From Thermithiobacillus tepidarius DSM 3134 (GTDB lineage Bacteria > Pseudomonadota > Gammaproteobacteria > Acidithiobacillales > Thermithiobacillaceae), in contig NZ_KE384096.1 in NCBI RefSeq assembly GCF_000423825.1, positions 248,001 through 312,000 of the forward strand: 64,000 nt of DNA, written 5' to 3'. Within the stretch, counting starts at the first letter, position 1. Each line of letters begins with the position of its first letter. Shown here piece after piece: positions 1 to 64,000 of this stretch. The position numbers were made by a program, and so were the translations under genes. Below the pieces are notes generated by a model. That model was not told the origin of the DNA and made no database searches. It saw only the letters and a list, made by a program, of their open reading frames with translations.

Positions 1-459
1 GGCCTGGCCACCAGCGTGCTGGGGCAGTTGGGACAGATCTCCCATCTGCACCGGAGCCGCTTCGGCGAAGCCGGCTTTGTGGTGTTGAAGTCGCCGGACG
101 TGCCTTCCGTCCTGGTGGAGACCGGCTTCATCACCAACCCGGACGAGGAGCAGCTGCTGACCAACCCGGCTTATCAGGAGCAGATCGCCGAAGCCATCTT
201 CCTCGGCATCGGCCAATACATGGCGCGCCACGGCCGGGCCCTGCCGCTGCCGGCGGCGAGCCGCCTGGCCAAGGCCGAGGGGCCGCGCCTGCAGGCGGCC
301 GGCCCGAGTGAGCGGGATGTCCGGACGCACCGGGTGCGGGTGGGTGAGACCCTGTCCAGCATCGCCCGCCTGTACTCGGTGAGCATCGCCAAGCTGCAGG
401 AAGTGAATGCCCTGCGAACCGATCAGGTGATGGCTGGTCAAAAATTGCTTGTCCCTTGA
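1..459 (+). CDS. amiB: N-acetylmuramoyl-L-alanine amidase with C-terminal LysM, 3' part only
   Basis: The reading frame is open from base 1, so the gene begins upstream and only its last 152 residues are seen. The visible part of the catalytic domain contains VLVETGFITNPDEE, whose glutamate matches the conserved zinc-site glutamate of Amidase_3 enzymes, which cleave the amide bond between muramic acid and the peptide during daughter-cell separation. A LysM repeat (VRVGETLSSIARLYSV, then the NALRTDQV segment) closes the protein and would bind peptidoglycan. AmiB/AmiC-type periplasmic amidases beside mutL are the standard gammaproteobacterial arrangement. I chose amiB from the neighbourhood; amiC-like naming is possible because the N-terminus is missing. 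Confidence 0.88.
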   Translation, partial: GLATSVLGQLGQISHLHRSRFGEAGFVVLKSPDVPSVLVETGFITNPDEEQLLTNPAYQEQIAEAIFLGIGQYMARHGRALPLPAASRLAKAEGPRLQAAGPSERDVRTHRVRVGETLSSIARLYSVSIAKLQEVNALRTDQVMAGQKLLVP

Positions 460-490
460 GCCGAGTCGGCTAACCGCCGCGCCTGCACCC

Positions 491-2293
491 ATGTCCGCTT
501 CCCGCATCCATCTGCTACCCTCGCAGCTGATCAACCAGATCGCCGCCGGCGAGGTGGTGGAACGCCCCGCGTCCGTGCTGAAGGAGTTGTTGGAAAACAG
601 CCTGGATGCCGGTGCCGATCAGGTGGAGATCTGGGCCGAGGAGGGCGGGCTGCGCCTGATTCGCGTGCGCGACAACGGCCACGGCATCGACCCTGAGGAC
701 GTGCCCCTGTGCCTGGCCCGCCATGCCACCAGCAAGATCCGCCAGGCCGACGACCTGGAGCGCATCAGCAGCTACGGCTTTCGCGGCGAGGCGCTGCCGG
801 CCATCGCTTCGGTGTCCCGCCTGCGGCTTGCCACCCGCAGCGAGGCCAGCCTGGAAGGGCGGCAGATCACGGCTCAGGGCGGCGACATCGCGCCGGCGGC
901 GCCCGCGGCCCATCCCGTGGGGACCACCATCGAGGTGGCCGATCTGTTCTTCAACACTCCCGCGCGCCGCAAGTTCCTCAAAGGCGAGCGCACCGAGTTC
1001 TTCCATCTGCAGGAAGTGGTGCGCAGCGCCGCCCTGAGCCGCTTTGACGTGGCTTTCCGCCTGCAGCACGGCGAGCGCGTCCAGCTCAAATTCGCCGCGG
1101 CCACCGACGAGGCAGCACGTCACCGGCGCGTGGCCGAGATCCTGGGCGCCGGCTTCCTGGAGGAATCCCTGTATCTGGAGCACGCGGATCTCGGCTTGCG
1201 CCTCCACGGCTGGGTCGGTTTGCCAACCTTCAACCGGGCCAACAGCGGTGCCCAGTACTTCTTCGTCAACGGCCGTCCGGTGCGCGACAAGGTGGTCGGC
1301 CACGCCGTGCGCCAAGCCTTTGCCGACGTGCTGTTCAAGGGCCGCCACCCTGCCTTCGTCCTTTGCCTGGAACTGGACCCGGCGGCGGTGGACGTCAACG
1401 TGCATCCCACCAAGCACGAGGTGCGCTTCCGCGATGCCCGCCTGGTGCATGATTTTCTGTTCCGCACGCTGCACGACGCGCTGGGGGACTACCGTCCCGT
1501 CCCGGCGCAGGGCGCCGCCGCGGCGGTGGCGCCCCCGCCGGTTGCCGCCGCATCCACGGTTTCCAGCGGCTCCGTCCCGGTCCGGGCGCCGGCCTCTGTC
1601 CAGAGCAGCTTGGCGCTGCAGGAGGACAGCAGCAGCTATTGGACCACCATGGTGGCGCCGGCGATGCAGGAAATTCCGGCCGCGGCGACCGCACCCGCGC
1701 CAGATGCGCCGGTCCATCCTTTGGGCCACGCCGTGGCCCAGCTGCATGAGCGCTTCATCCTGGCGCAGAATGCCGCTGGGGTGGTGCTGGTGGATCAGCA
1801 TGCGGCGCACGAACGGGTCATTTACGAAGAGCTCAAGGCGGCCTTGGGCACCGGGCAGGCCAGTCAGCACCTGCTGATTCCCGTGCGGGTGCAGCTGACG
1901 CCCGAGCAGATGGCCCTATGGGAGGCACACCAGGCGCTCTTTGCCGAGGCCGGCTTCGACTGCACGCCGCTGGGTCCGACCAGCCTCGCCGTGCGCAGCG
2001 TCCCGCGCCTGCTGCAGGGGCGTGATCTGGGCGCCCTCTTCGAAGAGATGCTGGCGGACCTGCGCGAGTTCGGCGACAGCCGCCAGGCCCAGGATCTGCT
2101 CAACGGCCTGGTGGCCAACATCGCCTGCCGCGCGGCCGTCAAGACCAATCATCGCCTGACGCTGGCGGAAATGGACGCGCTCCTGCGCCAGATCGAAAGC
2201 ACGCCGCGCGCCGGCCAGTGCAATCACGGCCGGCCCACTTACGTGCAGCTCAGCCTGGAGGAGCTGGATCGCCTCTTTCTGCGCGGCCGCTGA
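491..2293 (+). CDS. mutL: DNA mismatch repair protein MutL (endonuclease-type)
   Basis: MutL couples mismatch recognition by MutS to strand incision and excision. The 600-residue protein has the GHKL ATPase motifs near the N-terminus: [10 protein letters not shown] (about 32-41), DNGHGI (about 60-65) and GFRGEAL (about 94-100). A proline/alanine-rich linker leads to a C-terminal domain carrying [12 protein letters not shown] (from residue 435), ACRAAVK (about 545) and CNHGRP (about 577). These are the metal-site motifs of MutL homologues with intrinsic nicking activity, which E. coli MutL lacks. I start at ATG 491, where family similarity begins ([20 protein letters not shown]); an in-frame TTG at 449 would overlap the amidase gene. 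It is followed 10 bases later by miaA. Confidence 0.97.
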
Positions 2294-2303
2294 GGGCCAT
2301 GTG

Positions 2304-3251
2304 ATGGCCGAGCAAAGCGCTTACCCCGCCGTTTTCCTGATGGGACCGACCGCCAGCGGCAAAACCGACCTGGCCGTCGCCCTGGCGGCCCGCCTGCCGG
2401 TGGATCTCATCAGCGTGGATTCCGCTCTGGTGTATCGCCGGATGGACATCGGCACCGCCAAGCCCGCTCCCGAGCTCCTGGCGCAGTATCCCCATGCCCT
2501 GATCGACATTCGCGATCCGGATCAAAGCTACTGCGCCGGCGATTTCCGCCGCGATGCGCTGGACTGCCTGGCCGCGAGCCGCGCGCGGGGTCGCCTGCCG
2601 GTGTTGGTGGGCGGCACCGGGCTCTACTTCCGCGCGCTGGAACAGGGGCTGGCCGAGATCCCCGAGGTCGATCCAGCGCTGCGGGCGGTGCTCGACGCCG
2701 AAGGTCGGCATCTGGGCTGGCCGGCGCTGCACCGGCAGCTCAGTGCGATCGACCCGCTGGCCGCAGCGCGCATTCATCCCAACGACAGCCAGCGCATCCA
2801 GCGGGCGCTGGCGGTCTTCCGGTCGACGGGACGCACCCTGAGCCAGTGGCAGGCCCTGCAAGGCCGCCAAGCGCAGGAATACCGCTTTCTGAAGCTGGTG
2901 CTGGCGCCGCCCCGCGAGCTGCTGTACCAGCGCATTGCCGAGCGCTTCGCGGCCATGCTGCGGGCGGGTTTCGTGGATGAAGTGGCTGCCTTGCGGCACC
3001 AGGGTTACGGTCCTGAACTTCCCGCCATGCGCGCGGTCGGATACCGGCAGTTGTTGCCCTACGTGAGCGGGGAAACGACCCTCGAGCTGGCCAGCGCGGC
3101 GGCCGTGCAGGCAACCCGCCAGCTGGCCAAGCGGCAGCTGACCTGGCTGCGGGGCGAAACGGCAAGCCACCTCTTGCCGGTCGCCGAGGGTGGCCAGCCG
3201 CTGGCTGCGGCCTTGTCCCTGATCGAAGCTTGCTGGCAACGCAAGCACTAG
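2304..3251 (+). CDS. miaA: tRNA dimethylallyltransferase MiaA
   Basis: MiaA transfers a dimethylallyl group to N6 of A37 in tRNAs that read codons starting with U; the product is later methylthiolated. The 315-residue protein has the P-loop GPTASGKT at residues 14-21, the [18 protein letters not shown] region that contains the catalytic aspartate and substrate contacts, and [10 protein letters not shown]. Length fits the family (300-320). ATG 2304 is preferred over the GTG one codon earlier. The gene lies 10 bases after mutL, in the classical mutL-miaA-hfq order, and is probably co-transcribed with mutL. Confidence 0.97.
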
Positions 3252-3303
3252 TCCGCCGGCGCAGCCATAGGCCTTTTAGTGGAATAGGGAAAAAAATTAA
3301 AAT

Positions 3304-3327
3304 CTGCTAGACTTTCATACTGCTAGA
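3304..3327 (+). repeat. Paired CTGCTAGA direct repeats in the hfq leader region
   Basis: The 171-base gap between miaA and hfq is clearly richer in A and T than its surroundings. It contains two copies of CTGCTAGA (3304-3311 and 3320-3327) set 16 bases apart. The stretch probably holds the hfq promoter, since hfq usually has its own start sites inside this cluster. I cannot assign a convincing pair of -35 and -10 hexamers, so only the repeat is claimed. Confidence 0.35.
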
Positions 3328-3422
3328 ACCATGCACTAGGTCGGACAACGTAGGCTTGCATCAGAGCGTCGGCTTGGCAGCGGCAATTAGCCAAATAATA
3401 TAAACGAGGAGATGACCTACAA

Positions 3423-3680
3423 ATGGCTACTAAAGGACAGGTCCTGCAGGATCCTTTTCTGAACCTACTTCGTCGAGAACATGTTGCGGTATCCATTTAC
3501 CTGGTCAACGGAATCAAACTGCAAGGCTACATCGAATCCTTCGATCAGTTCGTGGTGCTGCTGCGCAATTCCGTGAGCCAGATGGTCTACAAACACGCCA
3601 TTTCCACGGTGGTCCCGAGTCGCGACGTGCGGCTGCCCATGCCCAGCGAAGGGGAGCGGTCGAGCGGCAGCGAGGAGTAA
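3423..3680 (+). CDS. hfq: RNA chaperone Hfq
   Basis: Hfq is the hexameric Sm-like protein that binds small RNAs and mRNAs and promotes their pairing. The 85-residue product has the family opening [16 protein letters not shown], including the proximal-face glutamine, the Sm1 segment [19 protein letters not shown] and the Sm2 signature [12 protein letters not shown]. The C-terminal tail is short. A GAGGAG Shine-Dalgarno precedes the ATG. It sits between miaA and hflX as in most gammaproteobacteria. Confidence 0.98.
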
Positions 3681-3683
3681 GGA

Positions 3684-4991
3684 TTGTTTGACAGGCCCCA
3701 GGCCGGCAACCGTGCCGTACTCGTCCACATTGCCCTGAGCAGCCAGCGCGAAGAGCAGGAGGATGTCGAGGAGCTGCGCCAGCTGAGCCTCAGCGCCGGG
3801 GCGGAGATCGTGGGCGAGGTGACCGGCAGTCGCAGCCACCCGGATCCGGGCCTGTTCATCGGTTCGGGCAAGGTCGCGGAAATCCGCGCGCTGGTGCAGG
3901 AACAGCAGGCGGACTTGGTGATCTTCAATCACGCCCTCAGCCCGGTGCAGGAACGCAATCTGGAGCGCGAGTTGTCGTGCCGGGTCCTGGATCGCGTGGG
4001 GCTGATTCTCGACATTTTCGCCAGCCGCGCCCATACCCACGAGGGCCAGCTGCAGGTGGAGCTGGCGCAGCTCGAGCACCTGCGCACGCGTCTGGTGCGC
4101 GGCTGGACCCATCTGGAGCGCCAGCGCGGCGGCATCGGCCTGCGCGGTCCGGGTGAAACCCAGCTCGAACTGGATCGCCGCATGCTGGGGCAGCGCATTC
4201 GCACCCTCAAGCAGCGCCTGGAAAAGGTGCGGGCCGGGCGGGCGTTGCGCCGCCGGGCCCGGCAGCGGGCGCCCATCACCACGGTCTCCCTGGTGGGCTA
4301 CACCAATGCCGGCAAGTCCACCCTGTTCAATCGCCTCACCCAGGCGCAAGTCCTGGCGGCAGATCAACTCTTCGCCACGCTTGATCCCACCATGCGGCGC
4401 CTGAGCCTGCCCAGCGGCATGCACGTCGTGCTGACGGACACGGTGGGCTTCGTGCGCCATTTGCCCCACCAGCTGGTGGCCGCCTTCCGCGCCACCTTGG
4501 AAGAGGTGGCGGCGGCGGATCTGCTGGTGCACGTGGTGGATGCCGCCAATCCCGAGCACGCGGCGCAAATGGAGCAGGTGGCGGCGGTGCTGCGGGAAAT
4601 CGGCGCCGACGAGATTCCGTGCATCACCGTCTTCAACAAGATCGATTGCCTGGACCGCGGGCCGGCCGTGTTGCACAATGCCGACGGCCTGCCGGAGCGG
4701 GTCTGGCTGTCCGCGCATACCGGTGACGGCATTCCTATGCTGCTGGAAGCGCTGGATCGGCAGCTGGGCGCCGAACGCGTCCGTTTGCGGGTCCACCTGA
4801 CGCCGGGAGAGGGCCGCTGGCGTGCCCGCCTGCACGAGCACGGTCAAGTCCTGCAGGAGGATCCGGATGAGCAGGGGGGCTGGTCCATGGCGGTGGAGCT
4901 GGATCCGGCCACTTGGGGGCGCTTTCGGCAACAGGGCCTGCGCGCCCAGCGCTTGGAGAGGGAAGGGGAATTTATCTCCAGCCGCACTTAG
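3684..4991 (+). CDS. hflX: Ribosome-associated GTPase HflX
   Basis: HflX is a GTPase of the Obg-HflX family that binds 50S subunits and splits stalled ribosomes under stress. The 435-residue protein has the N-terminal HflX domain (SRAHTHEGQLQVELAQL; GGIGLRGPGETQLE), then a G domain with G1 GYTNAGKST near residue 204, DTVGF as G3 and NKID as G4. I use the TTG start at 3684 because the translation from it, MFDRPQAGNRAVLVHI, aligns residue for residue with the known E. coli N-terminus, and because GGAGTAAGG lies just upstream. It begins 3 bases after hfq. Confidence 0.96.
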   Translation: MFDRPQAGNRAVLVHIALSSQREEQEDVEELRQLSLSAGAEIVGEVTGSRSHPDPGLFIGSGKVAEIRALVQEQQADLVIFNHALSPVQERNLERELSCRVLDRVGLILDIFASRAHTHEGQLQVELAQLEHLRTRLVRGWTHLERQRGGIGLRGPGETQLELDRRMLGQRIRTLKQRLEKVRAGRALRRRARQRAPITTVSLVGYTNAGKSTLFNRLTQAQVLAADQLFATLDPTMRRLSLPSGMHVVLTDTVGFVRHLPHQLVAAFRATLEEVAAADLLVHVVDAANPEHAAQMEQVAAVLREIGADEIPCITVFNKIDCLDRGPAVLHNADGLPERVWLSAHTGDGIPMLLEALDRQLGAERVRLRVHLTPGEGRWRARLHEHGQVLQEDPDEQGGWSMAVELDPATWGRFRQQGLRAQRLEREGEFISSRT

Positions 4992-4992
4992 T

Positions 4993-5014
4993 GCCCTGTT
5001 GCCCGCGACAGGGC
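4993..5014 (+). terminator. Weak hairpin after hflX
   Basis: GCCCTGT (4993-4999) and ACAGGGC (5008-5014) form a 7-bp stem with an 8-base loop two bases after the hflX stop codon. There is no T run behind it, so it may be an attenuator or a 3' stabiliser. The remaining 240 bases before hflK hold no gene that I can support. Confidence 0.3.
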
Positions 5015-5256
5015 GGCAATTCATAAAAACGATGACACAGAAGCGGCGCTTGCGACGGGCTTGCTGCGCCGAAATTTTGACGTGCGCACAATCCCGGGCC
5101 GCCGCAGCGTCGCCCCCACAGCCTTTGCTTTACCAGAAAACTGCTTTGCCCCGCCCGGCGGGCGCATGACGCGATGATTGCCAGGCCAGGCTCGGCAACA
5201 TAAAATGCATGGTTTCGCCTTCGAGCACTCGCGAGGAGCCAGAAAAGGAGCTTTTA

Positions 5257-6498
5257 ATGCCTTGGAGCGACCCGGATAAGGGTAACGAACCCAATCCTTG
5301 GGGACGGCGTACCCCGCCCAAACCCAGTACGGATCTGAATGCGCTGCTCGAAAAGCTGCGCCGCCAGATCTCCGGCCTCTTTGGCAAGCGGGGTGGGGGC
5401 GGAGGTGGCGGGGAAGGTCCCAGGCTGAGCAGCGGCCTGCCTTATCTGGGGGGCATCCTGGTCGTCCTCTGGCTTGCCTCCGGCATCTACGTGGTGGGCC
5501 CCGACGAGCAGGGCGTGGTTCTGCGCTTCGGCGCCCATGTCGCGACCGAGCCGCCTGGCCTGCACTATCATTTTCCGTACCCCATCGAAGAGGTGTACAC
5601 GCCCAAGGTCACCGAGGTGCGCCGCATCGAAATCGGCTACCGCAGCATGGGACAGACCCGGCGCAAGATGCCGACCGAGGGGCTGATGCTGACCCAGGAT
5701 GAGAACATCGTGGACATCAGCTTCGCCGTCCAGTATCGCATCAGCGACCCGGCCCAGTATCTCTTCAATGCCCGCAATCCCGAGTCGGTGGTGCGCCAGG
5801 TGGCGGAATCATCGATCCGCGAGGTGGTCGGGCGCAGCAAGATCGACGACGTGCTGACCGAGGGCCGTGCGGTGATCGAACAGCGGGTGCAGGCCCTGAT
5901 GCAACGCATTCTCGATCAGTACAAGCTGGGTCTGATGGTGGACGCAGTGCGCCTGCAGGAAGTCCATCCGCCGGAGCCCGTCCTGCCGGCCTTCCTCGAC
6001 GTGGTGAGCGCCCGCGAAGATTTGGAGCGGGCCCGCAACGAGGCCGAAGCCTACGCCAATGACGTGATTCCGCGGGCGCGCGGCCAGGCGGCACGCCTGG
6101 TCGAAGAGGCCGAGGGCTATCGGCAGCGCACCATCGACCAAGCCTTGGGCGATGCCTCCCGCTTCAAGCAGATCCTGAGCGAGTACCGGCAGGCGCCCGG
6201 CGTCACCCGCGAGCGGTTGTACCTGGAGAGCATGGAAGAAATCCTGCGCAACGCCAACAAGGTCATTGTGGACAGCAAGCGGGGCAACAACGTGTTCTAC
6301 CTGCCCCTGGACAAGCTGAGCCGGGAGCAGGAGCGCGCCACCGCCGGACAGAAGGCGGAACCGGCGCCGCGCAGCGAGAGCGCGCCGCAGGGCACGTCCG
6401 CCAACCGGGCCCTGAACAGCATCGAGGGGCAGGGGGCTGCATCCGGAGCGGGCGGGCAGACACCCGCCTTCGGCGCCGCCAGGCAGGGGGAGAGATAG
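5257..6498 (+). CDS. hflK: HflK, FtsH-associated SPFH/band-7 membrane protein
   Basis: HflK and HflC form a membrane complex facing the periplasm that surrounds and modulates the FtsH protease. The 413-residue protein has a glycine-rich cytoplasmic N-terminus (DPWG-like PNPWGRRTPP; a run of glycines near residue 47), one transmembrane segment (about 62-82) and a band-7 domain starting at DEQGVVLRFG. The C-terminal tail after residue 350 is low-complexity and rich in A, Q, G and S. ATG 5257 is chosen because AAGGAG lies 7 bases upstream and MPWSDPD resembles the family opening; an in-frame ATG at 5209 has no such support. hflC follows after 2 bases. Confidence 0.95.
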   Translation: MPWSDPDKGNEPNPWGRRTPPKPSTDLNALLEKLRRQISGLFGKRGGGGGGGEGPRLSSGLPYLGGILVVLWLASGIYVVGPDEQGVVLRFGAHVATEPPGLHYHFPYPIEEVYTPKVTEVRRIEIGYRSMGQTRRKMPTEGLMLTQDENIVDISFAVQYRISDPAQYLFNARNPESVVRQVAESSIREVVGRSKIDDVLTEGRAVIEQRVQALMQRILDQYKLGLMVDAVRLQEVHPPEPVLPAFLDVVSAREDLERARNEAEAYANDVIPRARGQAARLVEEAEGYRQRTIDQALGDASRFKQILSEYRQAPGVTRERLYLESMEEILRNANKVIVDSKRGNNVFYLPLDKLSREQERATAGQKAEPAPRSESAPQGTSANRALNSIEGQGAASGAGGQTPAFGAARQGER

Positions 6499-6500
6499 TC

Positions 6501-7364
6501 ATGAATACCCGACTCGGCTTCATTTTGATCGCGCTCGCTCTCGTCGGGCTGGTGCTGAGTTCCGCGCTCTTCGCCGTGCGCGAGACCCAGCAGGCCCTGG
6601 TGCTGCAGTTCGGCCGTCCGGTGGAGACCATCAAGAGCCCCGGCTTGCACGTCAAAACCCCCTTCGTGCAGAACGTGCTCTACTTTGATGACCGCCTGCT
6701 GAACTACAATGCCCAGCCCGAATCCTACCTGACCATCGAGAAGAAATCGGTGGTGGTGGACTCCTTTGCCGAGTGGCGCATCATTGATCCGTTGCGCTTT
6801 TACACGACGGTGCGCAACGTGGACAATGCCAATGCCCGGCTGGCGGATCTGATCCGCTCGGGGTTGCGGGCCGAGTTCGGGCGGCGCACCATCGAGCAGG
6901 TCGTCAGCGGCGACCGGCGCGTCCTGATGGACAGCCTCATCAGGACCGTCGACCGGCGTGCCCGCGAATTCGGCATCAACGTCATCGACGTGCGCGTCAT
7001 GCGGGTGGATCTGCCGGCGGAAGTCAGCCAGGCGGTGTACCGGCGCATGGAGGCGGAGCGCTCGCGCGAAGCCAAGGAGTATCGTTCCCGCGGCGCGGAG
7101 ATTTCCGAGCAGATCCGTTCGGACGCCGATCGCCAGCGCACGGTGCTGCTGGCCGAGGCCTACCGCAAGGCGGAAGAGATCAAGGGGCAGGGCGACGCCC
7201 AGGCGGCGCGCATCTACGCCGAGGCCTTCGGCCGCGACCCGCAGTTCTTCTCGTTGTATCGGCGCCTGCAGGCCTACCGCCAAAGCATCGGCAAGGATGA
7301 TACCCTGGTGCTCGATCCCAACGACGAGTTTTTCAGGAATTTCCTGCGCGGTGCCGGCAAGTAG
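6501..7364 (+). CDS. hflC: HflC, FtsH-associated SPFH/band-7 membrane protein
   Basis: This is the partner of HflK in the FtsH-regulating complex. The 287-residue protein begins with a membrane anchor (about residues 5-27), followed by a band-7 domain (ETQQALVLQFGRPVE; KSVVVDSFAEWRI) and a long coiled-coil segment rich in E, R and A (EAERSREAKEYRSRGAEISE). Length fits the family. It is directly coupled to hflK and followed by a DUF2065 gene as in E. coli (yjeT). Confidence 0.96.
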   Translation: MNTRLGFILIALALVGLVLSSALFAVRETQQALVLQFGRPVETIKSPGLHVKTPFVQNVLYFDDRLLNYNAQPESYLTIEKKSVVVDSFAEWRIIDPLRFYTTVRNVDNANARLADLIRSGLRAEFGRRTIEQVVSGDRRVLMDSLIRTVDRRAREFGINVIDVRVMRVDLPAEVSQAVYRRMEAERSREAKEYRSRGAEISEQIRSDADRQRTVLLAEAYRKAEEIKGQGDAQAARIYAEAFGRDPQFFSLYRRLQAYRQSIGKDDTLVLDPNDEFFRNFLRGAGK

Positions 7365-7370
7365 GACGCA

Positions 7371-7556
7371 GTGGAGCTGCTGATCAAGGCGCTGGCTCTG
7401 ATGCTGGTGCTGGAGGGCGCACCCTATTTTCTCCATCCTGCCGGCATGCGCCAAGCCTTGCTGCTGCTGGCCGAGCAGACCTCGGACCGCCAGTTGCGCC
7501 TGCTCGGCCTGACAAGCATGCTGCTCGGGGTGGTGCTGCTCCACCTCCTGGGCTGA
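7371..7556 (+). CDS. Small DUF2065 (YjeT-like) inner-membrane protein
   Basis: The 61-residue product has two hydrophobic helices separated by a short polar stretch (LIKALALMLVLEGAPYFLHP; LLGLTSMLLGVVLLHLLG) and the EG-PYFLHP pattern of the DUF2065 family. Function in the family is unknown. It starts at GTG 7371, 6 bases after hflC, and lies between hflC and hisZ or purA in many gammaproteobacteria, which suggests a link to the HflKC-FtsH complex. That link is inference from position only. Confidence 0.85.
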   Translation: MELLIKALALMLVLEGAPYFLHPAGMRQALLLLAEQTSDRQLRLLGLTSMLLGVVLLHLLG

Positions 7557-7628
7557 GGGGGCAGGTAGGCGATCGCGGCCCGGCGCCGCTCGCCGTGATC
7601 ACATTTTCTCCATTCTGAAGGGTTGCCT

Positions 7629-8822
7629 ATGTCCCAGAATCCCCGACCCTGGCTCCTGCCCAGCGGTTTTGAAGACATCCTGCCGGCCCGTGCCGAGCGT
7701 CTGGAGGCGTTGCGGCGCGAGCTGCTCGATCTCTACCGCTGCTGGGGCTACCAACAGGTCATCCCGCCGCTGGTGGAGCACCTGGAGACCCTGCTGACCG
7801 GGGTGGGGCAGGAGCTGGAGCTGCAGACGCTCAAGCTGGTGGACCAGGAAACGGGGCGCATGCTGGGCCTGCGTTCGGATCTGACGCCGCAGGTGGCGCG
7901 CATCGACGCTCACCGCTTCCATGCCGACGTGCCCAACCGCCTCTGCTATGCGGGCACGGTGCTGCGCGCCACGGCGGATCACTATGGCGGCAGCCGTGCC
8001 CCGTTCCAAGTCGGCGCGGAGCTCTTCGGCGTGGACAGCGCCAGCGCCGATGCGGAGGTGGCTACGCTCATGATCGAGAGCCTGCGGCGGGCAGGCGTCC
8101 GCGACCTGGTCTTGGATCTGGGCCACGTGGGCGTGTTTCGTGCCTTGCTGGGGGATGTCCCCCTGAGCCCGGCCGGCGAGACGCTGCTCTACCGCGCCAT
8201 GCAGCGCAGGGCGGTGGGAGACGTGCGCGAGGCGTTGCAGGCACTGGCGGCACCCGGCGCCGTGCAGGAGCAGATAGTGGCCCTGCTCCAGCTCAGCGGC
8301 GAACGGTCGGCGCTTGACGAGGCCCGGCGCCTGTTGCCGGACGCCCCCGCGCCCGTGCAGGAAGGCCTGCAGCGCCTGGGCTACATCCACGACCAGTTGG
8401 CGGCCCGCTTTGCCGGGCTGCGCATCCAGATCGATCTGGCTGAGCTGCGCGGATACCGGTATCATACCGGGCCGATCTTCTCCGCTTACACGCCCGGCAG
8501 CGGCACGGCGCTGGCCAGCGGCGGCCGCTACAACGACATCGGCGCCGCCTTCGGCCGCGGGCGCCCGGCGACCGGCTTCAGCCTGGATCTCAAGCAGCTC
8601 ATCGCGCCGCAGCAAAGTTCGCTGCTCGAGCGCATCTGGGCGCCCGGCGGCAGCGATCCGGCCCTCGCAACGGCCATTGCGGATCTGCGCCGGGCCGGCC
8701 GGGTCGTCATCCAGTCGGTCAACGCTTCGACGACGGACGATGTGGCGGAGGCCCGGGCGCTCGCCTGCCAACACATGCTGGCGCCGCAGGACGGGCGCTG
8801 GCAGGTGGTGGCGCTGCCGTAA
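7629..8822 (+). CDS. hisZ: ATP phosphoribosyltransferase regulatory subunit HisZ
   Basis: HisZ is a catalytically inactive histidyl-tRNA synthetase paralogue that pairs with short-form HisG to make the first enzyme of histidine synthesis and mediates histidine feedback. The 397-residue protein shows the class II synthetase-like core (RSDLTPQVARIDAH; LCYAGTVLRA; GGRYNDIGAAFGR) but lacks the C-terminal anticodon-binding domain of true HisS. ATG 7629 is favoured over TTG 7623. It sits between the DUF2065 gene and purA, a placement known from Pseudomonas and relatives. A short-form hisG would be expected elsewhere in the genome. Confidence 0.94.
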   Translation: MSQNPRPWLLPSGFEDILPARAERLEALRRELLDLYRCWGYQQVIPPLVEHLETLLTGVGQELELQTLKLVDQETGRMLGLRSDLTPQVARIDAHRFHADVPNRLCYAGTVLRATADHYGGSRAPFQVGAELFGVDSASADAEVATLMIESLRRAGVRDLVLDLGHVGVFRALLGDVPLSPAGETLLYRAMQRRAVGDVREALQALAAPGAVQEQIVALLQLSGERSALDEARRLLPDAPAPVQEGLQRLGYIHDQLAARFAGLRIQIDLAELRGYRYHTGPIFSAYTPGSGTALASGGRYNDIGAAFGRGRPATGFSLDLKQLIAPQQSSLLERIWAPGGSDPALATAIADLRRAGRVVIQSVNASTTDDVAEARALACQHMLAPQDGRWQVVALP

Positions 8823-10178
<1,356 letters not shown>

Positions 10179-10210
10179 GGCAGGCTGCAGGCCTCGGCTG
10201 CATCCACCAA

Positions 10211-10226
10211 CGGCACGCAAATTGCT
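10211..10226 (+). promoter_or_regulatory. Sigma-54 promoter of the YcgR-like PilZ gene
   Basis: CGGCACG-CAAA-TTGCT matches the RpoN consensus TGGCACG-N4-TTGCW at all but one position, with exactly 10 bases between GG and GC. Transcription should start near 10237, 30 bases before the GTG codon. This places the PilZ gene in the flagellar sigma-54 regulon and separates it from purA. Confidence 0.8.
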
Positions 10227-10266
10227 CACAGGAAGGCATCGAATCGGCGGGCTTTAGGCGTTCACA

Positions 10267-11022
10267 GTGACTCAGACGAGCTTTGGCGAGAGCTTCTTCA
10301 CGGAAGACCACCTGGTCAGGGATGGCGCGCAAATCCGGGCCATCCTGCAGGACATGGCCGCAGAGCGGGCGGTTCTGAGCGTGCAGGTCGCGCCGCTCGG
10401 CGGGGCCGGCTTCAATTCCTCCATCGTGGAGGTCAACCCGGCGGGCAAGTTCTTTCTCATGGACGAGCTGGTGCCCGCTGCCGGCAACCAGCAGCTTCGC
10501 GCCAGCAAGCGCCTGCGCATCCTCGGGCGGGCCAAGGGCATTGCCACCGCCTTCGACGCGCAAGTCGAAGCGCTCGTCCGTGACCGCTACGGCGAGGTGT
10601 ACAAGATCCCGTTTCCGGGCAAGCTCTACCAGATGCAGCGCCGCGAGCACTTTCGGGTGCCGCCCAGCGCGCACGAGCCGGTGCCCGTGCGCTTGCTGCC
10701 GGTTTCCGGCCGGCTGCTGGCGGGTGAGCTCTTCGACATCAGTCTCGGTGGTCTGGGCCTGCTGCTGAAAGGGGAGGCAACGGGAGTGCTGGCGCGCGGC
10801 GACAACTTGCGCTGCCAGTTCACCCTGCCCGAGGAGCCGCCTATCGAGGTGGAGGTGGAAATCTGCTCGCTGCTCAACGTGCGCACGCGCAACGACGCCA
10901 GCCTGCTGCGCATCGGCTGCCGCTTTCTCAAACCTGCCCCGGCCGCACGCGCAGCCATCCAGCGCTACGTCATCCAACGCGACCGCGAGATCCTGCGCCA
11001 GTCCCGCCTGGACAAGCTATGA
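10267..11022 (+). CDS. ycgR: YcgR-like flagellar brake protein with PilZ domain
   Basis: The 251-residue protein has an N-terminal YcgR-type domain (about 1-115) and a C-terminal PilZ domain that binds cyclic di-GMP. The two ligand motifs are visible: the RxxxR-type element in QRREHFRV (about 124-131) and DISLGGLGL (about 158-166). Family members bind the flagellar motor or switch when c-di-GMP is high and slow rotation. It starts at GTG 10267 with a weak ribosome-binding site. Its stop codon overlaps the fliW stop on the other strand by 6 bases, so the two transcripts converge. The symbol is by domain architecture; the name flgZ is used in Pseudomonas. Confidence 0.82.
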   Translation: MTQTSFGESFFTEDHLVRDGAQIRAILQDMAAERAVLSVQVAPLGGAGFNSSIVEVNPAGKFFLMDELVPAAGNQQLRASKRLRILGRAKGIATAFDAQVEALVRDRYGEVYKIPFPGKLYQMQRREHFRVPPSAHEPVPVRLLPVSGRLLAGELFDISLGGLGLLLKGEATGVLARGDNLRCQFTLPEEPPIEVEVEICSLLNVRTRNDASLLRIGCRFLKPAPAARAAIQRYVIQRDREILRQSRLDKL

Positions 11023-11514
11023 CGCGCCGCCAGCCGGCGCCAGCACCATGCACGGCAGTTCCGCCGTGCCGCCACTCTCCTGATCCAGCTCCCCAGCGGC
11101 CGCCAGCACGCCATCCCTGACCTGGCCGGCATCGATCACCCACTGGCCGAAACTGCGCTGGGCCGCATCGAACCAGAGCGGACCGAGCTTGTGGGCGCGG
11201 ATGGATTCGCTCGCATTTTCCGGCAGAATGACCATCACCAGCAGGCGCAGTTGCTCCACCGCCAGTTTCTGCTGGCGGGCGCACTCGGCCAAATCATAGT
11301 GCAGGCCGAAGTAACGCGGTTCGGTCAGCACGAAAGCCAAACCCGGTTCTTCCAGCGATTGCAGCCAGAGAAAAGGACGATAGTCCGGCACGTCCAGCAG
11401 GATGAACTGACGCAGATCCTCGAAGCCCAGAATGGGGGACAGGCACTGCAGCTGTTTCGAGGCATCCGGGTGGAGCGGACCGAAGCGGGTAGTGATCGTG
11501 GTGCTGTTATTCAT
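11017..11514 (-). CDS. fliW: Flagellar assembly factor FliW
   Basis: FliW binds either flagellin or CsrA. When flagellin is exported, freed FliW sequesters CsrA and relieves translation block of flagellin mRNA. The 165-residue protein shows family features: [15 protein letters not shown], the aromatic [17 protein letters not shown] segment and [12 protein letters not shown] 11514 lies inside the end of csrA (8-base overlap), implying translational coupling. An in-frame ATG at 11529 is less likely because it lies deeper in csrA. FliW is common in Firmicutes, spirochaetes and Epsilonproteobacteria and rare in FleQ-type gammaproteobacteria. Confidence 0.92.
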
Positions 11515-11746
11515 GCGGCGTCTTGGCATCCCGTTTCAGCATGGCGGCCAATTGGCCCAGGTCGACGCTCTGGGCAGCGCGGTTGTCGCGCCGGACCGCA
11601 TCGTAGATTTCTTCACGCAGGATGGGCAGTTCGGTGGGGCTCTCGATGCCGATGCGGACCTGGTTGCTGTCGATCCGGGTGATGACGATGCGAATCTGGT
11701 CGCCGATGCGGATTGCTTCACCCCGTTTGCGCGTCAGGATCAGCAC
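11507..11746 (-). CDS. csrA: CsrA, FliW-type translational regulator
   Basis: CsrA is a dimeric RNA-binding protein that recognises GGA motifs and blocks ribosome access. The 79-residue product opens with [16 protein letters not shown] from a GTG start and has the conserved LREEIY segment that carries the RNA-binding arginine. Its C-terminal tail ([17 protein letters not shown]) resembles the tail of Bacillus subtilis CsrA (NNRAA...), the part used for FliW binding. The enterobacterial type lacks it. The gene starts 2 bases after the flgN stop and overlaps fliW by 8 bases. The upstream in-frame extension lies within flgN and is not used. Confidence 0.94.
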
Positions 11747-11748
11747 GG

Positions 11749-12279
11749 TCAGACTTTGCCCAGGGACCGGTGGGCGCTGACGGGCGCGCTTTGCCCATGG
11801 GGATCGTAGAGGCGGGTCTTGCTCATGCCATCGCCGCACAGCACGTCCAGGGCGCCGCGGACGTGCTGGAGCGCGAGTTCGACCATGTAGCCGTTTTCCT
11901 GGTTGAGGGCGCGGACCCGGCGGGCATGGTCGAGCAACGCTTCCCAGCGCGAACGCAGCAGCTGCTGCTCGGCGGGAAAATGATCGAGGACGGCCTGCAC
12001 ATCCTCGGTGGAGCTTGTGCCGGTCAGCCTGCGGATCAGCTGCCGGCGCTCGTCTTCCGCGTGCGCCACGGCTCGCAGCAGCTCGGCTTTCTGTGTGGAC
12101 AGGGAGGGCAGGGCATCGCTGTTGCCGGCCTGCAGGACTTCGCGCTCCTGTTGCAGGAGGGCGGCCAGGGCGCCCAGCAGTTCCGTCTCGCGCTCGAGCG
12201 CCTGCACCAGCACGGTGGCCTGGGCGTGGTTTTCGGTACCGTGCGCCGCGGCAGTGTCGTGGGCGGTCGGAGCGGACAT
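11749..12279 (-). CDS. flgN: FlgN-family flagellar export chaperone
   Basis: FlgN chaperones the hook-filament junction proteins FlgK and FlgL to the export gate. The 176-residue protein is helical and has the family pattern: a leucine/glutamate-rich first helix ([22 protein letters not shown]), a central helix and the C-terminal [20 protein letters not shown] segment (compare xNxxNxxLL). It starts at ATG 12279, 7 bases after flgM, and is followed 2 bases later by csrA. A second, shorter FlgN-like gene lies before flgK at 20862, so client preference may be divided between them. Confidence 0.85.
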
Positions 12280-12286
12280 GAGCGGG

Positions 12287-12580
12287 TCAGTCTGCCTGGG
12301 CGATGCGGGTGTAGGCCAGGATCTTCTGGGCAACGGCGCCGGCATCCACTTGGTACTGGCCGCTGGCGAGGGCGGCCTTGATCTCGCTTACCCGTTGCTG
12401 ATCGACCGGCGCCTGGGTCTGCGCCTGCAAGGCGCGCGCGGCGGCGGACAGTTGCACCTGGTCTTCCCGCTGGCTGGCGGCAAGCTTGGCCGCCGCTTGG
12501 CCGGCAGCGCTGTTTCGGTTCTCGCCGAGGGCTTGGGTGCCGCTTTGCAGCGGATGGAGATTGTTGTTGTCGACTTTCAT
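12287..12580 (-). CDS. flgM: Anti-sigma-28 factor FlgM
   Basis: FlgM binds FliA and blocks late flagellar transcription until it is secreted through the finished hook. The 97-residue product has a disordered N-terminus and the conserved C-terminal binding region (DQVQLSAAARALQAQ; VSEIKAALASGQYQVDAGAVAQKILA). It has its own sigma-28-type promoter just upstream (12603-12629) and a good AAAAGGAG ribosome-binding site. It can also be read from the flgA sigma-54 promoter. Confidence 0.93.
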   Translation of the reverse strand: MKVDNNNLHPLQSGTQALGENRNSAAGQAAAKLAASQREDQVQLSAAARALQAQTQAPVDQQRVSEIKAALASGQYQVDAGAVAQKILAYTRIAQAD

Positions 12581-12602
12581 GTGCCCGCTCCTTTTCGTAT
12601 GG

Positions 12603-12629
12603 TTTACGGCACGTTTCGCTGAAACTTTA
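12603..12629 (-). promoter_or_regulatory. Sigma-28 (FliA) promoter of flgM-flgN-csrA-fliW
   Basis: On the minus strand, TAAAGTTT-N11-GCCGTAAA differs from the enterobacterial sigma-28 consensus only inside the -10 element and has the ideal spacer. It lies in the flgA-flgM gap, with the start expected near 12596. Because flgN, csrA and fliW follow within a few bases, they should be under dual sigma-54/sigma-28 control. Confidence 0.88.
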
Positions 12630-12640
12630 GAATATTCTTT

Positions 12641-13339
12641 TTAAAAGGGAATCCGCAACTCGCCGTTCTCCTGCACCAGACCGCGCACGACGACGCCGGA
12701 TCTGCTGTTGCGGGCGGCGATGTACTGTCCGGCCTTGCCGTTTTGCAGCGCGACGCCCTCCGCGGTCAGGCGCAGCCCCTTGCTCTCCGCCACCAGGGCC
12801 ACGGCCTGGCCCTGGTGGATCGCATCCTGCAGCTTGAGCATGTCCCGGCGCAGCGCGACGCCCGCCGCCACGCTGGTATTCAATTCCTGTCCGATTGCCT
12901 GCTCCTCGCTGGCCAGGGTGCCGGCGGGCGCGGCGCTCACATCCCTTTCCGCGACGACGAGATCCCCCGGCGTGAGGCGCTGTCCCGCCGCCAAGGGCCG
13001 GCTCGCCACCAGCACCGGGGCCAGCAGCTGCAGCCTGACGGGAACGTATACGGTCCACTGGCTTGGGGCGCGGCATTGGACGGTGACGGTTTGGGCCGTG
13101 CGGGCAGTGCCGCTGCCCAGGGTGGCGAGGTGCAGGTCCCGGCATTGGGGCAGGCGCAGCCGGGAGTCGAGCGGCGCGGCCTGGATGCGCAGCCGCCCGG
13201 GCGCGGCCGTGCTCTGGCTGCGCACGTAATCCTCGACGCGCTGCAGCAAATCCGCGTGGCTGTGCCAGGTCGCCGCGCCGGCCGCCGGGCTCGCCGCCCA
13301 TAGCATCCCGATCAGCAGCGCCAGACTCCGGGTATGCAT
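12641..13339 (-). CDS. flgA: Flagellar P-ring chaperone FlgA
   Basis: FlgA is a periplasmic protein needed to assemble FlgI into the P ring. The 232-residue product has a signal peptide (SLALLIGMLWAASPAAGAA), a variable N-terminal domain and the C-terminal SAF domain (ASRPLAAGQRLTPGDLVVAERDV; LVQENGELRI). ATG 13339 has GGAGGG six bases upstream. A sigma-54 promoter lies 32-47 bases further upstream. Divergent transcription from flgB is typical for Pseudomonas and Vibrio relatives. Confidence 0.94.
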   Translation of the reverse strand: MHTRSLALLIGMLWAASPAAGAATWHSHADLLQRVEDYVRSQSTAAPGRLRIQAAPLDSRLRLPQCRDLHLATLGSGTARTAQTVTVQCRAPSQWTVYVPVRLQLLAPVLVASRPLAAGQRLTPGDLVVAERDVSAAPAGTLASEEQAIGQELNTSVAAGVALRRDMLKLQDAIHQGQAVALVAESKGLRLTAEGVALQNGKAGQYIAARNSRSGVVVRGLVQENGELRIPF

Positions 13340-13370
13340 ACTGTATCCCTCCTCTCGATCCATTTGCGGA

Positions 13371-13386
13371 TGCAAAACACATGCCC
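13371..13386 (-). promoter_or_regulatory. Sigma-54 promoter of flgA-flgM-flgN-csrA-fliW
   Basis: Read on the minus strand, GGGCATG-TGTT-TTGCA has GG and GC separated by exactly 10 bases and matches the RpoN consensus at the -12 element fully. The start would fall near 13360, about 20 bases before the flgA ATG, leaving room only for the ribosome-binding site. Confidence 0.75.
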
Positions 13387-13461
13387 TTTGCCTGCTGGCG
13401 CGCAGGTTGCTCAAGCATCGCGTGCGGTGCGGCGCTTCCCCTGGGAGCTTGTCGTCGCGGA

Positions 13462-13475
13462 GTCAAAAAAATGAC
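13462..13475. promoter_or_regulatory. FleQ-like binding box between flgA and flgB
   Basis: GTCAAAAAAATGAC is a GTCA-N6-TGAC palindrome that closely matches the FleQ consensus described for Pseudomonas aeruginosa (GTCaNTAAAtTGAC). It lies about 80 bases upstream of the flgA sigma-54 promoter and 220 bases upstream of the flgB one, plausible enhancer distances for either. Confidence 0.55.
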
Positions 13476-13695
13476 AACGTCGCCATGGCGACGCAGTTTG
13501 CAGGCGAGCATGGCAGCCGCATCCGGGCACTCGCCAGGCTGGCGTTCGCGGGCTGTCACGGCGCGTGCCGCAGCCGCCGCCGGAATCCGCGGCAACCCTG
13601 CCGCAGCGGCAAGGCGTTGCCGCCGTGTGCTGCCGCCGTCCTGTCGGTGTTTTGAATGTGTTTTCAGATTCAGCTACTTGCTGTTGGCGCGCGAG

Positions 13696-13711
13696 TGGCA
13701 CGATCCCTGCA
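13696..13711 (+). promoter_or_regulatory. Sigma-54 promoter of the flgB operon
   Basis: TGGCAC-GATCC-CTGCA has a perfect -24 element and GC 10 bases after GG. Transcription would begin near 13722, 27 bases before the flgB ATG. It probably drives flgB through flgJ, and perhaps flgL, with FleQ or FleR as activator. Confidence 0.85.
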
Positions 13712-13748
13712 TTGGGGATGGCGGGTAGACAGCTTCGAGGTTCGGCTC

Positions 13749-14153
13749 ATGAAGAACGGTTTGGATGACGCGTTGCGCTTTTACGATACGGCTCTCAGTC
13801 TGCGCACTTACCGGCAGCAACTGCTGGCCGCCAATATCACCAATGCGGACACGCCCAATTACAAGGCGGTGGACCTGGACTTCGCCCGGGCCCTGCGCGC
13901 GGCCCAGGCAGGGCAGGGCGGCAACGTAAATTTGACGGTGGATCACCCGCGACACCTGCAGGCCGCCCATTTCAACCCGCTGGGGACGCAGGCCATGTTC
14001 CGGCGCGACAGTCAGGTGGGCATCGACGGCAACAGCGTCAATCTGGATGAGGAGCAGAGCAAGTTTGCCGAAAACGCCATCCAGTATCAGGCGGGCATCA
14101 CCTTCCTGAGCGGGAAGATCAAGTCCCTGCTCACGGCCATTCGAGGAGAATAA
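13749..14153 (+). CDS. flgB: Proximal rod protein FlgB
   Basis: FlgB is a proximal rod subunit placed between the MS ring/FliE and FlgC. The 134-residue protein has the flagellar rod signature [16 protein letters not shown] near residue 28 and a C-terminal helix ([27 protein letters not shown]) that pairs with the N-terminal one. ATG 13749 is selected because the similarity starts there ([16 protein letters not shown]). It heads the rod-hook operon, with flgC 2 bases downstream. Confidence 0.96.
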
Positions 14154-14155
14154 GC

Positions 14156-14569
14156 ATGTCCCTGTTCAAGGTCTTCGATGTGGCGGGCACCGGCATGACG
14201 GCCCAGACCCATCGTCTGAACGTGGTATCCAGCAACCTGGCCAATGCCGACAGCGCGACCAGCTCCACCGGCCAGACTTATCGTGCCCGCGAGGTGGTCT
14301 TTGCCGCGCAGCCGCTGCAGGGCGGCGCACCGGCCGGCGTGGCCGGCGTGAGCGTGGCCGGCGTGGTGGAGGATCAGGCACCGCTGCGCCGGGTCTACGA
14401 TCCCGGCAATCCGGTGGCCGACGCGCAGGGCTACGTGACCTATCCGAACGTGAATCCGGTCGAGGAGATGGTCAACATGATTTCCGCTTCGCGCTCCTAC
14501 CAGGCCAACGCGGACGTGATGAACGCGGCCAAGCTGATGCTGCTGAAGACTTTGACCATCGGACAGTGA
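14156..14569 (+). CDS. flgC: Proximal rod protein FlgC
   Basis: FlgC forms part of the proximal rod. The 137-residue protein has the N-terminal rod motif [20 protein letters not shown] and the C-terminal heptad region [19 protein letters not shown], both standard for the family, and ends at the usual length. It follows flgB with no gap and precedes flgD by 11 bases. Confidence 0.97.
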
Positions 14570-14580
14570 GGGAGGCCGCC

Positions 14581-15258
14581 ATGAGCACCGCCGGCGTCAA
14601 CAACAATGCAAATGCTTTCTCGGGCTTGGCCAATGGCGCCGGCGCGGGCAGTCCCAAGGCCCAGACGCTCGGCCAGGACGAGTTCTTCAAGCTGCTGACC
14701 ACCCAGCTGAGCAATCAGAATCCGCTGAATCCCATGGACAACGGCGAATTCATCGCCCAGATGGCGCAGTTCAGCACCGCCACCGGCGTGCAGCAGATGC
14801 AGGCCGAGATGGCTCGCCTGGGCGAGGCCTTGAGCGCGGGCCAGAATCTGCAGGCGGCCGGGTTGATGGGACACCGGGTGGTGATTCCGGGCAATCAGAT
14901 CAATCTGGACGGGACCGGCGCGGCGAGCGCGGGCTTCATCCTGGCGGAGCCGGCGGAGGTGGTCGTGGTGTCCGTCAAGGATCAGAGCGGGCAGGTGGTC
15001 AAGACCCTGAACCTGAACGCGCAGGCGGCGGGCACGCACAGCTTCGACTGGGACGGCAGCGCCGACCGGGGCGGCACGGTGCCGCCGGGCGACTACACCT
15101 TTGCCGTGCAGGCCCTGCGCGGCGGCAAGCCGGTCGACGCGGAGGCGCTCAGCGTGGGCAAGGTGCAGAGCGTGTTGATGACCCAGCAGGGCGTGCAACT
15201 GGAGCTGGGAGGCAATCTCGGCAACGTGGCCCTGGGCCAAATCCAACGAATCATGTAG
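14581..15258 (+). CDS. flgD: Hook cap protein FlgD
   Basis: FlgD forms the scaffold cap on the growing hook and is later replaced by FlgK. The 225-residue protein has the N-terminal [36 protein letters not shown] motif block, split here as [17 protein letters not shown] and FIAQMAQFS, then the FlgD Ig-like/tudor domain ([20 protein letters not shown]). ATG 14581 follows GGGAGG; an in-frame GTG at 14566 overlaps the flgC stop and is less likely. Confidence 0.96.
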
Positions 15259-15271
15259 GGGGGAACAGCAT

Positions 15272-16513
15272 ATGTCTTTGCGCACCGGCTTGAGCGGCCT
15301 GAACGCGGCAGCAACGGATCTGAACGTGATCGGCAACAACGTTTCCAATGCCAACACGGTCGGTTTCAAGAAGTCCAACGCCCACTTCGCCGACGCCTAT
15401 GCGGCGGCGATCGCCAACACGGCGCCCACCAAGGGCCAGGTCGGCATCGGCACCCAAGTGTCCCGCATCGCGGCGGAGTTCACCCAGGGCAACATCGACG
15501 TCACCAACAACCCGCTGGACGTGGCCATCAACGGCGGCGGCTTCTTCCGCATGAACGACAACGGCACCGTGGTCTACAGCCGCAACGGCCAGTTCAGCGT
15601 GGACAAGGACGGCTACATCGTCAACGACGGCAACGCCAGGCTGACCGGCTATCAGGTGGCGAACGGAGCCGTGACCGGCGCCTTGGGCGATCTGCGCATC
15701 GACACCGCGGACATTGCGCCCACCAGCACCGCCAATCTGGTGGCCGGCCTGAATCTGCCGGCCGCGGCGCCCGCGCTCAACCCGGCGGCATTCAATGCCA
15801 ATGATCCGAGCACCTACAATCATGCCACCTCGGTCACCGCCTACGACAGTCTGGGCGTATCCCATCTGGTGACCATGTATTTCATCAAGGACAGCACCAG
15901 CGCGACCACGCCGCCGGCCTGGCAGGTGATGTATCAGATGGATGACGGCAACAGCGCGACCACGCCCAGCTCCGGCGCCTTGACCACGCTGAACTTCACC
16001 AGCGCCGGCACCATCAGCGGGGCCGCTTCCGGCACGCTGAACATCACCGCCTGGAACAGCGGGGCAACGCCCGGCACCCTGTCCTTCGACTTCAGTAGCA
16101 GCTCTCTGTATGACGCGCCTTTCAGCGTCAATACCCTGACGGCCGACGGCAATGCCAGCGGCCGCCTGACGGGCCTGAATATCGGTGCCGACGGCAGCAT
16201 CTTCGGGCGCTACAGCAACGGCCAGTCGCGGGTGATGGGACAGGTGGCGCTGACCAACTTCAGCAATCCCAACGGCCTGCAGGCCATCGGCCACAATCTG
16301 TGGGCGGCGACCTACCAGTCGGGTGATCCCCTGACCGGCGCGCCGGGCAGTTCCAGCCTGGGCCTCCTGCAATCGGGCGCCGTGGAGGCTTCCAACGTGG
16401 ACCTCACCGAGGAACTGGTCAACATGATCACCGCCCAGCGCACTTATCAGGCCAACGCCCAGACCATCAAGACCGAAGACCAGCTGCTGCAGACGCTGCT
16501 GACGCTGCGCTGA
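15272..16513 (+). CDS. flgE: Flagellar hook protein FlgE
   Basis: FlgE polymerises into the hook, the universal joint between rod and filament. The 413-residue protein begins MSLRTGLSGLNAAATDL, has the rod motif NVIGNNVSNANTVGFKKS, the FlgE/F/G D1 segment (PLDVAINGGGFFRMNDNG) and the C-terminal VDLTEELVNMITAQRTYQAN helix. The middle variable domain is rich in A, T, S and N. GGGGGAACAG precedes the ATG. Confidence 0.97.
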   Translation: MSLRTGLSGLNAAATDLNVIGNNVSNANTVGFKKSNAHFADAYAAAIANTAPTKGQVGIGTQVSRIAAEFTQGNIDVTNNPLDVAINGGGFFRMNDNGTVVYSRNGQFSVDKDGYIVNDGNARLTGYQVANGAVTGALGDLRIDTADIAPTSTANLVAGLNLPAAAPALNPAAFNANDPSTYNHATSVTAYDSLGVSHLVTMYFIKDSTSATTPPAWQVMYQMDDGNSATTPSSGALTTLNFTSAGTISGAASGTLNITAWNSGATPGTLSFDFSSSSLYDAPFSVNTLTADGNASGRLTGLNIGADGSIFGRYSNGQSRVMGQVALTNFSNPNGLQAIGHNLWAATYQSGDPLTGAPGSSSLGLLQSGAVEASNVDLTEELVNMITAQRTYQANAQTIKTEDQLLQTLLTLR

Positions 16514-16544
16514 CGGTCCGGCTGGAAGCGGTTAGGGAGGCAGC

Positions 16545-17285
16545 ATGGATCGACTCATATACGTAGCCATGACCGGCGCCAAGGAATTGATGCAGCGTCA
16601 GGCGATTGGCGCCAACAACCTGGCGAACGTCAACACCACCGGCTTTCGCGCCGATCAGGCGGTCACCCGGGCCTTGCCGGTCTTCAATCTCAACCAGCCC
16701 ACCCGGGCCTACGCGGTGACCGAGGGCGTCACCGCCGACTTCTCGCAGGGACCGCTGCAGAGCACCGGGCGGGAGCTGGACGTGGCGGTCAAGGGCCCGG
16801 GCTGGCTCGCGGTGCAGGCGCAGGACGGCCAGGAGGCCTACACCCGCAACGGCAATCTGTTCATCAGTCCGACCGGCGTGCTGCAGACGGCGGACGGCCA
16901 TCCCGTGCTGGGCAACAACGGGCTCATCAATCTGCCGCCCCTGCAGTCGGTCAGCATCGGCGCCGACGGCACGGTCTCGGGCGTGCCCCAGGGCCAGCCG
17001 GCCACGGCGCGGGTGGTCTTCGACCGCATCAAGCTCGTGAATCCGCCGGAACAATCCTTGCAAAAAGGCGGTGACGGCCTGTTCCGCGGCAACAACGGGC
17101 CTGCGCCGGCGGATGCCAGGGTCAGCCTGGCGATCGGCTCGCTGGAGGCCAGCAACGTCAATCCGGTGCAGGCCATGGTGGATATGATCAGCATGGCGCG
17201 CCAGTTCGAAACGCAGATCAAGATCATTCAGACGGCGCAGCAGGATTCCCGCCAGGCGGCGCAGATCCTGAACCTGTCGGCGTAA
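16545..17285 (+). CDS. flgF: Distal rod protein FlgF
   Basis: FlgF is a distal rod subunit near the proximal/distal junction. The 246-residue product starts [19 protein letters not shown], a FlgF hallmark, followed by [18 protein letters not shown] and the C-terminal [20 protein letters not shown]. Length is typical (240-250). It is separated by 31 bases from flgE, with GGGAGG before the ATG. Confidence 0.96.
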
Positions 17286-17298
17286 AGGAGAGGGCAGC

Positions 17299-18084
17299 AT
17301 GATTCGTTCCCTGTGGATTGCCAAGACCGGCCTCGACGCCCAGCAGCATCAGATGGACGTCATTTCCAACAACCTGGCCAACGTGAACACCACCGGCTTC
17401 AAGCGGGCGCGCGCGGTGTTCGAGGATCTGCTCTACCAGAACGTGCGCCAGGCCGGCTCCCAGAGCAGCCAGCAGACGATGTTGCCGTCAGGCCTGCAGA
17501 TGGGCACCGGCGTGCGCACGGTGGCCACGGAGAAGATCCACACCCAGGGCAATCTGACCCAGACCGGCAACAGCCTGGATCTCGCCATCAACGGCAACGG
17601 TTTCTTCCAGGTGCTCATGCCCGACGGCACCTTGGCCTATTCCCGCGACGGCAGCTTCCAGATCGACAGCCAGGGCCAGCTGGTGACCGCCAGCGGCTAT
17701 CCGGTGCAGCCGGCCATCACCCTGCCGGCCAATGTGCTGAGCGTGTCGGTGGGCACGGACGGCACGGTATCGGTGACCCAGCCCGGCACCGCCGCGCCGG
17801 TGCAGGTGGGCAGCCTGCAACTGGCAACCTTCGTCAATCCGGCGGGCCTGCAGAGCATCGGCGACAACCTGTATCAGGAGACCGGCGCCTCCGGGGCGCC
17901 CGCCACCAACCAGCCGGGCACCAACGGCACCGGCGTCATCAACCAGGGCTATCTGGAAACCAGCAACGTGAACGTGGTGGAGGAAATGGTCAACATGATC
18001 ACCACCCAGCGCGCCTACGAGATCAACTCCAAGGCGGTGCACACGGCGGACCAGATGCTGCAGTACGTGAACAACAACCTGTGA
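17299..18084 (+). CDS. flgG: Distal rod protein FlgG
   Basis: FlgG makes up most of the distal rod that crosses the P and L rings. The 261-residue protein starts [16 protein letters not shown], has [20 protein letters not shown] and the C-terminal [20 protein letters not shown], all strong FlgG signatures. The stop codon overlaps the flgH start (TGATG). Confidence 0.98.
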
Positions 18085-18788
18085 TGACCGCCATGCGCCC
18101 CCTCCTTGTCCGCGGCCTGGCGCTGACCTGCCTGGCCGGTCTCGGGGCCTGCGCCAGCGCACCCAAGGGCGCAGTGGAGCCGCTCGCCTTTCCGGCGCTG
18201 CCGGCGGCGCCGGCAGCGGCGCCCGCCAACGGCGCCATCTACCAGGCCGACAACAGCCTGGCGCTCTTCGAGGACCGGCGCGCGCGGCGGGTGGGCGACG
18301 TGATCACCATCAACATCGTGGAAAAGGCCGCCGCCAACAAGCAGGCCTCCACCAGCGTCGGCCGCGGCAGCAGCGTGGACGACAAGATCTCGGCGCTATT
18401 CGGCTTGCCGCTGACCACCCCCGTGCTGCCGCTGGCCGGCCGCAGCCTCAACGCCGACCTGTCCGCCTCCAGCAGCAACAAGTTCGAGGGCAAGGGCAGC
18501 AGCGCGCAGAGCAACAGCTTCATCGGCACGATCACGGCCACGGTGGTGCAGGTGCAGGCCAACGGCAATCTGGTGGTCAGCGGCGAGAAGCGGGTGCGCA
18601 TCAACCAGGGCGAGGAGTACATCCGCCTGGCGGGCGTGGTGCGACCGGAGAGCATCGCGGCGGACAACTCGGTGCTGTCCACCCAGGTGGCCAATGCACG
18701 CATCGAATACCGGGGCAGCGGCAGCATCGACGAGGCCCAGCGCATGGGCTGGCTGCAGCGCTTCTTCATGAACGTCTGGCCCTTCTAG
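18084..18788 (+). CDS. flgH: Flagellar L-ring lipoprotein FlgH
   Basis: FlgH forms the outer-membrane L ring. The 234-residue precursor has a lipoprotein signal ending in LAGLGAC, where the cysteine is lipidated after cleavage. The mature part has the family blocks [32 protein letters not shown] and the ending [16 protein letters not shown] 18084 overlaps the flgG stop by one base; ATG 18093 is an alternative that gives a slightly shorter signal. Confidence 0.97.
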
Positions 18789-18796
18789 GAGTAAAC

Positions 18797-19897
18797 ATGC
18801 GAAAGGCCTGGATCTTTGCCGCCGTCCTCCTGGGCATGCTGCCGCTGCCCGCGCAGGCGGAGCGCATCAAGGACATCGCCACCCTGCAGGGCGTGCGCAG
18901 CAACCAGCTCATCGGCTACGGCCTGGTGGTCGGCCTGGACGGCACCGGCGACCAGACCACGCAGACGCCCTTCACCGTGCAGAGCCTGAAGAACATGCTG
19001 ACCCAGCTCGGCGTCAATCTGCCGGCGGGCACCACCCTGCAGCTCAAGAACGTGGCGGCGGTCACCGTGACCGCCAACCTGCCGCCCTTCGCGCGGCCCG
19101 GCCAGACCATCGACGTCACCGTGTCGTCCATGGGCAACGCCAACAGCCTGCGCGGCGGCACGCTGCTGCTGACCCCGCTCAAGGGCGCCAACGGCCAGGT
19201 CTACGCCATGGCCCAGGGCTCCCTGATCGTGGGCGGCTATGGCGCCGCTGGCGCCGGCGCCAGCGTGCAGGTCAACAGCACGCGCGTGGCGCGCATTCCC
19301 AACGGCGCGACCGTGGAGCAGGCCGTGCCCACCCAACTGGGCCAGGGCGACATGCTCAACCTTGACCTGAACAGCCCGGATTTCACCACCGCCAATCGCG
19401 TGTCCCAGGCCATCAACGCGCATTTCGGGCCGGACACGGCCCAGGCGCTCAATGCCGGCCAGATCCAGGTGCGGGCGCCGCTGGCGCCCGGCGAGCGCGT
19501 CAACTTCATCGCCGCCCTGGAAAACCTCACCCTCACGACCGGCGAGCCGGTGGCCAAGGTCATCATCGACGCGCGCAGCGGCACCGTCGTGCTCGGCCAA
19601 AACGTGCGCCTGCGCCCCGCCGCCGTGGCCCACGGCAATCTGTCGGTCACCATCAGCGAGCGGCCGCAGGTGAGCCAGCCCAACCCCTTCGGCCGCGGCC
19701 AGACGGTGGTGACGCCGGGCACCTCCATCGCCACCAAGGAGGAAAAGGGCCGGCTCATGCTGTTCCCGGCGGGCGTGACCCTGGAAACGGTGGTACGCGC
19801 CCTCAACGCGGTCGGCGCCACGCCCACCGATCTCGTCGCCATCCTGCAGGCCATGAAGCTGGCCGGCGCACTGCAGGCCGAACTGGAGGTGGTGTGA
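18797..19897 (+). CDS. flgI: Flagellar P-ring protein FlgI
   Basis: FlgI forms the periplasmic P ring around the rod, with help from FlgA. The 366-residue precursor has a signal peptide ([14 protein letters not shown]) and the conserved start [20 protein letters not shown], followed by [13 protein letters not shown] and the C-terminal [19 protein letters not shown]. Length and motifs fit the family. The stop codon overlaps the flgJ start. Confidence 0.98.
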
Positions 19898-20814
19898 TGG
19901 CGGACCGCCTGCTGACGGGCAGCGCCGGGCTGAAAGCCCAGGAGGCCCGTTCGGCGTTGGACTTCCAAGGGCTCAAGCAGCTTCAGGCCAGCGCCCAGCG
20001 CAATGATCCGCAAGCCCTGCGCAAGGCCGCGCAACAGTTCGAGGCGCTCTTTACCCAGCAGATGCTGAAGAGCATGCGCCAGACCACGCCCGGCGACAGC
20101 TTGACCGGCAGCGAGGAGGGACAGCTCTATCGCGACATGCTCGACCAGCAACTGGCCCAGAACCTGGCCCAGGGCCGCGGCTTCGGGCTGGCAGACATGC
20201 TGGTGCGCCATCTGAGCCGGCAATCGGCGGGAGCCGCCGCCCAGCCGGTTGCCGAAGCGCGGCCGGACGAGCTGCGCCGGGCGCCGGCCGCTGCTGGCAG
20301 TTCCAGCGTCGCGCCGGCGGCCGGCGAAGCGCGGTCCGAAGCCTTCATTCGCGCCATCCTGCCCGCCGCCAAGGAGGCGGCGCGGGCCCTGGGCGTCAAC
20401 CCGGTGGCGGTGTTGGCCCATGCCGCCCTGGAAACCGGCTGGGGCAAGAACATGCCGCTGGACGGCAACGGCCGGCCGAGCTTCAACCTCTTCGGCATCA
20501 AGGCCGCGGGCTGGGATGGAGAGCGGGTGCAGGCGCGCACCACCGAATTCGTGAACGGCTTGGCGCGCGCGGAGCAGGCCGCTTTCCGCGCTTATCGCAG
20601 CGTGACAGAGAGCGTGCAGGACTATGCACGCTTTTTGCTTGGCAACAAGCGCTACCAGGGCGTCATGGGGCATGGCGACGACATCGCCGGCTTCGCCCGG
20701 GCGCTTCAGCGGGCCGGCTACGCGACCGACCCCGACTACGCGGGCAAGCTGGCGGCCACCGCCGCCGGCAGGAAGATGCGGGACACCCTGGCGAGCCTGG
20801 GGCTGTCGCTCTGA
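19897..20814 (+). CDS. flgJ: FlgJ: rod-cap domain fused to peptidoglycan hydrolase
   Basis: FlgJ caps the growing rod and opens the cell wall for it. The 305-residue protein is the dual-domain type. An N-terminal rod-binding domain (AAQQFEALFTQQMLKSMR, about 45-62) is joined by an alanine-rich linker to a C-terminal glucosaminidase domain with HAALETGWGK (candidate catalytic E179), FNLFGIKA and a helix ending in GYATDPDYAGKL. ATG 19897 overlaps the flgI stop; the GTG one codon earlier is an alternative. Confidence 0.96.
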   Translation: MADRLLTGSAGLKAQEARSALDFQGLKQLQASAQRNDPQALRKAAQQFEALFTQQMLKSMRQTTPGDSLTGSEEGQLYRDMLDQQLAQNLAQGRGFGLADMLVRHLSRQSAGAAAQPVAEARPDELRRAPAAAGSSSVAPAAGEARSEAFIRAILPAAKEAARALGVNPVAVLAHAALETGWGKNMPLDGNGRPSFNLFGIKAAGWDGERVQARTTEFVNGLARAEQAAFRAYRSVTESVQDYARFLLGNKRYQGVMGHGDDIAGFARALQRAGYATDPDYAGKLAATAAGRKMRDTLASLGLSL

Positions 20815-20861
20815 ACGACGGTGCGGCCTACGAAGAACGAGACGCGGTGCGGAGGCAAGGC

Positions 20862-21260
20862 ATGCAAGCACAATTAATGGAAGTCATCAGTGCGGAAACC
20901 GCCACGGCGGCGACCCTCTTGAAGGTGCTGGAGGAGGAAAATCATTGGCTGCCCCGCAGTGAGGCGGGCGCTGCCTCGCCCTTCCTGGCTTGCCGCGCGG
21001 AACTCCTGCAACAGCTCAATCAGTTGGGCCGTCAGCGGATTGCCCTGATCGCCACGGCGCCCATGGATGCCGCAGCCAACCAAGCGATGGCCCGGCTTGC
21101 CGACCTGATCCTGCGCATCCAGGAAATGAACCAGCGCAACCAGCACATGGTGCTCCTGCACCTGCGCGGGTTGGAAGGCGCGCTGGCCCAGCAGCAGCCG
21201 CAGCAGCCGACTTACGGCACGCCGGGCCGCCGCCCGGGCCAGTCCTTCGGAGCCGGCTGA
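20862..21260 (+). CDS. Second FlgN-like export chaperone, upstream of flgK
   Basis: The 132-residue product is helical and has the FlgN layout: an N-terminal helix with an EEEN motif (ATLLKVLEEENHWL), a middle helix of leucine and glutamine repeats, and a C-terminal RIQEMNQRNQHMVLLHLRGL segment. The last resembles the NxxN-LL client-binding helix of FlgN. A Gln/Pro-rich tail ends the protein. ATG 20862 has GGAGG upstream. It ends one base before flgK, the expected client gene. It is distinct from the flgN next to flgM. No published name is assigned here. Confidence 0.72.
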   Translation: MQAQLMEVISAETATAATLLKVLEEENHWLPRSEAGAASPFLACRAELLQQLNQLGRQRIALIATAPMDAAANQAMARLADLILRIQEMNQRNQHMVLLHLRGLEGALAQQQPQQPTYGTPGRRPGQSFGAG

Positions 21261-21261
21261 C

Positions 21262-23205
21262 ATGGCGGGCATCGGCGCGATGATCAACAGCGCCCTGGGC
21301 GGCCTGAACGTGGCCACCACGGCGCTGCAAACCACCGGGCACAACATCGGCAACGTCAATACGCCGGGCTACAGCCGCCAAAGCGTCCAACAAAGCGCCC
21401 GCTTGCCCCAGTACACCGGGGCCGGCTTCATCGGCACCGGGGTGCAGGCGGACGGCATCGTGCGCAGCTACGACAGCTATCTGCAAAACCAGATCTGGCA
21501 GGGCACGGCCAACAGCAGCGCCCTCAGCACCCTGAACGGCCAATTGAGCCAGCTCAACAACCTGCTGTCCGATCCCAAGGCGGGCCTGAGCCCGGCGCTG
21601 AACGATTTTTTCACCGCCGCCCAGTCGGTGGCCAACAATCCGAGCGGCATTCCCGAGCGCCAGGCCCTGATCAGCAATGCCCAGGTGCTGGCCGCGCGCT
21701 TCCAAACCCTGGACGGGCGCATGAACCAGATGGAGCAGGAGGTCAATACCCAGCTCCAGGAGCGCTTGGCGAGCGTCAATACGCTGAGCCAGCAGATCGC
21801 CACGGTCAATCAGCGCATTTTCGAGCTGCAGGGCGATGCCAGCGGGCAGGTGCCGAACGATCTCCTGGATCAGCGCGACCAGTTGATCGCCAGGCTCAAC
21901 GAAGAGATCGGGATATCCGTCGTGCGCCAGACGGATGGACGCCTGAACCTGTTCACCGGCAATGGGCAGGTGCTGGTGGCCGGCAGCAAGGCCTACGAGC
22001 TGGCCGCCGTGCCGAATGCCTATGATCCGACCCGCCTGGAAATCGGCTACCGATCGACCGGCGCCGTCATCTCCAACGGCATCAGCGGCGGCGCCCTGGG
22101 CGGACTGCTGCGCTTTCGCAGTGAGAGCCTGGACGTCGCGCGCAACGCCCTGGGACGCATTGCCGAGGGCGTGGCCGTCCATACCAATGCGCAGCAGCGG
22201 CTGGGCCTGGACCTGAACGGCGCCTTGGGTGGCCCCCTGTTCAGCGAGCCCACGCCGCTGGTGCACGCCAACCGCAACAACGGCAATCCCGGCGCCAGCC
22301 TGAGCGCACTGGTGAGCGACGTCAGCCAGCTGAGCGCCTCCGATTACCAGGTGGAGTACAGCGGCGGCGTCTGGCAGGTCACCCGCAGCAGCGACGGACA
22401 AACGGTGCTCACCAGCGGCGGCGGGCCGCTCAGCTTCGACGGCTTGACCGTCACCGTGTCCGGCACGGCCAACAACGGCGACAAGTTCCTGATCCAGCCC
22501 ACGCATGGGGCCGCCAGCGCCATCAGCGTCCTGAGCACGGACCCGGCCAAGATCGCCGCCGCAGCGCCTTATGTGTCCAATCCGGGCAACAATACCGGCC
22601 TGGTGAGCATCTCCACCGGGGCCGTGGTCGCCGCCAGCGGCGATGTCAATGTGCCGGCCAGCGCCTTCGGCCAGGATCTGACCGTCACCTTTACCAGCAG
22701 CTCGACTTTCCAGATCAGCTCCGGCAGCCCGGCCGCCGTGATCGCCTCCGGTGCTTACGTGCCCGGCGGCACGAGCATCAGCGTGGCTTATCCCGCCGGT
22801 GCGGGCAACGCCTACTGGCAAGTGCAGCTCAGCGGCGCGCCGGCGGTTTCGGGCGACAGTTTCTCCCTGACCCGCGCCGGCGTCGACGAGAATCACAACG
22901 CCCTGGCGCTGGCCAACCTGCAGACCCGCAATACGCTGTTGGGCGGCAGCACCACCTTCGGCGGCGCCTACGGGCAACTGGTCACCCAGATCGGCACCGA
23001 CGGGCAGCAGGCCCAGGTCGGCGACAAGGCCTTGGCCAACCAGTTGCAGCAGGTCAAGCAGGCGCAGCAGGCGGTGGCCGGCGTCAATCTGGATGAGGAG
23101 GCCGCCAACCTGGTCCGCTTCCAGCAGGCTTACCAGGCCTCCGCCAAGGTCATTCAGGTGGCCGACACGCTGTTCCAGAGCATCCTGGCCATCAAGGGAG
23201 CGTAG
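21262..23205 (+). CDS. flgK: Hook-filament junction protein FlgK (HAP1)
   Basis: FlgK is the first junction zone between hook and filament. The 647-residue protein has the N-terminal rod-like motif TTGHNIGNVNTPGYSRQ (about 27-43), the FlgK helix LNQLSQLNNLL, and the C-terminal VNLDEEAANLVRFQQAYQAS. The large central insert is T/S/G/A-rich and varies in the family. It follows the FlgN-like gene directly and precedes flgL by 2 bases. Confidence 0.97.
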   Translation: MAGIGAMINSALGGLNVATTALQTTGHNIGNVNTPGYSRQSVQQSARLPQYTGAGFIGTGVQADGIVRSYDSYLQNQIWQGTANSSALSTLNGQLSQLNNLLSDPKAGLSPALNDFFTAAQSVANNPSGIPERQALISNAQVLAARFQTLDGRMNQMEQEVNTQLQERLASVNTLSQQIATVNQRIFELQGDASGQVPNDLLDQRDQLIARLNEEIGISVVRQTDGRLNLFTGNGQVLVAGSKAYELAAVPNAYDPTRLEIGYRSTGAVISNGISGGALGGLLRFRSESLDVARNALGRIAEGVAVHTNAQQRLGLDLNGALGGPLFSEPTPLVHANRNNGNPGASLSALVSDVSQLSASDYQVEYSGGVWQVTRSSDGQTVLTSGGGPLSFDGLTVTVSGTANNGDKFLIQPTHGAASAISVLSTDPAKIAAAAPYVSNPGNNTGLVSISTGAVVAASGDVNVPASAFGQDLTVTFTSSSTFQISSGSPAAVIASGAYVPGGTSISVAYPAGAGNAYWQVQLSGAPAVSGDSFSLTRAGVDENHNALALANLQTRNTLLGGSTTFGGAYGQLVTQIGTDGQQAQVGDKALANQLQQVKQAQQAVAGVNLDEEAANLVRFQQAYQASAKVIQVADTLFQSILAIKGA

Positions 23206-23207
23206 CC

Positions 23208-26686
<3,479 letters not shown>

Positions 26687-26690
<4 letters not shown>

Positions 26691-27391
26691 AGGTGGCGAT
26701 CATCCCGGCGCGCGGCGGCAGCAAGCGCATTCCGCGCAAGAACATCAAGCCTTTTGCCGGCAAGCCGATCATCGCTCATTCCATCGATGCCGCCCTGCGC
26801 TCGGCGTTGTTCGACCGGATCATCGTCTCGACCGACGACCAGGAAATCGCACAGGTGGCTCAGGCATTCGGTGCCGAGATACCGTTCCTGCGCCCGCCGG
26901 CGCTCGCCGATGACTTCACCGGCACCAACGCTGTCGTGAAACATGCCATCCAATGGTTGGCGCAGCACGGGCAGGCAGTGAATTACGCCTGCTGCATCTA
27001 TGCCACGGCGCCCCTGCTGCAAGCGGAACATCTGCGGGAAGGCTACGACAAACTGCTGAGCTCGGGCCGGTCTTTCGCCTTTTCCGTCACGAGCTTTTCT
27101 TTCCCGATCCAGCGGGCCCTGCGCGTCACCCCTGACGGCGGCGTCGGCGCCATTTTCCCCGAGCATATCTTCACCCGCTCGCAGGATCTCGAAGAGACCT
27201 ATCACGATGCCGGGCAGTTCTACTGGGGGCGGGCTGCGGCCTTCTTGAACGACGAGCTGACCTTTTCGCCGGCCTCGGTGCCGGTCATCTTGCCGAGACA
27301 TCTCGTGCAAGACATCGACACACCAGAAGACTGGCGCCGTGCCGAACTGCTGTTCCAGGCATGGCAGATGAGCGGGGGTGCCGGGGCGTGA
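26687..27391 (+). CDS. pseF: CMP-pseudaminic acid synthetase PseF
   Basis: PseF activates pseudaminic acid with CTP, the last step before transfer. The 234-residue protein has the nucleotidyltransferase signature IIPARGGSKRIPRKNIKPF at the N-terminus, VSTDDQEIAQVAQ, and YHDAGQFYWGRAAAF near the C-terminus. ATG 26687 overlaps the pseC stop; an upstream GTG at 26660 lies inside pseC. The gene overlaps pseG by 4 bases. Confidence 0.95.
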
Positions 27392-28908
27392 GAGTGGTAT
27401 TCCGGACGGATGCCTCTGTCCAGATCGGCAGCGGCCACGTCATGCGCTGCCTCACGCTGGCGGACGAATTGCGCGGGCATGGGGCGGACGTCAGTTTTGT
27501 CTGCCGGGATCTGCCGGGCAATCTCTTTACGTTGGTCCGCAGCCAGGGCTTTGGTCTGGAAATTTTGCCCGCGCCCGACGCGACAGAAGGCTGGGAGGAG
27601 GACGGGGTCGAACATGCCCACTGGCTTGGCGTGCCTTGGCAACGGGACGCCGCTGAAACGCGGGTTCTGCTGGCGCACACCGATTGGCTGGTCGTCGACC
27701 ATTACGCGCTCGATGCGCGCTGGGAGCAAAGCCTGCGGCCCTATGTGCAGCGCATCATGGTCATCGATGATCTTGCCGACCGGCGGCACGACTGCGACCT
27801 GCTCCTGGATCAGAATCTGCACGCAAATCCTGAGCGGCGCTACGACCAGCTGGTGCCAGCGCACTGCCGCAAGCTGCTGGGACCGCATTATGCGCTGCTG
27901 CGCCCCGAGTTTGCCGAAGCACGACGGCATCTGCGCTCCCGCGATGGCACGGTGCGGCGCATCCTGGTGTCCTTTGGGGGGACGGATCCCACCAATGAGA
28001 CGATGAAGGCGCTGGATGCCATCGCGATGCTGCAGCGTCCGGACTTGACCGTAGATGTGGTGGTGGGGGCCAGCAACCCCAAGCAGGCGAGCATCCGGGC
28101 ACGATGCGAAGCTATGCCGGGCGTGGCCTTTCACCGGCAAGTGGATGGCATGGCCGCATTGATGGCCAAAGCCGATCTGGCCATCGGCGCAGGGGGGGGC
28201 ACCAGCTGGGAGCGTTGCGCGCTCGGCCTGCCGGCATTGGCGTACCCCGTCGCGCACAACCAAAGCCCGGTGCTGGAGGCTTTGGCGGCGGAGGGCGCTT
28301 GTTACCTGCCTGAGCGCGCTTCCGTGGCTACCTCTCAAGGGCTTGCCCAGCACTTATTTGCACTATTGGGCAACTCTGCGCTTTGTCGCGTGCTTTCGCG
28401 CAATGCTGCGCATTTGGTGGATGGCTCAGGCGTCAATCGTGTTGCCATGGCGTTGTGCCCACCCCGATTGTTCATGCGTCGAGCTATGGCACAGGATTGT
28501 GCGCGCTTACTGGCGTGGCGCAATCATCCTGATACGCGACGCCATGCCCTCGATCCTGAGCCTATCGCAGCGGATACGCATCAGCGCTGGTGCGAAAGCG
28601 TGCTGGTTGCCCCGAACTCGATCCTGCTCATTGCAGAAACCTCGGCTGGAGAGCCGGTCGGAGTCTTGCGTTTTGATCTCCAGCACAAGCAAGCCGAGCT
28701 TTCCATTTACCTGGTGCCGGGTTTGGCCGGGCGTGGCTTGGGAACGGCCGTCCTCTCGCAGGGGGAGGCATGGTTACGGCTTTGGCATCCGGAAGTGAAA
28801 GTGCTGAGCGCCGCCATCATGCCAGACAATCACGCTTCTACGCGTTTGTTCACGCGCGCAGGCTATGATCCGGTACAGACCGTCTATCGCAAAAGGTTGG
28901 ATAAATGA
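27388..28908 (+). CDS. pseG: PseG-PseH fusion: UDP-sugar hydrolase plus N-acetyltransferase
   Basis: One 506-residue protein carries two steps of the pathway. Residues 1 to about 330 are PseG, a GT-B-fold hydrolase that removes UDP: IGSGHVMRC contains the catalytic-type histidine, followed by VIDDLADR, LVSFGGTDP and AIGAGGGTSWERCALGLP. Residues about 345-506 are a GNAT acetyltransferase, PseH, which acetylates the 4-amino group: MRRAMAQDCARLLAWRNHP, LSIYLVPGLAGRGLGTAVL and NHASTRLFTRAGY. In Campylobacter and Helicobacter these are separate proteins. It starts at GTG 27388 in an ATG-free overlap with pseF. Base composition falls in the PseH half, suggesting a different origin. Confidence 0.92.
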   Translation: MRVVFRTDASVQIGSGHVMRCLTLADELRGHGADVSFVCRDLPGNLFTLVRSQGFGLEILPAPDATEGWEEDGVEHAHWLGVPWQRDAAETRVLLAHTDWLVVDHYALDARWEQSLRPYVQRIMVIDDLADRRHDCDLLLDQNLHANPERRYDQLVPAHCRKLLGPHYALLRPEFAEARRHLRSRDGTVRRILVSFGGTDPTNETMKALDAIAMLQRPDLTVDVVVGASNPKQASIRARCEAMPGVAFHRQVDGMAALMAKADLAIGAGGGTSWERCALGLPALAYPVAHNQSPVLEALAAEGACYLPERASVATSQGLAQHLFALLGNSALCRVLSRNAAHLVDGSGVNRVAMALCPPRLFMRRAMAQDCARLLAWRNHPDTRRHALDPEPIAADTHQRWCESVLVAPNSILLIAETSAGEPVGVLRFDLQHKQAELSIYLVPGLAGRGLGTAVLSQGEAWLRLWHPEVKVLSAAIMPDNHASTRLFTRAGYDPVQTVYRKRLDK

Positions 28909-29960
28909 ACACTGCAGTACAGATTGGGCAACATCGCGTCGGACCGGGACATCGCCCTTTCATCATTGCCGAAATGTCCGGTAACCATAATCAATCCTTG
29001 GAGCGAGCGTTCGCAATCGTCGAGGCCGCGGCCCAGGCTGGTGCCCACGCGCTCAAAATCCAGACTTACACAGCTGATACCATGACTCTGAACCTTGCCG
29101 AGGGTGAATTCTACATTTCGGAGCCCAACAGCCTCTGGCAAGGCAAATTCCTGCATAGGCTTTACCAAGAAGCCTATACGCCATGGGAGTGGCATCAGCC
29201 CATTTTCGAACGTTGTCGGGAACTGGGGTTGATCGCCTTCAGCACGCCTTTCGATGCAACAGCGCTAGATTTTTTGGAACAACTCGATGTTCCGGCCTAC
29301 AAAATCGCCTCTTTCGAGAACACGGACATTCCCCTGATCCGCAAAGTCGCGGCAACCGGCAAGCCGATGATCATCTCCACCGGCATGGCGACCGTGGCCG
29401 AACTGGATGAAACCGTGCGGGCCGCCCGCGAGGCCGGTTGCAGGGACCTGATCCTGCTCAAGTGCACCAGCACCTATCCGGCGACCCCGGAGCACACCAA
29501 CATTCTCACCATTCCGCACATGCGCGAGCTGTTCCGGTGCCAGGTGGGCCTGTCCGATCACACTTTGGGCGTGGGGGTGGCGGTGGCGAGCGTGGCCCTG
29601 GGGGCGACGGTCATCGAGAAGCACTTCACGTTGGCGCGGGCGGATGGCGGCGTGGACGCGGCCTTTTCCCTGGAACCCGAGGAGATGCGCGCGCTGGTAG
29701 TGGAAACCGAGCGCGCCTGGCAGGCCCTGGGCGAGGTCCGCTACGGTCCTACCTTGCCGGAGCAGTCATCATTGCGTTTCCGGCGCTCGCTGTACGTGGC
29801 CAGGGACATGCGTGCGGGCGAGGCGCTGACCGTGGACAATCTCAAGGCACTGCGTCCCGGCTTTGGCCTGCCGCCCAAATACTATGACGTGTTGCTGGGC
29901 AAGTCGGTGAAGACCGACGTCAGGGCCGGCACGCCCATGGCCTGGGAGCTGCTGGCCTGA
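28905..29960 (+). CDS. pseI: Pseudaminic acid synthase PseI
   Basis: PseI condenses the free 2,4-diacetamido hexose with phosphoenolpyruvate to give pseudaminic acid. The 351-residue protein has the NeuB-type barrel (FIIAEMSGNHNQSLERA; ALKIQTYTADTMTL; KIASFENTDIPLI; LLKCTSTYPA; GLSDHTLGVGVAVAS; VIEKHFTLAR) and a C-terminal SAF/antifreeze-like domain. The ATG overlaps the pseG-pseH stop. The first 430 bases have lower GC than the rest of the gene. Confidence 0.95.
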   Translation: MNTAVQIGQHRVGPGHRPFIIAEMSGNHNQSLERAFAIVEAAAQAGAHALKIQTYTADTMTLNLAEGEFYISEPNSLWQGKFLHRLYQEAYTPWEWHQPIFERCRELGLIAFSTPFDATALDFLEQLDVPAYKIASFENTDIPLIRKVAATGKPMIISTGMATVAELDETVRAAREAGCRDLILLKCTSTYPATPEHTNILTIPHMRELFRCQVGLSDHTLGVGVAVASVALGATVIEKHFTLARADGGVDAAFSLEPEEMRALVVETERAWQALGEVRYGPTLPEQSSLRFRRSLYVARDMRAGEALTVDNLKALRPGFGLPPKYYDVLLGKSVKTDVRAGTPMAWELLA

Positions 29961-30074
29961 GGCAAATCGTGCTCGATCACCTAACTGATTTCTCAGAAGA
30001 AGCAGCATCGCGAGCGCGGCATGCATCAGGCTCGCAGTGCCGATCTGAAAACCGCTACGCCAAGGGAGCCGTTC

Positions 30075-31337
30075 ATGGCTGTTGAAACCGATCTCATTTC
30101 CTGGAAAACCGATGCCTGGAAAAACCCGAACATGGTGTCCTGGTATCACCAGCGCATGATCGACGACAAAGGCACCAACCGCCTGAAGAACACGGTGGAA
30201 ACCAATCTGTGCCAGCGCTATGCCGTAGGCAGCGAACTGCTCGACGTCGGCATCGGCACCGGCCGCGGCAGCCTGCCGCTGCTGCGGGAAGGCTATCGGG
30301 TCACTGGCATCGACAGTTCCCAGGCCATGCTCGACATGTGCCGCCAGCTGGCGGCTCCGCATGCGATCGACCTCCGGCAGGGGGATCTCGCCAAATTACC
30401 TTTCGATGATGCCCGCTTCGACACCCTGTTGTCCCTGAACGTCATGGTGCACTTCCCCCATTGGCAGCAGATCCTGGCCGAGTGGAGCCGGGTGCTAAGG
30501 CCGGGCGGGCGTATCATCTTCGATGTCCATTCGCTGGATCACGTCGAGCAGGTATCCCGGGTGCGCGGCGTACCCGTGGACCGGCTGCTGGAGGGCGAGC
30601 TCTCCGGCGGTCCCTCCCAATTCCTGCAGCGCCTGCGCGTGAATGAACTCGTGGCCGAGGCCGGGCGCCTCGGCCTGTCGGTGCGGGCCATCGTCCCTTA
30701 CGCCGGCGTGTTTGGCGCGGGCAATGTCAATTTCTGGCTGAAGGGGAGCAGGGCGGACGGCCGCGCCTGGGAGCGTTTGTTGTCCTGGACGGCGGTGGAC
30801 GAGCAGCTGTTCGATTTCGCACTCTTTTTGGAGGAGTCGCTCTTCGCCCACCTCAGCAGCATCGTCACCGGCCGCTTCATGGTGGTGCTGGAGAAGACTC
30901 CGCAGCCGGAACACAACGCCGCGTGGCTGGCCCGGAACGAAGCCATCAATCGCATGCTCGGCGGCGAGCTGACGGCGCAAGCCCTGGCCGCCTTTCTGCC
31001 CGACGATCTGGAACGCTGGCGCCAGCGCCTCCAGGCCATGCTGGATTACCGGCCCAATCTGGTCCTGCTTTTCCATCTCTACTCCGCCTGCATGGATGCT
31101 CCGCATTGGCTGGCGCTGCGCGATTTGCTGACGCCCGCGCAGTGCGACGAAATCGAGCGGTGGGCGACCAGCGCCCGCATCGACCGCGCCGCCTACGCGC
31201 TCGTATCCTCCTGGCATCAGGAACCCCAGTGCGCCTCCACGCTCATGCATCGCGGCGTGCCCCTCGGCCCCGGGCTGGAATACCAGTTGATGCGCGATGT
31301 GCTGGAACAAGCCTTCAATCTCTTTTCGGTACGCTGA
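30075..31337 (+). CDS. SAM-dependent methyltransferase with unassigned C-terminal domain
   Basis: The 420-residue protein has a class I methyltransferase domain in its N-terminal half: motif I LLDVGIGTGRG (about 54-64), TGIDSSQAMLDMC, FDTLLSLNVMVHFPHW and RVLRPGGRIIFDVHS. The last 190 residues are probably helical (FLPDDLERWRQRLQAMLDY; LTPAQCDEIERWATSARI) and resemble no family I can name. ATG 30075 has AAGGGAG upstream; an in-frame ATG at 30021 lacks this. It lies after pseI and 1 base before the giant glycosyltransferase, so O- or N-methylation of a flagellar glycan is a reasonable guess, not a demonstrated role. Confidence 0.7.
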   Translation: MAVETDLISWKTDAWKNPNMVSWYHQRMIDDKGTNRLKNTVETNLCQRYAVGSELLDVGIGTGRGSLPLLREGYRVTGIDSSQAMLDMCRQLAAPHAIDLRQGDLAKLPFDDARFDTLLSLNVMVHFPHWQQILAEWSRVLRPGGRIIFDVHSLDHVEQVSRVRGVPVDRLLEGELSGGPSQFLQRLRVNELVAEAGRLGLSVRAIVPYAGVFGAGNVNFWLKGSRADGRAWERLLSWTAVDEQLFDFALFLEESLFAHLSSIVTGRFMVVLEKTPQPEHNAAWLARNEAINRMLGGELTAQALAAFLPDDLERWRQRLQAMLDYRPNLVLLFHLYSACMDAPHWLALRDLLTPAQCDEIERWATSARIDRAAYALVSSWHQEPQCASTLMHRGVPLGPGLEYQLMRDVLEQAFNLFSVR

Positions 31338-31338
31338 C

Positions 31339-34300
31339 ATGAACGAAGCCGCCCTGATTTCCCTGCTGTGGCCCAAGAACCAGCATCTGCTGCGCCCGTA
31401 TCTGGCCCAGCGGCCGCGGACGGTCTATACGCTGGCCGCCTATGCCAACCCCGCGCTGCAGGAAATGGTGGCCCAGAGCGGCAGCCGCGTCGGCATTCTG
31501 GAGCAGCTCCTGCCCGAGGCCCGCATCAACGCGCTGCGTGCCGAAGCGGCGGAGAAGGCGCAGAGCACCGCACGCGTGGTCGAAGATGCCGACTGGTCCA
31601 CTTTCTGTGTCGCCGGAGGCTGCTCCGCCAAGCGTTTGCGCTCGGTCCTTACGCAGGATCTGCCGGCGCGCCTCTTCGAATCCATGCTGCTCATCGAGGC
31701 GCTGGACGCGGCACGCGAGCGCCATGCGGTCGAGTTGCTGGTGGTGAACGAGGACCTGATGCAGGCCGCCAAGACGGCCGTGTTGTGGGCCCGCAACGCC
31801 CAAATTCCCAGCCTGCACCTGTCCCACAGCGCCATCCTGGGGCAGCCCTACACCGTCCACCACCAGTTCAATGCCGACTGCATGGCCGTGTTCGGCAGCC
31901 GCGGACAGGCCGGATACCTGGACATGGGCATTGCCCCGGACCGGATGCCGGCGACCGGCAATCCCGCCTGGGATGCCTACGCGGATCTGGCGCCACGCCG
32001 CGCGGAGGTCCGCCACTGGGTCTTCGACAAATATCAGCTGCAGGCGGACGCGCCGCTGCTGGTTTTCGGCACCACCTGGGCGGCCAAGCTGACCGCCTTT
32101 GCCGATCCGGACATCTATGACCGCACCGTGCGCGCTTTTCTGCGCAGCTGCCGGCAATTGCGGCAATCCGGCCGACGTGTCCACTGCGTCATCAAGGATC
32201 GCGCCAGCAACCTGGGCTTTGGGCGGGAACGGGTCGGCGCCATCGCTCGGAGCGAAGGGCTGGAGCCCGATGATTACCTTTACACCGTGGAGGACATGGA
32301 GGCGCTGACGCTCGCGGCCGATCTCCTGATCTCGGTGGACTCCAACCTGTCCATCGAGGCGATGCTGGCCGGCACGCCGGCCCTCAATCTCTGGGACGCC
32401 ACGGGCTGGCTGCTGGGACCCTTCTTTGCCGCCGAGGACGGCGTGCTGCAGGTCCACCCGGATCGCCTGGCGGATATCTTGGCGCAACTGCTGGATGCCC
32501 CCGCCCTGCGCGAGGCGCTGTTGAGCAGCCTGCAATCCCGCGTGGCGGATTTCAACGCCGGCCACGACGGCAAAGCCGCGCAGCGCGTGGCCGAGCTGAT
32601 GGCCGGGCTCGCTTTGCCTTTGGCTGGCACCCAGCCGATGGAGCGGCCGGGCGCGGGCTACGTGTGGGAGGAACTGTCCAGCCCGCGCGAGGCGGATCTG
32701 AAAGGGGAGTACCACGACCATCCGCGCACCGAGCTGGTGGAAATGTTCGCCCATGCGCCGCGGCGGGTGCTGGACATCGGTTGCGCCACGGGCGCCACCG
32801 GCCAAGTGATCAAGTCGCGCTGGCCGCAGGCGCACGTGACCGGCATCGAGCTGAACCGAGCGGCCGCCCGCATTGCCGCCCAGCGCATCGACGTGGTGCT
32901 GAACGACAAGCTGGAGAACCTGGAGCTGGAGCGCTATGGGATCGCCCGCGGCAGCATCGATACCGTGATCGTCGCCGACGTCCTGGAGCACCTCTACGAT
33001 CCCTGGGGCACCCTGCTGCAGTTGCGCCCTTACCTGAGCGACGATGCCCAGGTCCTGGCCAGCATTCCCAACGCCCGCAATCTCTGGCTCATCAACGAGC
33101 TGATCAACGGCCGTTGGAGCTATGCTCAGGAAGGGTTGTTGGACGTGACCCACCTGCGCTTCTTTACCCGTCAGGAAATCGAAAAGCTGTTCCAGGAAAC
33201 GGGCTACGACATCCAGGCGGTCGGGCACACCCTGGACGGCCGCTTGGCCGGCATGTCCGCCCAAGGCCAGCAGCGCTTCAACCTCAACACCGACAAGCTG
33301 ACCCTGCGCAACGTCGACGAAGCGGAGCTGCAGGAGCTGAAGACGCTGCAGTTCCTGGTGTTGGCCCGCCCCCGGCCGCAGCGGCAGGTCGCGCAGGCCG
33401 CTCCCGCCGTGTCGCTGCCGGCAGCGCCACCCGCGCCTGCCAGCGATCCCTACGGCCGTTGGCAGGCCGCCCATGCCTATCGGGAGCGCGACGCCCAGTG
33501 GATGGCGGAGCGCATGGCCAGCTGGACGCAGCACCCGCGCTTTCACTTGGCGGTGATCGTGCTGCCGGAGCGGGAGGAATGGCTGGCGCGCAACATCGAC
33601 GCCTTGGCCGCCCAGTTCTATCCCGACTGGCGCCTCACCATCGTGGCCTTCAGCCCCGCGCCCGAGGGCGTGCAGGACTTGGCAGTGCTGAACTGGGTCC
33701 AGGTCCAGGACAGCCCGCTGGCGGCGCTCAACCGGGTGTTGGCCGAAACCGAGGCCGACTGGGTCGGCGTGTTCGAGGCGGGCGATCAGATCGCGCCCCA
33801 TGCCTTCTTTGCTTTCGCCGACGCCGTCAACGCGCATCCCGACTGGCAGCTCGTCTACAGCGACGAGGATAGTCTGGACGCGAACGGCCAGCGCTCCAAT
33901 CCGCACTTCAAGCCCGAGTTCAACCTCGACCTGCTGCGTTCCATGCCCTACATGGGCGGCTTGCTGCTCCTGCGGCGGGAGCTGTTCGCGGCCATCGGCG
34001 GCTTTGATCCCGGCATGGACGGCGCCGAGGACTACGACCTGGTGCTGCGCGCGGTCGAGCGCCTGGAAAGCCGGCACATCGGCCATGTCGCCGATGTGCT
34101 TTACCATCGCTACAGCGGGGGTGGGCACAGCCAGTGTCCCGTGCAGCAGGTGCTGGAGCAGGGAAGGCAGGCGGTGGCGGCGCACTTGGAGCGCCTGGCC
34201 ATCCTCGCCCAGGTGGAGCACGGCGCTTTTCCGCCGAGCTACCGGGTGCGCTATGCCCACGAGCGTCAGCCCATCGTCTCCATCATCATCCCCACCCGGG

Positions 34301-36126
34301 ACCAGCTCCCCTATCTGCAGCGCTGCATCGAGTCCATCATCGAGCACACCCGTTATCCGCACTACGAGATTCTCGTGGTGGACAACGACAGCCGGACGCC
34401 CGAAGCCCGCGCGTACCTGGAAGGGCTGCGCGGCGTGGACGAGGAGCGCCTGCGCGTGCTCAGCTATCCGCACGCCTTCAATTTTTCGGCCATGAACAAC
34501 CTGGCTGCCGGCGTGGCGAAGGGCGAGTATCTCCTGCTCTTGAACAACGACACCGCCGTGGTGCAGGCGGATTGGCTGGATGTGCTCATGAGCCATGCCC
34601 AGCGCCCCGAGGTGGGCATCGTCGGCCCGCGCCTGCTCTATCCGAACGGCAAGGTCCAGCATGCCGGCGTCATCCTCGGCCTGGGCGGCTCGCCTGCCGA
34701 GCATCCCTTCATCGGCTATCCGCCCGACGAGCGGGGTTACTTCGGCCGCCTGCGGCTTGAGCAGAACTACTCGGCGGTGACCGGCGCCTGCCTGCTCATC
34801 CGCAAAAGCGTGTATGAGGAGGTGGGCGGCCTGGACGAGGCACGCTTTCAGGTGTCCTACAACGACATCGACCTGTGCCTGAAGGTACGCGAGCGCGGCT
34901 ATCTCGTCACCTGGACGCCCTTTGCCACCCTGCTGCACGAAGGCTCCGTGAGCCAGAAAGGGCAGGTGGAGCAGGCGCCTGATGCGGCCAAGCAGGCACG
35001 CTTCGCGGCGGAGCAGGAGCGCATGTATGACAAGTGGCTGCCGCAACTGGCCTTCGATCCGGCTTACAACCGCAACCTGAATCTGCTGAGCCGCAGCTTC
35101 GAGATCGAAGCCGAGGCTGCCGTGACCTGGAGCCCGGATTGGCGTCCGCGACCGCGCATCCTGGTGCATCCGGCCGACCGCTTCGGCTGCGGCGAGTACC
35201 GCATCATCGCGCCCATGCGCGCCCTGAACGAGGCCGGCCGGGTGCAGGGCTGGGAAACGCAACGGATCTTCACCCCGCCGGAAATGGCGCGCATGGATCC
35301 CGACTGCATCGTCATGCAGCGTCAGCTGGAATGGGGGCAGATCGATGCCATCGCCCAGCACAAGCGCTTCAGCCGTGCCTTCCGCGTCTACGAGATCGAC
35401 GACCTCATCACCAATCTGCCGGTCAAGAGCGTGCACAAGGCCGCCATCTACAAGGACATTGCCAAGCGGTTCCGCAAGGGCGTGGGCCTGTGCGATCGCC
35501 TGGTGGTGGCCACGGAGCCCCTGGCTGAAGCCTTCAAGACCTTCAGCCCCGACGTGCGGGTGGTGCACAACTACATCGAAAGGGCCAAATGGGGGCACTT
35601 GCGGCCGCAACGGGGCCAGGGGAGCAAGCCGCGGGTCGGCTGGGCGGGCGGCTCCGGTCACACCGGCGACCTGGAGCTCATCGCCGACGTGGTCAGAACC
35701 TTGAGCCGGGAGGTGGATTGGGTGTTCTTCGGCCTGTGTCCGGAAGCCCTGCGGCCCTACGTGCGCGAGATCCACGAGCCGGTGCCCATCGACGACTACC
35801 CGGCCAAGCTGGCGAGCCTGAATCTGGATCTAGCGCTGGCGCCGCTGGAGGAGATCCCCTTCAACGAGGCCAAGAGCCACCTGCGCCTCCTGGAATATGG
35901 CATGCTGGGCTATCCGGTGGTGTGCACGGACATCTTCCCTTACCGAAATGGTTTTCCGGTGACGCGCGTGCGCAACCGCTACAAGGATTGGCTCGACGCC
36001 ATTCGCGATCACTTGAATGATCCCGAAGCCAGCGCGGTGGCGGGCAGTGCCCTGCGCGAGCACGTCAACCGGCACTGGGTGCTGGAGGACAACCTTGATG
36101 CCTGGCTGCGTGGCTGGCTGCCCTGA
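31339..36126 (+). CDS. Giant multi-domain glycosyltransferase/methyltransferase of the flagellin glycosylation locus
   Basis: At 1595 residues this is the largest gene of the window. The visible parts are, in order: a GT-B-like domain (about 1-440, with LLISVDSNLSIEAMLAG); a class I methyltransferase (RVLDIGCATGATG near 476, VIVADVLEHLYDPWG); a GT2-like domain (about 734-960, YSDEDSLD and GGFDPGMDGAEDYDL); a second GT2 domain (about 978-1260, IVSIIIPTRDQLPYL and LLLNNDTAVVQADWLD); and a GT4-like GT-B domain (about 1272-1595, GWAGGSGHTGDLELI). Such proteins usually build O-glycans on surface structures. It lies between pse genes and flagellin. No membrane segment or signal peptide is seen, so it should act in the cytoplasm. 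The stop lies 172 bases before the flagellin ATG. Confidence 0.8.
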   Translation: MNEAALISLLWPKNQHLLRPYLAQRPRTVYTLAAYANPALQEMVAQSGSRVGILEQLLPEARINALRAEAAEKAQSTARVVEDADWSTFCVAGGCSAKRLRSVLTQDLPARLFESMLLIEALDAARERHAVELLVVNEDLMQAAKTAVLWARNAQIPSLHLSHSAILGQPYTVHHQFNADCMAVFGSRGQAGYLDMGIAPDRMPATGNPAWDAYADLAPRRAEVRHWVFDKYQLQADAPLLVFGTTWAAKLTAFADPDIYDRTVRAFLRSCRQLRQSGRRVHCVIKDRASNLGFGRERVGAIARSEGLEPDDYLYTVEDMEALTLAADLLISVDSNLSIEAMLAGTPALNLWDATGWLLGPFFAAEDGVLQVHPDRLADILAQLLDAPALREALLSSLQSRVADFNAGHDGKAAQRVAELMAGLALPLAGTQPMERPGAGYVWEELSSPREADLKGEYHDHPRTELVEMFAHAPRRVLDIGCATGATGQVIKSRWPQAHVTGIELNRAAARIAAQRIDVVLNDKLENLELERYGIARGSIDTVIVADVLEHLYDPWGTLLQLRPYLSDDAQVLASIPNARNLWLINELINGRWSYAQEGLLDVTHLRFFTRQEIEKLFQETGYDIQAVGHTLDGRLAGMSAQGQQRFNLNTDKLTLRNVDEAELQELKTLQFLVLARPRPQRQVAQAAPAVSLPAAPPAPASDPYGRWQAAHAYRERDAQWMAERMASWTQHPRFHLAVIVLPEREEWLARNIDALAAQFYPDWRLTIVAFSPAPEGVQDLAVLNWVQVQDSPLAALNRVLAETEADWVGVFEAGDQIAPHAFFAFADAVNAHPDWQLVYSDEDSLDANGQRSNPHFKPEFNLDLLRSMPYMGGLLLLRRELFAAIGGFDPGMDGAEDYDLVLRAVERLESRHIGHVADVLYHRYSGGGHSQCPVQQVLEQGRQAVAAHLERLAILAQVEHGAFPPSYRVRYAHERQPIVSIIIPTRDQLPYLQRCIESIIEHTRYPHYEILVVDNDSRTPEARAYLEGLRGVDEERLRVLSYPHAFNFSAMNNLAAGVAKGEYLLLLNNDTAVVQADWLDVLMSHAQRPEVGIVGPRLLYPNGKVQHAGVILGLGGSPAEHPFIGYPPDERGYFGRLRLEQNYSAVTGACLLIRKSVYEEVGGLDEARFQVSYNDIDLCLKVRERGYLVTWTPFATLLHEGSVSQKGQVEQAPDAAKQARFAAEQERMYDKWLPQLAFDPAYNRNLNLLSRSFEIEAEAAVTWSPDWRPRPRILVHPADRFGCGEYRIIAPMRALNEAGRVQGWETQRIFTPPEMARMDPDCIVMQRQLEWGQIDAIAQHKRFSRAFRVYEIDDLITNLPVKSVHKAAIYKDIAKRFRKGVGLCDRLVVATEPLAEAFKTFSPDVRVVHNYIERAKWGHLRPQRGQGSKPRVGWAGGSGHTGDLELIADVVRTLSREVDWVFFGLCPEALRPYVREIHEPVPIDDYPAKLASLNLDLALAPLEEIPFNEAKSHLRLLEYGMLGYPVVCTDIFPYRNGFPVTRVRNRYKDWLDAIRDHLNDPEASAVAGSALREHVNRHWVLEDNLDAWLRGWLP

Positions 36127-36195
36127 GATTCAGCGGAACGGCCCGGCGCCGGCGGGCAAGGGGCGGCGGCGAATGCAAAACGCCGGGCAGTACCC

Positions 36196-36223
36196 TAAAG
36201 TTTTTTCCGGAACGTGCCGTTAA
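36196..36223 (+). promoter_or_regulatory. Sigma-28 (FliA) promoter of flagellin
   Basis: TAAAGTTT-N12-GCCGTTAA has a perfect -35 and a nearly perfect -10, with a spacer one base longer than the standard 11. The start is expected near 36230. It is the only promoter seen between the glycosyltransferase and flagellin genes. Confidence 0.85.
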
Positions 36224-36225
36224 TG

Positions 36226-36255
36226 GGTTCATCGGGGAATGCTCCCCGATGAACC
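36226..36255 (+). promoter_or_regulatory. Strong 5' hairpin of the flagellin mRNA
   Basis: GGTTCATCGGGGA (36226-36238) is the exact reverse complement of TCCCCGATGAACC (36243-36255), leaving loop ATGC. The 13-bp stem begins at or just before the predicted transcription start, which suggests a 5' cap-like element that protects the message, or a GGA presentation site at the end of the stem. Confidence 0.75.
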
Positions 36256-36256
36256 T

Positions 36257-36270
36257 CAGCATGGAAGCTG
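36257..36270 (+). promoter_or_regulatory. Predicted CsrA site 1 in the flagellin leader
   Basis: CAGC-ATGGAA-GCTG folds into a 4-bp stem (5 with a U-G pair) and a six-base loop whose ANGGA matches the preferred CsrA loop motif. It lies 25 bases upstream of the second GGA site, a spacing one CsrA dimer can bridge. Confidence 0.6.
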
Positions 36271-36283
36271 GCTACCGCTTAAG

Positions 36284-36292
36284 AACAGGAGC
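36284..36292 (+). promoter_or_regulatory. Predicted CsrA site 2 on the flagellin Shine-Dalgarno
   Basis: AACAGGAGC contains ACAGGA, matching the core of the CsrA consensus, and at the same time AGGAG is the ribosome-binding site 7 bases before ATG 36299. CsrA bound here would block initiation, as shown for hag in Bacillus subtilis. Confidence 0.6.
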
Positions 36293-36298
36293 AAAACC

Positions 36299-37759
36299 AT
36301 GGCAATGTCCGGCATCATCAATACCAACGCCAACTCCCTTTTCACCCAAAACGCCCTGAACGGCACCTCCAGCGCGCTCAACCAGGCGCTGCAGCGGCTC
36401 TCCACCGGCCTCAAGATCAACAGCCCCGGCGATGACCCGGCCGGCTATGCGGTGGCCCAGCGCTTCACCACCCAGATCAACGGCACCAATCAGGCGATCT
36501 CCAACGCCCAGCAGGCGACCGCCCTGGTGCAGTCGGCCACCGGCGGCATCCAGAAGTCGACCGACCTGCTGCAGCAGATCCGCAAGATCGCGGTGCAGGC
36601 GGCCAACGGCTCCAACAGTGACAGCGATCGCGCGGCGCTGCAGAACGTGGTGGCGCAGCTGAAGGATCAGATCTCCACCATCGCCAAGCAGACCCAGTTC
36701 AACGGCAAGAGCCTGCTGGACGGCACCTTCTCCGGCGAGCAGTTCCAGGTCGGCGCCAACGCCTTCCAGATCATCAACGTCAGCGTCGGCAACGCCAGCG
36801 GCAACAAGATCGGCGTCCAGGAAGTGAATAAGTTTAAGGCCAGTGACTCCGTCTTCGTCACCGGCGGTAACTACGCCTTCACGACCGGCAACCTGGACAT
36901 CTCGGGCAGCGCTGGCGCCGCGCGCATTTCGGTGACCAATTCCGACAGCGCCAAGGAAGTGGCGGCCGCCATCAACCTGAAGACCCAGAACACCAACGTG
37001 AGCGCCGCGGCGCGCACGAGCCAGGAGTTCACGGTCGCATCCGGTGGCGCCATCAGCTTCACGCTGGCCAACGGCGATTTCGGCGGGCTGAGCAACAGCG
37101 TCAACATCTCCGCCAACATCTCCGACACCAATGACCTGACCGCGCTGGTGACCGCCATCAACGCGCAGACCGCGAAGACCGGCATCACCGCGACTTCCAA
37201 CGCCAACAAGATCACCCTGACCCAGGCCGACGGCGAGAACATCGTGTTCAGCGGCGTGGCTGGCGCAGCCGTGATGTCCGCGGACAACGCGGTCGTGTTC
37301 AGCGGCACGGGCAATAGCGCGGGCATTATCCAGGGTCAGGTGTCCCTGCAGTCGGATGCCGGCTTCAGCACCAGCGGCGATGCCCAGGTCATGGCCACCA
37401 CTGCCGGCACCAGCTTTGCCAGCGGTGTCTTCTCCTCCGCACTGTCCTCCGTGTCCGACATCGACGTGAGCACGGTCGACGGCGCGAACAAGGCCCTGCA
37501 GATCGCCGACTTCGCCCTCAAGTTCCTCAATGCCGAAGGCGGACGTCTGGGTGCTCAGCAGGAGCGGATCAAGGCCACCCTGGCCACCTTGCAGACCGCC
37601 AGCCTCAACCTGACGGCGGGACGCTCGGCGGTGCAGGACGCGAACCTGGCCGAGGAGACCTCGGAACTGACCAAGAACCAGATCCTGCAGCAGGCGGGCA
37701 TCTCGACCTTGGCGCAGGCCAACCAACTGCAGCAGGCCTTCCTCAAGCTGCTGCCCTAA
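36299..37759 (+). CDS. fliC: Flagellin
   Basis: This is the single filament protein gene in the window. The 486-residue product has the conserved N-terminal D0/D1 region (SGIINTNANSLFTQNAL; LSTGLKINSPGDDPAG) and C-terminal region (VQDANLAEETSELTKNQILQQAG; ANQLQQAFLKLLP). The middle part contains flagellin hook-like IN repeats and many S and T residues, candidate glycan sites for the pse products. ATG 36299 is chosen because AGGAG precedes it; the in-frame ATG at 36239 lies in the hairpin loop. The name fliC is used; fliC versus flaA is convention only. Confidence 0.96.
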   Translation: MAMSGIINTNANSLFTQNALNGTSSALNQALQRLSTGLKINSPGDDPAGYAVAQRFTTQINGTNQAISNAQQATALVQSATGGIQKSTDLLQQIRKIAVQAANGSNSDSDRAALQNVVAQLKDQISTIAKQTQFNGKSLLDGTFSGEQFQVGANAFQIINVSVGNASGNKIGVQEVNKFKASDSVFVTGGNYAFTTGNLDISGSAGAARISVTNSDSAKEVAAAINLKTQNTNVSAAARTSQEFTVASGGAISFTLANGDFGGLSNSVNISANISDTNDLTALVTAINAQTAKTGITATSNANKITLTQADGENIVFSGVAGAAVMSADNAVVFSGTGNSAGIIQGQVSLQSDAGFSTSGDAQVMATTAGTSFASGVFSSALSSVSDIDVSTVDGANKALQIADFALKFLNAEGGRLGAQQERIKATLATLQTASLNLTAGRSAVQDANLAEETSELTKNQILQQAGISTLAQANQLQQAFLKLLP

Positions 37760-37775
37760 CCAGGACCATGAGCTG

Positions 37776-37805
37776 GGCGGGGGTGCGGACTGTGTCCGCC
37801 CCCCC
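37776..37805 (+). terminator. GC-rich hairpin between flagellin and flaG
   Basis: GGCGGGGG-T-GCGGAC pairs with GTCCGC-CCCCC around loop TGT, with one bulged T. There is no T run, so it is more likely an attenuator or 3' end stabiliser that lets part of transcription reach flaG, fliD and fliS. Such a device would give far more flagellin than cap mRNA. Confidence 0.5.
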
Positions 37806-37827
37806 TTAGCCCGTTGAGGAGGTCACA

Positions 37828-38217
37828 ATGCTGAATGTGAATGATCTTTCTCCCCAATCCCGGATGGTGCCGGAAGCGGGCCTGGAGCGTCAGGCTCCCA
37901 CGGCGGCAACCCAGTCGGACAAAGGCGATAAGGCCGGCCAACCCGAAGGGGCGGCACCTGCCCAGCCGCTGCCTAAGCCCGGCGACGCCGCCGCGCTGGC
38001 CAGCAGGCTGCAGCAGAAGATCCCGGCCGAGCTGGGCGTCAAGCTCAATGCGGGGCTGGACCCGAGCGGCAAGGAAGGCATGGTGGTCGAGCTGGTGGAT
38101 ACCAAGACGAAGCAGGTGTACTACCGGGTGCCGCCGGAGAATCTGGCACGACTATTGGACGCCTCCGAGCCGGGCGCTCCGCTGAAATCAGGAACGCTCA
38201 TCGCCACCCGGACTTAG
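37828..38217 (+). CDS. flaG: FlaG family protein
   Basis: FlaG proteins affect filament length in Pseudomonas, Vibrio and Campylobacter, by an unknown mechanism. The 129-residue product has a low-complexity N-terminal half (Q, P, A, K) and the conserved C-terminal block LGVKLNAGLDPSGKEGMVV-ELVD with VYYRVPPENLARLLDA. GAGGAGG precedes the ATG. Its position between flagellin and fliD is standard. Confidence 0.88.
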   Translation: MLNVNDLSPQSRMVPEAGLERQAPTAATQSDKGDKAGQPEGAAPAQPLPKPGDAAALASRLQQKIPAELGVKLNAGLDPSGKEGMVVELVDTKTKQVYYRVPPENLARLLDASEPGAPLKSGTLIATRT

Positions 38218-38244
38218 CTTGCCGGCCCGCAGCAAGGAGGCGCC

Positions 38245-40185
38245 ATGTCTGTCTCACTCACCGGACTCGTCAACGGCATCGACACCCAGAAACTGGTGGA
38301 CACGATCAGCCAGACCTATCAGCGGCCCATCAATCTGCTGCAATCCGAGGCGGCATCCTACGGCACGACCTTGACCGCTTGGGGCAACCTGAAAGGGGCG
38401 CTGAGTTCGCTGCAAGGTTCGCTGACCGACCTGGGTGCCATTCCGGTGGCGAACAACCGCAGCGCCAGTGTGGGCGACAGCAGCGTGCTGACGGCGAGCG
38501 CCGGCAAAGACGCGCCGCAGGGGACTTACAATGTGACGGTGAACGCGCTGGCCAAGTCCCAGATCCTCTCCACCGCGGGCAGCTACAGCAGCGCCGACAA
38601 CGTGCAGATCGGCACCGGTACCTTGGTCATCCAGGCCGGCGGCGGTACTCCGACCACGCTAACCATCGACAACACCAACAACACCCTGAACGGCATCGCC
38701 AGCGCCATCAACAACGCCAAGGCCGGCATCAGTGCGGCGGTCATCTATGACGGCACCGGCTACCGGCTGACCCTGACCGGCAACGACACCGGCGTGAAGA
38801 ACGCCTTCAAGATTACCGTCAGTGGCGCCACCGGCAGCCTGATGGACCTCAACTATGACGGCGTGACCAACAACATGACCCAGAATCGCGCCGCCGCGGA
38901 TGCGAGCCTGACGGTCAATGGACTCAACATCAGCAGCAGCAGCAACACGCTGAGCTCCACCGTACCCGGCGTCAACCTGACGCTGTTGAAAGAGGGCGGG
39001 GCCGCCACGACCGTGACAGTGGGGCAGGACAGCTCGGCCGTGCTCAAGTCCGTGGATACCTTTGTCAAGGGTTTCAACGATGCCATCAAGACGCTGAACG
39101 ACCTGACCAAATACGATGCCATCACGCGCGAGGCCGGGCCGCTGCTGGGCGATCCGGCAGTCACCAGCATCCGCACCCAGCTGCTGAATCTCATCACCGC
39201 GCAGGCGCAAGGCGTGGCCGCCGACAGTCCCTACGACTCGCTGGCCGCCGTGGGGCTCGACTTGCAGGAGGATGGGACCATCGCCTTGGATTCCGCCAAG
39301 CTGTCCAACGCCTTGAAGTCGGATTTCGCCACGGTGGCGGGCCTGTTTGCGCAAGTGGGCAATCCCACCAATGCCAATGTGAAGTATCTCAGCGCCAGCA
39401 ACAATACCGCAGCCGGCACCTATGCGGTCGAGATCACCACCGCGGCCGCGCAGGCCAGTGTTGCCGGCGCCGCTGCCATCCAGGCCGGCGGGATCGCGCT
39501 AGCCGAGAATCTCACCATCAATTACCAGGGCAAATCCGTCAACGTGGCCCTGGCGGCGGGCAGCACCATCGATATGGTGGTCACCAGCATCAATGGCGCC
39601 TTGCAGGCGCAGGGCATCACCGGCTTGAGCGCGCTGAACGACAACGGCAGGCTGCGCCTGAACACCGGCAATTACGGCAGCGCCGAGACCTTCTCCGTGG
39701 TATCGGACCAGGCCGCCGTCGATGGCACGCAGACGGGCATCGGCACGGTCTTGCAGTCGAGCACCGGCGTGGATGTGGCCGGCACGGTGAACGGCCAGAC
39801 CGCTACCGGCAGCGGCCAGACTCTGACGGTGACCGGCAGCGGTCCGGCCCGGGACCTGAAGCTGCAGATCGTCGGCGTGGCCACCGGCCCCCTGGGCACG
39901 GTCAGCGTCAGCGAAGGATTGTTCAAGAACATGAATGCGATCCTGAATGACGCGCTGGACGGCGACACCGGCACCATCACGGCGGCGACCGACAGCCTGA
40001 ATGCCACCCTGGACGACATCGACCAGCGCATCAAGGTCCTGCAGGAGTCGGCGGACAGCCAGACGGTCCTGTTACAGCAGCAGTTTCAGGCCATGCAGGC
40101 CACCCTGGCGCAACTGAACCAGACAAGCAATTACATCACGGCATTTTTCAGCTCGTACAACTCGGCTGCGAGCGGCAAGAAGTAA
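38245..40185 (+). CDS. fliD: Filament cap protein FliD (HAP2)
   Basis: FliD forms the cap under which flagellin subunits are inserted. The 646-residue protein has the N-terminal VSLTGLVNGIDTQKLVDTI, central domains with QGTYNVTVNALAKSQ and YAVEITTAAAQA, and a C-terminal coiled-coil region (DDIDQRIKVLQES; QFQAMQATLAQLNQTSNYI). It has AAGGAGG before the ATG and is at the long end of the family's size range. fliS follows after 59 bases. Confidence 0.96.
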   Translation: MSVSLTGLVNGIDTQKLVDTISQTYQRPINLLQSEAASYGTTLTAWGNLKGALSSLQGSLTDLGAIPVANNRSASVGDSSVLTASAGKDAPQGTYNVTVNALAKSQILSTAGSYSSADNVQIGTGTLVIQAGGGTPTTLTIDNTNNTLNGIASAINNAKAGISAAVIYDGTGYRLTLTGNDTGVKNAFKITVSGATGSLMDLNYDGVTNNMTQNRAAADASLTVNGLNISSSSNTLSSTVPGVNLTLLKEGGAATTVTVGQDSSAVLKSVDTFVKGFNDAIKTLNDLTKYDAITREAGPLLGDPAVTSIRTQLLNLITAQAQGVAADSPYDSLAAVGLDLQEDGTIALDSAKLSNALKSDFATVAGLFAQVGNPTNANVKYLSASNNTAAGTYAVEITTAAAQASVAGAAAIQAGGIALAENLTINYQGKSVNVALAAGSTIDMVVTSINGALQAQGITGLSALNDNGRLRLNTGNYGSAETFSVVSDQAAVDGTQTGIGTVLQSSTGVDVAGTVNGQTATGSGQTLTVTGSGPARDLKLQIVGVATGPLGTVSVSEGLFKNMNAILNDALDGDTGTITAATDSLNATLDDIDQRIKVLQESADSQTVLLQQQFQAMQATLAQLNQTSNYITAFFSSYNSAASGKK

Positions 40186-40244
40186 GCGTGCGGAATGACG
40201 GGTCCGGGCGGGGCCCGGTCCGCGATGGAAACAAGGAGAGTCTT

Positions 40245-40631
40245 ATGCAAAGCGCTGCGGCACGTTCGGCCCTGAACGCCTACAAGCAGGTAGGTGCGCA
40301 ATCCGCATCTCCCAACCGGTTGGTGCTCATGGCTTTTGACGGTATTCTTGAATACATGGCGCGGGCGGAACGGGCCTTCGCCGCCGGGGACTTGGCCGCC
40401 AAGGCCCAGGCCATCCTGGGGGCCAGCCAATTGGTCGAGCATCTGCTGGGCAGCCTTGACCGTGAACGCGGCGGCGAGATTGCCGCCAATCTCGAATCGC
40501 TGTACAACTTTCTGCTCATCTTTTTGGGCAAGGCCAATATCTTCGATGATCCCGAGGCGCTGAAGGCGTGCAAGCCGGTGGTGCAGAACCTGCGGGATGC
40601 CTGGGCGGTCCTTGCCAACCAGGGCGGATGA
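40245..40631 (+). CDS. fliS: Flagellin export chaperone FliS
   Basis: FliS binds the C-terminus of flagellin and prevents early polymerisation. The 128-residue helical protein shows the family pattern: ALNAYKQVGAQSASPNRLVLMAFDGILEYMARAERA in the first helices (core SPNRLVLMAFDGIL) and ANLESLYNFLLIFLGKAN. ATG 40245 follows ACAAGGAG; an earlier in-frame GTG has no ribosome-binding site. Confidence 0.95.
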   Translation: MQSAAARSALNAYKQVGAQSASPNRLVLMAFDGILEYMARAERAFAAGDLAAKAQAILGASQLVEHLLGSLDRERGGEIAANLESLYNFLLIFLGKANIFDDPEALKACKPVVQNLRDAWAVLANQGG

Positions 40632-40668
40632 AGCGGGGCCGCAAGGCTCCAGTGGGGTCGGGGCACTT

Positions 40669-41250
40669 ATGGATACGCAAAACGATGAGGTGTTGACGAT
40701 CAAAGGCTGGTTGCCGCTCAGCTGGACGCTGGCCGAACGCGGCGACCTGCGCACCCGGGAACAGACCATGGCGGCCAACGAGAGCCTGCTCAGGGTGCTC
40801 AGCACTCTCGACGAAAGCCGCAGGACCTACGGTGAAGAGCTCGATCATCAGGCCGTGGACGCCCTGGGGCGCATGGAAGCCAAGCTCAACTTGATGCTGG
40901 CCTACGTGTCCCAGCTCCTGACCCACTATCGCCCGCTGCCCGGCAGCGTTCATGCCGTCCTGCACGGCGACCGGCTCGGCTGGACGGCGACGGATGGCCC
41001 AGGGCTGGGCGCCTACGTCCAGATCGAATTGTACCTGAACCCGCAAATCCCTTCCCCGCTGGTGTTCTTCGGCTTCGTCGCCGAACACCAGCGCACGGCG
41101 GAAGGCGTGCACCTGGAAGTGCGCTTCGACAGTTTGGGCGAAGCCGTGCAAAGCGAGCTGGACCGGCTGATCTTCCGCCATCACCGCCGCGAGATCCGCC
41201 GGCAACGCCGCCAGCCGGAGGAGGGCGGCGGCACCCCGCCAAAGACCTGA
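40669..41250 (+). CDS. Atypical PilZ-like protein in the fliT position
   Basis: The 193-residue protein has an N-terminal helical segment (LRVLSTLDESRRTY; ALGRMEAKLNLMLAYVSQLL), a beta-rich domain (VHAVLHGDRLGWTAT; VQIELYLNPQIPSPLVFFGFV) and a basic helical end (DRLIFRHHRREIRRQRRQ). This layout resembles atypical PilZ proteins seen in Betaproteobacteria and Xanthomonas. The RxxxR and DxSxxG ligand motifs of canonical PilZ are absent, so c-di-GMP binding is doubtful. It lies 37 bases after fliS, where many species have the chaperone gene fliT; a chaperone-like role is an alternative. Confidence 0.5.
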   Translation: MDTQNDEVLTIKGWLPLSWTLAERGDLRTREQTMAANESLLRVLSTLDESRRTYGEELDHQAVDALGRMEAKLNLMLAYVSQLLTHYRPLPGSVHAVLHGDRLGWTATDGPGLGAYVQIELYLNPQIPSPLVFFGFVAEHQRTAEGVHLEVRFDSLGEAVQSELDRLIFRHHRREIRRQRRQPEEGGGTPPKT

Positions 41251-41336
41251 CTATTGCAAAAATGCAACAAAATCCGGACCCTGCGATTTCCTGCCTCAGC
41301 CCCTTTGACTTCCTCGCCAGCGACGGTGAAAATGCG

Positions 41337-41350
41337 GTCAAGTAATTGAC
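41337..41350. promoter_or_regulatory. FleQ-like box over the fleQ promoter
   Basis: GTCAAGTAATTGAC is a GTCA-N6-TGAC palindrome that agrees well with the P. aeruginosa FleQ consensus GTCaNTAAAtTGAC. It covers most of the -35 hexamer of the fleQ promoter, a position that predicts autorepression. Confidence 0.6.
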
Positions 41351-41375
41351 ACCGCCATAAAACCGACTATCTAAT
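41346..41375 (+). promoter_or_regulatory. Sigma-70 promoter of fleQ
   Basis: TTGACA (41346-41351), an 18-base spacer and TCTAAT (41370-41375) form a strong housekeeping promoter. No sigma-54 or sigma-28 element is seen in this 177-base gap. This fits a master regulator at the top of the cascade. Confidence 0.7.
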
Positions 41376-41427
41376 AAGTATAAAGCATCTACAAACAATA
41401 CCAAGCTGTAAACACAAAGGGTAGGAA

Positions 41428-42867
41428 ATGAACGGTTCGTCCGTCTTGCTTGTTGCAAAAAACCAACAAATCCAAAGCGCTTATTTTTCCCTGCTGGCCG
41501 AGGTCGGCTGTCAGTTGCACCGCGCCGACGCCGAAAGCGGCGGTCTGGCCCGCCTGCCCGGCGAACTCGTTCCCGACCTGATCCTCTGTGATCTGGAGGA
41601 CGACCGGGAGGGGCTGGAGCGCATCGGCGTGCTGCGCCGCCGCTATCCCAAGTCGCCCGTCATCGTTTTGTCGGATCGCGACGACTGGGTGCAGGCGGTA
41701 GCCGCCATGAAGGCGGGGGCCAGCGAGTTCCTGCGCAAACCCCTCGACCCCGAAGTCCTGCGCACGGCTATGAAAAACGCCCTGCTGCCCGGTGCCTCGC
41801 CCTACGTCGGGCCGGGGGGCGCCGTCGGGCCCGAGCGCCACAGCTTGGCCGGCCTGGTGGGCGACAGCCGCGCCATGCGGCGCGTCCACGACCTGATCCG
41901 CCGGGTGGCCGAGACCGATGCCACGGTGCTGGTGCTCGGTGAATCGGGTACGGGCAAGGAAATGGTGGCGCGGGTCATTCATCACCATTCCCGGCGCTCC
42001 AGCTATCCCTTCGTGGCCCTGAATTGTGGCGCGGTGCCGGCGGAGCTCTTGGAATCCGAGCTCTTCGGCCACGAAAAGGGCGCTTTCACCGGCGCCATCA
42101 CCAGCCGCAAGGGGCGTTTCGAGCTCGCGGCCCGCGGCTCCCTCTTGCTGGACGAGATCGGCGAAATGAGTCCGCAAATGCAGGTCAAGCTGCTGCGCGT
42201 ACTGCAGGAGCGGACCTTCGAACGGGTCGGCGGCATCAAGTCCTTGCCGGCGGACGCGCGCATCATCGCCGCCACCCACCGGAATCTGGAGGCCGCCATC
42301 CGTGATGGGCGCTTCCGCGAAGACCTCTATTATCGGTTGAATGTATTCCCGGTAGTGCTGCCGCCGCTGCGTGAACGCCTCGATGACGTGCCGCTGCTGG
42401 TGCAGCATGCCTTGGAACGCCTGGATGCCGAGGGCCGGGAGCGGATCGAGCTCACCGATGCCGCCATGGAGGTGATGATGCAGTACGCCTGGCCTGGCAA
42501 CGTGCGTGAGCTGCAGAACATCATCGAGCGGCTGGTCATCCTTTATCCGGGCGAACGGGTGGACGTGGCGGATCTGCCGCCCAAGCTGCTGCAGCAGGAC
42601 GATGACGAGATCGAGCACATCCTGCGGACGGCGGCGGAGCCTTCGGCGGCGGATTTCCGGCTGGATCACGGTCCCTGCCTGCCGGAGGGTCCTTTCGATC
42701 TGAAGCAGTACCTGGACGACATGGAACGGGAGTTGATCCAGCAGGCACTGGCCGCCTGCGACGGAGTGGTGGCGCGGGCGGCCGCGCGCCTGAATCTGCG
42801 CCGGACCACGCTGGTGGAGAAGATCAAGAAATTCGGCCTGCGGGTGAGTGAACAGAGCGTGGCTTGA
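41428..42867 (+). CDS. fleQ: Flagellar master regulator FleQ (FlrA-type)
   Basis: FleQ activates sigma-54 promoters of early flagellar genes and in Pseudomonas is controlled by c-di-GMP and FleN. The 479-residue protein has an N-terminal receiver-like domain (about 5-118), an AAA+ domain with GESGTGKE (from 171) and the sigma-54 contact loop GAFTGA (about 219), and a C-terminal Fis-type helix-turn-helix (AAARLNLRRTTLVEKIKKFGL). In the receiver the usual acidic pair is replaced by KNQ (11-13), though D55 remains, so phosphorylation is unlikely. The order fliS-X-fleQ-fleS-fleR identifies it as the master regulator. Confidence 0.92.
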   Translation: MNGSSVLLVAKNQQIQSAYFSLLAEVGCQLHRADAESGGLARLPGELVPDLILCDLEDDREGLERIGVLRRRYPKSPVIVLSDRDDWVQAVAAMKAGASEFLRKPLDPEVLRTAMKNALLPGASPYVGPGGAVGPERHSLAGLVGDSRAMRRVHDLIRRVAETDATVLVLGESGTGKEMVARVIHHHSRRSSYPFVALNCGAVPAELLESELFGHEKGAFTGAITSRKGRFELAARGSLLLDEIGEMSPQMQVKLLRVLQERTFERVGGIKSLPADARIIAATHRNLEAAIRDGRFREDLYYRLNVFPVVLPPLRERLDDVPLLVQHALERLDAEGRERIELTDAAMEVMMQYAWPGNVRELQNIIERLVILYPGERVDVADLPPKLLQQDDDEIEHILRTAAEPSAADFRLDHGPCLPEGPFDLKQYLDDMERELIQQALAACDGVVARAAARLNLRRTTLVEKIKKFGLRVSEQSVA

Positions 42868-42875
42868 GGCTTGCA
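42860..42875 (+). promoter_or_regulatory. Sigma-54 promoter of fleSR
   Basis: TGGCTTG-AGGC-TTGCA has GG and GC 10 bases apart and a perfect -12 element. It overlaps the fleQ stop codon. The start is predicted near 42886. It fits activation of fleSR by FleQ, the known class II step. Confidence 0.72.
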
Positions 42876-42909
42876 TTAAAGTTTTACTTTAACTTGCAGG
42901 GATAAATGC

Positions 42910-44116
42910 ATGGCCATGGCACACGGATCGGATTCGCAGGCGCTGGTGGAGGCCTTTCAGCTCTTCACCGAAGTGTCGGATCAGCTCACTCAAGCGTACC
43001 AGCATCTGCAGGCCCAGGTTGCGCGCTTGAACGACGAGCTGACCGAGGCCAACCTGCGCCTGCGCGAGCAGCTGGAGGAGAAGGAAAAGCTCAGCCGGCG
43101 CCTGGATCTGCTCCTGAACCTGCTGCCCGGCGCCGTGCTGGTTCTGGACGGCGCGGAGGTGGTGCAGGATTTGAACCAGGAGGCGCGCCGCATTTTTGGC
43201 GACAGTATCGGCAAGGGAACCTCCTGGCGCGGCATCCTGGGCCAGCAGCTGCGGTCGCGCGGGCAGGGTGAGTGGGTTTTGCAAGCGGCGCCGGACGAGC
43301 CGGAGCGGCGCCTTGTCATTTCTCATAACCGGCTGCCCGAACAGGGCGGACAGATCCTGCTGGTGCAGGACGTCACCGAAGCCCAAGCGCTGAGAGAAGC
43401 CATGCAGCGGCAGCAGCGCCTGTCCGCCATGGGTGAAATGCTGGCCAACCTGGCCCACCAGTTGCGCACGCCGCTGGCCGCCGCCCTCCTGTACACCTCC
43501 CAGCTGCAGGCCGGCGACCTGGACGCCGCCCTGCGGCAACGCTTTGCCGGTCGGGTACTGACCCGCCTGCGGCACTTGGAGGCTCTCATCAACGATATGC
43601 TCCGCTTCGTCAAAGGCGAGACGGACACGGGACAAAGCGTTGCCGTGAGTGCCTTGCTGCAGGATTTGCGGCAGTTGATGGAACACTGGTTTGCGGAAAA
43701 GCAGGTGATGCTGCGGATCGAGAATGGAGCAGGGGAGGAGCGCGTCGTGGGCGCTCAGGAGGCGCTGGCCGGCGTGCTCGGCAACGTGCTCCACAATGCG
43801 CTGCACTTTTCGCCGACGGGCGGGACGGTCACCCTGTCCGCGCAGCCGACGGGCGCCATGGTGGAGTTCCGCGTCGCCGATCAGGGCCCCGGCATCGCCG
43901 CGGCGGTGCAGGAGCGGCTCTTCGAGCCTTTTTTCACCACGCGCGCCGAGGGCAATGGCCTGGGGTTGGCCATCGTGCGTGAAGCGGTCACCCAACTGGG
44001 CGGAGAGGTCTGGGTGAAGTCACGGCCGGGCGCCGGCGCGGTATTCGGCGTGCGCCTGCCGCGGGCCGGGCGTTTGGCGGCCCTGGCGAGCGCCGGCAAA
44101 GCGGGAGAGGTGAACG

Positions 44117-44124
<8 letters not shown>
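42910..44124 (+). CDS. fleS: Sensor histidine kinase FleS (FlrB-type)
   Basis: FleS phosphorylates FleR once the early flagellar structure is present. The 404-residue protein has no membrane segment. It has an N-terminal coiled coil (about 20-65), a PAS-like domain (about 70-155), HisKA with H183 in LAHQLRTPLA, and HATPase_c with NVLHNALHFSP, DQGPGI, FEPFFTT and GNGLGLAIV. ATG 42910 is used (ATG 42916 is possible). The end overlaps fleR by 8 bases. Confidence 0.94.
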
Positions 44125-45490
<1,366 letters not shown>

Positions 45491-45577
45491 CGGCGCCGAA
45501 CAGGACGCCGCGGAGCACAAACACCCTGCGCATAAGTACTTGCCGGCGATAGATGGCACGCTGCTTGAAAAGCGGCT

Positions 45578-45593
45578 GGGCATGGAAATTGCT
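45578..45593 (+). promoter_or_regulatory. Sigma-54 promoter of fliE operon
   Basis: GGGCATG-GAAA-TTGCT has GG and GC 10 bases apart and resembles the flgA promoter. The start is expected near 45603, 26 bases before fliE. A second element with a perfect -24 (TGGCACG, 45554-45560) but a TTGAA -12 lies 24 bases upstream. Confidence 0.72.
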
Positions 45594-45628
45594 AATTGTC
45601 TCACGCCAATAATAAATCGGGGAATTGC

Positions 45629-45955
45629 ATGGATAGCAAAGGTGTGGATCAACTCCTGGCACAGCTGCGTGCCACCGCGGAATTGGCGAAAGGAAGCGGT
45701 GCCGGCAAGGCTGCGGCACCCGAGGCCGGCAACGGCGACTTCGCCCAGGCGCTGCAATCCCTGATGGGGCAGGTCAGCACACAGCAGGTGAACGCCGAAA
45801 AGATGGCGCAAGCCTTCGCCGCCGGCGATTCCAATGTGAATTTGCATGAAGTGATGAGCGCCCTGCAGAAGGCCAACATCTCCTTTCAGTCCATGGTGCA
45901 GGTGCGCAACAAGCTGGTCAGCGCCTACCAGGACATCATGAACACCCAGCTCTAA
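45629..45955 (+). CDS. fliE: Hook-basal body complex protein FliE
   Basis: FliE links the MS ring to the proximal rod. The 108-residue protein has the C-terminal family signature FAAGDSNVNLHEVMSALQKANISFQSMVQVRNKLVSAYQDIM, seen here as core NLHEVMSALQKANISFQ and VRNKLVSAYQDIM. ATG 45629 follows CGGGGA. It heads the fliEFGHIJK operon. Confidence 0.96.
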   Translation: MDSKGVDQLLAQLRATAELAKGSGAGKAAAPEAGNGDFAQALQSLMGQVSTQQVNAEKMAQAFAAGDSNVNLHEVMSALQKANISFQSMVQVRNKLVSAYQDIMNTQL

Positions 45956-45968
45956 GTAAAGCCGGCAC

Positions 45969-47627
45969 ATGGCAATGGCGGCGCGCGACCTGCTCTCGGC
46001 TCCCGGCAACCTGCTCGGCCGGCTGAATCCCATGCAGAAGGTGATGGCCATGGTCGGCGTGGCGGCACTGGTGGCGGTGCTCGTCGGCAGCTTCCTGTGG
46101 TCGGGCTCGCCCGAGTACAAGGTGCTGTTCAGCAATCTGAGCGACCGCGACGGCGGCCTGGTGATCGAAGCGCTGCAGAAGATGAACGTGCCGTACAAGA
46201 TGGCGGACGGCGGCGGCGCGATCATGGTGCCGGCCGATCGCGTGCACGAGACCCGGCTGAAGCTCGGGGCGCAGGGCCTGCCCAAGGGCAGCGGCGTCGG
46301 CTTCGAGCTGCTCGACAACGAAAAGCTGGGCACCAGCCAGTTCGTGGAGCAGGTGAACTATCAGCGGGGTCTGGAAGGAGAGCTGGCGCAGTCCATCGCT
46401 TCGCTGGCGGCGGTGTCGGCGGCGCGCGTGCACTTGGCCCTGCCGCGCCAGTCGGTGTTCGTGCGCGACCAGGAAAAGCCCAGCGCCTCGGTGGTGCTGA
46501 CCCTCTATCCGGGCCGCTTCCTGGAGGACAGCCAAGTGGCGGGCATCGTGCACCTGGTGGCGAGCAGCGTGCCCAATCTCTCCCCGGACCAGGTCAAGAT
46601 CGTGGATCAGAGCGGCAAGCTGCTGACCCGGCCCGATGGCGGCCAGGGCCAGGTCGGCCTGAATCCCAGCCAGCTCGAATACGTGCAGAAGGTGGAAAAG
46701 CAGTACGCCAAGCGCATCGAGGACATCCTGGCGCCCATTCTCGGGGCCAACGGCGTGCGCGCCGAAGTGTCAGCCGACATCGATTTCTCGCAAACCGAGC
46801 AGACCTCCGAGAGCTACAATCCCAACGTTTCCATGATCCGCAGCGAGCAGCGGGTGACGGACCAGACCGTGGGCACTACCGGTCCGATCGGCATTCCGGG
46901 CGCGCTGTCCAACCAGCCGCCGGGCGCAGCCAATGCGCCCTTTACCGCCACCGCCGCCTCGGCGGCCTCGCCGGCGGTGGCGCCGCTCACCAGCCACAGC
47001 GAATCCACGGTAAACTACGAACTGGATAAGACGATCAGCCACACCAAGCAGCAGGTGGGCGTGATCAAGCGCCTGTCGGTGGCGGTGGTGGTCAACAACC
47101 GTCCGGTGACCACCAAGGAGGGCCGCATCGAGTACCGTCCCCTGCAGCCCGCCGAGCTGACCCAGATCAACAATCTGGTGCGCGATGCCATCGGCTTCAA
47201 TCCGAATCGCAACGACAGCGTCAACGTGGTGAATATGGCCTTCAACGGCGTGGATGCGCTGGATGCCGCGCCGGCGCTCCCCTGGTGGCAACAGCCGTGG
47301 GTCGTGGAACTGGCCAAGTACGGCGTATTCCTGATCCTGGGCCTGCTCTTCTTCTTCGGCGTGCTCCGTCCCATCATCAAGAATCTCGGCAAACCCGCCC
47401 GTGAACCGGCAGCGGAACGGCCGCTCGCCCTGCCCGAGACCGAGCCGGCACCTGTGCAGGCCGTCCCCGCAGCGGAGCCGGGGCAGGCGGTGCTGCAGGC
47501 GGAGATCGTGCCGCCGCTGTCCGGCTACGAGGCGGACATGCAGACGGTGAAGCAGCTGGTGGCCCACGACCCCAAGAAAGCCGCGCAGGTGATCAAGGAG
47601 TGGTTGAGTGATGACGGAAAAGGCTAA
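45969..47627 (+). CDS. fliF: MS-ring protein FliF
   Basis: FliF builds the inner-membrane MS and collar rings. The 552-residue protein has an N-terminal membrane segment (VMAMVGVAALVAVLVGSFLW), the YscJ-like domain (YKVLFSNLSDRDGGLVIEAL; ASVVLTLYPG), a second membrane segment near residue 455 (YGVFLILGLLFFFGVLRPII) and a C-terminal FliG-binding tail (DPKKAAQVIKEWLSDD). The last 17 bases overlap fliG. Confidence 0.97.
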   Translation: MAMAARDLLSAPGNLLGRLNPMQKVMAMVGVAALVAVLVGSFLWSGSPEYKVLFSNLSDRDGGLVIEALQKMNVPYKMADGGGAIMVPADRVHETRLKLGAQGLPKGSGVGFELLDNEKLGTSQFVEQVNYQRGLEGELAQSIASLAAVSAARVHLALPRQSVFVRDQEKPSASVVLTLYPGRFLEDSQVAGIVHLVASSVPNLSPDQVKIVDQSGKLLTRPDGGQGQVGLNPSQLEYVQKVEKQYAKRIEDILAPILGANGVRAEVSADIDFSQTEQTSESYNPNVSMIRSEQRVTDQTVGTTGPIGIPGALSNQPPGAANAPFTATAASAASPAVAPLTSHSESTVNYELDKTISHTKQQVGVIKRLSVAVVVNNRPVTTKEGRIEYRPLQPAELTQINNLVRDAIGFNPNRNDSVNVVNMAFNGVDALDAAPALPWWQQPWVVELAKYGVFLILGLLFFFGVLRPIIKNLGKPAREPAAERPLALPETEPAPVQAVPAAEPGQAVLQAEIVPPLSGYEADMQTVKQLVAHDPKKAAQVIKEWLSDDGKG

Positions 47628-48621
47628 GTTGGAGGGCGTCGAGCGGAGCGCCATTCTCCTGCTCAGCCTCGGCGAGGACGAGGCGGCGGAGGTGATGCGC
47701 TACCTGACGCCCAAGGAAGTGCAGAAGCTCGGCGTCAGCATGGCCTCCCTGCAGCGCGTGTCGCGGGACGAGGCGGAGGCGGTGCTGCGCGATTTCCGCC
47801 AGCGCCTGGAACGGCAGACGGCGTTGGGCGTGGGCACCGACCAGTACATCCGCAACATGCTGGTCAAGGCGCTGGGCCCGGACAAGGCCAACAGCATCAT
47901 CGAGCGCATTCTCCAGGGCGGCGAAGCCACCGGTCTCGAAAACCTGAAGTGGATGGACGCCCGCGCCGTGGCCGAGCTCATCAAGCTCGAGCACCCGCAG
48001 GTGGTGGCCATGGTGCTGGCCTACATGGAGCCGGACCAGGCCGCCGAGATCGTGCATTATCTGCCCGAACGCCTGCGCTACGAGGCGCTGCTGCGCGTGG
48101 CCACCCTGGAAAGCGTGCAACCCAACGCCCTGCGCGAGCTGAACGAGGTCTTCGAGCAGCAACTGTCCGGCAGCGCCAACCGGGTGAACGTGGCGACCCT
48201 GGGCGGCGTCAAGTCGGCCGCCGAAATCATGAACAACCTGGAAGGCAGCCTGGCCACCAACATCATGGCCAAGATCAAGGAGCAGGACGACGATCTGGCC
48301 CAGAAGATCCAGGACCAGATGTTCGTCTTCGACGATCTGGTGGGCGTCGACGACCGCGGCATCCAGGCGCTGCTGCGCGACGTGCCTTCGGAAACCCTCA
48401 TCTTCGCCCTCAAGGGGGCCAGTCCCGATTTGCGCGAAAAATTCTTCAAGAACATGTCCAAGCGCGCGGCGGAAATGATGCGCGACGATCTGGAAGCCCG
48501 CGGTCCGGTGCGGGTCAGCGAGGTGGAGAGCGCCCAGAAGGAGATCCTGGCCATCGCCATGCGCCTGGAGTCCGCCGGGCAACTCTCTCTGGGCGGTAGC
48601 AGCGGCGAGGCGTACATTTAG
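47611..48621 (+). CDS. fliG: Motor switch protein FliG
   Basis: FliG sits on the MS ring and turns stator movement into rotation. The 336-residue protein has the N-terminal FliF-binding domain (RSAILLLSLGEDEAAEVMRYL), the middle domain with EHPQVVAMVLAY (EHPQ motif) and the C-terminal torque domain with FDDLVGVDDRGIQALLRDV and ALKGA. ATG 47611 is preferred over the adjacent GTG; AAGGAG lies 10 bases upstream. Confidence 0.97.
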   Translation: MTEKAKLEGVERSAILLLSLGEDEAAEVMRYLTPKEVQKLGVSMASLQRVSRDEAEAVLRDFRQRLERQTALGVGTDQYIRNMLVKALGPDKANSIIERILQGGEATGLENLKWMDARAVAELIKLEHPQVVAMVLAYMEPDQAAEIVHYLPERLRYEALLRVATLESVQPNALRELNEVFEQQLSGSANRVNVATLGGVKSAAEIMNNLEGSLATNIMAKIKEQDDDLAQKIQDQMFVFDDLVGVDDRGIQALLRDVPSETLIFALKGASPDLREKFFKNMSKRAAEMMRDDLEARGPVRVSEVESAQKEILAIAMRLESAGQLSLGGSSGEAYI

Positions 48622-48623
48622 GC

Positions 48624-49355
48624 ATGAGCAAGAAGGTCATTCCCAAGGAACAGCTCACCGCCTACCAGCGTTGGGAGCTGCCGGCCATGCTCGAACAGGG
48701 CGCCTGGTCGGGACCGGTGGAGGAGGTGGCCGCCGACAAGGTGCTGCCCACCGCCCAGGAAATCGAGGCGCTGTTTCAGCGGGCCCACGCCGAGGGCCTG
48801 GAGACCGGGCGCCAGGCCGGCCATGCCGAAGGCTATGCGGCTGGCTTCCAGCAGGGATTGGCGGCCGGGACGAGCGAGGCCGCCAACCGCATGCAGCTCC
48901 TGGACAACCTGCTGGCGGGCCTGCGCGAGCCGCTAGCCCGGGTGGACGCCCGCGTCGAGCAGGAATTGCTGGCCTTGGCGCTGGAGATTGCGCGGCAAGT
49001 GATCCGCCATGAGCTGGACCGGGATCCGGCGCGCCTCGTGCCGGTGGTGCGCGAGGCCATGGGCGCGTTGCCCGTGAACGCCAGTCAGCCGCGCATCGTG
49101 CTGCATCCGCGGGATGCGGCCACCCTGCGGGAACTGATGCCGGAGCTGGAGTCGCAGGGCGTGCAGCTCGTGGAGGACGCCGGCCAGGCTCCCGGCGGCT
49201 GCCGGGTGCTGGCCGATGGCCCGGAAGCGGCCATGCCCGAGCGGCGCTGGCAGGCCCGCCACGCCAGCCGCGGCGAATCGGAGGTGGATGCCCGCGTCGA
49301 AAGCCGCTGGCGCGACGTGGTAGTAGCACTGCTGGGCGAGGAACTGATCACATGA
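48624..49355 (+). CDS. fliH: Flagellar assembly protein FliH
   Basis: FliH binds and regulates the FliI ATPase in the export apparatus. The 243-residue protein has the glycine-repeat helix ([22 protein letters not shown]: GxxxG pattern, about 53-76) and a C-terminal V-ATPase subunit E-like domain ([30 protein letters not shown]). It overlaps fliI by 4 bases. Confidence 0.93.
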
Positions 49356-50713
49356 CGCCGGCGCCCTGGCCGCAGCACGGCGAGCGCTGGGCGCAAAGCC
49401 TGCTGGAGCATCGTCAGCGCCTCGGCATGGCCCCGGCTCCCCTCAAGGCCAGCGGCAGCGTGGTGCGCATGGTGGGGCTGGTGCTGGAAGCCGTGGGCTT
49501 TCAGGCCAGCATCGGCCAGCGTTGCGCCATCGAGGGGCCGGAGGGGCGACTCTATGACGCCGAGGTGGTGGGCTTCAGCAGCAACCGGCTGCTTTTGATG
49601 GCCGCCAGCGACATCCAAGGCCTGGCGCCGGGTGCCCGGGTGACGCCCACCGGCCGCGCCACCGAGGCCGCCGTCGGACCGGCGCTCCTGGGCCGCGTGA
49701 TCGATGCCACCGGCCGCCCCCTGGACGGGCTCGGTCCGATTCGCGCCGAGACCCAGCACGTGCCTTTGGCCGGCCGGCCGATCAATCCCATGGAGCGGGC
49801 GCCGATCCGCACGCCCCTGGACGTGGGCGTGCGCTGCATCAACGCCCTGTTCAGCGTGGGCCAGGGGCAGCGCATGGGGCTTTTCGCCGGCAGCGGCGTC
49901 GGCAAGAGCGTGCTCCTGGGCATGATGGCCCGCTACACCTCGGCCGACGTGATCGTGGTCGGCCTCATCGGCGAGCGCGGGCGCGAAGTCAAGGAGTTCA
50001 TCGACCAGATCCTGGGCCCCGAGGGACGGGCGCGGGCGGTGGTGGTGGCGGCCCCGGCGGATGCGCCCGCCCTGTTGCGCCTGCGCGGCGCCGCCTTGGC
50101 GACAGCCATTGCCGAATACTTCCGCGACCAAGGCAGGCAGGTGCTGCTGCTCATGGACTCGCTGACCCGCTACGCCATGGCCCAGCGTGAAATTGCCCTG
50201 GCGGTGGGCGAGCCGCCGGCGACCAAGGGCTATCCGCCCTCGGTCTTTGCCCGCCTGCCCACCTTGGTGGAGCGGACCGGCAACGGCAGCGTGGGGCAGG
50301 GCGGCATTACCGCCTTCTACACGGTGCTGACCGAGGGGGACGATCAGCAGGATCCCATTGCCGACAGCGCCCGCGCCATCCTGGACGGCCACATCGTGCT
50401 GTCCCGGAGCCTGGCGGAGCAGGGCCATTATCCGGCCATCGACATCGAAGCCTCCATCAGCCGGGTCATGCCCGACATCGTGCCCAAGGAGCAGCTGCAG
50501 GCCCTGCACCAGTTCAAGCAGCTCTACAGCCGCTATCAGCGCAACCAGGATCTGATCAACGTCGGCGCCTACGCGGCCGGCGCCGACCCGCTGCTCGACA
50601 AGGCCATCAGCCTGCAGGGGGCCATGCGCGATTTCCTGCAGCAGGACATGTACACGCCGGTCTCCTTCGAGGCCAGCCGCCAGGCCCTGCTGCAACTCAT
50701 CAACGCCACCTGA
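49352..50713 (+). CDS. fliI: Flagellar export ATPase FliI
   Basis: FliI is the F1-beta-like hexameric ATPase that helps to unload chaperone-substrate complexes. The 453-residue protein has the Walker A GSGVGKS (180-186), [17 protein letters not shown], the Walker [12 protein letters not shown] and the family end ([15 protein letters not shown]). Length and motifs are standard. fliJ starts 10 bases later. Confidence 0.97.
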
Positions 50714-50723
50714 GCAGACCCGC

Positions 50724-51173
50724 ATGTCGCAGCCCAGCACCTTGCTGAAACTGGCCGAACTCTCCCGCCAAAAAATGGACGCGCTTGCCGGCGAACTGGC
50801 GCAGTTGCAGCAGCAATGCAGGAGCGCCGAGGACAAGCTGGCGCTCCTGCGCCAGTACACCGAGGAGTATCGCGCCCGCTTGCACCAGCGCCGCGCCGCG
50901 GGAGTGGCGGTGGCCACCCTGCTGGAGTATCAAGGCTTCCTCAAGCAGCTGGAAACGGTGGTCCAGATGCAGGCCCGGGAAGTGGAACGCCACCGGCGCT
51001 TTCACGCCGAGGCGCTGCAAGCCTGGCTGGCCGTGCGGCGGCAGATGCGGGGCTTCGAAATGCTGGCGGCGCGTAGCGAGGCGGCGGCGCATCTGGGCGA
51101 ACTGCGGCGCGCGCAGAAGGAAATGGACGAGTTCGCCGCTCGTGCGCGCAGCCTGCTGTCCGGCTTGGCCTGA
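50724..51173 (+). CDS. fliJ: Export apparatus protein FliJ
   Basis: FliJ is the coiled-coil stalk of the export ATPase and also cycles chaperones. The 149-residue protein is nearly all coiled coil, rich in Q, E, R and L (KMDALAGELAQLQQQCRSAEDKL; FLKQLETVVQMQAREVERHRR). Sequence conservation in the family is low, so size, helix content and position after fliI carry the call. Confidence 0.9.
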   Translation: MSQPSTLLKLAELSRQKMDALAGELAQLQQQCRSAEDKLALLRQYTEEYRARLHQRRAAGVAVATLLEYQGFLKQLETVVQMQAREVERHRRFHAEALQAWLAVRRQMRGFEMLAARSEAAAHLGELRRAQKEMDEFAARARSLLSGLA

Positions 51174-51222
51174 TATTTGCTGCACGGTCCTGACAGTCCT
51201 ATTGCATATTGGCGTATTCCAC

Positions 51223-52266
51223 ATGAAAGAAGCAATGACGAGCATTTCCCATCATTCGGCCCAGGCTAGCCCGCTCCGCGACGCCGCGGGGAAGGGCAAG
51301 GCGGAAAGCCGCGGCGAGGATGCAGGCGCGGCTGGCGCATTCAGCCTGTTGCTGGCTCTGCAGTCCGGCGGCCTGCCCACCGAGGCGGGCGCCGCCGACG
51401 AGCATGCCGACAAGCCAGATGGACGGTCCTTGCCGGCTGGCGCGGAAACGGACGGCAACGCCTTGCCGCCCGCCGGGGGGGAGCTGCCTGGCCTGGCCGC
51501 AGTGCTCCAGTCGCTGTTGCCCGAGCAGCCGGTTGGCCGCGCCGGGACGGAAGAGGGGAGACGGGTCGCGGGCCTGGGGAATGCGGATGCCGCGCAGCGA
51601 CCCGCGCCGGCGGCACTGCCGTCCGCCGAGCCCACCATCATGCCGGCCGGCGCGGCGGACCCGGAGGACAAGTTCGACGTGCAGCGTCTGCTGGGGGCCG
51701 GCGTGGTCGATCCGGCCGCCAGCTCGGCATCGCAGCCCGAGCCCGCCATGGCCGCTGGTACGGTGAGCGCCTCCTACACTGCGCCGGCGGGTGCGACGCT
51801 CCCTGGACAGGCCGCAGAGACTGCCATTCCGGTGCGGGTCGGAGCGCCGGGCTGGGATCAGGCGCTGGAACAGAAGGTGACCTGGATGGTCAACCGGCAG
51901 GAGCAGCAAGCCAGCCTGCAGCTGAACCCGCCGCACCTGGGGCCCTTGGAGGTGCACCTGCAGATGAAGGACAACCAAGCCCTGGCGCTCTTCGTATCAC
52001 CCCATGCGGCCGTACGGGAGGCGATCGAGGCGGCCATGCCGCGCCTGCGCGACAGCTTCCAGGAGCAGGGCCTGGTGCTGGCGGGCTCCTGGCTGGCCGC
52101 CAATGCCGATGGCCAATCGGCCTCGCAGCAGCGCATGCCGGGTGAATGGTCCAACGGCGCCGGTCGTCCGGCGCCGGCCGGCGTGACGCCGCTGCTGCCC
52201 GCTGCCGAGCAGCCGCTGCAAGGTCCGGTTGGTGCCCGGCACGGGATGGTGAATCTCTTCGTATAA
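51223..52266 (+). CDS. fliK: Hook-length control protein FliK
   Basis: FliK measures hook length and switches export from hook to filament substrates. The 347-residue protein has a disordered A, G, P, E-rich N-terminal part and the C-terminal Flg_hook domain near residues 220-290 (ASLQLNPPHLGPLEVHL; LFVSPHAAVREAIEAAMPRL). I use ATG 51223; ATG 51235 is possible. The next bases hold a strong terminator, so fliK ends the operon. Confidence 0.93.
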   Translation: MKEAMTSISHHSAQASPLRDAAGKGKAESRGEDAGAAGAFSLLLALQSGGLPTEAGAADEHADKPDGRSLPAGAETDGNALPPAGGELPGLAAVLQSLLPEQPVGRAGTEEGRRVAGLGNADAAQRPAPAALPSAEPTIMPAGAADPEDKFDVQRLLGAGVVDPAASSASQPEPAMAAGTVSASYTAPAGATLPGQAAETAIPVRVGAPGWDQALEQKVTWMVNRQEQQASLQLNPPHLGPLEVHLQMKDNQALALFVSPHAAVREAIEAAMPRLRDSFQEQGLVLAGSWLAANADGQSASQQRMPGEWSNGAGRPAPAGVTPLLPAAEQPLQGPVGARHGMVNLFV

Positions 52267-52291
52267 TTCAGGCGGTGCGTGAACTTGACGG

Positions 52292-52322
52292 GCCAAGGGC
52301 TTACCTCCCTTGGCCTTTTTTC
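52292..52322 (+). terminator. Rho-independent terminator after fliK
   Basis: GGCCAAGGG (52292-52300) and CCCTTGGCC (52308-52316) form a 9-bp stem with a 7-base loop followed by six T. It is the clearest intrinsic terminator of the window and separates the fliE and fliL operons. Confidence 0.92.
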
Positions 52323-52368
52323 TGGACGCCATCGGGTCGGTTGCGGGGCGCCGTCTTGACGCATCCTG

Positions 52369-52382
52369 TCAAAAATTCGACG
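52369..52382. promoter_or_regulatory. FleQ-like box upstream of fliL
   Basis: GTCAAAAATTCGAC matches the GTCA-N6-TGAC FleQ consensus except for C in place of T at position 11. It lies about 75 bases upstream of the fliL sigma-54 promoter, a usual enhancer distance. Confidence 0.45.
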
Positions 52383-52454
52383 AGCACGGCTCGCGAGTGT
52401 GGGCGACGGGCGCGATTCCGCGCCGCCCGAGCGCCAGGAACGGCACTGAAGGCA

Positions 52455-52470
52455 TGGCCCGCTATTTGCT
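52455..52470 (+). promoter_or_regulatory. Sigma-54 promoter of the fliL operon
   Basis: TGGCCCG-CTAT-TTGCT has GG and GC exactly 10 bases apart and matches TGGCACG-N4-TTGCW with one difference. The start would be near 52481, 24 bases before fliL. Confidence 0.82.
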
Positions 52471-52504
52471 TTACAAAAGCGGTTGAGTTTGCAAGAGAAC
52501 GGAC

Positions 52505-53017
52505 ATGGCAAAAGAAGAACAGCGCGACGTGAGTGAGGAAGGGGGCAAGCCCAAGAAGAAAAAGCTGTGGCTCTTCATGGCCCTGGGTCTGCTGGTGGTT
52601 TCGGCCGGTGCCGGCGGCGGCATCTATTACTACCTGCAATCCACCGCGCCGCAGGGCAAGGCGAAAGCCAAGGTCGAGCAGGGGCCGCCGGTCTATGTGA
52701 AGCTCGAGCCCATGGTGGTCAACCTCGATTCGGATCTGGAGGCTCACTATCTGCAGGTCAGCATGGAGCTGAAAACCTTCGATCCCAAGGTGGCCGAGCA
52801 GATCATGCTGAACATGCCGGAAATCCGTGATGGCATTTTGACGCTGCTGGCCAGCCAGGATCCCGACACCGTCACCGCGCCCGAAGACCGGGAAAAGCTG
52901 CGCCAGAGCGTGATGACGCTGGTCAACAAGATCCTCAAGCGCAACAAGGAAGGACATGAAAAGGCGGGCGACGCGCCCGTGGTTGGGGTGTATTTCACGG
53001 CTTTCGTCATGCAGTAG
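52505..53017 (+). CDS. fliL: Basal body-associated protein FliL
   Basis: FliL is a single-pass inner-membrane protein around the stator that supports torque. The 170-residue protein has a charged N-terminus (KPKKKK), a membrane helix (LWLFMALGLLVVSAGAGGGIY), and a periplasmic domain with YVKLEPMVVNLD and IRDGILTLLASQ. It is the first gene of the fliLMNOPQR-flhBA-flhF-fleN-fliA run. Confidence 0.95.
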   Translation: MAKEEQRDVSEEGGKPKKKKLWLFMALGLLVVSAGAGGGIYYYLQSTAPQGKAKAKVEQGPPVYVKLEPMVVNLDSDLEAHYLQVSMELKTFDPKVAEQIMLNMPEIRDGILTLLASQDPDTVTAPEDREKLRQSVMTLVNKILKRNKEGHEKAGDAPVVGVYFTAFVMQ

Positions 53018-53025
53018 GGTGTCTC

Positions 53026-54045
53026 ATGGCCAACGATATCCTGTCCCAGGACGAGGTGGATGCCCTGCTGAAGGGCATGACCGCCGGCAGCCTGGACTTC
53101 ACGGAAGAGGAAGAGCGCAGCGAAGGTCCGGTGCGGGCCTACGACCTGACCAGCCAGGATCGCATCGTTCGTGGTCGCATGCCGACGCTGGAGGTGATCA
53201 ACGAACGCTTCGCCCGCCTGATCCGGGTCAGCTTCTTCAATTTTCTGCGTCGGGCCGCCGAGATCTCCGTCAGCCAAGTCAAGTTGCTGAAATACGGCGA
53301 ATTCGTGCGCAACCTGGTGGTGCCCAGCAATCTGAACCTGGTGCACATGAAACCCCTGCGCGGCACCGCCCTGTTCATCTTCGATCCCAAGCTGATCTTT
53401 TCGGTGGTCGACAACTTCTTCGGCGGCGACGGCCGCTTTCACGCCCGCATCGAGGGGCGCGACTTTACCCCCGTCGAGCAGCGCATCATCCGGCGCCTGC
53501 TGGACATGGTGATGAAGGATTTGAAGGACTCCTGGCATCCGGTGCTGCCGGTGGAATTCGAATTCACCCGCTCGGAAGTGAACCCGCAGTTCGCCAGCAT
53601 CGCCACGCCCAGCGAAGTGGTGGTGGTGACCACCTTCAGCCTCGATCTCGACGGCGGCGGCGGGGATTTTCACATCTGCATGCCGTATTCCATGATCGAG
53701 CCGGTGCGCGACCTGCTGGTGGCTGGCATGGCCAGCGACCGCATCGAGGTGGATCAGCGCTGGATCGAAGCCCTGCGCGAAGAGATGCAGGAAGCGGAAG
53801 TCGAGCTGACCGCCCATTTCGCCAGCGTCAATCTCACCCTGCGGCAGGTGCTCGAATTGCAGGCCGGCGACGTGATCCCCATCGAGATGCCGGAGCTGGT
53901 GACCGCCACGGTCGACAGTGTGCCGGTCCTGCGGGGCTCTTACGGAATTGCCAACGAAAAATATGCGCTGAAGGTGGCGGCGCTGACGCCGCCTAAACGC
54001 TATGAGAAGGCGCTGGCAGCGCTGCAAGCCGCGGAGGGGGGCTGA
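53026..54045 (+). CDS. fliM: Motor switch protein FliM
   Basis: FliM binds CheY-P and changes rotation sense. The 339-residue protein begins with the CheY-binding motif ILSQDEVDALL, has the central CheC-like domain (EVINERFARLIRVSFFNFLRR; FGGDGRF) and the C-terminal SpoA domain (LRQVLELQAGDVIPIEMP). Length is typical. fliN starts 2 bases later. Confidence 0.97.
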   Translation: MANDILSQDEVDALLKGMTAGSLDFTEEEERSEGPVRAYDLTSQDRIVRGRMPTLEVINERFARLIRVSFFNFLRRAAEISVSQVKLLKYGEFVRNLVVPSNLNLVHMKPLRGTALFIFDPKLIFSVVDNFFGGDGRFHARIEGRDFTPVEQRIIRRLLDMVMKDLKDSWHPVLPVEFEFTRSEVNPQFASIATPSEVVVVTTFSLDLDGGGGDFHICMPYSMIEPVRDLLVAGMASDRIEVDQRWIEALREEMQEAEVELTAHFASVNLTLRQVLELQAGDVIPIEMPELVTATVDSVPVLRGSYGIANEKYALKVAALTPPKRYEKALAALQAAEGG

Positions 54046-54047
54046 CG

Positions 54048-54569
54048 ATGCAAGAAGAAGATAAATCCATGGAAGAATTGATGGCCGAGCTGGAATCCGC
54101 CGGCGGCACGGCCGGAGCGGCGGCTGCAGCCGCCGACAGCGGCGACGCATCGGATATGGATCTGTGGGAGCAGGCCCTGGCCGAGCAGATGGAAGCCGAC
54201 AGCGCAGCGCAACAACAGGCGTCCGGTGCGGCGTCGGCGGCCGGCGGGGAGCGGATCAGCCCGGCGGCCTTCCAGTCGCTGCAACCGGACGGCGCGGGCG
54301 CGGCGGGGCCCGCCAACCTGGATCTGATCCTGGACATTCCCGTCACCCTGGCCGTGGAGCTCGGCCGGACCAAGATCCAGATCCGCAATCTGCTGCAGCT
54401 GGCCCAAGGCTCGGTGGTGGAACTGGACCGCTTGGCCGGCGAGCCGATGGATGTGCTGGTGAACGGCTGCCTGGTCGCCCAAGGCGAAGTGGTGGTGGTC
54501 AACGACAAGTTCGGCATTCGGCTCACGGACATCGTGAGTCCGGTGGAACGGGTCAAGAAACTGCGCTGA
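54048..54569 (+). CDS. fliN: Motor switch protein FliN
   Basis: FliN forms the base of the C ring with FliM. The 173-residue protein has the SpoA domain at its C-terminus (LDLILDIPVTLAVELGRTKI; RNLLQLAQGSVVELDRLAGE; KFGIRLTDIVSP). Its N-terminal part of about 90 residues is longer than in E. coli and is rich in A, E, S and G, as in several Pseudomonas relatives. Confidence 0.96.
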   Translation: MQEEDKSMEELMAELESAGGTAGAAAAAADSGDASDMDLWEQALAEQMEADSAAQQQASGAASAAGGERISPAAFQSLQPDGAGAAGPANLDLILDIPVTLAVELGRTKIQIRNLLQLAQGSVVELDRLAGEPMDVLVNGCLVAQGEVVVVNDKFGIRLTDIVSPVERVKKLR

Positions 54570-54635
54570 CGGGTCGCTTGCAGCAAGTCAGCGGCTCACT
54601 GATTAGCCTTCCTCTGACTTATTCTGGAGTTTCGG

Positions 54636-55082
54636 GTGTCCCACGCCTCATTGTTGCATAAAGCCATCCTCATCGCGGGACTCGCCCTGGCCGGCCCGGC
54701 CCAGGCCGCCAACGCCGCGCCCGCGCCGGCCTCGCCGGTGTCCTTCTGGAACCTGTTGCAGGTGATGGCGGGGCTGGCCATCGTGCTGGCCGCCGTGGTC
54801 TTTGCCGCCTGGGCGCTGCGCCGCCTGCAGCCGGCCGCCTGGAACGGCGCCGGCCCCCTGCGCATCATCGCCGCCATGCCCTTGGGCGCCCGCGAGCGCG
54901 TGCTGCTGGTGCAGGTCGGGGAGGAACAGGTGCTGCTCGGCGTGACGAGTACCCGGATCAGCCGCCTGCACGTGCTGGCGCAGCCGGTGGCCGCAACGGA
55001 GGCGCGGCCGGCGGACGGGCTGCCGAACTTCCCGGATTGGCTCAAGAACGCCCTGCAAAGGCGCGGAGGTAAAGATGTTTAG
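54636..55082 (+). CDS. fliO: Flagellar export regulator FliO
   Basis: FliO assists assembly of the FliP ring of the export gate. The 148-residue protein has an N-terminal signal-like stretch, a membrane helix ([20 protein letters not shown]) and a small conserved cytoplasmic domain ([30 protein letters not shown]; core [15 protein letters not shown]). It starts at GTG 54636 and overlaps fliP by 8 bases. Confidence 0.9.
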
Positions 55083-55833
55083 CATGCTGCGCAGGTGCCT
55101 GCCGCTGCTCGCGGCACTCGGCTTTCTGCTGGCCCCTGCGCTGGCGCAGGCCGCCGCGGGCTTGCCCGCCTTCACTTCCACGCCGGCGCCCGGCGGCGGG
55201 CAAACCTACACTTTGAGCATCCAGACGCTCATGTTCATGACCGCCTTGACCTTTCTGCCGGCGGTCCTGCTCATGATGACTTCCTTCACCCGCATCATCA
55301 TCGTGCTGGCCCTGTTGCGCCAAGCCCTGGGCACCATGCAGACGCCGCCGAATCAAGTGCTGGTCGGCCTGGCCCTGTTCCTGACCCTCTTCGTCATGGG
55401 GCCGGTCTTCGATCAAGTGAACCGGGTGGCCCTGCAGCCCTTCATGCAGGAGCAGATCCAACTGCAGGAAGCCATGCAGAAGGGCGTGGGTCCGCTGAAG
55501 ACTTTCATGCTGCGGCAGACCCGCGAGGACGATCTGGCGCTCTTCGTGCGCCTGTCCCGCAGCGGCCCCATTGCCGCGCCGGAGGCCACGCCCTTGAAGA
55601 TCCTGGTGCCGGCCTACGTGACCTCGGAGCTGAAGACCGCTTTCCAGATCGGCTTTCTGCTCTTCATCCCTTTTCTCATCATCGACATGGTGGTGGCGGC
55701 GGTGCTCATGTCCATGGGCATGATGATGCTGTCGCCGGTCACCATCTCCCTGCCGTTCAAGCTGATGCTCTTCGTGCTGGTGGACGGCTGGAACCTGGTG
55801 ATCGGCTCCCTTGCGCAGAGTTTCTACACATGA
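55075..55833 (+). CDS. fliP: Export gate protein FliP
   Basis: FliP forms the core pore of the flagellar type III export gate with FliQ and FliR. The 252-residue protein has a cleavable signal peptide ([18 protein letters not shown]) and the strongly conserved [35 protein letters not shown] and [19 protein letters not shown]. It overlaps fliQ by 4 bases (ATGA). Confidence 0.98.
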
Positions 55834-56102
55834 TGACGCCCGAAACCATCATGACCATCGGCCAGCAGGCTTTGCAGCTGACCCTGCTGATCTCGGCCCC
55901 CCTGCTGCTGACTGCCCTGGCCGCCGGCCTGATCGTCAGTCTCTTCCAGGCGGCCACGCAGATCAACGAAATGACTTTAAGTTTCATCCCCAAGATCGTT
56001 TTCATGGCCGTGGTGCTCCTGATCACCGGGCCCTGGATGCTGCGCCTGCTGATGGATTACACGCGGCGCCTGATCGAGAACATTCCCAGTCTGGTCGGCT
56101 AG
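55830..56102 (+). CDS. fliQ: Export gate protein FliQ
   Basis: FliQ is the small two-helix gate subunit. The 90-residue product, starting [16 protein letters not shown], has [28 protein letters not shown] as its hallmark (core [15 protein letters not shown]) and TLSFIPKIV. It sits between fliP and fliR without gaps. The second ATG (55833) is an alternative start. Confidence 0.97.
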
Positions 56103-56903
56103 ATGCTGAGCATCACCAGCGCGCAGCTCAGCGCCTGGGTGGGCGCCTTGCTCCTGCCCTTCTTCCGCGTGCTCGCTCTCCTGTCCAGCGCCCCGGTCTT
56201 CAGCGCGCCGCAGGTGTCCCTGCGCCTGCGCATCGGCTTGGCGCTTCTCATTGCCCTGGTGATCGCGCCGACCCTGCCGCCCATGCCCGCCGTGGAGCCG
56301 CTGTCGGTCGCCGGCGCCCTGCTGATCGGCCAGCAGATCCTCATCGGCTTGGCCATGGGCTTTGCCATGCGCCTGGTGTTCACGGCAGTGGAGTTCGCGG
56401 GACACGTCATCGGCCTGCAGATGGGCCTGGGCTTCGCCACCCTGATGGATCCGCAAAACGGCGCCCAGGTACCGGTGCTGAGCCATTTCCTGGTGCTGCT
56501 GGCGACCTTGGTGTTTCTGGCGAGCAACGCGCATCTCATGCTCATCGCCGCCCTGGCGGAGAGTTTCCATTACTTTCCTGTCGCCGCCGGGCAGGGACTC
56601 GATGTCCACGCCTGGCGCCTGCTCGTGAACTGGGGCGGCACCATTTTCAAAACTGGCATCATCCTTGCTCTGCCCATCATCGGCGTGCTGCTGGTGGCCA
56701 ACGTGGCCCTGGCCGTGCTCAGCAAGGCCGCGCCGCAGCTGAACATCTTCGTCATTGGCTTTCCCCTGCTGCTGGGGCTGGGCTTCTGGGGATTGGTCCT
56801 GGTGCTGCCCTACGTGGCGCCGCTCCTCGACCGGGCCATGGACGACAGCTTGCGCATGATTCTGCAAGTGCTGCGGGCGCTGCCGCTGCCGGGGCGCCCC
56901 TAG
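56103..56903 (+). CDS. fliR: Export gate protein FliR
   Basis: FliR completes the FliPQR pore complex. The 266-residue protein has six or more hydrophobic segments and the family blocks LLPFFRVLALLSSAPVFS, FAGHVIGLQMGLGFATLMDP and FVIGFPLLLGLGFW. It starts directly after the fliQ stop. Confidence 0.96.
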   Translation: MLSITSAQLSAWVGALLLPFFRVLALLSSAPVFSAPQVSLRLRIGLALLIALVIAPTLPPMPAVEPLSVAGALLIGQQILIGLAMGFAMRLVFTAVEFAGHVIGLQMGLGFATLMDPQNGAQVPVLSHFLVLLATLVFLASNAHLMLIAALAESFHYFPVAAGQGLDVHAWRLLVNWGGTIFKTGIILALPIIGVLLVANVALAVLSKAAPQLNIFVIGFPLLLGLGFWGLVLVLPYVAPLLDRAMDDSLRMILQVLRALPLPGRP

Positions 56904-56913
56904 GAGGTAGGCC

Positions 56914-58053
56914 GTGGCCGAGGAAAGTTTCCAGGAAAAAACCGAAAGCCCTTCCCCGCGACGACAGCAGGAGGCGCGGGAGAAGGGGCAGGTGGTTCGC
57001 TCGTGGGAGCTGTCGGGCGGGGCGGTGCTGCTCGCCGCCGCCGGCGGGCTGATGGCCTTGGGGCCGCAGCTTTACCGGGACATGGCCACGCTGCTGCGCG
57101 ATGGGCTGCAGATCGAGCGCGAGGCGGCCTTCGACCCGCACGTGATGCTGAGCACTGCCGCCGAGCCGCTGCAGCACCTGGCGGCCACCTTGGCACCCTT
57201 GGCGCTGCTGCTGCTGGCGGCGGCCGTGTTCTCGACCTTTCTGGTGGGCGGCTGGAATTTCAGCACCCAGGCGCTGCTGCCGGATTTCGGCCGCCTGAGC
57301 CCCGCCAAGGGCTTGGGGCGCATCTTTTCCAAGCACGGTTTGGTGGAGCTGGCCAAGGCGATCGTCAAACTATTGGCGATTGGTGCCGTGGCACTGTGGG
57401 TCCTGTGGGACGAGCGCCTGGCGTTGCTGTCGCTCAGCGCGCAATCCTTGGAAGCGGCGGTGGCGCACACCGGCGGCATGATCTCCTGGACCTTCCTGGT
57501 GCTGGCGGCGGCCGTGCTGGTGGTGGTGGCCATCGATGTGCCGTTCCAGATCTGGTCGCACAATCAGAACCTGAAGATGACCAAGGAGGAGGCGCGCCAG
57601 GAGGCCAAGGAGTCGGAGGGCGATCCGCACGTCAAGGGCCGCATCCGCGCCCTGCAGCGTGAGGCTGCGCGCAAGCGCATGATGAGCGAAGTGCCCAAGG
57701 CGGACGTGATCGTGACCAATCCGACGCATTTCGCCGTGGCCCTGAAATACCAGAATGGCATGCGCGCCCCGCAGGTGGTGGCCAAGGGCAAGGATCTGGT
57801 GGCGGCGCGCATCCGCGAGCTGGGCATGAAGCACCGCGTGCCCCTGCTGCAGGCGCCGCCGCTGGCGCGCGCCATCTATCACAACGTCGAGATCGGCCAG
57901 GAGATCCCGGCGGCCCTGTATACGGCGGTGGCGGAAGTGCTCGCCTACGTCTACCAGCTGCGGACTTACCGGACGGAAGGCGGCGAAGCGCCGCGCGTCC
58001 CGGTCGACCTGGCCGTGCCGGCCGAACTTGATCCCCAGGGTGGACAACCGTGA
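56914..58053 (+). CDS. flhB: Export specificity switch protein FlhB
   Basis: FlhB controls the change from rod/hook to filament export by self-cleavage. The 379-residue protein has the N-terminal EKTESPSPRRQQEAREKGQV, four membrane segments and the cytoplasmic domain with VIVTNPTHFAVALKY, in which cleavage falls between N269 and P270. It starts at GTG 56914 with AGGAGG upstream and overlaps flhA by 4 bases. Confidence 0.97.
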   Translation: MAEESFQEKTESPSPRRQQEAREKGQVVRSWELSGGAVLLAAAGGLMALGPQLYRDMATLLRDGLQIEREAAFDPHVMLSTAAEPLQHLAATLAPLALLLLAAAVFSTFLVGGWNFSTQALLPDFGRLSPAKGLGRIFSKHGLVELAKAIVKLLAIGAVALWVLWDERLALLSLSAQSLEAAVAHTGGMISWTFLVLAAAVLVVVAIDVPFQIWSHNQNLKMTKEEARQEAKESEGDPHVKGRIRALQREAARKRMMSEVPKADVIVTNPTHFAVALKYQNGMRAPQVVAKGKDLVAARIRELGMKHRVPLLQAPPLARAIYHNVEIGQEIPAALYTAVAEVLAYVYQLRTYRTEGGEAPRVPVDLAVPAELDPQGGQP

Positions 58054-60128
58054 ACGATCTGCTCGCCATCCTCAAACGCGTCGATCTCAAGGAGTTCGCC
58101 GGACCGGTTCTGATCATCCTGATCCTGTCCATGATGATCCTGCCGCTGCCGCCATTCCTGCTGGATCTGCTCTTCACTTTCAGCATCGCCCTGTCGCTGG
58201 TCATCCTGCTGGTGAGCCTGTATACGGTCAAGGCGCTGGAGTTCGCCGCTTTCCCCACCATCCTGCTCATGGCCACGCTGCTGCGCCTGTCCCTCAACGT
58301 GGCTTCCACCCGGGTGGTGCTGCTGCACGGCCACACGGGACCGGATGCTGCCGGCCACGTGATCGAGGCCTTCGGCAGTTTCGTGGTGGGCGGCAATTAC
58401 GCCGTGGGGCTGGTGGTCTTCATCATTCTGGTCATCATCAACTTCGTGGTGATCACCAAGGGCGCGGGCCGCATTGCCGAAGTGGGGGCGCGCTTCACCC
58501 TCGACGCCATGCCCGGCAAGCAGATGGCCATCGATGCCGATCTCAATGCCGGCCTCATCGGCGAGGACGAGGCCCGCCGCCGCCGGGCGGAAGTGGCCCA
58601 GGAAGCCGACTTCTACGGCGCCATGGATGGCGCCAGCAAATTCGTGCGCGGCGATGCCATCGCCGGCATCCTGATCATGCTCATCAACGTCATCGGCGGC
58701 TTCATCATCGGCGTGCTGCAGCACGGCCTGCCGGTGGCCGAGGCGGCGCAGAACTATACCCTGCTGACCATCGGCGACGGCTTGGTGGCGCAGATCCCGG
58801 CCATCATCATCTCCACGGCCGCCGGCATCGTGGTCAGCCGCGTCGCCACCGAGCAGCATCTGAGCCAGCAGATCGTCGGGCAACTCTTCGCCAAGCCCGA
58901 GGTGATCGCCCTGACCGCCGGAATCATCGGCCTGCTCGGCTTGGTGCCCGGCATGCCGCATTTCGCCTTTCTCACGCTGGCGTTGGCCGGCGGCACGGCG
59001 GCATGGTACATGGCGCAACGTCAGCGGCAGGCGGTGGCCGCGGTGGCGGAGGCGCCGCCCGAAACGGCATCCGCGGCGGAACCCGTGGAAGTGGGCTGGG
59101 ACGACATCGTGCCCGTGGATCCCCTTGGCCTGGAGGTGGGGTACCGCCTCATTCCCATGGTCGACCGCGGCCAGAACGGCGAACTGCTGCACCGCATCAA
59201 GGCAGTGCGCAAGAAGTTCGCCCAGGAACTCGGCTTCCTGGTGCCGCCGGTGCACATCCGCGACAACCTGGAACTGCGCCCGGGCGGCTATCGGCTCACC
59301 CTGAAGGGCGTGGGCATCGCCGAGGGCGAGGTGTTCCCGGATCTGCTGCTGGCCATCAATCCCGGCCAGGTGATCGGCGAGCTGCCGGGCACCGCCACCC
59401 GCGATCCCGCCTTCGGTCTGCCCGCCCTGTGGATCAACCAGGAGAACAAAAACAACGGTCAAGCCCTGGGCTACACGGTGGTCGATCCGGCCACCGTGGT
59501 GGCCACCCACCTCAGCCAGCTCATCCAGGAGCACGCCCATGAGCTGCTCGGCCGCGAAGAGGTGCAGCAGCTTCTCGACCATCTGGCCAAGAGCTCGCCC
59601 AAGTTGGTGGAGGACCTGGTGCCCAAGCTGTTGCCCCTCGGCACGGTGCAGAAGGTGCTGCAGAACCTGCTGGAGGAGGGCATCCACATCCGCGATCTGC
59701 GCAGCATTGTCGAGACTTTGGCGGATCACGCGCCGCGCAGCCAAGATCCCGACACGCTGACCGCCGCCGTGCGGGTGGCGCTGGGGCGCTCCATCGTGCA
59801 GCAGCTCTTTTCGGGGATGGCCGAACTTCAGGTCATGGCCTTGGATCCGGATCTGGAACACATATTGCTTAACAGTCTGCAGGCCAACGGTGAAGGCTCC
59901 GCGCTGGAGCCTGGCTTGGCGGAGCGGATGCTGACGCAGACGACGCAAGCAGTGGAGTACTTCGAAAAGATGGGAATGACGCCTGTTCTTGTGGTTCCGG
60001 CCCCGATTCGCACGATCCTGTCGCGTTTCCTGCGGCGTGCCGCATCCCAGCTGCGCGTGCTTTCCTATGCGGAAGTACCGGAGAGCAAGACGGTTAAAGT
60101 CGTGACGACCTTGGGAGGGCGGGCATGA
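58050..60128 (+). CDS. flhA: Export gate protein FlhA
   Basis: FlhA is the large ring-forming gate subunit that receives chaperone-substrate complexes. The 692-residue protein has eight predicted N-terminal membrane segments, the FHIPEP-type blocks (FPTILLMATLLRLSLNVAST; FVVITKGAGRIAEVGARFTLD; AMPGKQMAIDADLNAGLI) and the cytoplasmic domain from about residue 330. It starts at GTG 58050, overlaps flhF by 4 bases and is co-directional with the whole cluster. Confidence 0.98.
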   Translation: MNDLLAILKRVDLKEFAGPVLIILILSMMILPLPPFLLDLLFTFSIALSLVILLVSLYTVKALEFAAFPTILLMATLLRLSLNVASTRVVLLHGHTGPDAAGHVIEAFGSFVVGGNYAVGLVVFIILVIINFVVITKGAGRIAEVGARFTLDAMPGKQMAIDADLNAGLIGEDEARRRRAEVAQEADFYGAMDGASKFVRGDAIAGILIMLINVIGGFIIGVLQHGLPVAEAAQNYTLLTIGDGLVAQIPAIIISTAAGIVVSRVATEQHLSQQIVGQLFAKPEVIALTAGIIGLLGLVPGMPHFAFLTLALAGGTAAWYMAQRQRQAVAAVAEAPPETASAAEPVEVGWDDIVPVDPLGLEVGYRLIPMVDRGQNGELLHRIKAVRKKFAQELGFLVPPVHIRDNLELRPGGYRLTLKGVGIAEGEVFPDLLLAINPGQVIGELPGTATRDPAFGLPALWINQENKNNGQALGYTVVDPATVVATHLSQLIQEHAHELLGREEVQQLLDHLAKSSPKLVEDLVPKLLPLGTVQKVLQNLLEEGIHIRDLRSIVETLADHAPRSQDPDTLTAAVRVALGRSIVQQLFSGMAELQVMALDPDLEHILLNSLQANGEGSALEPGLAERMLTQTTQAVEYFEKMGMTPVLVVPAPIRTILSRFLRRAASQLRVLSYAEVPESKTVKVVTTLGGRA

Positions 60129-61504
60129 AGATCAAGCGCTTTTACGCGGAAAACAGCCGGGAGGCCTTGCGCCAGGTGCGCGAAGCCCTGGGGCCGGACG
60201 CGATCATCCTTTCCAACCGGCAGGTGGAAGGCGGGGTCGAGATCATCACGGCCATCGACTTCGATGAAGATGCGCTGCTGGCGCAGGAAGAGGCTACCTG
60301 GGAGGCGCCGGATCCGACCTACGCCGCGTTGGCCAAGCGCGACGCCGTGCCCGCAACGCCGCAAGCGGAGGCACCCGCGCAGCCGGAGGCCGGCTTCGCT
60401 CGGCATCTCCAGGCTGCGCTCGCCCAGGGACGCGCCGAACCGGGCGCCTGCGAGCCGCCTGCCGCCGCCCCGCAGGCGCCCGAAGCGCCACAGCGGGCCG
60501 CGCCGCTGCGTGACGATGCCGAGGACGATACCCGGGCCACGGTGGCGGCCCTGAAAGGGGAGCTGGAGCAGATGCGCCGCTTGGTGGAGAGCCGCTTGGC
60601 GAAAGCGGAGCCGGCGCCTCAGGAGGCGGCGCCGGCCACCCCGCGCAGCAGCGGCGGCAGCTATGCCCTGATGCCGCTGATCCAGCTCGGCTTCACCACG
60701 CGCGTCGCGCGGCAGATCCTGGCCACCCTGAGCAGCCCGACCGAGCTGAGCCGCGAGGCGGCGTTGCAGGAGGTCCTGCGCCGCTTCATCGGCGAGCACC
60801 TGCCCCTGCCCGGGGAGAAGGTCGAACGCGGCGGCGTGCTCGCTCTCATGGGCCCCACCGGCGTCGGCAAGACCACCACCATCGCCAAACTGGCGGCGCG
60901 CTTCTCCCTCAAGTACGGCGCGGACCAGGTGGCGTTGCTGACGACCGACACCTACCGGATCGCCGGCACCGAACACTTGCGGGTCTATGGCCGCATCCTG
61001 GGAATTCCGGTGGAGGTGGTGCCGGACGGCGTGGCCCTGCAAGAGCGCCTCGACGCGCTGGCGCACAAGAAGCTGGTGCTCATCGATACGGTGGGCTTTT
61101 CGCCGCGGGATGAGCGCATCCAAAAGCAGCTGGCCATTTTGAGCGCCATGCGCCAGCGCGTGCAGCGGGTGCTGGTCATCAATGCCGCCGCCGGCCGTGC
61201 GCATCAGCAGTTCGTGCTGGACACTTACGGCAGCCAAGGGTTGGATGCCTGCATCATCAGCAAGGTGGACGAAACTCCCAAGCTGGGCGAGGTGCTGGAT
61301 CTGCTTTTGCAGCTGCGCCTTCCGGTCAGTTTCTACACGGACGGGCAGCGGGTGCCAGAGGATCTGCACCGTGCCGAAGTGCCCGCCCTCATGGATCTGC
61401 TCTTCCAGCCGATGCCCAAGGGGCGGCCGGAAGGCGGTGCCGAAGTCCGGGAACAGGCCCTGAGCTACGGCGACCGCCTGCGGTTGGCCGGCAACGCATT
61501 TTAA
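60125..61504 (+). CDS. flhF: Polar flagellum placement GTPase FlhF
   Basis: FlhF is an SRP-type GTPase that recruits early flagellar parts to the pole. The 459-residue protein has an N-terminal basic domain (MKIKRFYAENSREALRQVRE), an acidic, alanine/proline-rich linker and an NG domain with G1 GPTGVGKTTT (243-252), TTDTYRIAGTEHLR, LIDTVGFSPRD and SKVDE. Together with FleN it indicates polar flagellation. Confidence 0.96.
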   Translation: MKIKRFYAENSREALRQVREALGPDAIILSNRQVEGGVEIITAIDFDEDALLAQEEATWEAPDPTYAALAKRDAVPATPQAEAPAQPEAGFARHLQAALAQGRAEPGACEPPAAAPQAPEAPQRAAPLRDDAEDDTRATVAALKGELEQMRRLVESRLAKAEPAPQEAAPATPRSSGGSYALMPLIQLGFTTRVARQILATLSSPTELSREAALQEVLRRFIGEHLPLPGEKVERGGVLALMGPTGVGKTTTIAKLAARFSLKYGADQVALLTTDTYRIAGTEHLRVYGRILGIPVEVVPDGVALQERLDALAHKKLVLIDTVGFSPRDERIQKQLAILSAMRQRVQRVLVINAAAGRAHQQFVLDTYGSQGLDACIISKVDETPKLGEVLDLLLQLRLPVSFYTDGQRVPEDLHRAEVPALMDLLFQPMPKGRPEGGAEVREQALSYGDRLRLAGNAF

Positions 61505-61540
61505 GAAGTAACACTAACTCCTGCAGGGTAAAGAAAAACT

Positions 61541-62410
61541 ATGGATCAGGCAGAAGGGTTGAGGCGGATGCATAGCAGAAATCCCGTGCGCGTGATTGCC
61601 GTGGCCAGCGGCAAGGGCGGCGTGGGGAAGACCAACGTGGTGGCCAACCTGGCCATCGCCTTCGCCAAATCCGGCAAGAAGGTGATGGTGCTCGACGCGG
61701 ATCTGGGGCTCGGGAATCTGGATGTCCTGCTCGATCTGGCGCCGCGCTTCAATCTGGGGCATGTGGTGCGTGCCGAGAAGACCCTGCAGGAAGTGATGGT
61801 CGAGGGTCCGCACGGCATTGCGGTAGTGCCGGCCGCCAGCGGCATTCAGGCCATGGCCGAGCTGGATCTGCGGGCGCAGGCGGCGCTCATCCAGTCCTTC
61901 AGCGAGCTGACCATGCCCCTGGATGTGCTGCTGATCGACACGGCGGCCGGCATTTCGAGCAGTGTCATGACCTTCAGCCTGGCGGCCCAGGAGATCATCG
62001 TCGTCATCTCCAACGAGCCGACCTCCATCACCGATGCCTATGCCTTGATCAAGGTGCTGAGCCGCGACTACGGCCACCGACGCTTCCGGCTCCTGGCCAA
62101 CATGGTCCACGACGCCCAGGAAGGCCGCGCCCTCTACAGCAAGATCGCCCAGGTGGCGGACCGCTATCTGGACGTGTCGCTGGACTTCATGGGCATCATT
62201 CCCTTCGATCCCAAGCTGCGGCGCGCGGTCCAGTTCCAGCGCGCGGTGGTGGACGCCTTTCCCAATGCGCCGGCCAGTCTGGCCTTCAGCCGGCTCAGCG
62301 CCACCGTCGAGCGCTGGCCCAGGCCGGTGGGCAGCGGCGGGCGCCTGGAGTTCTTCATGGAGCGGCTGATCGCCGGCAGCCAGGCCCTGCTGGATCCGGT
62401 CCCCACATGA
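61541..62410 (+). CDS. fleN: Flagellar number regulator FleN (FlhG)
   Basis: FleN is a MinD-like ATPase that limits flagellar number and restrains FleQ. The 289-residue protein has the deviant Walker A GKGGVGKT (24-31), VMVLDADLGLGNLDVLLDL, LLIDTAAGISSSVM and IGIIPF-like MGIIPFDPKLRRAVQ. It starts at ATG 61541, 36 bases after flhF, and overlaps fliA by 4 bases. Confidence 0.95.
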   Translation: MDQAEGLRRMHSRNPVRVIAVASGKGGVGKTNVVANLAIAFAKSGKKVMVLDADLGLGNLDVLLDLAPRFNLGHVVRAEKTLQEVMVEGPHGIAVVPAASGIQAMAELDLRAQAALIQSFSELTMPLDVLLIDTAAGISSSVMTFSLAAQEIIVVISNEPTSITDAYALIKVLSRDYGHRRFRLLANMVHDAQEGRALYSKIAQVADRYLDVSLDFMGIIPFDPKLRRAVQFQRAVVDAFPNAPASLAFSRLSATVERWPRPVGSGGRLEFFMERLIAGSQALLDPVPT

Positions 62411-63189
62411 GCATCCCGCTTTTCAGCGCCCCGCATCGGGGCGACACCGAGGCGCTGGTCGCCCAGCACGCGCCCATGGTGCGCCGCCTGGCCTACCACA
62501 TGATGGCCAAGTTGCCGGCCAGCATCGCGGTGGACGATCTGATCCAGGCGGGCATGCTGGGCTTGCTGGATGCCGTGCAGCACTTCCAGTCCGGCCAGGG
62601 CGCGCAGTTCGAGACTTACGCCGTGCTGCGGGTGCGCGGCGCCATGCTCGACGAACTGCGTCAGCACGACTGGCTGCCGCGGCGCACCCGCCATAAGGCC
62701 CGCCAGGTCCAGCAAGCCATGCTGCAGCTGGAGCAGCGCCTGGGGCGGGCGCCCTCGTCGGAGGAAATCGCCGGCGCCCTGGGCATGAGCCTGAGTGATT
62801 ACCACGACGTGCTGATGGAGGCGCGCGGTGCCCAGGTGCTGCATCTGGAAGACCTGAGCGACAGCGAGGACGAGGATTTTCTCGGACGTCATCTCACCGA
62901 TGACAGCCCCAATCCCCATGAGACCCTGGAAGCGGTCAAGTTCCAGGCGGACCTCAAGGCGGCCATCGAGAACCTGCCCGCGCGCGAGCAGCTGGTGATC
63001 AGCCTCTACTATCAGGAAGAACTCAACCTGCGCGAAATCGGCGAGGTGCTGGAAGTGAGCGAATCCCGCGCCAGCCAGTTGCTGAGCCAGGCCACGCTGC
63101 GCCTGCGCGCCCGCATGCAGGGCTGGCTGGAGGGCAGCGTCGCCCCCCGGGGGCGGCGTGGTCCCAGAAAAAAGGCGTTGCCCACTTAA
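62407..63189 (+). CDS. fliA: Flagellar sigma factor FliA (sigma-28)
   Basis: FliA directs RNA polymerase to late flagellar promoters such as those found here before flgM, flagellin and cheR. The 260-residue protein has region 2 (DDLIQAGMLGLLDAVQHF; FETYAVLRVRGAMLDELR), region 3 and region 4 (LPAREQLVISLYYQEELNLREIGEVLEVSESRASQL in parts). The C-terminal tail is basic. Its stop codon lies inside the -35 element of the cheR promoter. Confidence 0.97.
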   Translation: MSIPLFSAPHRGDTEALVAQHAPMVRRLAYHMMAKLPASIAVDDLIQAGMLGLLDAVQHFQSGQGAQFETYAVLRVRGAMLDELRQHDWLPRRTRHKARQVQQAMLQLEQRLGRAPSSEEIAGALGMSLSDYHDVLMEARGAQVLHLEDLSDSEDEDFLGRHLTDDSPNPHETLEAVKFQADLKAAIENLPAREQLVISLYYQEELNLREIGEVLEVSESRASQLLSQATLRLRARMQGWLEGSVAPRGRRGPRKKALPT

Positions 63190-63212
63190 GTTTGCGGCTT
63201 TTGTGCCGTTAA
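63186..63212 (+). promoter_or_regulatory. Sigma-28 (FliA) promoter of cheR
   Basis: TTAAGTTT-N11-GCCGTTAA has the ideal spacer and matches the consensus with one difference in the -35. The -35 overlaps the fliA stop codon. The start is predicted near 63219. Confidence 0.82.
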
Positions 63213-63240
63213 TCCCTTCACCAGACAGCGCGATGCCAGG

Positions 63241-64000
63241 ATGATGCAGACCAAGAGACACCATGCCCTCAACGATGTGGCCTTTGCCCAGCTGCGCGAG
63301 CAGATCGAACGCCGCAGCGGCCTGCACTTCCCGGCGGAGAAAAAATACATCCTGGAAAACCGCCTGGGCCAGCGCCTCAAGGAACTCCAGCTGCCGAGCT
63401 TCGAAGCCTACGTTTCGCATCTGGAGACCCGCGGCGGGACGGATCCCGAGTGGGATGTCCTGCTGAATCTGGTGACGACGCGCGAAACTTATTTCTTCCG
63501 CGATCCCGCCCAGTTGACGCTCTTTGGCAAGGAGTTGCTGCCCCAGGTGATCCAGGACAAGAAGCGCCGTGGCGAGGGTGTGCTGCGCGTCCTGAGTGCC
63601 GCCTGTTCCTCGGGCGATGAAGTGTTCACGCTGGCCATTCTGCTGCAGGAGTACGGCATGTGGCCCATGGGCATGCGCTGGGAAGTGGGCGGCATCGACA
63701 TCTCGCCCAAGGCCATCGAACTGGCGGAAGAGGGGATTTACGGGCCCTATGCGTTGCGGCACGTCCCCGCCGAGCTGCTCGGCAAGTACTTCGAGGAGGT
63801 CCCGGGCCAGGGCATGCGGCCGATTGCCGCACTGCGCCAGCGGGTGCGCTTCCGGCGGGGAAATCTGATGGAGGCAAGCCAAGTGCGCAACCTGGGCATG
63901 GCCGATCTGATTTTTTGCCGCAACGTCCTGATCTACTTCGATGCGGCGGCCCGTGAAAAGATATTGGCGAATCTCGCGCAGAGCCTCAATCCCGGCGGCT
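63241..64000 (+). CDS. cheR: Chemotaxis protein methyltransferase CheR, 5' part
   Basis: CheR methylates glutamates of chemoreceptors with SAM. The gene runs off the window; 253 residues are seen. The N-terminal helical domain (FAQLREQIERRSGLHFP; YILENRLGQRL) is followed by RETYFFRDPAQ, the SAM motif SAACSSGDE and FCRNVLIYFD, close to the usual end. I start at ATG 63241; ATG 63244 is equally possible because the ribosome-binding site is weak. Confidence 0.93.
   Translation, partial: MMQTKRHHALNDVAFAQLREQIERRSGLHFPAEKKYILENRLGQRLKELQLPSFEAYVSHLETRGGTDPEWDVLLNLVTTRETYFFRDPAQLTLFGKELLPQVIQDKKRRGEGVLRVLSAACSSGDEVFTLAILLQEYGMWPMGMRWEVGGIDISPKAIELAEEGIYGPYALRHVPAELLGKYFEEVPGQGMRPIAALRQRVRFRRGNLMEASQVRNLGMADLIFCRNVLIYFDAAAREKILANLAQSLNPGG

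Follow-up and report, generated by a model that had tools for sequence, protein, structure and literature searches.

The feedback loop of CsrA, FliW and flagellin is known from Bacillus and Campylobacter. Control of the hag leader of Bacillus subtilis by CsrA and FliW is reportedly described by Yakhnin (2007) and Mukherjee (2011). In Campylobacter jejuni a first GGA hexaloop of the flaA leader is followed at 21 nt by another over the ribosome site, as proven by EMSA, footprinting and mutation (PMC4894983). On the protein side, FliW binding needs V51 and N55 of CsrA in C. jejuni; for N55 the same was shown in B. subtilis (PMC7829508). In the Gammaproteobacteria CsrA is usually controlled by small RNAs and FliW is rare (we found it in 11 of 369 sampled genomes of the class); FliW is furthermore anti-correlated with the sRNA-activating BarA-UvrY system (PMC4682653). 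Here we describe a gammaproteobacterial flagellin leader that we take, with a probability of about 0.8, to be a two-site CsrA target under relief by FliW and part of a flagellin homeostasis loop.

The window that we analyzed is a stretch of 64,000 nt from Thermithiobacillus tepidarius DSM 3134 (Acidithiobacillales), whose genome comprises 2,958,498 bases. On its forward strand it contains the flagellin gene (36299–37759; Flagellin_N 1.6e-36, Flagellin_C 3.7e-18), the sole filament flagellin found in the genome, the second match to flagellin being a distant FlgL-like protein. On the same strand, a sigma-28 (FliA)-type promoter of the form TAAAGTTT-N12-GCCGTTAA lies upstream at 36196–36223, with its boxes at 36196–36203 and 36216–36223, and relatives have a promoter of this type equally far upstream. 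By the sigma-28 rule (6–8 nt past the −10 box) transcription is predicted to start at about 36229–36231. A preliminary description of this DNA had spoken of a FleQ/sigma-54 organism: regulators of the FleQ/FleS/FleR type are indeed encoded, but the flagellin promoter itself is of the sigma-28 type. The leader then contains hairpin 1, a 13-bp inverted repeat GGTTCATCGGGGA-ATGC-TCCCCGATGAACC with the loop AUGC (36226–36255), recognized by sequence, folding and shuffles. It is followed by hairpin 2, CAGC-AUGGAA-GCUG (36257–36270, loop GGA at 36263–36265), whose ANGGAN hexaloop is the proposed high-affinity CsrA site, and by the Shine-Dalgarno sequence ACAGGAG (36285–36291), the AGGAG of which aligns in relatives and the GGA of which (36288–36290) belongs to the proposed second site. 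All three lie on the forward strand. On re-reading the sequence, the letters and coordinates given earlier for these parts were all borne out, including a spacing of exactly 25 nt between the two GGAs. The earlier picture of a 13-bp stem at the predicted start has to be adjusted, as the repeat is present but transcription likely starts inside it: hairpin 1 is unusually long in the window, part of it possibly precedes the transcription start, and the RNA may carry 8–10 bp. The flagellin reading frame runs without a stop as far upstream as an ATG that lies within the hairpin 1 loop, where the ORF caller places the start (36239); from the position of the Shine-Dalgarno sequence and from conservation we put the true start at 36299. 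Some folds additionally contained a closing helix of AGGG, just past the −10 box, with CCCU before the Shine-Dalgarno sequence, which we rejected because its 5′ strand probably precedes the transcribed region and the sequences of many relatives do not allow it.

We compared these structures with what chance would provide. The leader of 105 nt folds better than its shuffled versions (z = −3.3), and the 14-bp stem of hairpin 1 (13 bp plus a G-U pair) was matched by 0 of 200 shuffles. In the window, ANGGAN hexaloops on stems of at least 4 bp occur at a background rate of 0.0063 per 100 nt per strand, so that about 0.5% of 80-nt leaders would carry one by chance. The GGA of the Shine-Dalgarno sequence alone is weak evidence, since any strong Shine-Dalgarno sequence contains GGA. 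Hairpin 2 is of marginal stability in T. tepidarius and is formed in only about 35–77% of the predicted ensemble; in a competing fold CAUGG of the CsrA loop (36260–36264) pairs with CCAUG at the start codon (36297–36301), an alternative structure that may be peculiar to this species. A search of the leader against Rfam gave nothing above the gathering score.

Conservation of hairpin 2 carries most of the argument. Leaders were drawn from the named genomes plus relatives and yielded 28 distinct members of this flagellin lineage, the window included; these leaders are mutually related and counts among them are not independent trials. In 27 of the 28 an ANGGAN hexaloop sits on a stem of at least 3 bp, 36–38 nt before the start codon, forming an apical loop with a C-G closing pair above a GC stem (GC-AUGGAA-GC in T. 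tepidarius), and the GGA of the Shine-Dalgarno sequence always follows at about 24–25 nt from the first GGA. The many other flagellin leaders gave only 2 matches under the same scan, of which one falls in a promoter region. Within the aligned loops (alignment A1) the A, the first G and the second A are invariant, the second G is present in 27/28 and both N positions are free. The two inner pairs of the stem never change, pair 42-55 is CG in 12 leaders and UA in another 12, and at pair 43-54 the window alone has AU against GC in the other 27, a compensatory change in the window itself. The leaders of relatives, which the preliminary description had suggested to align, show a nearly invariant loop GGA together with paired changes in the stem. 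Set against shuffles the covariation score gave 10/500, the controls being exceeded only moderately because two pairs never vary, and sliding the partner abolishes the pairing. When a covariance model was trained on 24 relatives with the window held out, it gave the window a score of 33.6 bits (E = 2.6e-8 in a search of the window), and in the whole T. tepidarius genome the window copy was the sole significant match (E = 1.2e-6). Across 369 genomes of the class, strong matches were confined to T. tepidarius, one member of the order and G196. Weak matches in G259, G277 and G287 (E 2e-4 to 8e-4) were not matched by the composite pattern of hairpin, Shine-Dalgarno sequence and ATG, and we took them as chance in 369 genomes. 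Among the 31 genomes of the order the composite pattern marks the flagellin gene in most and has few other matches, and its reversed control matched once in the 31. Taken on sequence, structure and conservation, the leader has the form of a two-site flagellin leader, and its hairpin is very probably a CsrA target.

The genes that such a target would need are present on the reverse strand of the same window. The csrA-fliW pair named earlier at 11017–11746 is confirmed for both genes by Pfam: csrA (11507–11746, GTG start, 79 aa; CsrA 3.8e-22) is the only copy in the genome, and fliW (11017–11514, 165 aa; FliW 3.7e-17, FliW chain of 5DMB 5e-6) overlaps its end. As flgN (11749–12345; FlgN 8.7e-27) lies directly upstream, with the csrA start 2 nt past its stop, the cluster reads flgN-csrA-fliW. 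T. tepidarius CsrA aligns to the CsrA of the FliW-CsrA crystal structure 5DMB through residue 66, into the C-terminal extension, so that it combines this extension with the FliW-contact residues: V51 and N55 are both present, and N55 was found in 29 of 29 CsrAs read beside FliW. Within the 31 genomes of the order the two genes are co-present in 23/23 and co-absent in 8/8 (G002, G007, G010, G015, G018, G020, G027 and G030); the single-contig genomes G015 and G018 lack both, and in them a flagellin was not found. CsrA thus appears dispensable in the order and tied to the flagellar cluster. A search of the 31 genomes with RF00166 (PrrB_RsmZ) gave no match, which applies to that family only; such sRNAs diverge fast. 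In Acidithiobacillus caldus, deletion of rpoF, the sigma-28 gene, lowers the mRNAs of fliC, csrA and fliW alike (PMC6543871). Directly upstream of the flagellin gene (31297–36126) we also observed an open reading frame for a 1609-aa protein in which a methyltransferase domain is combined with several glycosyltransferase domains; it is a candidate for an enzyme that glycosylates flagellin.

According to the preliminary description, fliW-retaining relatives that have lost the loop GGA and the stem pairs would count against its proposal. Considering the 28 FliW-bearing genomes (members of the flagellar lineage with a readable flagellin leader), the ANGGAN hairpin is kept in its place in 26, and the only exceptions are G001 and L002. 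G001, of the same family, encodes FliW and CsrA; its flagellin is divergent (52% identity) and the hexaloop is absent. In the leader of this sister genus (L149) we noted a strong hairpin that buries the Shine-Dalgarno sequence, with ACGGAC in or beside its loop. Leader L002, from the FliW-bearing genome G196, has the loop AGGUAC and has lost the GGA. CsrA of the same genome (L158) is unusual as well: one residue is deleted, and AYRAE replaces the ILREE of most others. This hints at a decayed contact between CsrA and the leader in that genome. In G007 and G027, order members with readable flagellin leaders that encode neither FliW nor CsrA, the element is absent at that place. G010 has the element and lacks csrA and fliW; its 18.6-kb contig stops 3.7 kb upstream of flagellin, and we tentatively treat the absence as missing assembly. 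A class-wide link between FliW and the hairpin had to be rejected, as the element was not found in FliW-bearing genomes of the class outside this lineage. Separately, Tibeticola sediminis (L007) and L008 have an Acidithiobacillales-like flagellin (66%), the same leader hairpin with a 7-bp stem and an AGGGAC loop, and fliW with csrA; for the Tibeticola-named strain this is probably a case of horizontal transfer of the entire module.

The anatomy of the leader, its conservation, paired changes, gene context, co-occurrence and the FliW-contact residues support the loop of CsrA, FliW and flagellin that the preliminary description had proposed for this organism, and from them we infer CsrA binding, repression, relief by FliW and a role of hairpin 1 in T. 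tepidarius. A CsrA dimer would use one of its pockets for the hexaloop AUGGAA in hairpin 2 and the other for ACAGGAG, where it would cover the Shine-Dalgarno sequence and block translation. FliW, encoded in the same cluster, would bind CsrA near V51/N55 and take it off the leader. Flagellin building up in the cytoplasm would titrate FliW, the freed CsrA would stop flagellin translation, and flagellin synthesis would thereby track export. Hairpin 1 at the start of the transcript would most likely protect the 5′ end and keep hairpin 2 from misfolding.

The interaction could also work in another direction, with CsrA on the leader mainly protecting the mRNA or being titrated by it as by a sponge and with little direct repression of translation. 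The flaA leader of C. jejuni itself titrates CsrA (PMC4894983), and overexpression of CsrA in A. caldus lengthened the flagella and raised some flagellar transcripts (PMC13029372), whereas simple repression would predict loss of flagella; this result counts against our reading, with FliW levels uncontrolled in that experiment. In addition, the loop of hairpin 1 is itself ANGGAN in the relatives' leaders L084 and L096 (AGGGAU and AAGGAU), which may provide an extra, third CsrA site in some Acidithiobacillales. However, the second GGA is always on the Shine-Dalgarno sequence, at the near-constant distance from the first given above, which is the geometry of a repressing double site, and we regard a mainly protective or titrating role as rather unlikely.

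Improbable in our estimation is a role of the hairpins in mRNA stability and translation efficiency only, as a 5′ stabilizer and an open ribosome site with CsrA uninvolved. Hairpin 1 does behave like a protective 5′ stem: in most relatives its stem starts with the 7th base past the −10 box, the expected sigma-28 start, and its sequence is rewritten among relatives with pairing at +1 retained. When the stems were hand-aligned from the base, pairs 1, 2, 4, 5, 6 and 7 showed two-sided changes, with one mismatch in the set. Many of the relatives' short stems are, taken singly, no better than shuffles, the evidence being position and covariation. Hairpin 1 of T. tepidarius is probably a separate conserved stability or insulating element and not a CsrA site. 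A role of the hairpins in stability and translation efficiency only leaves unexplained, however, why hairpin 2 holds A.GGA. constant in its loop and lets the remaining loop positions change, and why the element is missing from the readable leaders of G007 and G027. That the inverted repeat is instead a DNA operator of a transcription factor overlapping the promoter start is very improbable, since in relatives the sequence is wholly different while pairing and position at +1 persist, as fits an RNA structure, even if the repeat in the window reaches back beyond the predicted start of transcription.

With the two-site CsrA target under FliW relief as the preferred reading, the sulfur bacteria of this order probably match flagellin production to export via the same feedback as Bacillus and Campylobacter. 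The loop is a known one; in this lineage it seems undescribed in the literature that we searched. Through a conserved leader element it would extend to an order of Gammaproteobacteria that has one csrA and controls its flagella by FleQ, sigma-54 and sigma-28. More tentatively, Acidithiobacillales CsrA might be primarily a protein of the flagellar cluster and not the usual global regulator, and flagellin might be the target with which it started; in that case the order would have given up the ancestral CsrA under sRNA control and come to use in its stead a CsrA of the FliW type, which is closer to those from outside the Gammaproteobacteria. This possibility derives from the single csrA coming and going with fliW, including its absence from complete genomes that have no flagellin.

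Compared with known systems, T. tepidarius shares with the gammaproteobacterial CsrA-CsrB/RsmZ systems the RNA-binding fold and the preference for ANGGAN loops. There, however, sRNAs antagonize CsrA, whereas T. tepidarius has FliW and a CsrA with a long C-terminus. CsrA of A. caldus is an ortholog in a flagellar cluster that binds the leaders of rpoS, flgC and others; the recent study on it (PMC13029372) leaves fliC and the flagellin leader unmentioned, and with it an obvious CsrA target, and cites FliW only for other species. With B. subtilis hag, as described in PMC7652899, the locus has in common two CsrA sites with one over the Shine-Dalgarno sequence, adjacent csrA and fliW, and a CsrA with a C-terminal extension and N55; it differs in that B. 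subtilis is a Firmicute whose csrA-fliW gene order is unlike flgN-csrA-fliW. The preliminary description had called the double site hag-like, and this holds for the two sites and for the one on the Shine-Dalgarno sequence, but the layout is nearer to C. jejuni flaA. C. jejuni is epsilonproteobacterial and its system experimentally proven. In flaA a hexaloop presents the second GGA too, and each of the two hairpins has its GGA; in the T. tepidarius leader the first element is a long 5′ hairpin whose loop has no GGA, a clear hexaloop around the Shine-Dalgarno sequence is confined to some relatives, and the spacing is 25 nt instead of 21. For C. jejuni no CsrB-type sRNA is known. In both, FliW and csrA are encoded and relatives show compensatory stem changes, and both have a short sigma-28 leader in which an ANGGA hexaloop comes first and the ribosome site then carries a further GGA (PMC4894983).
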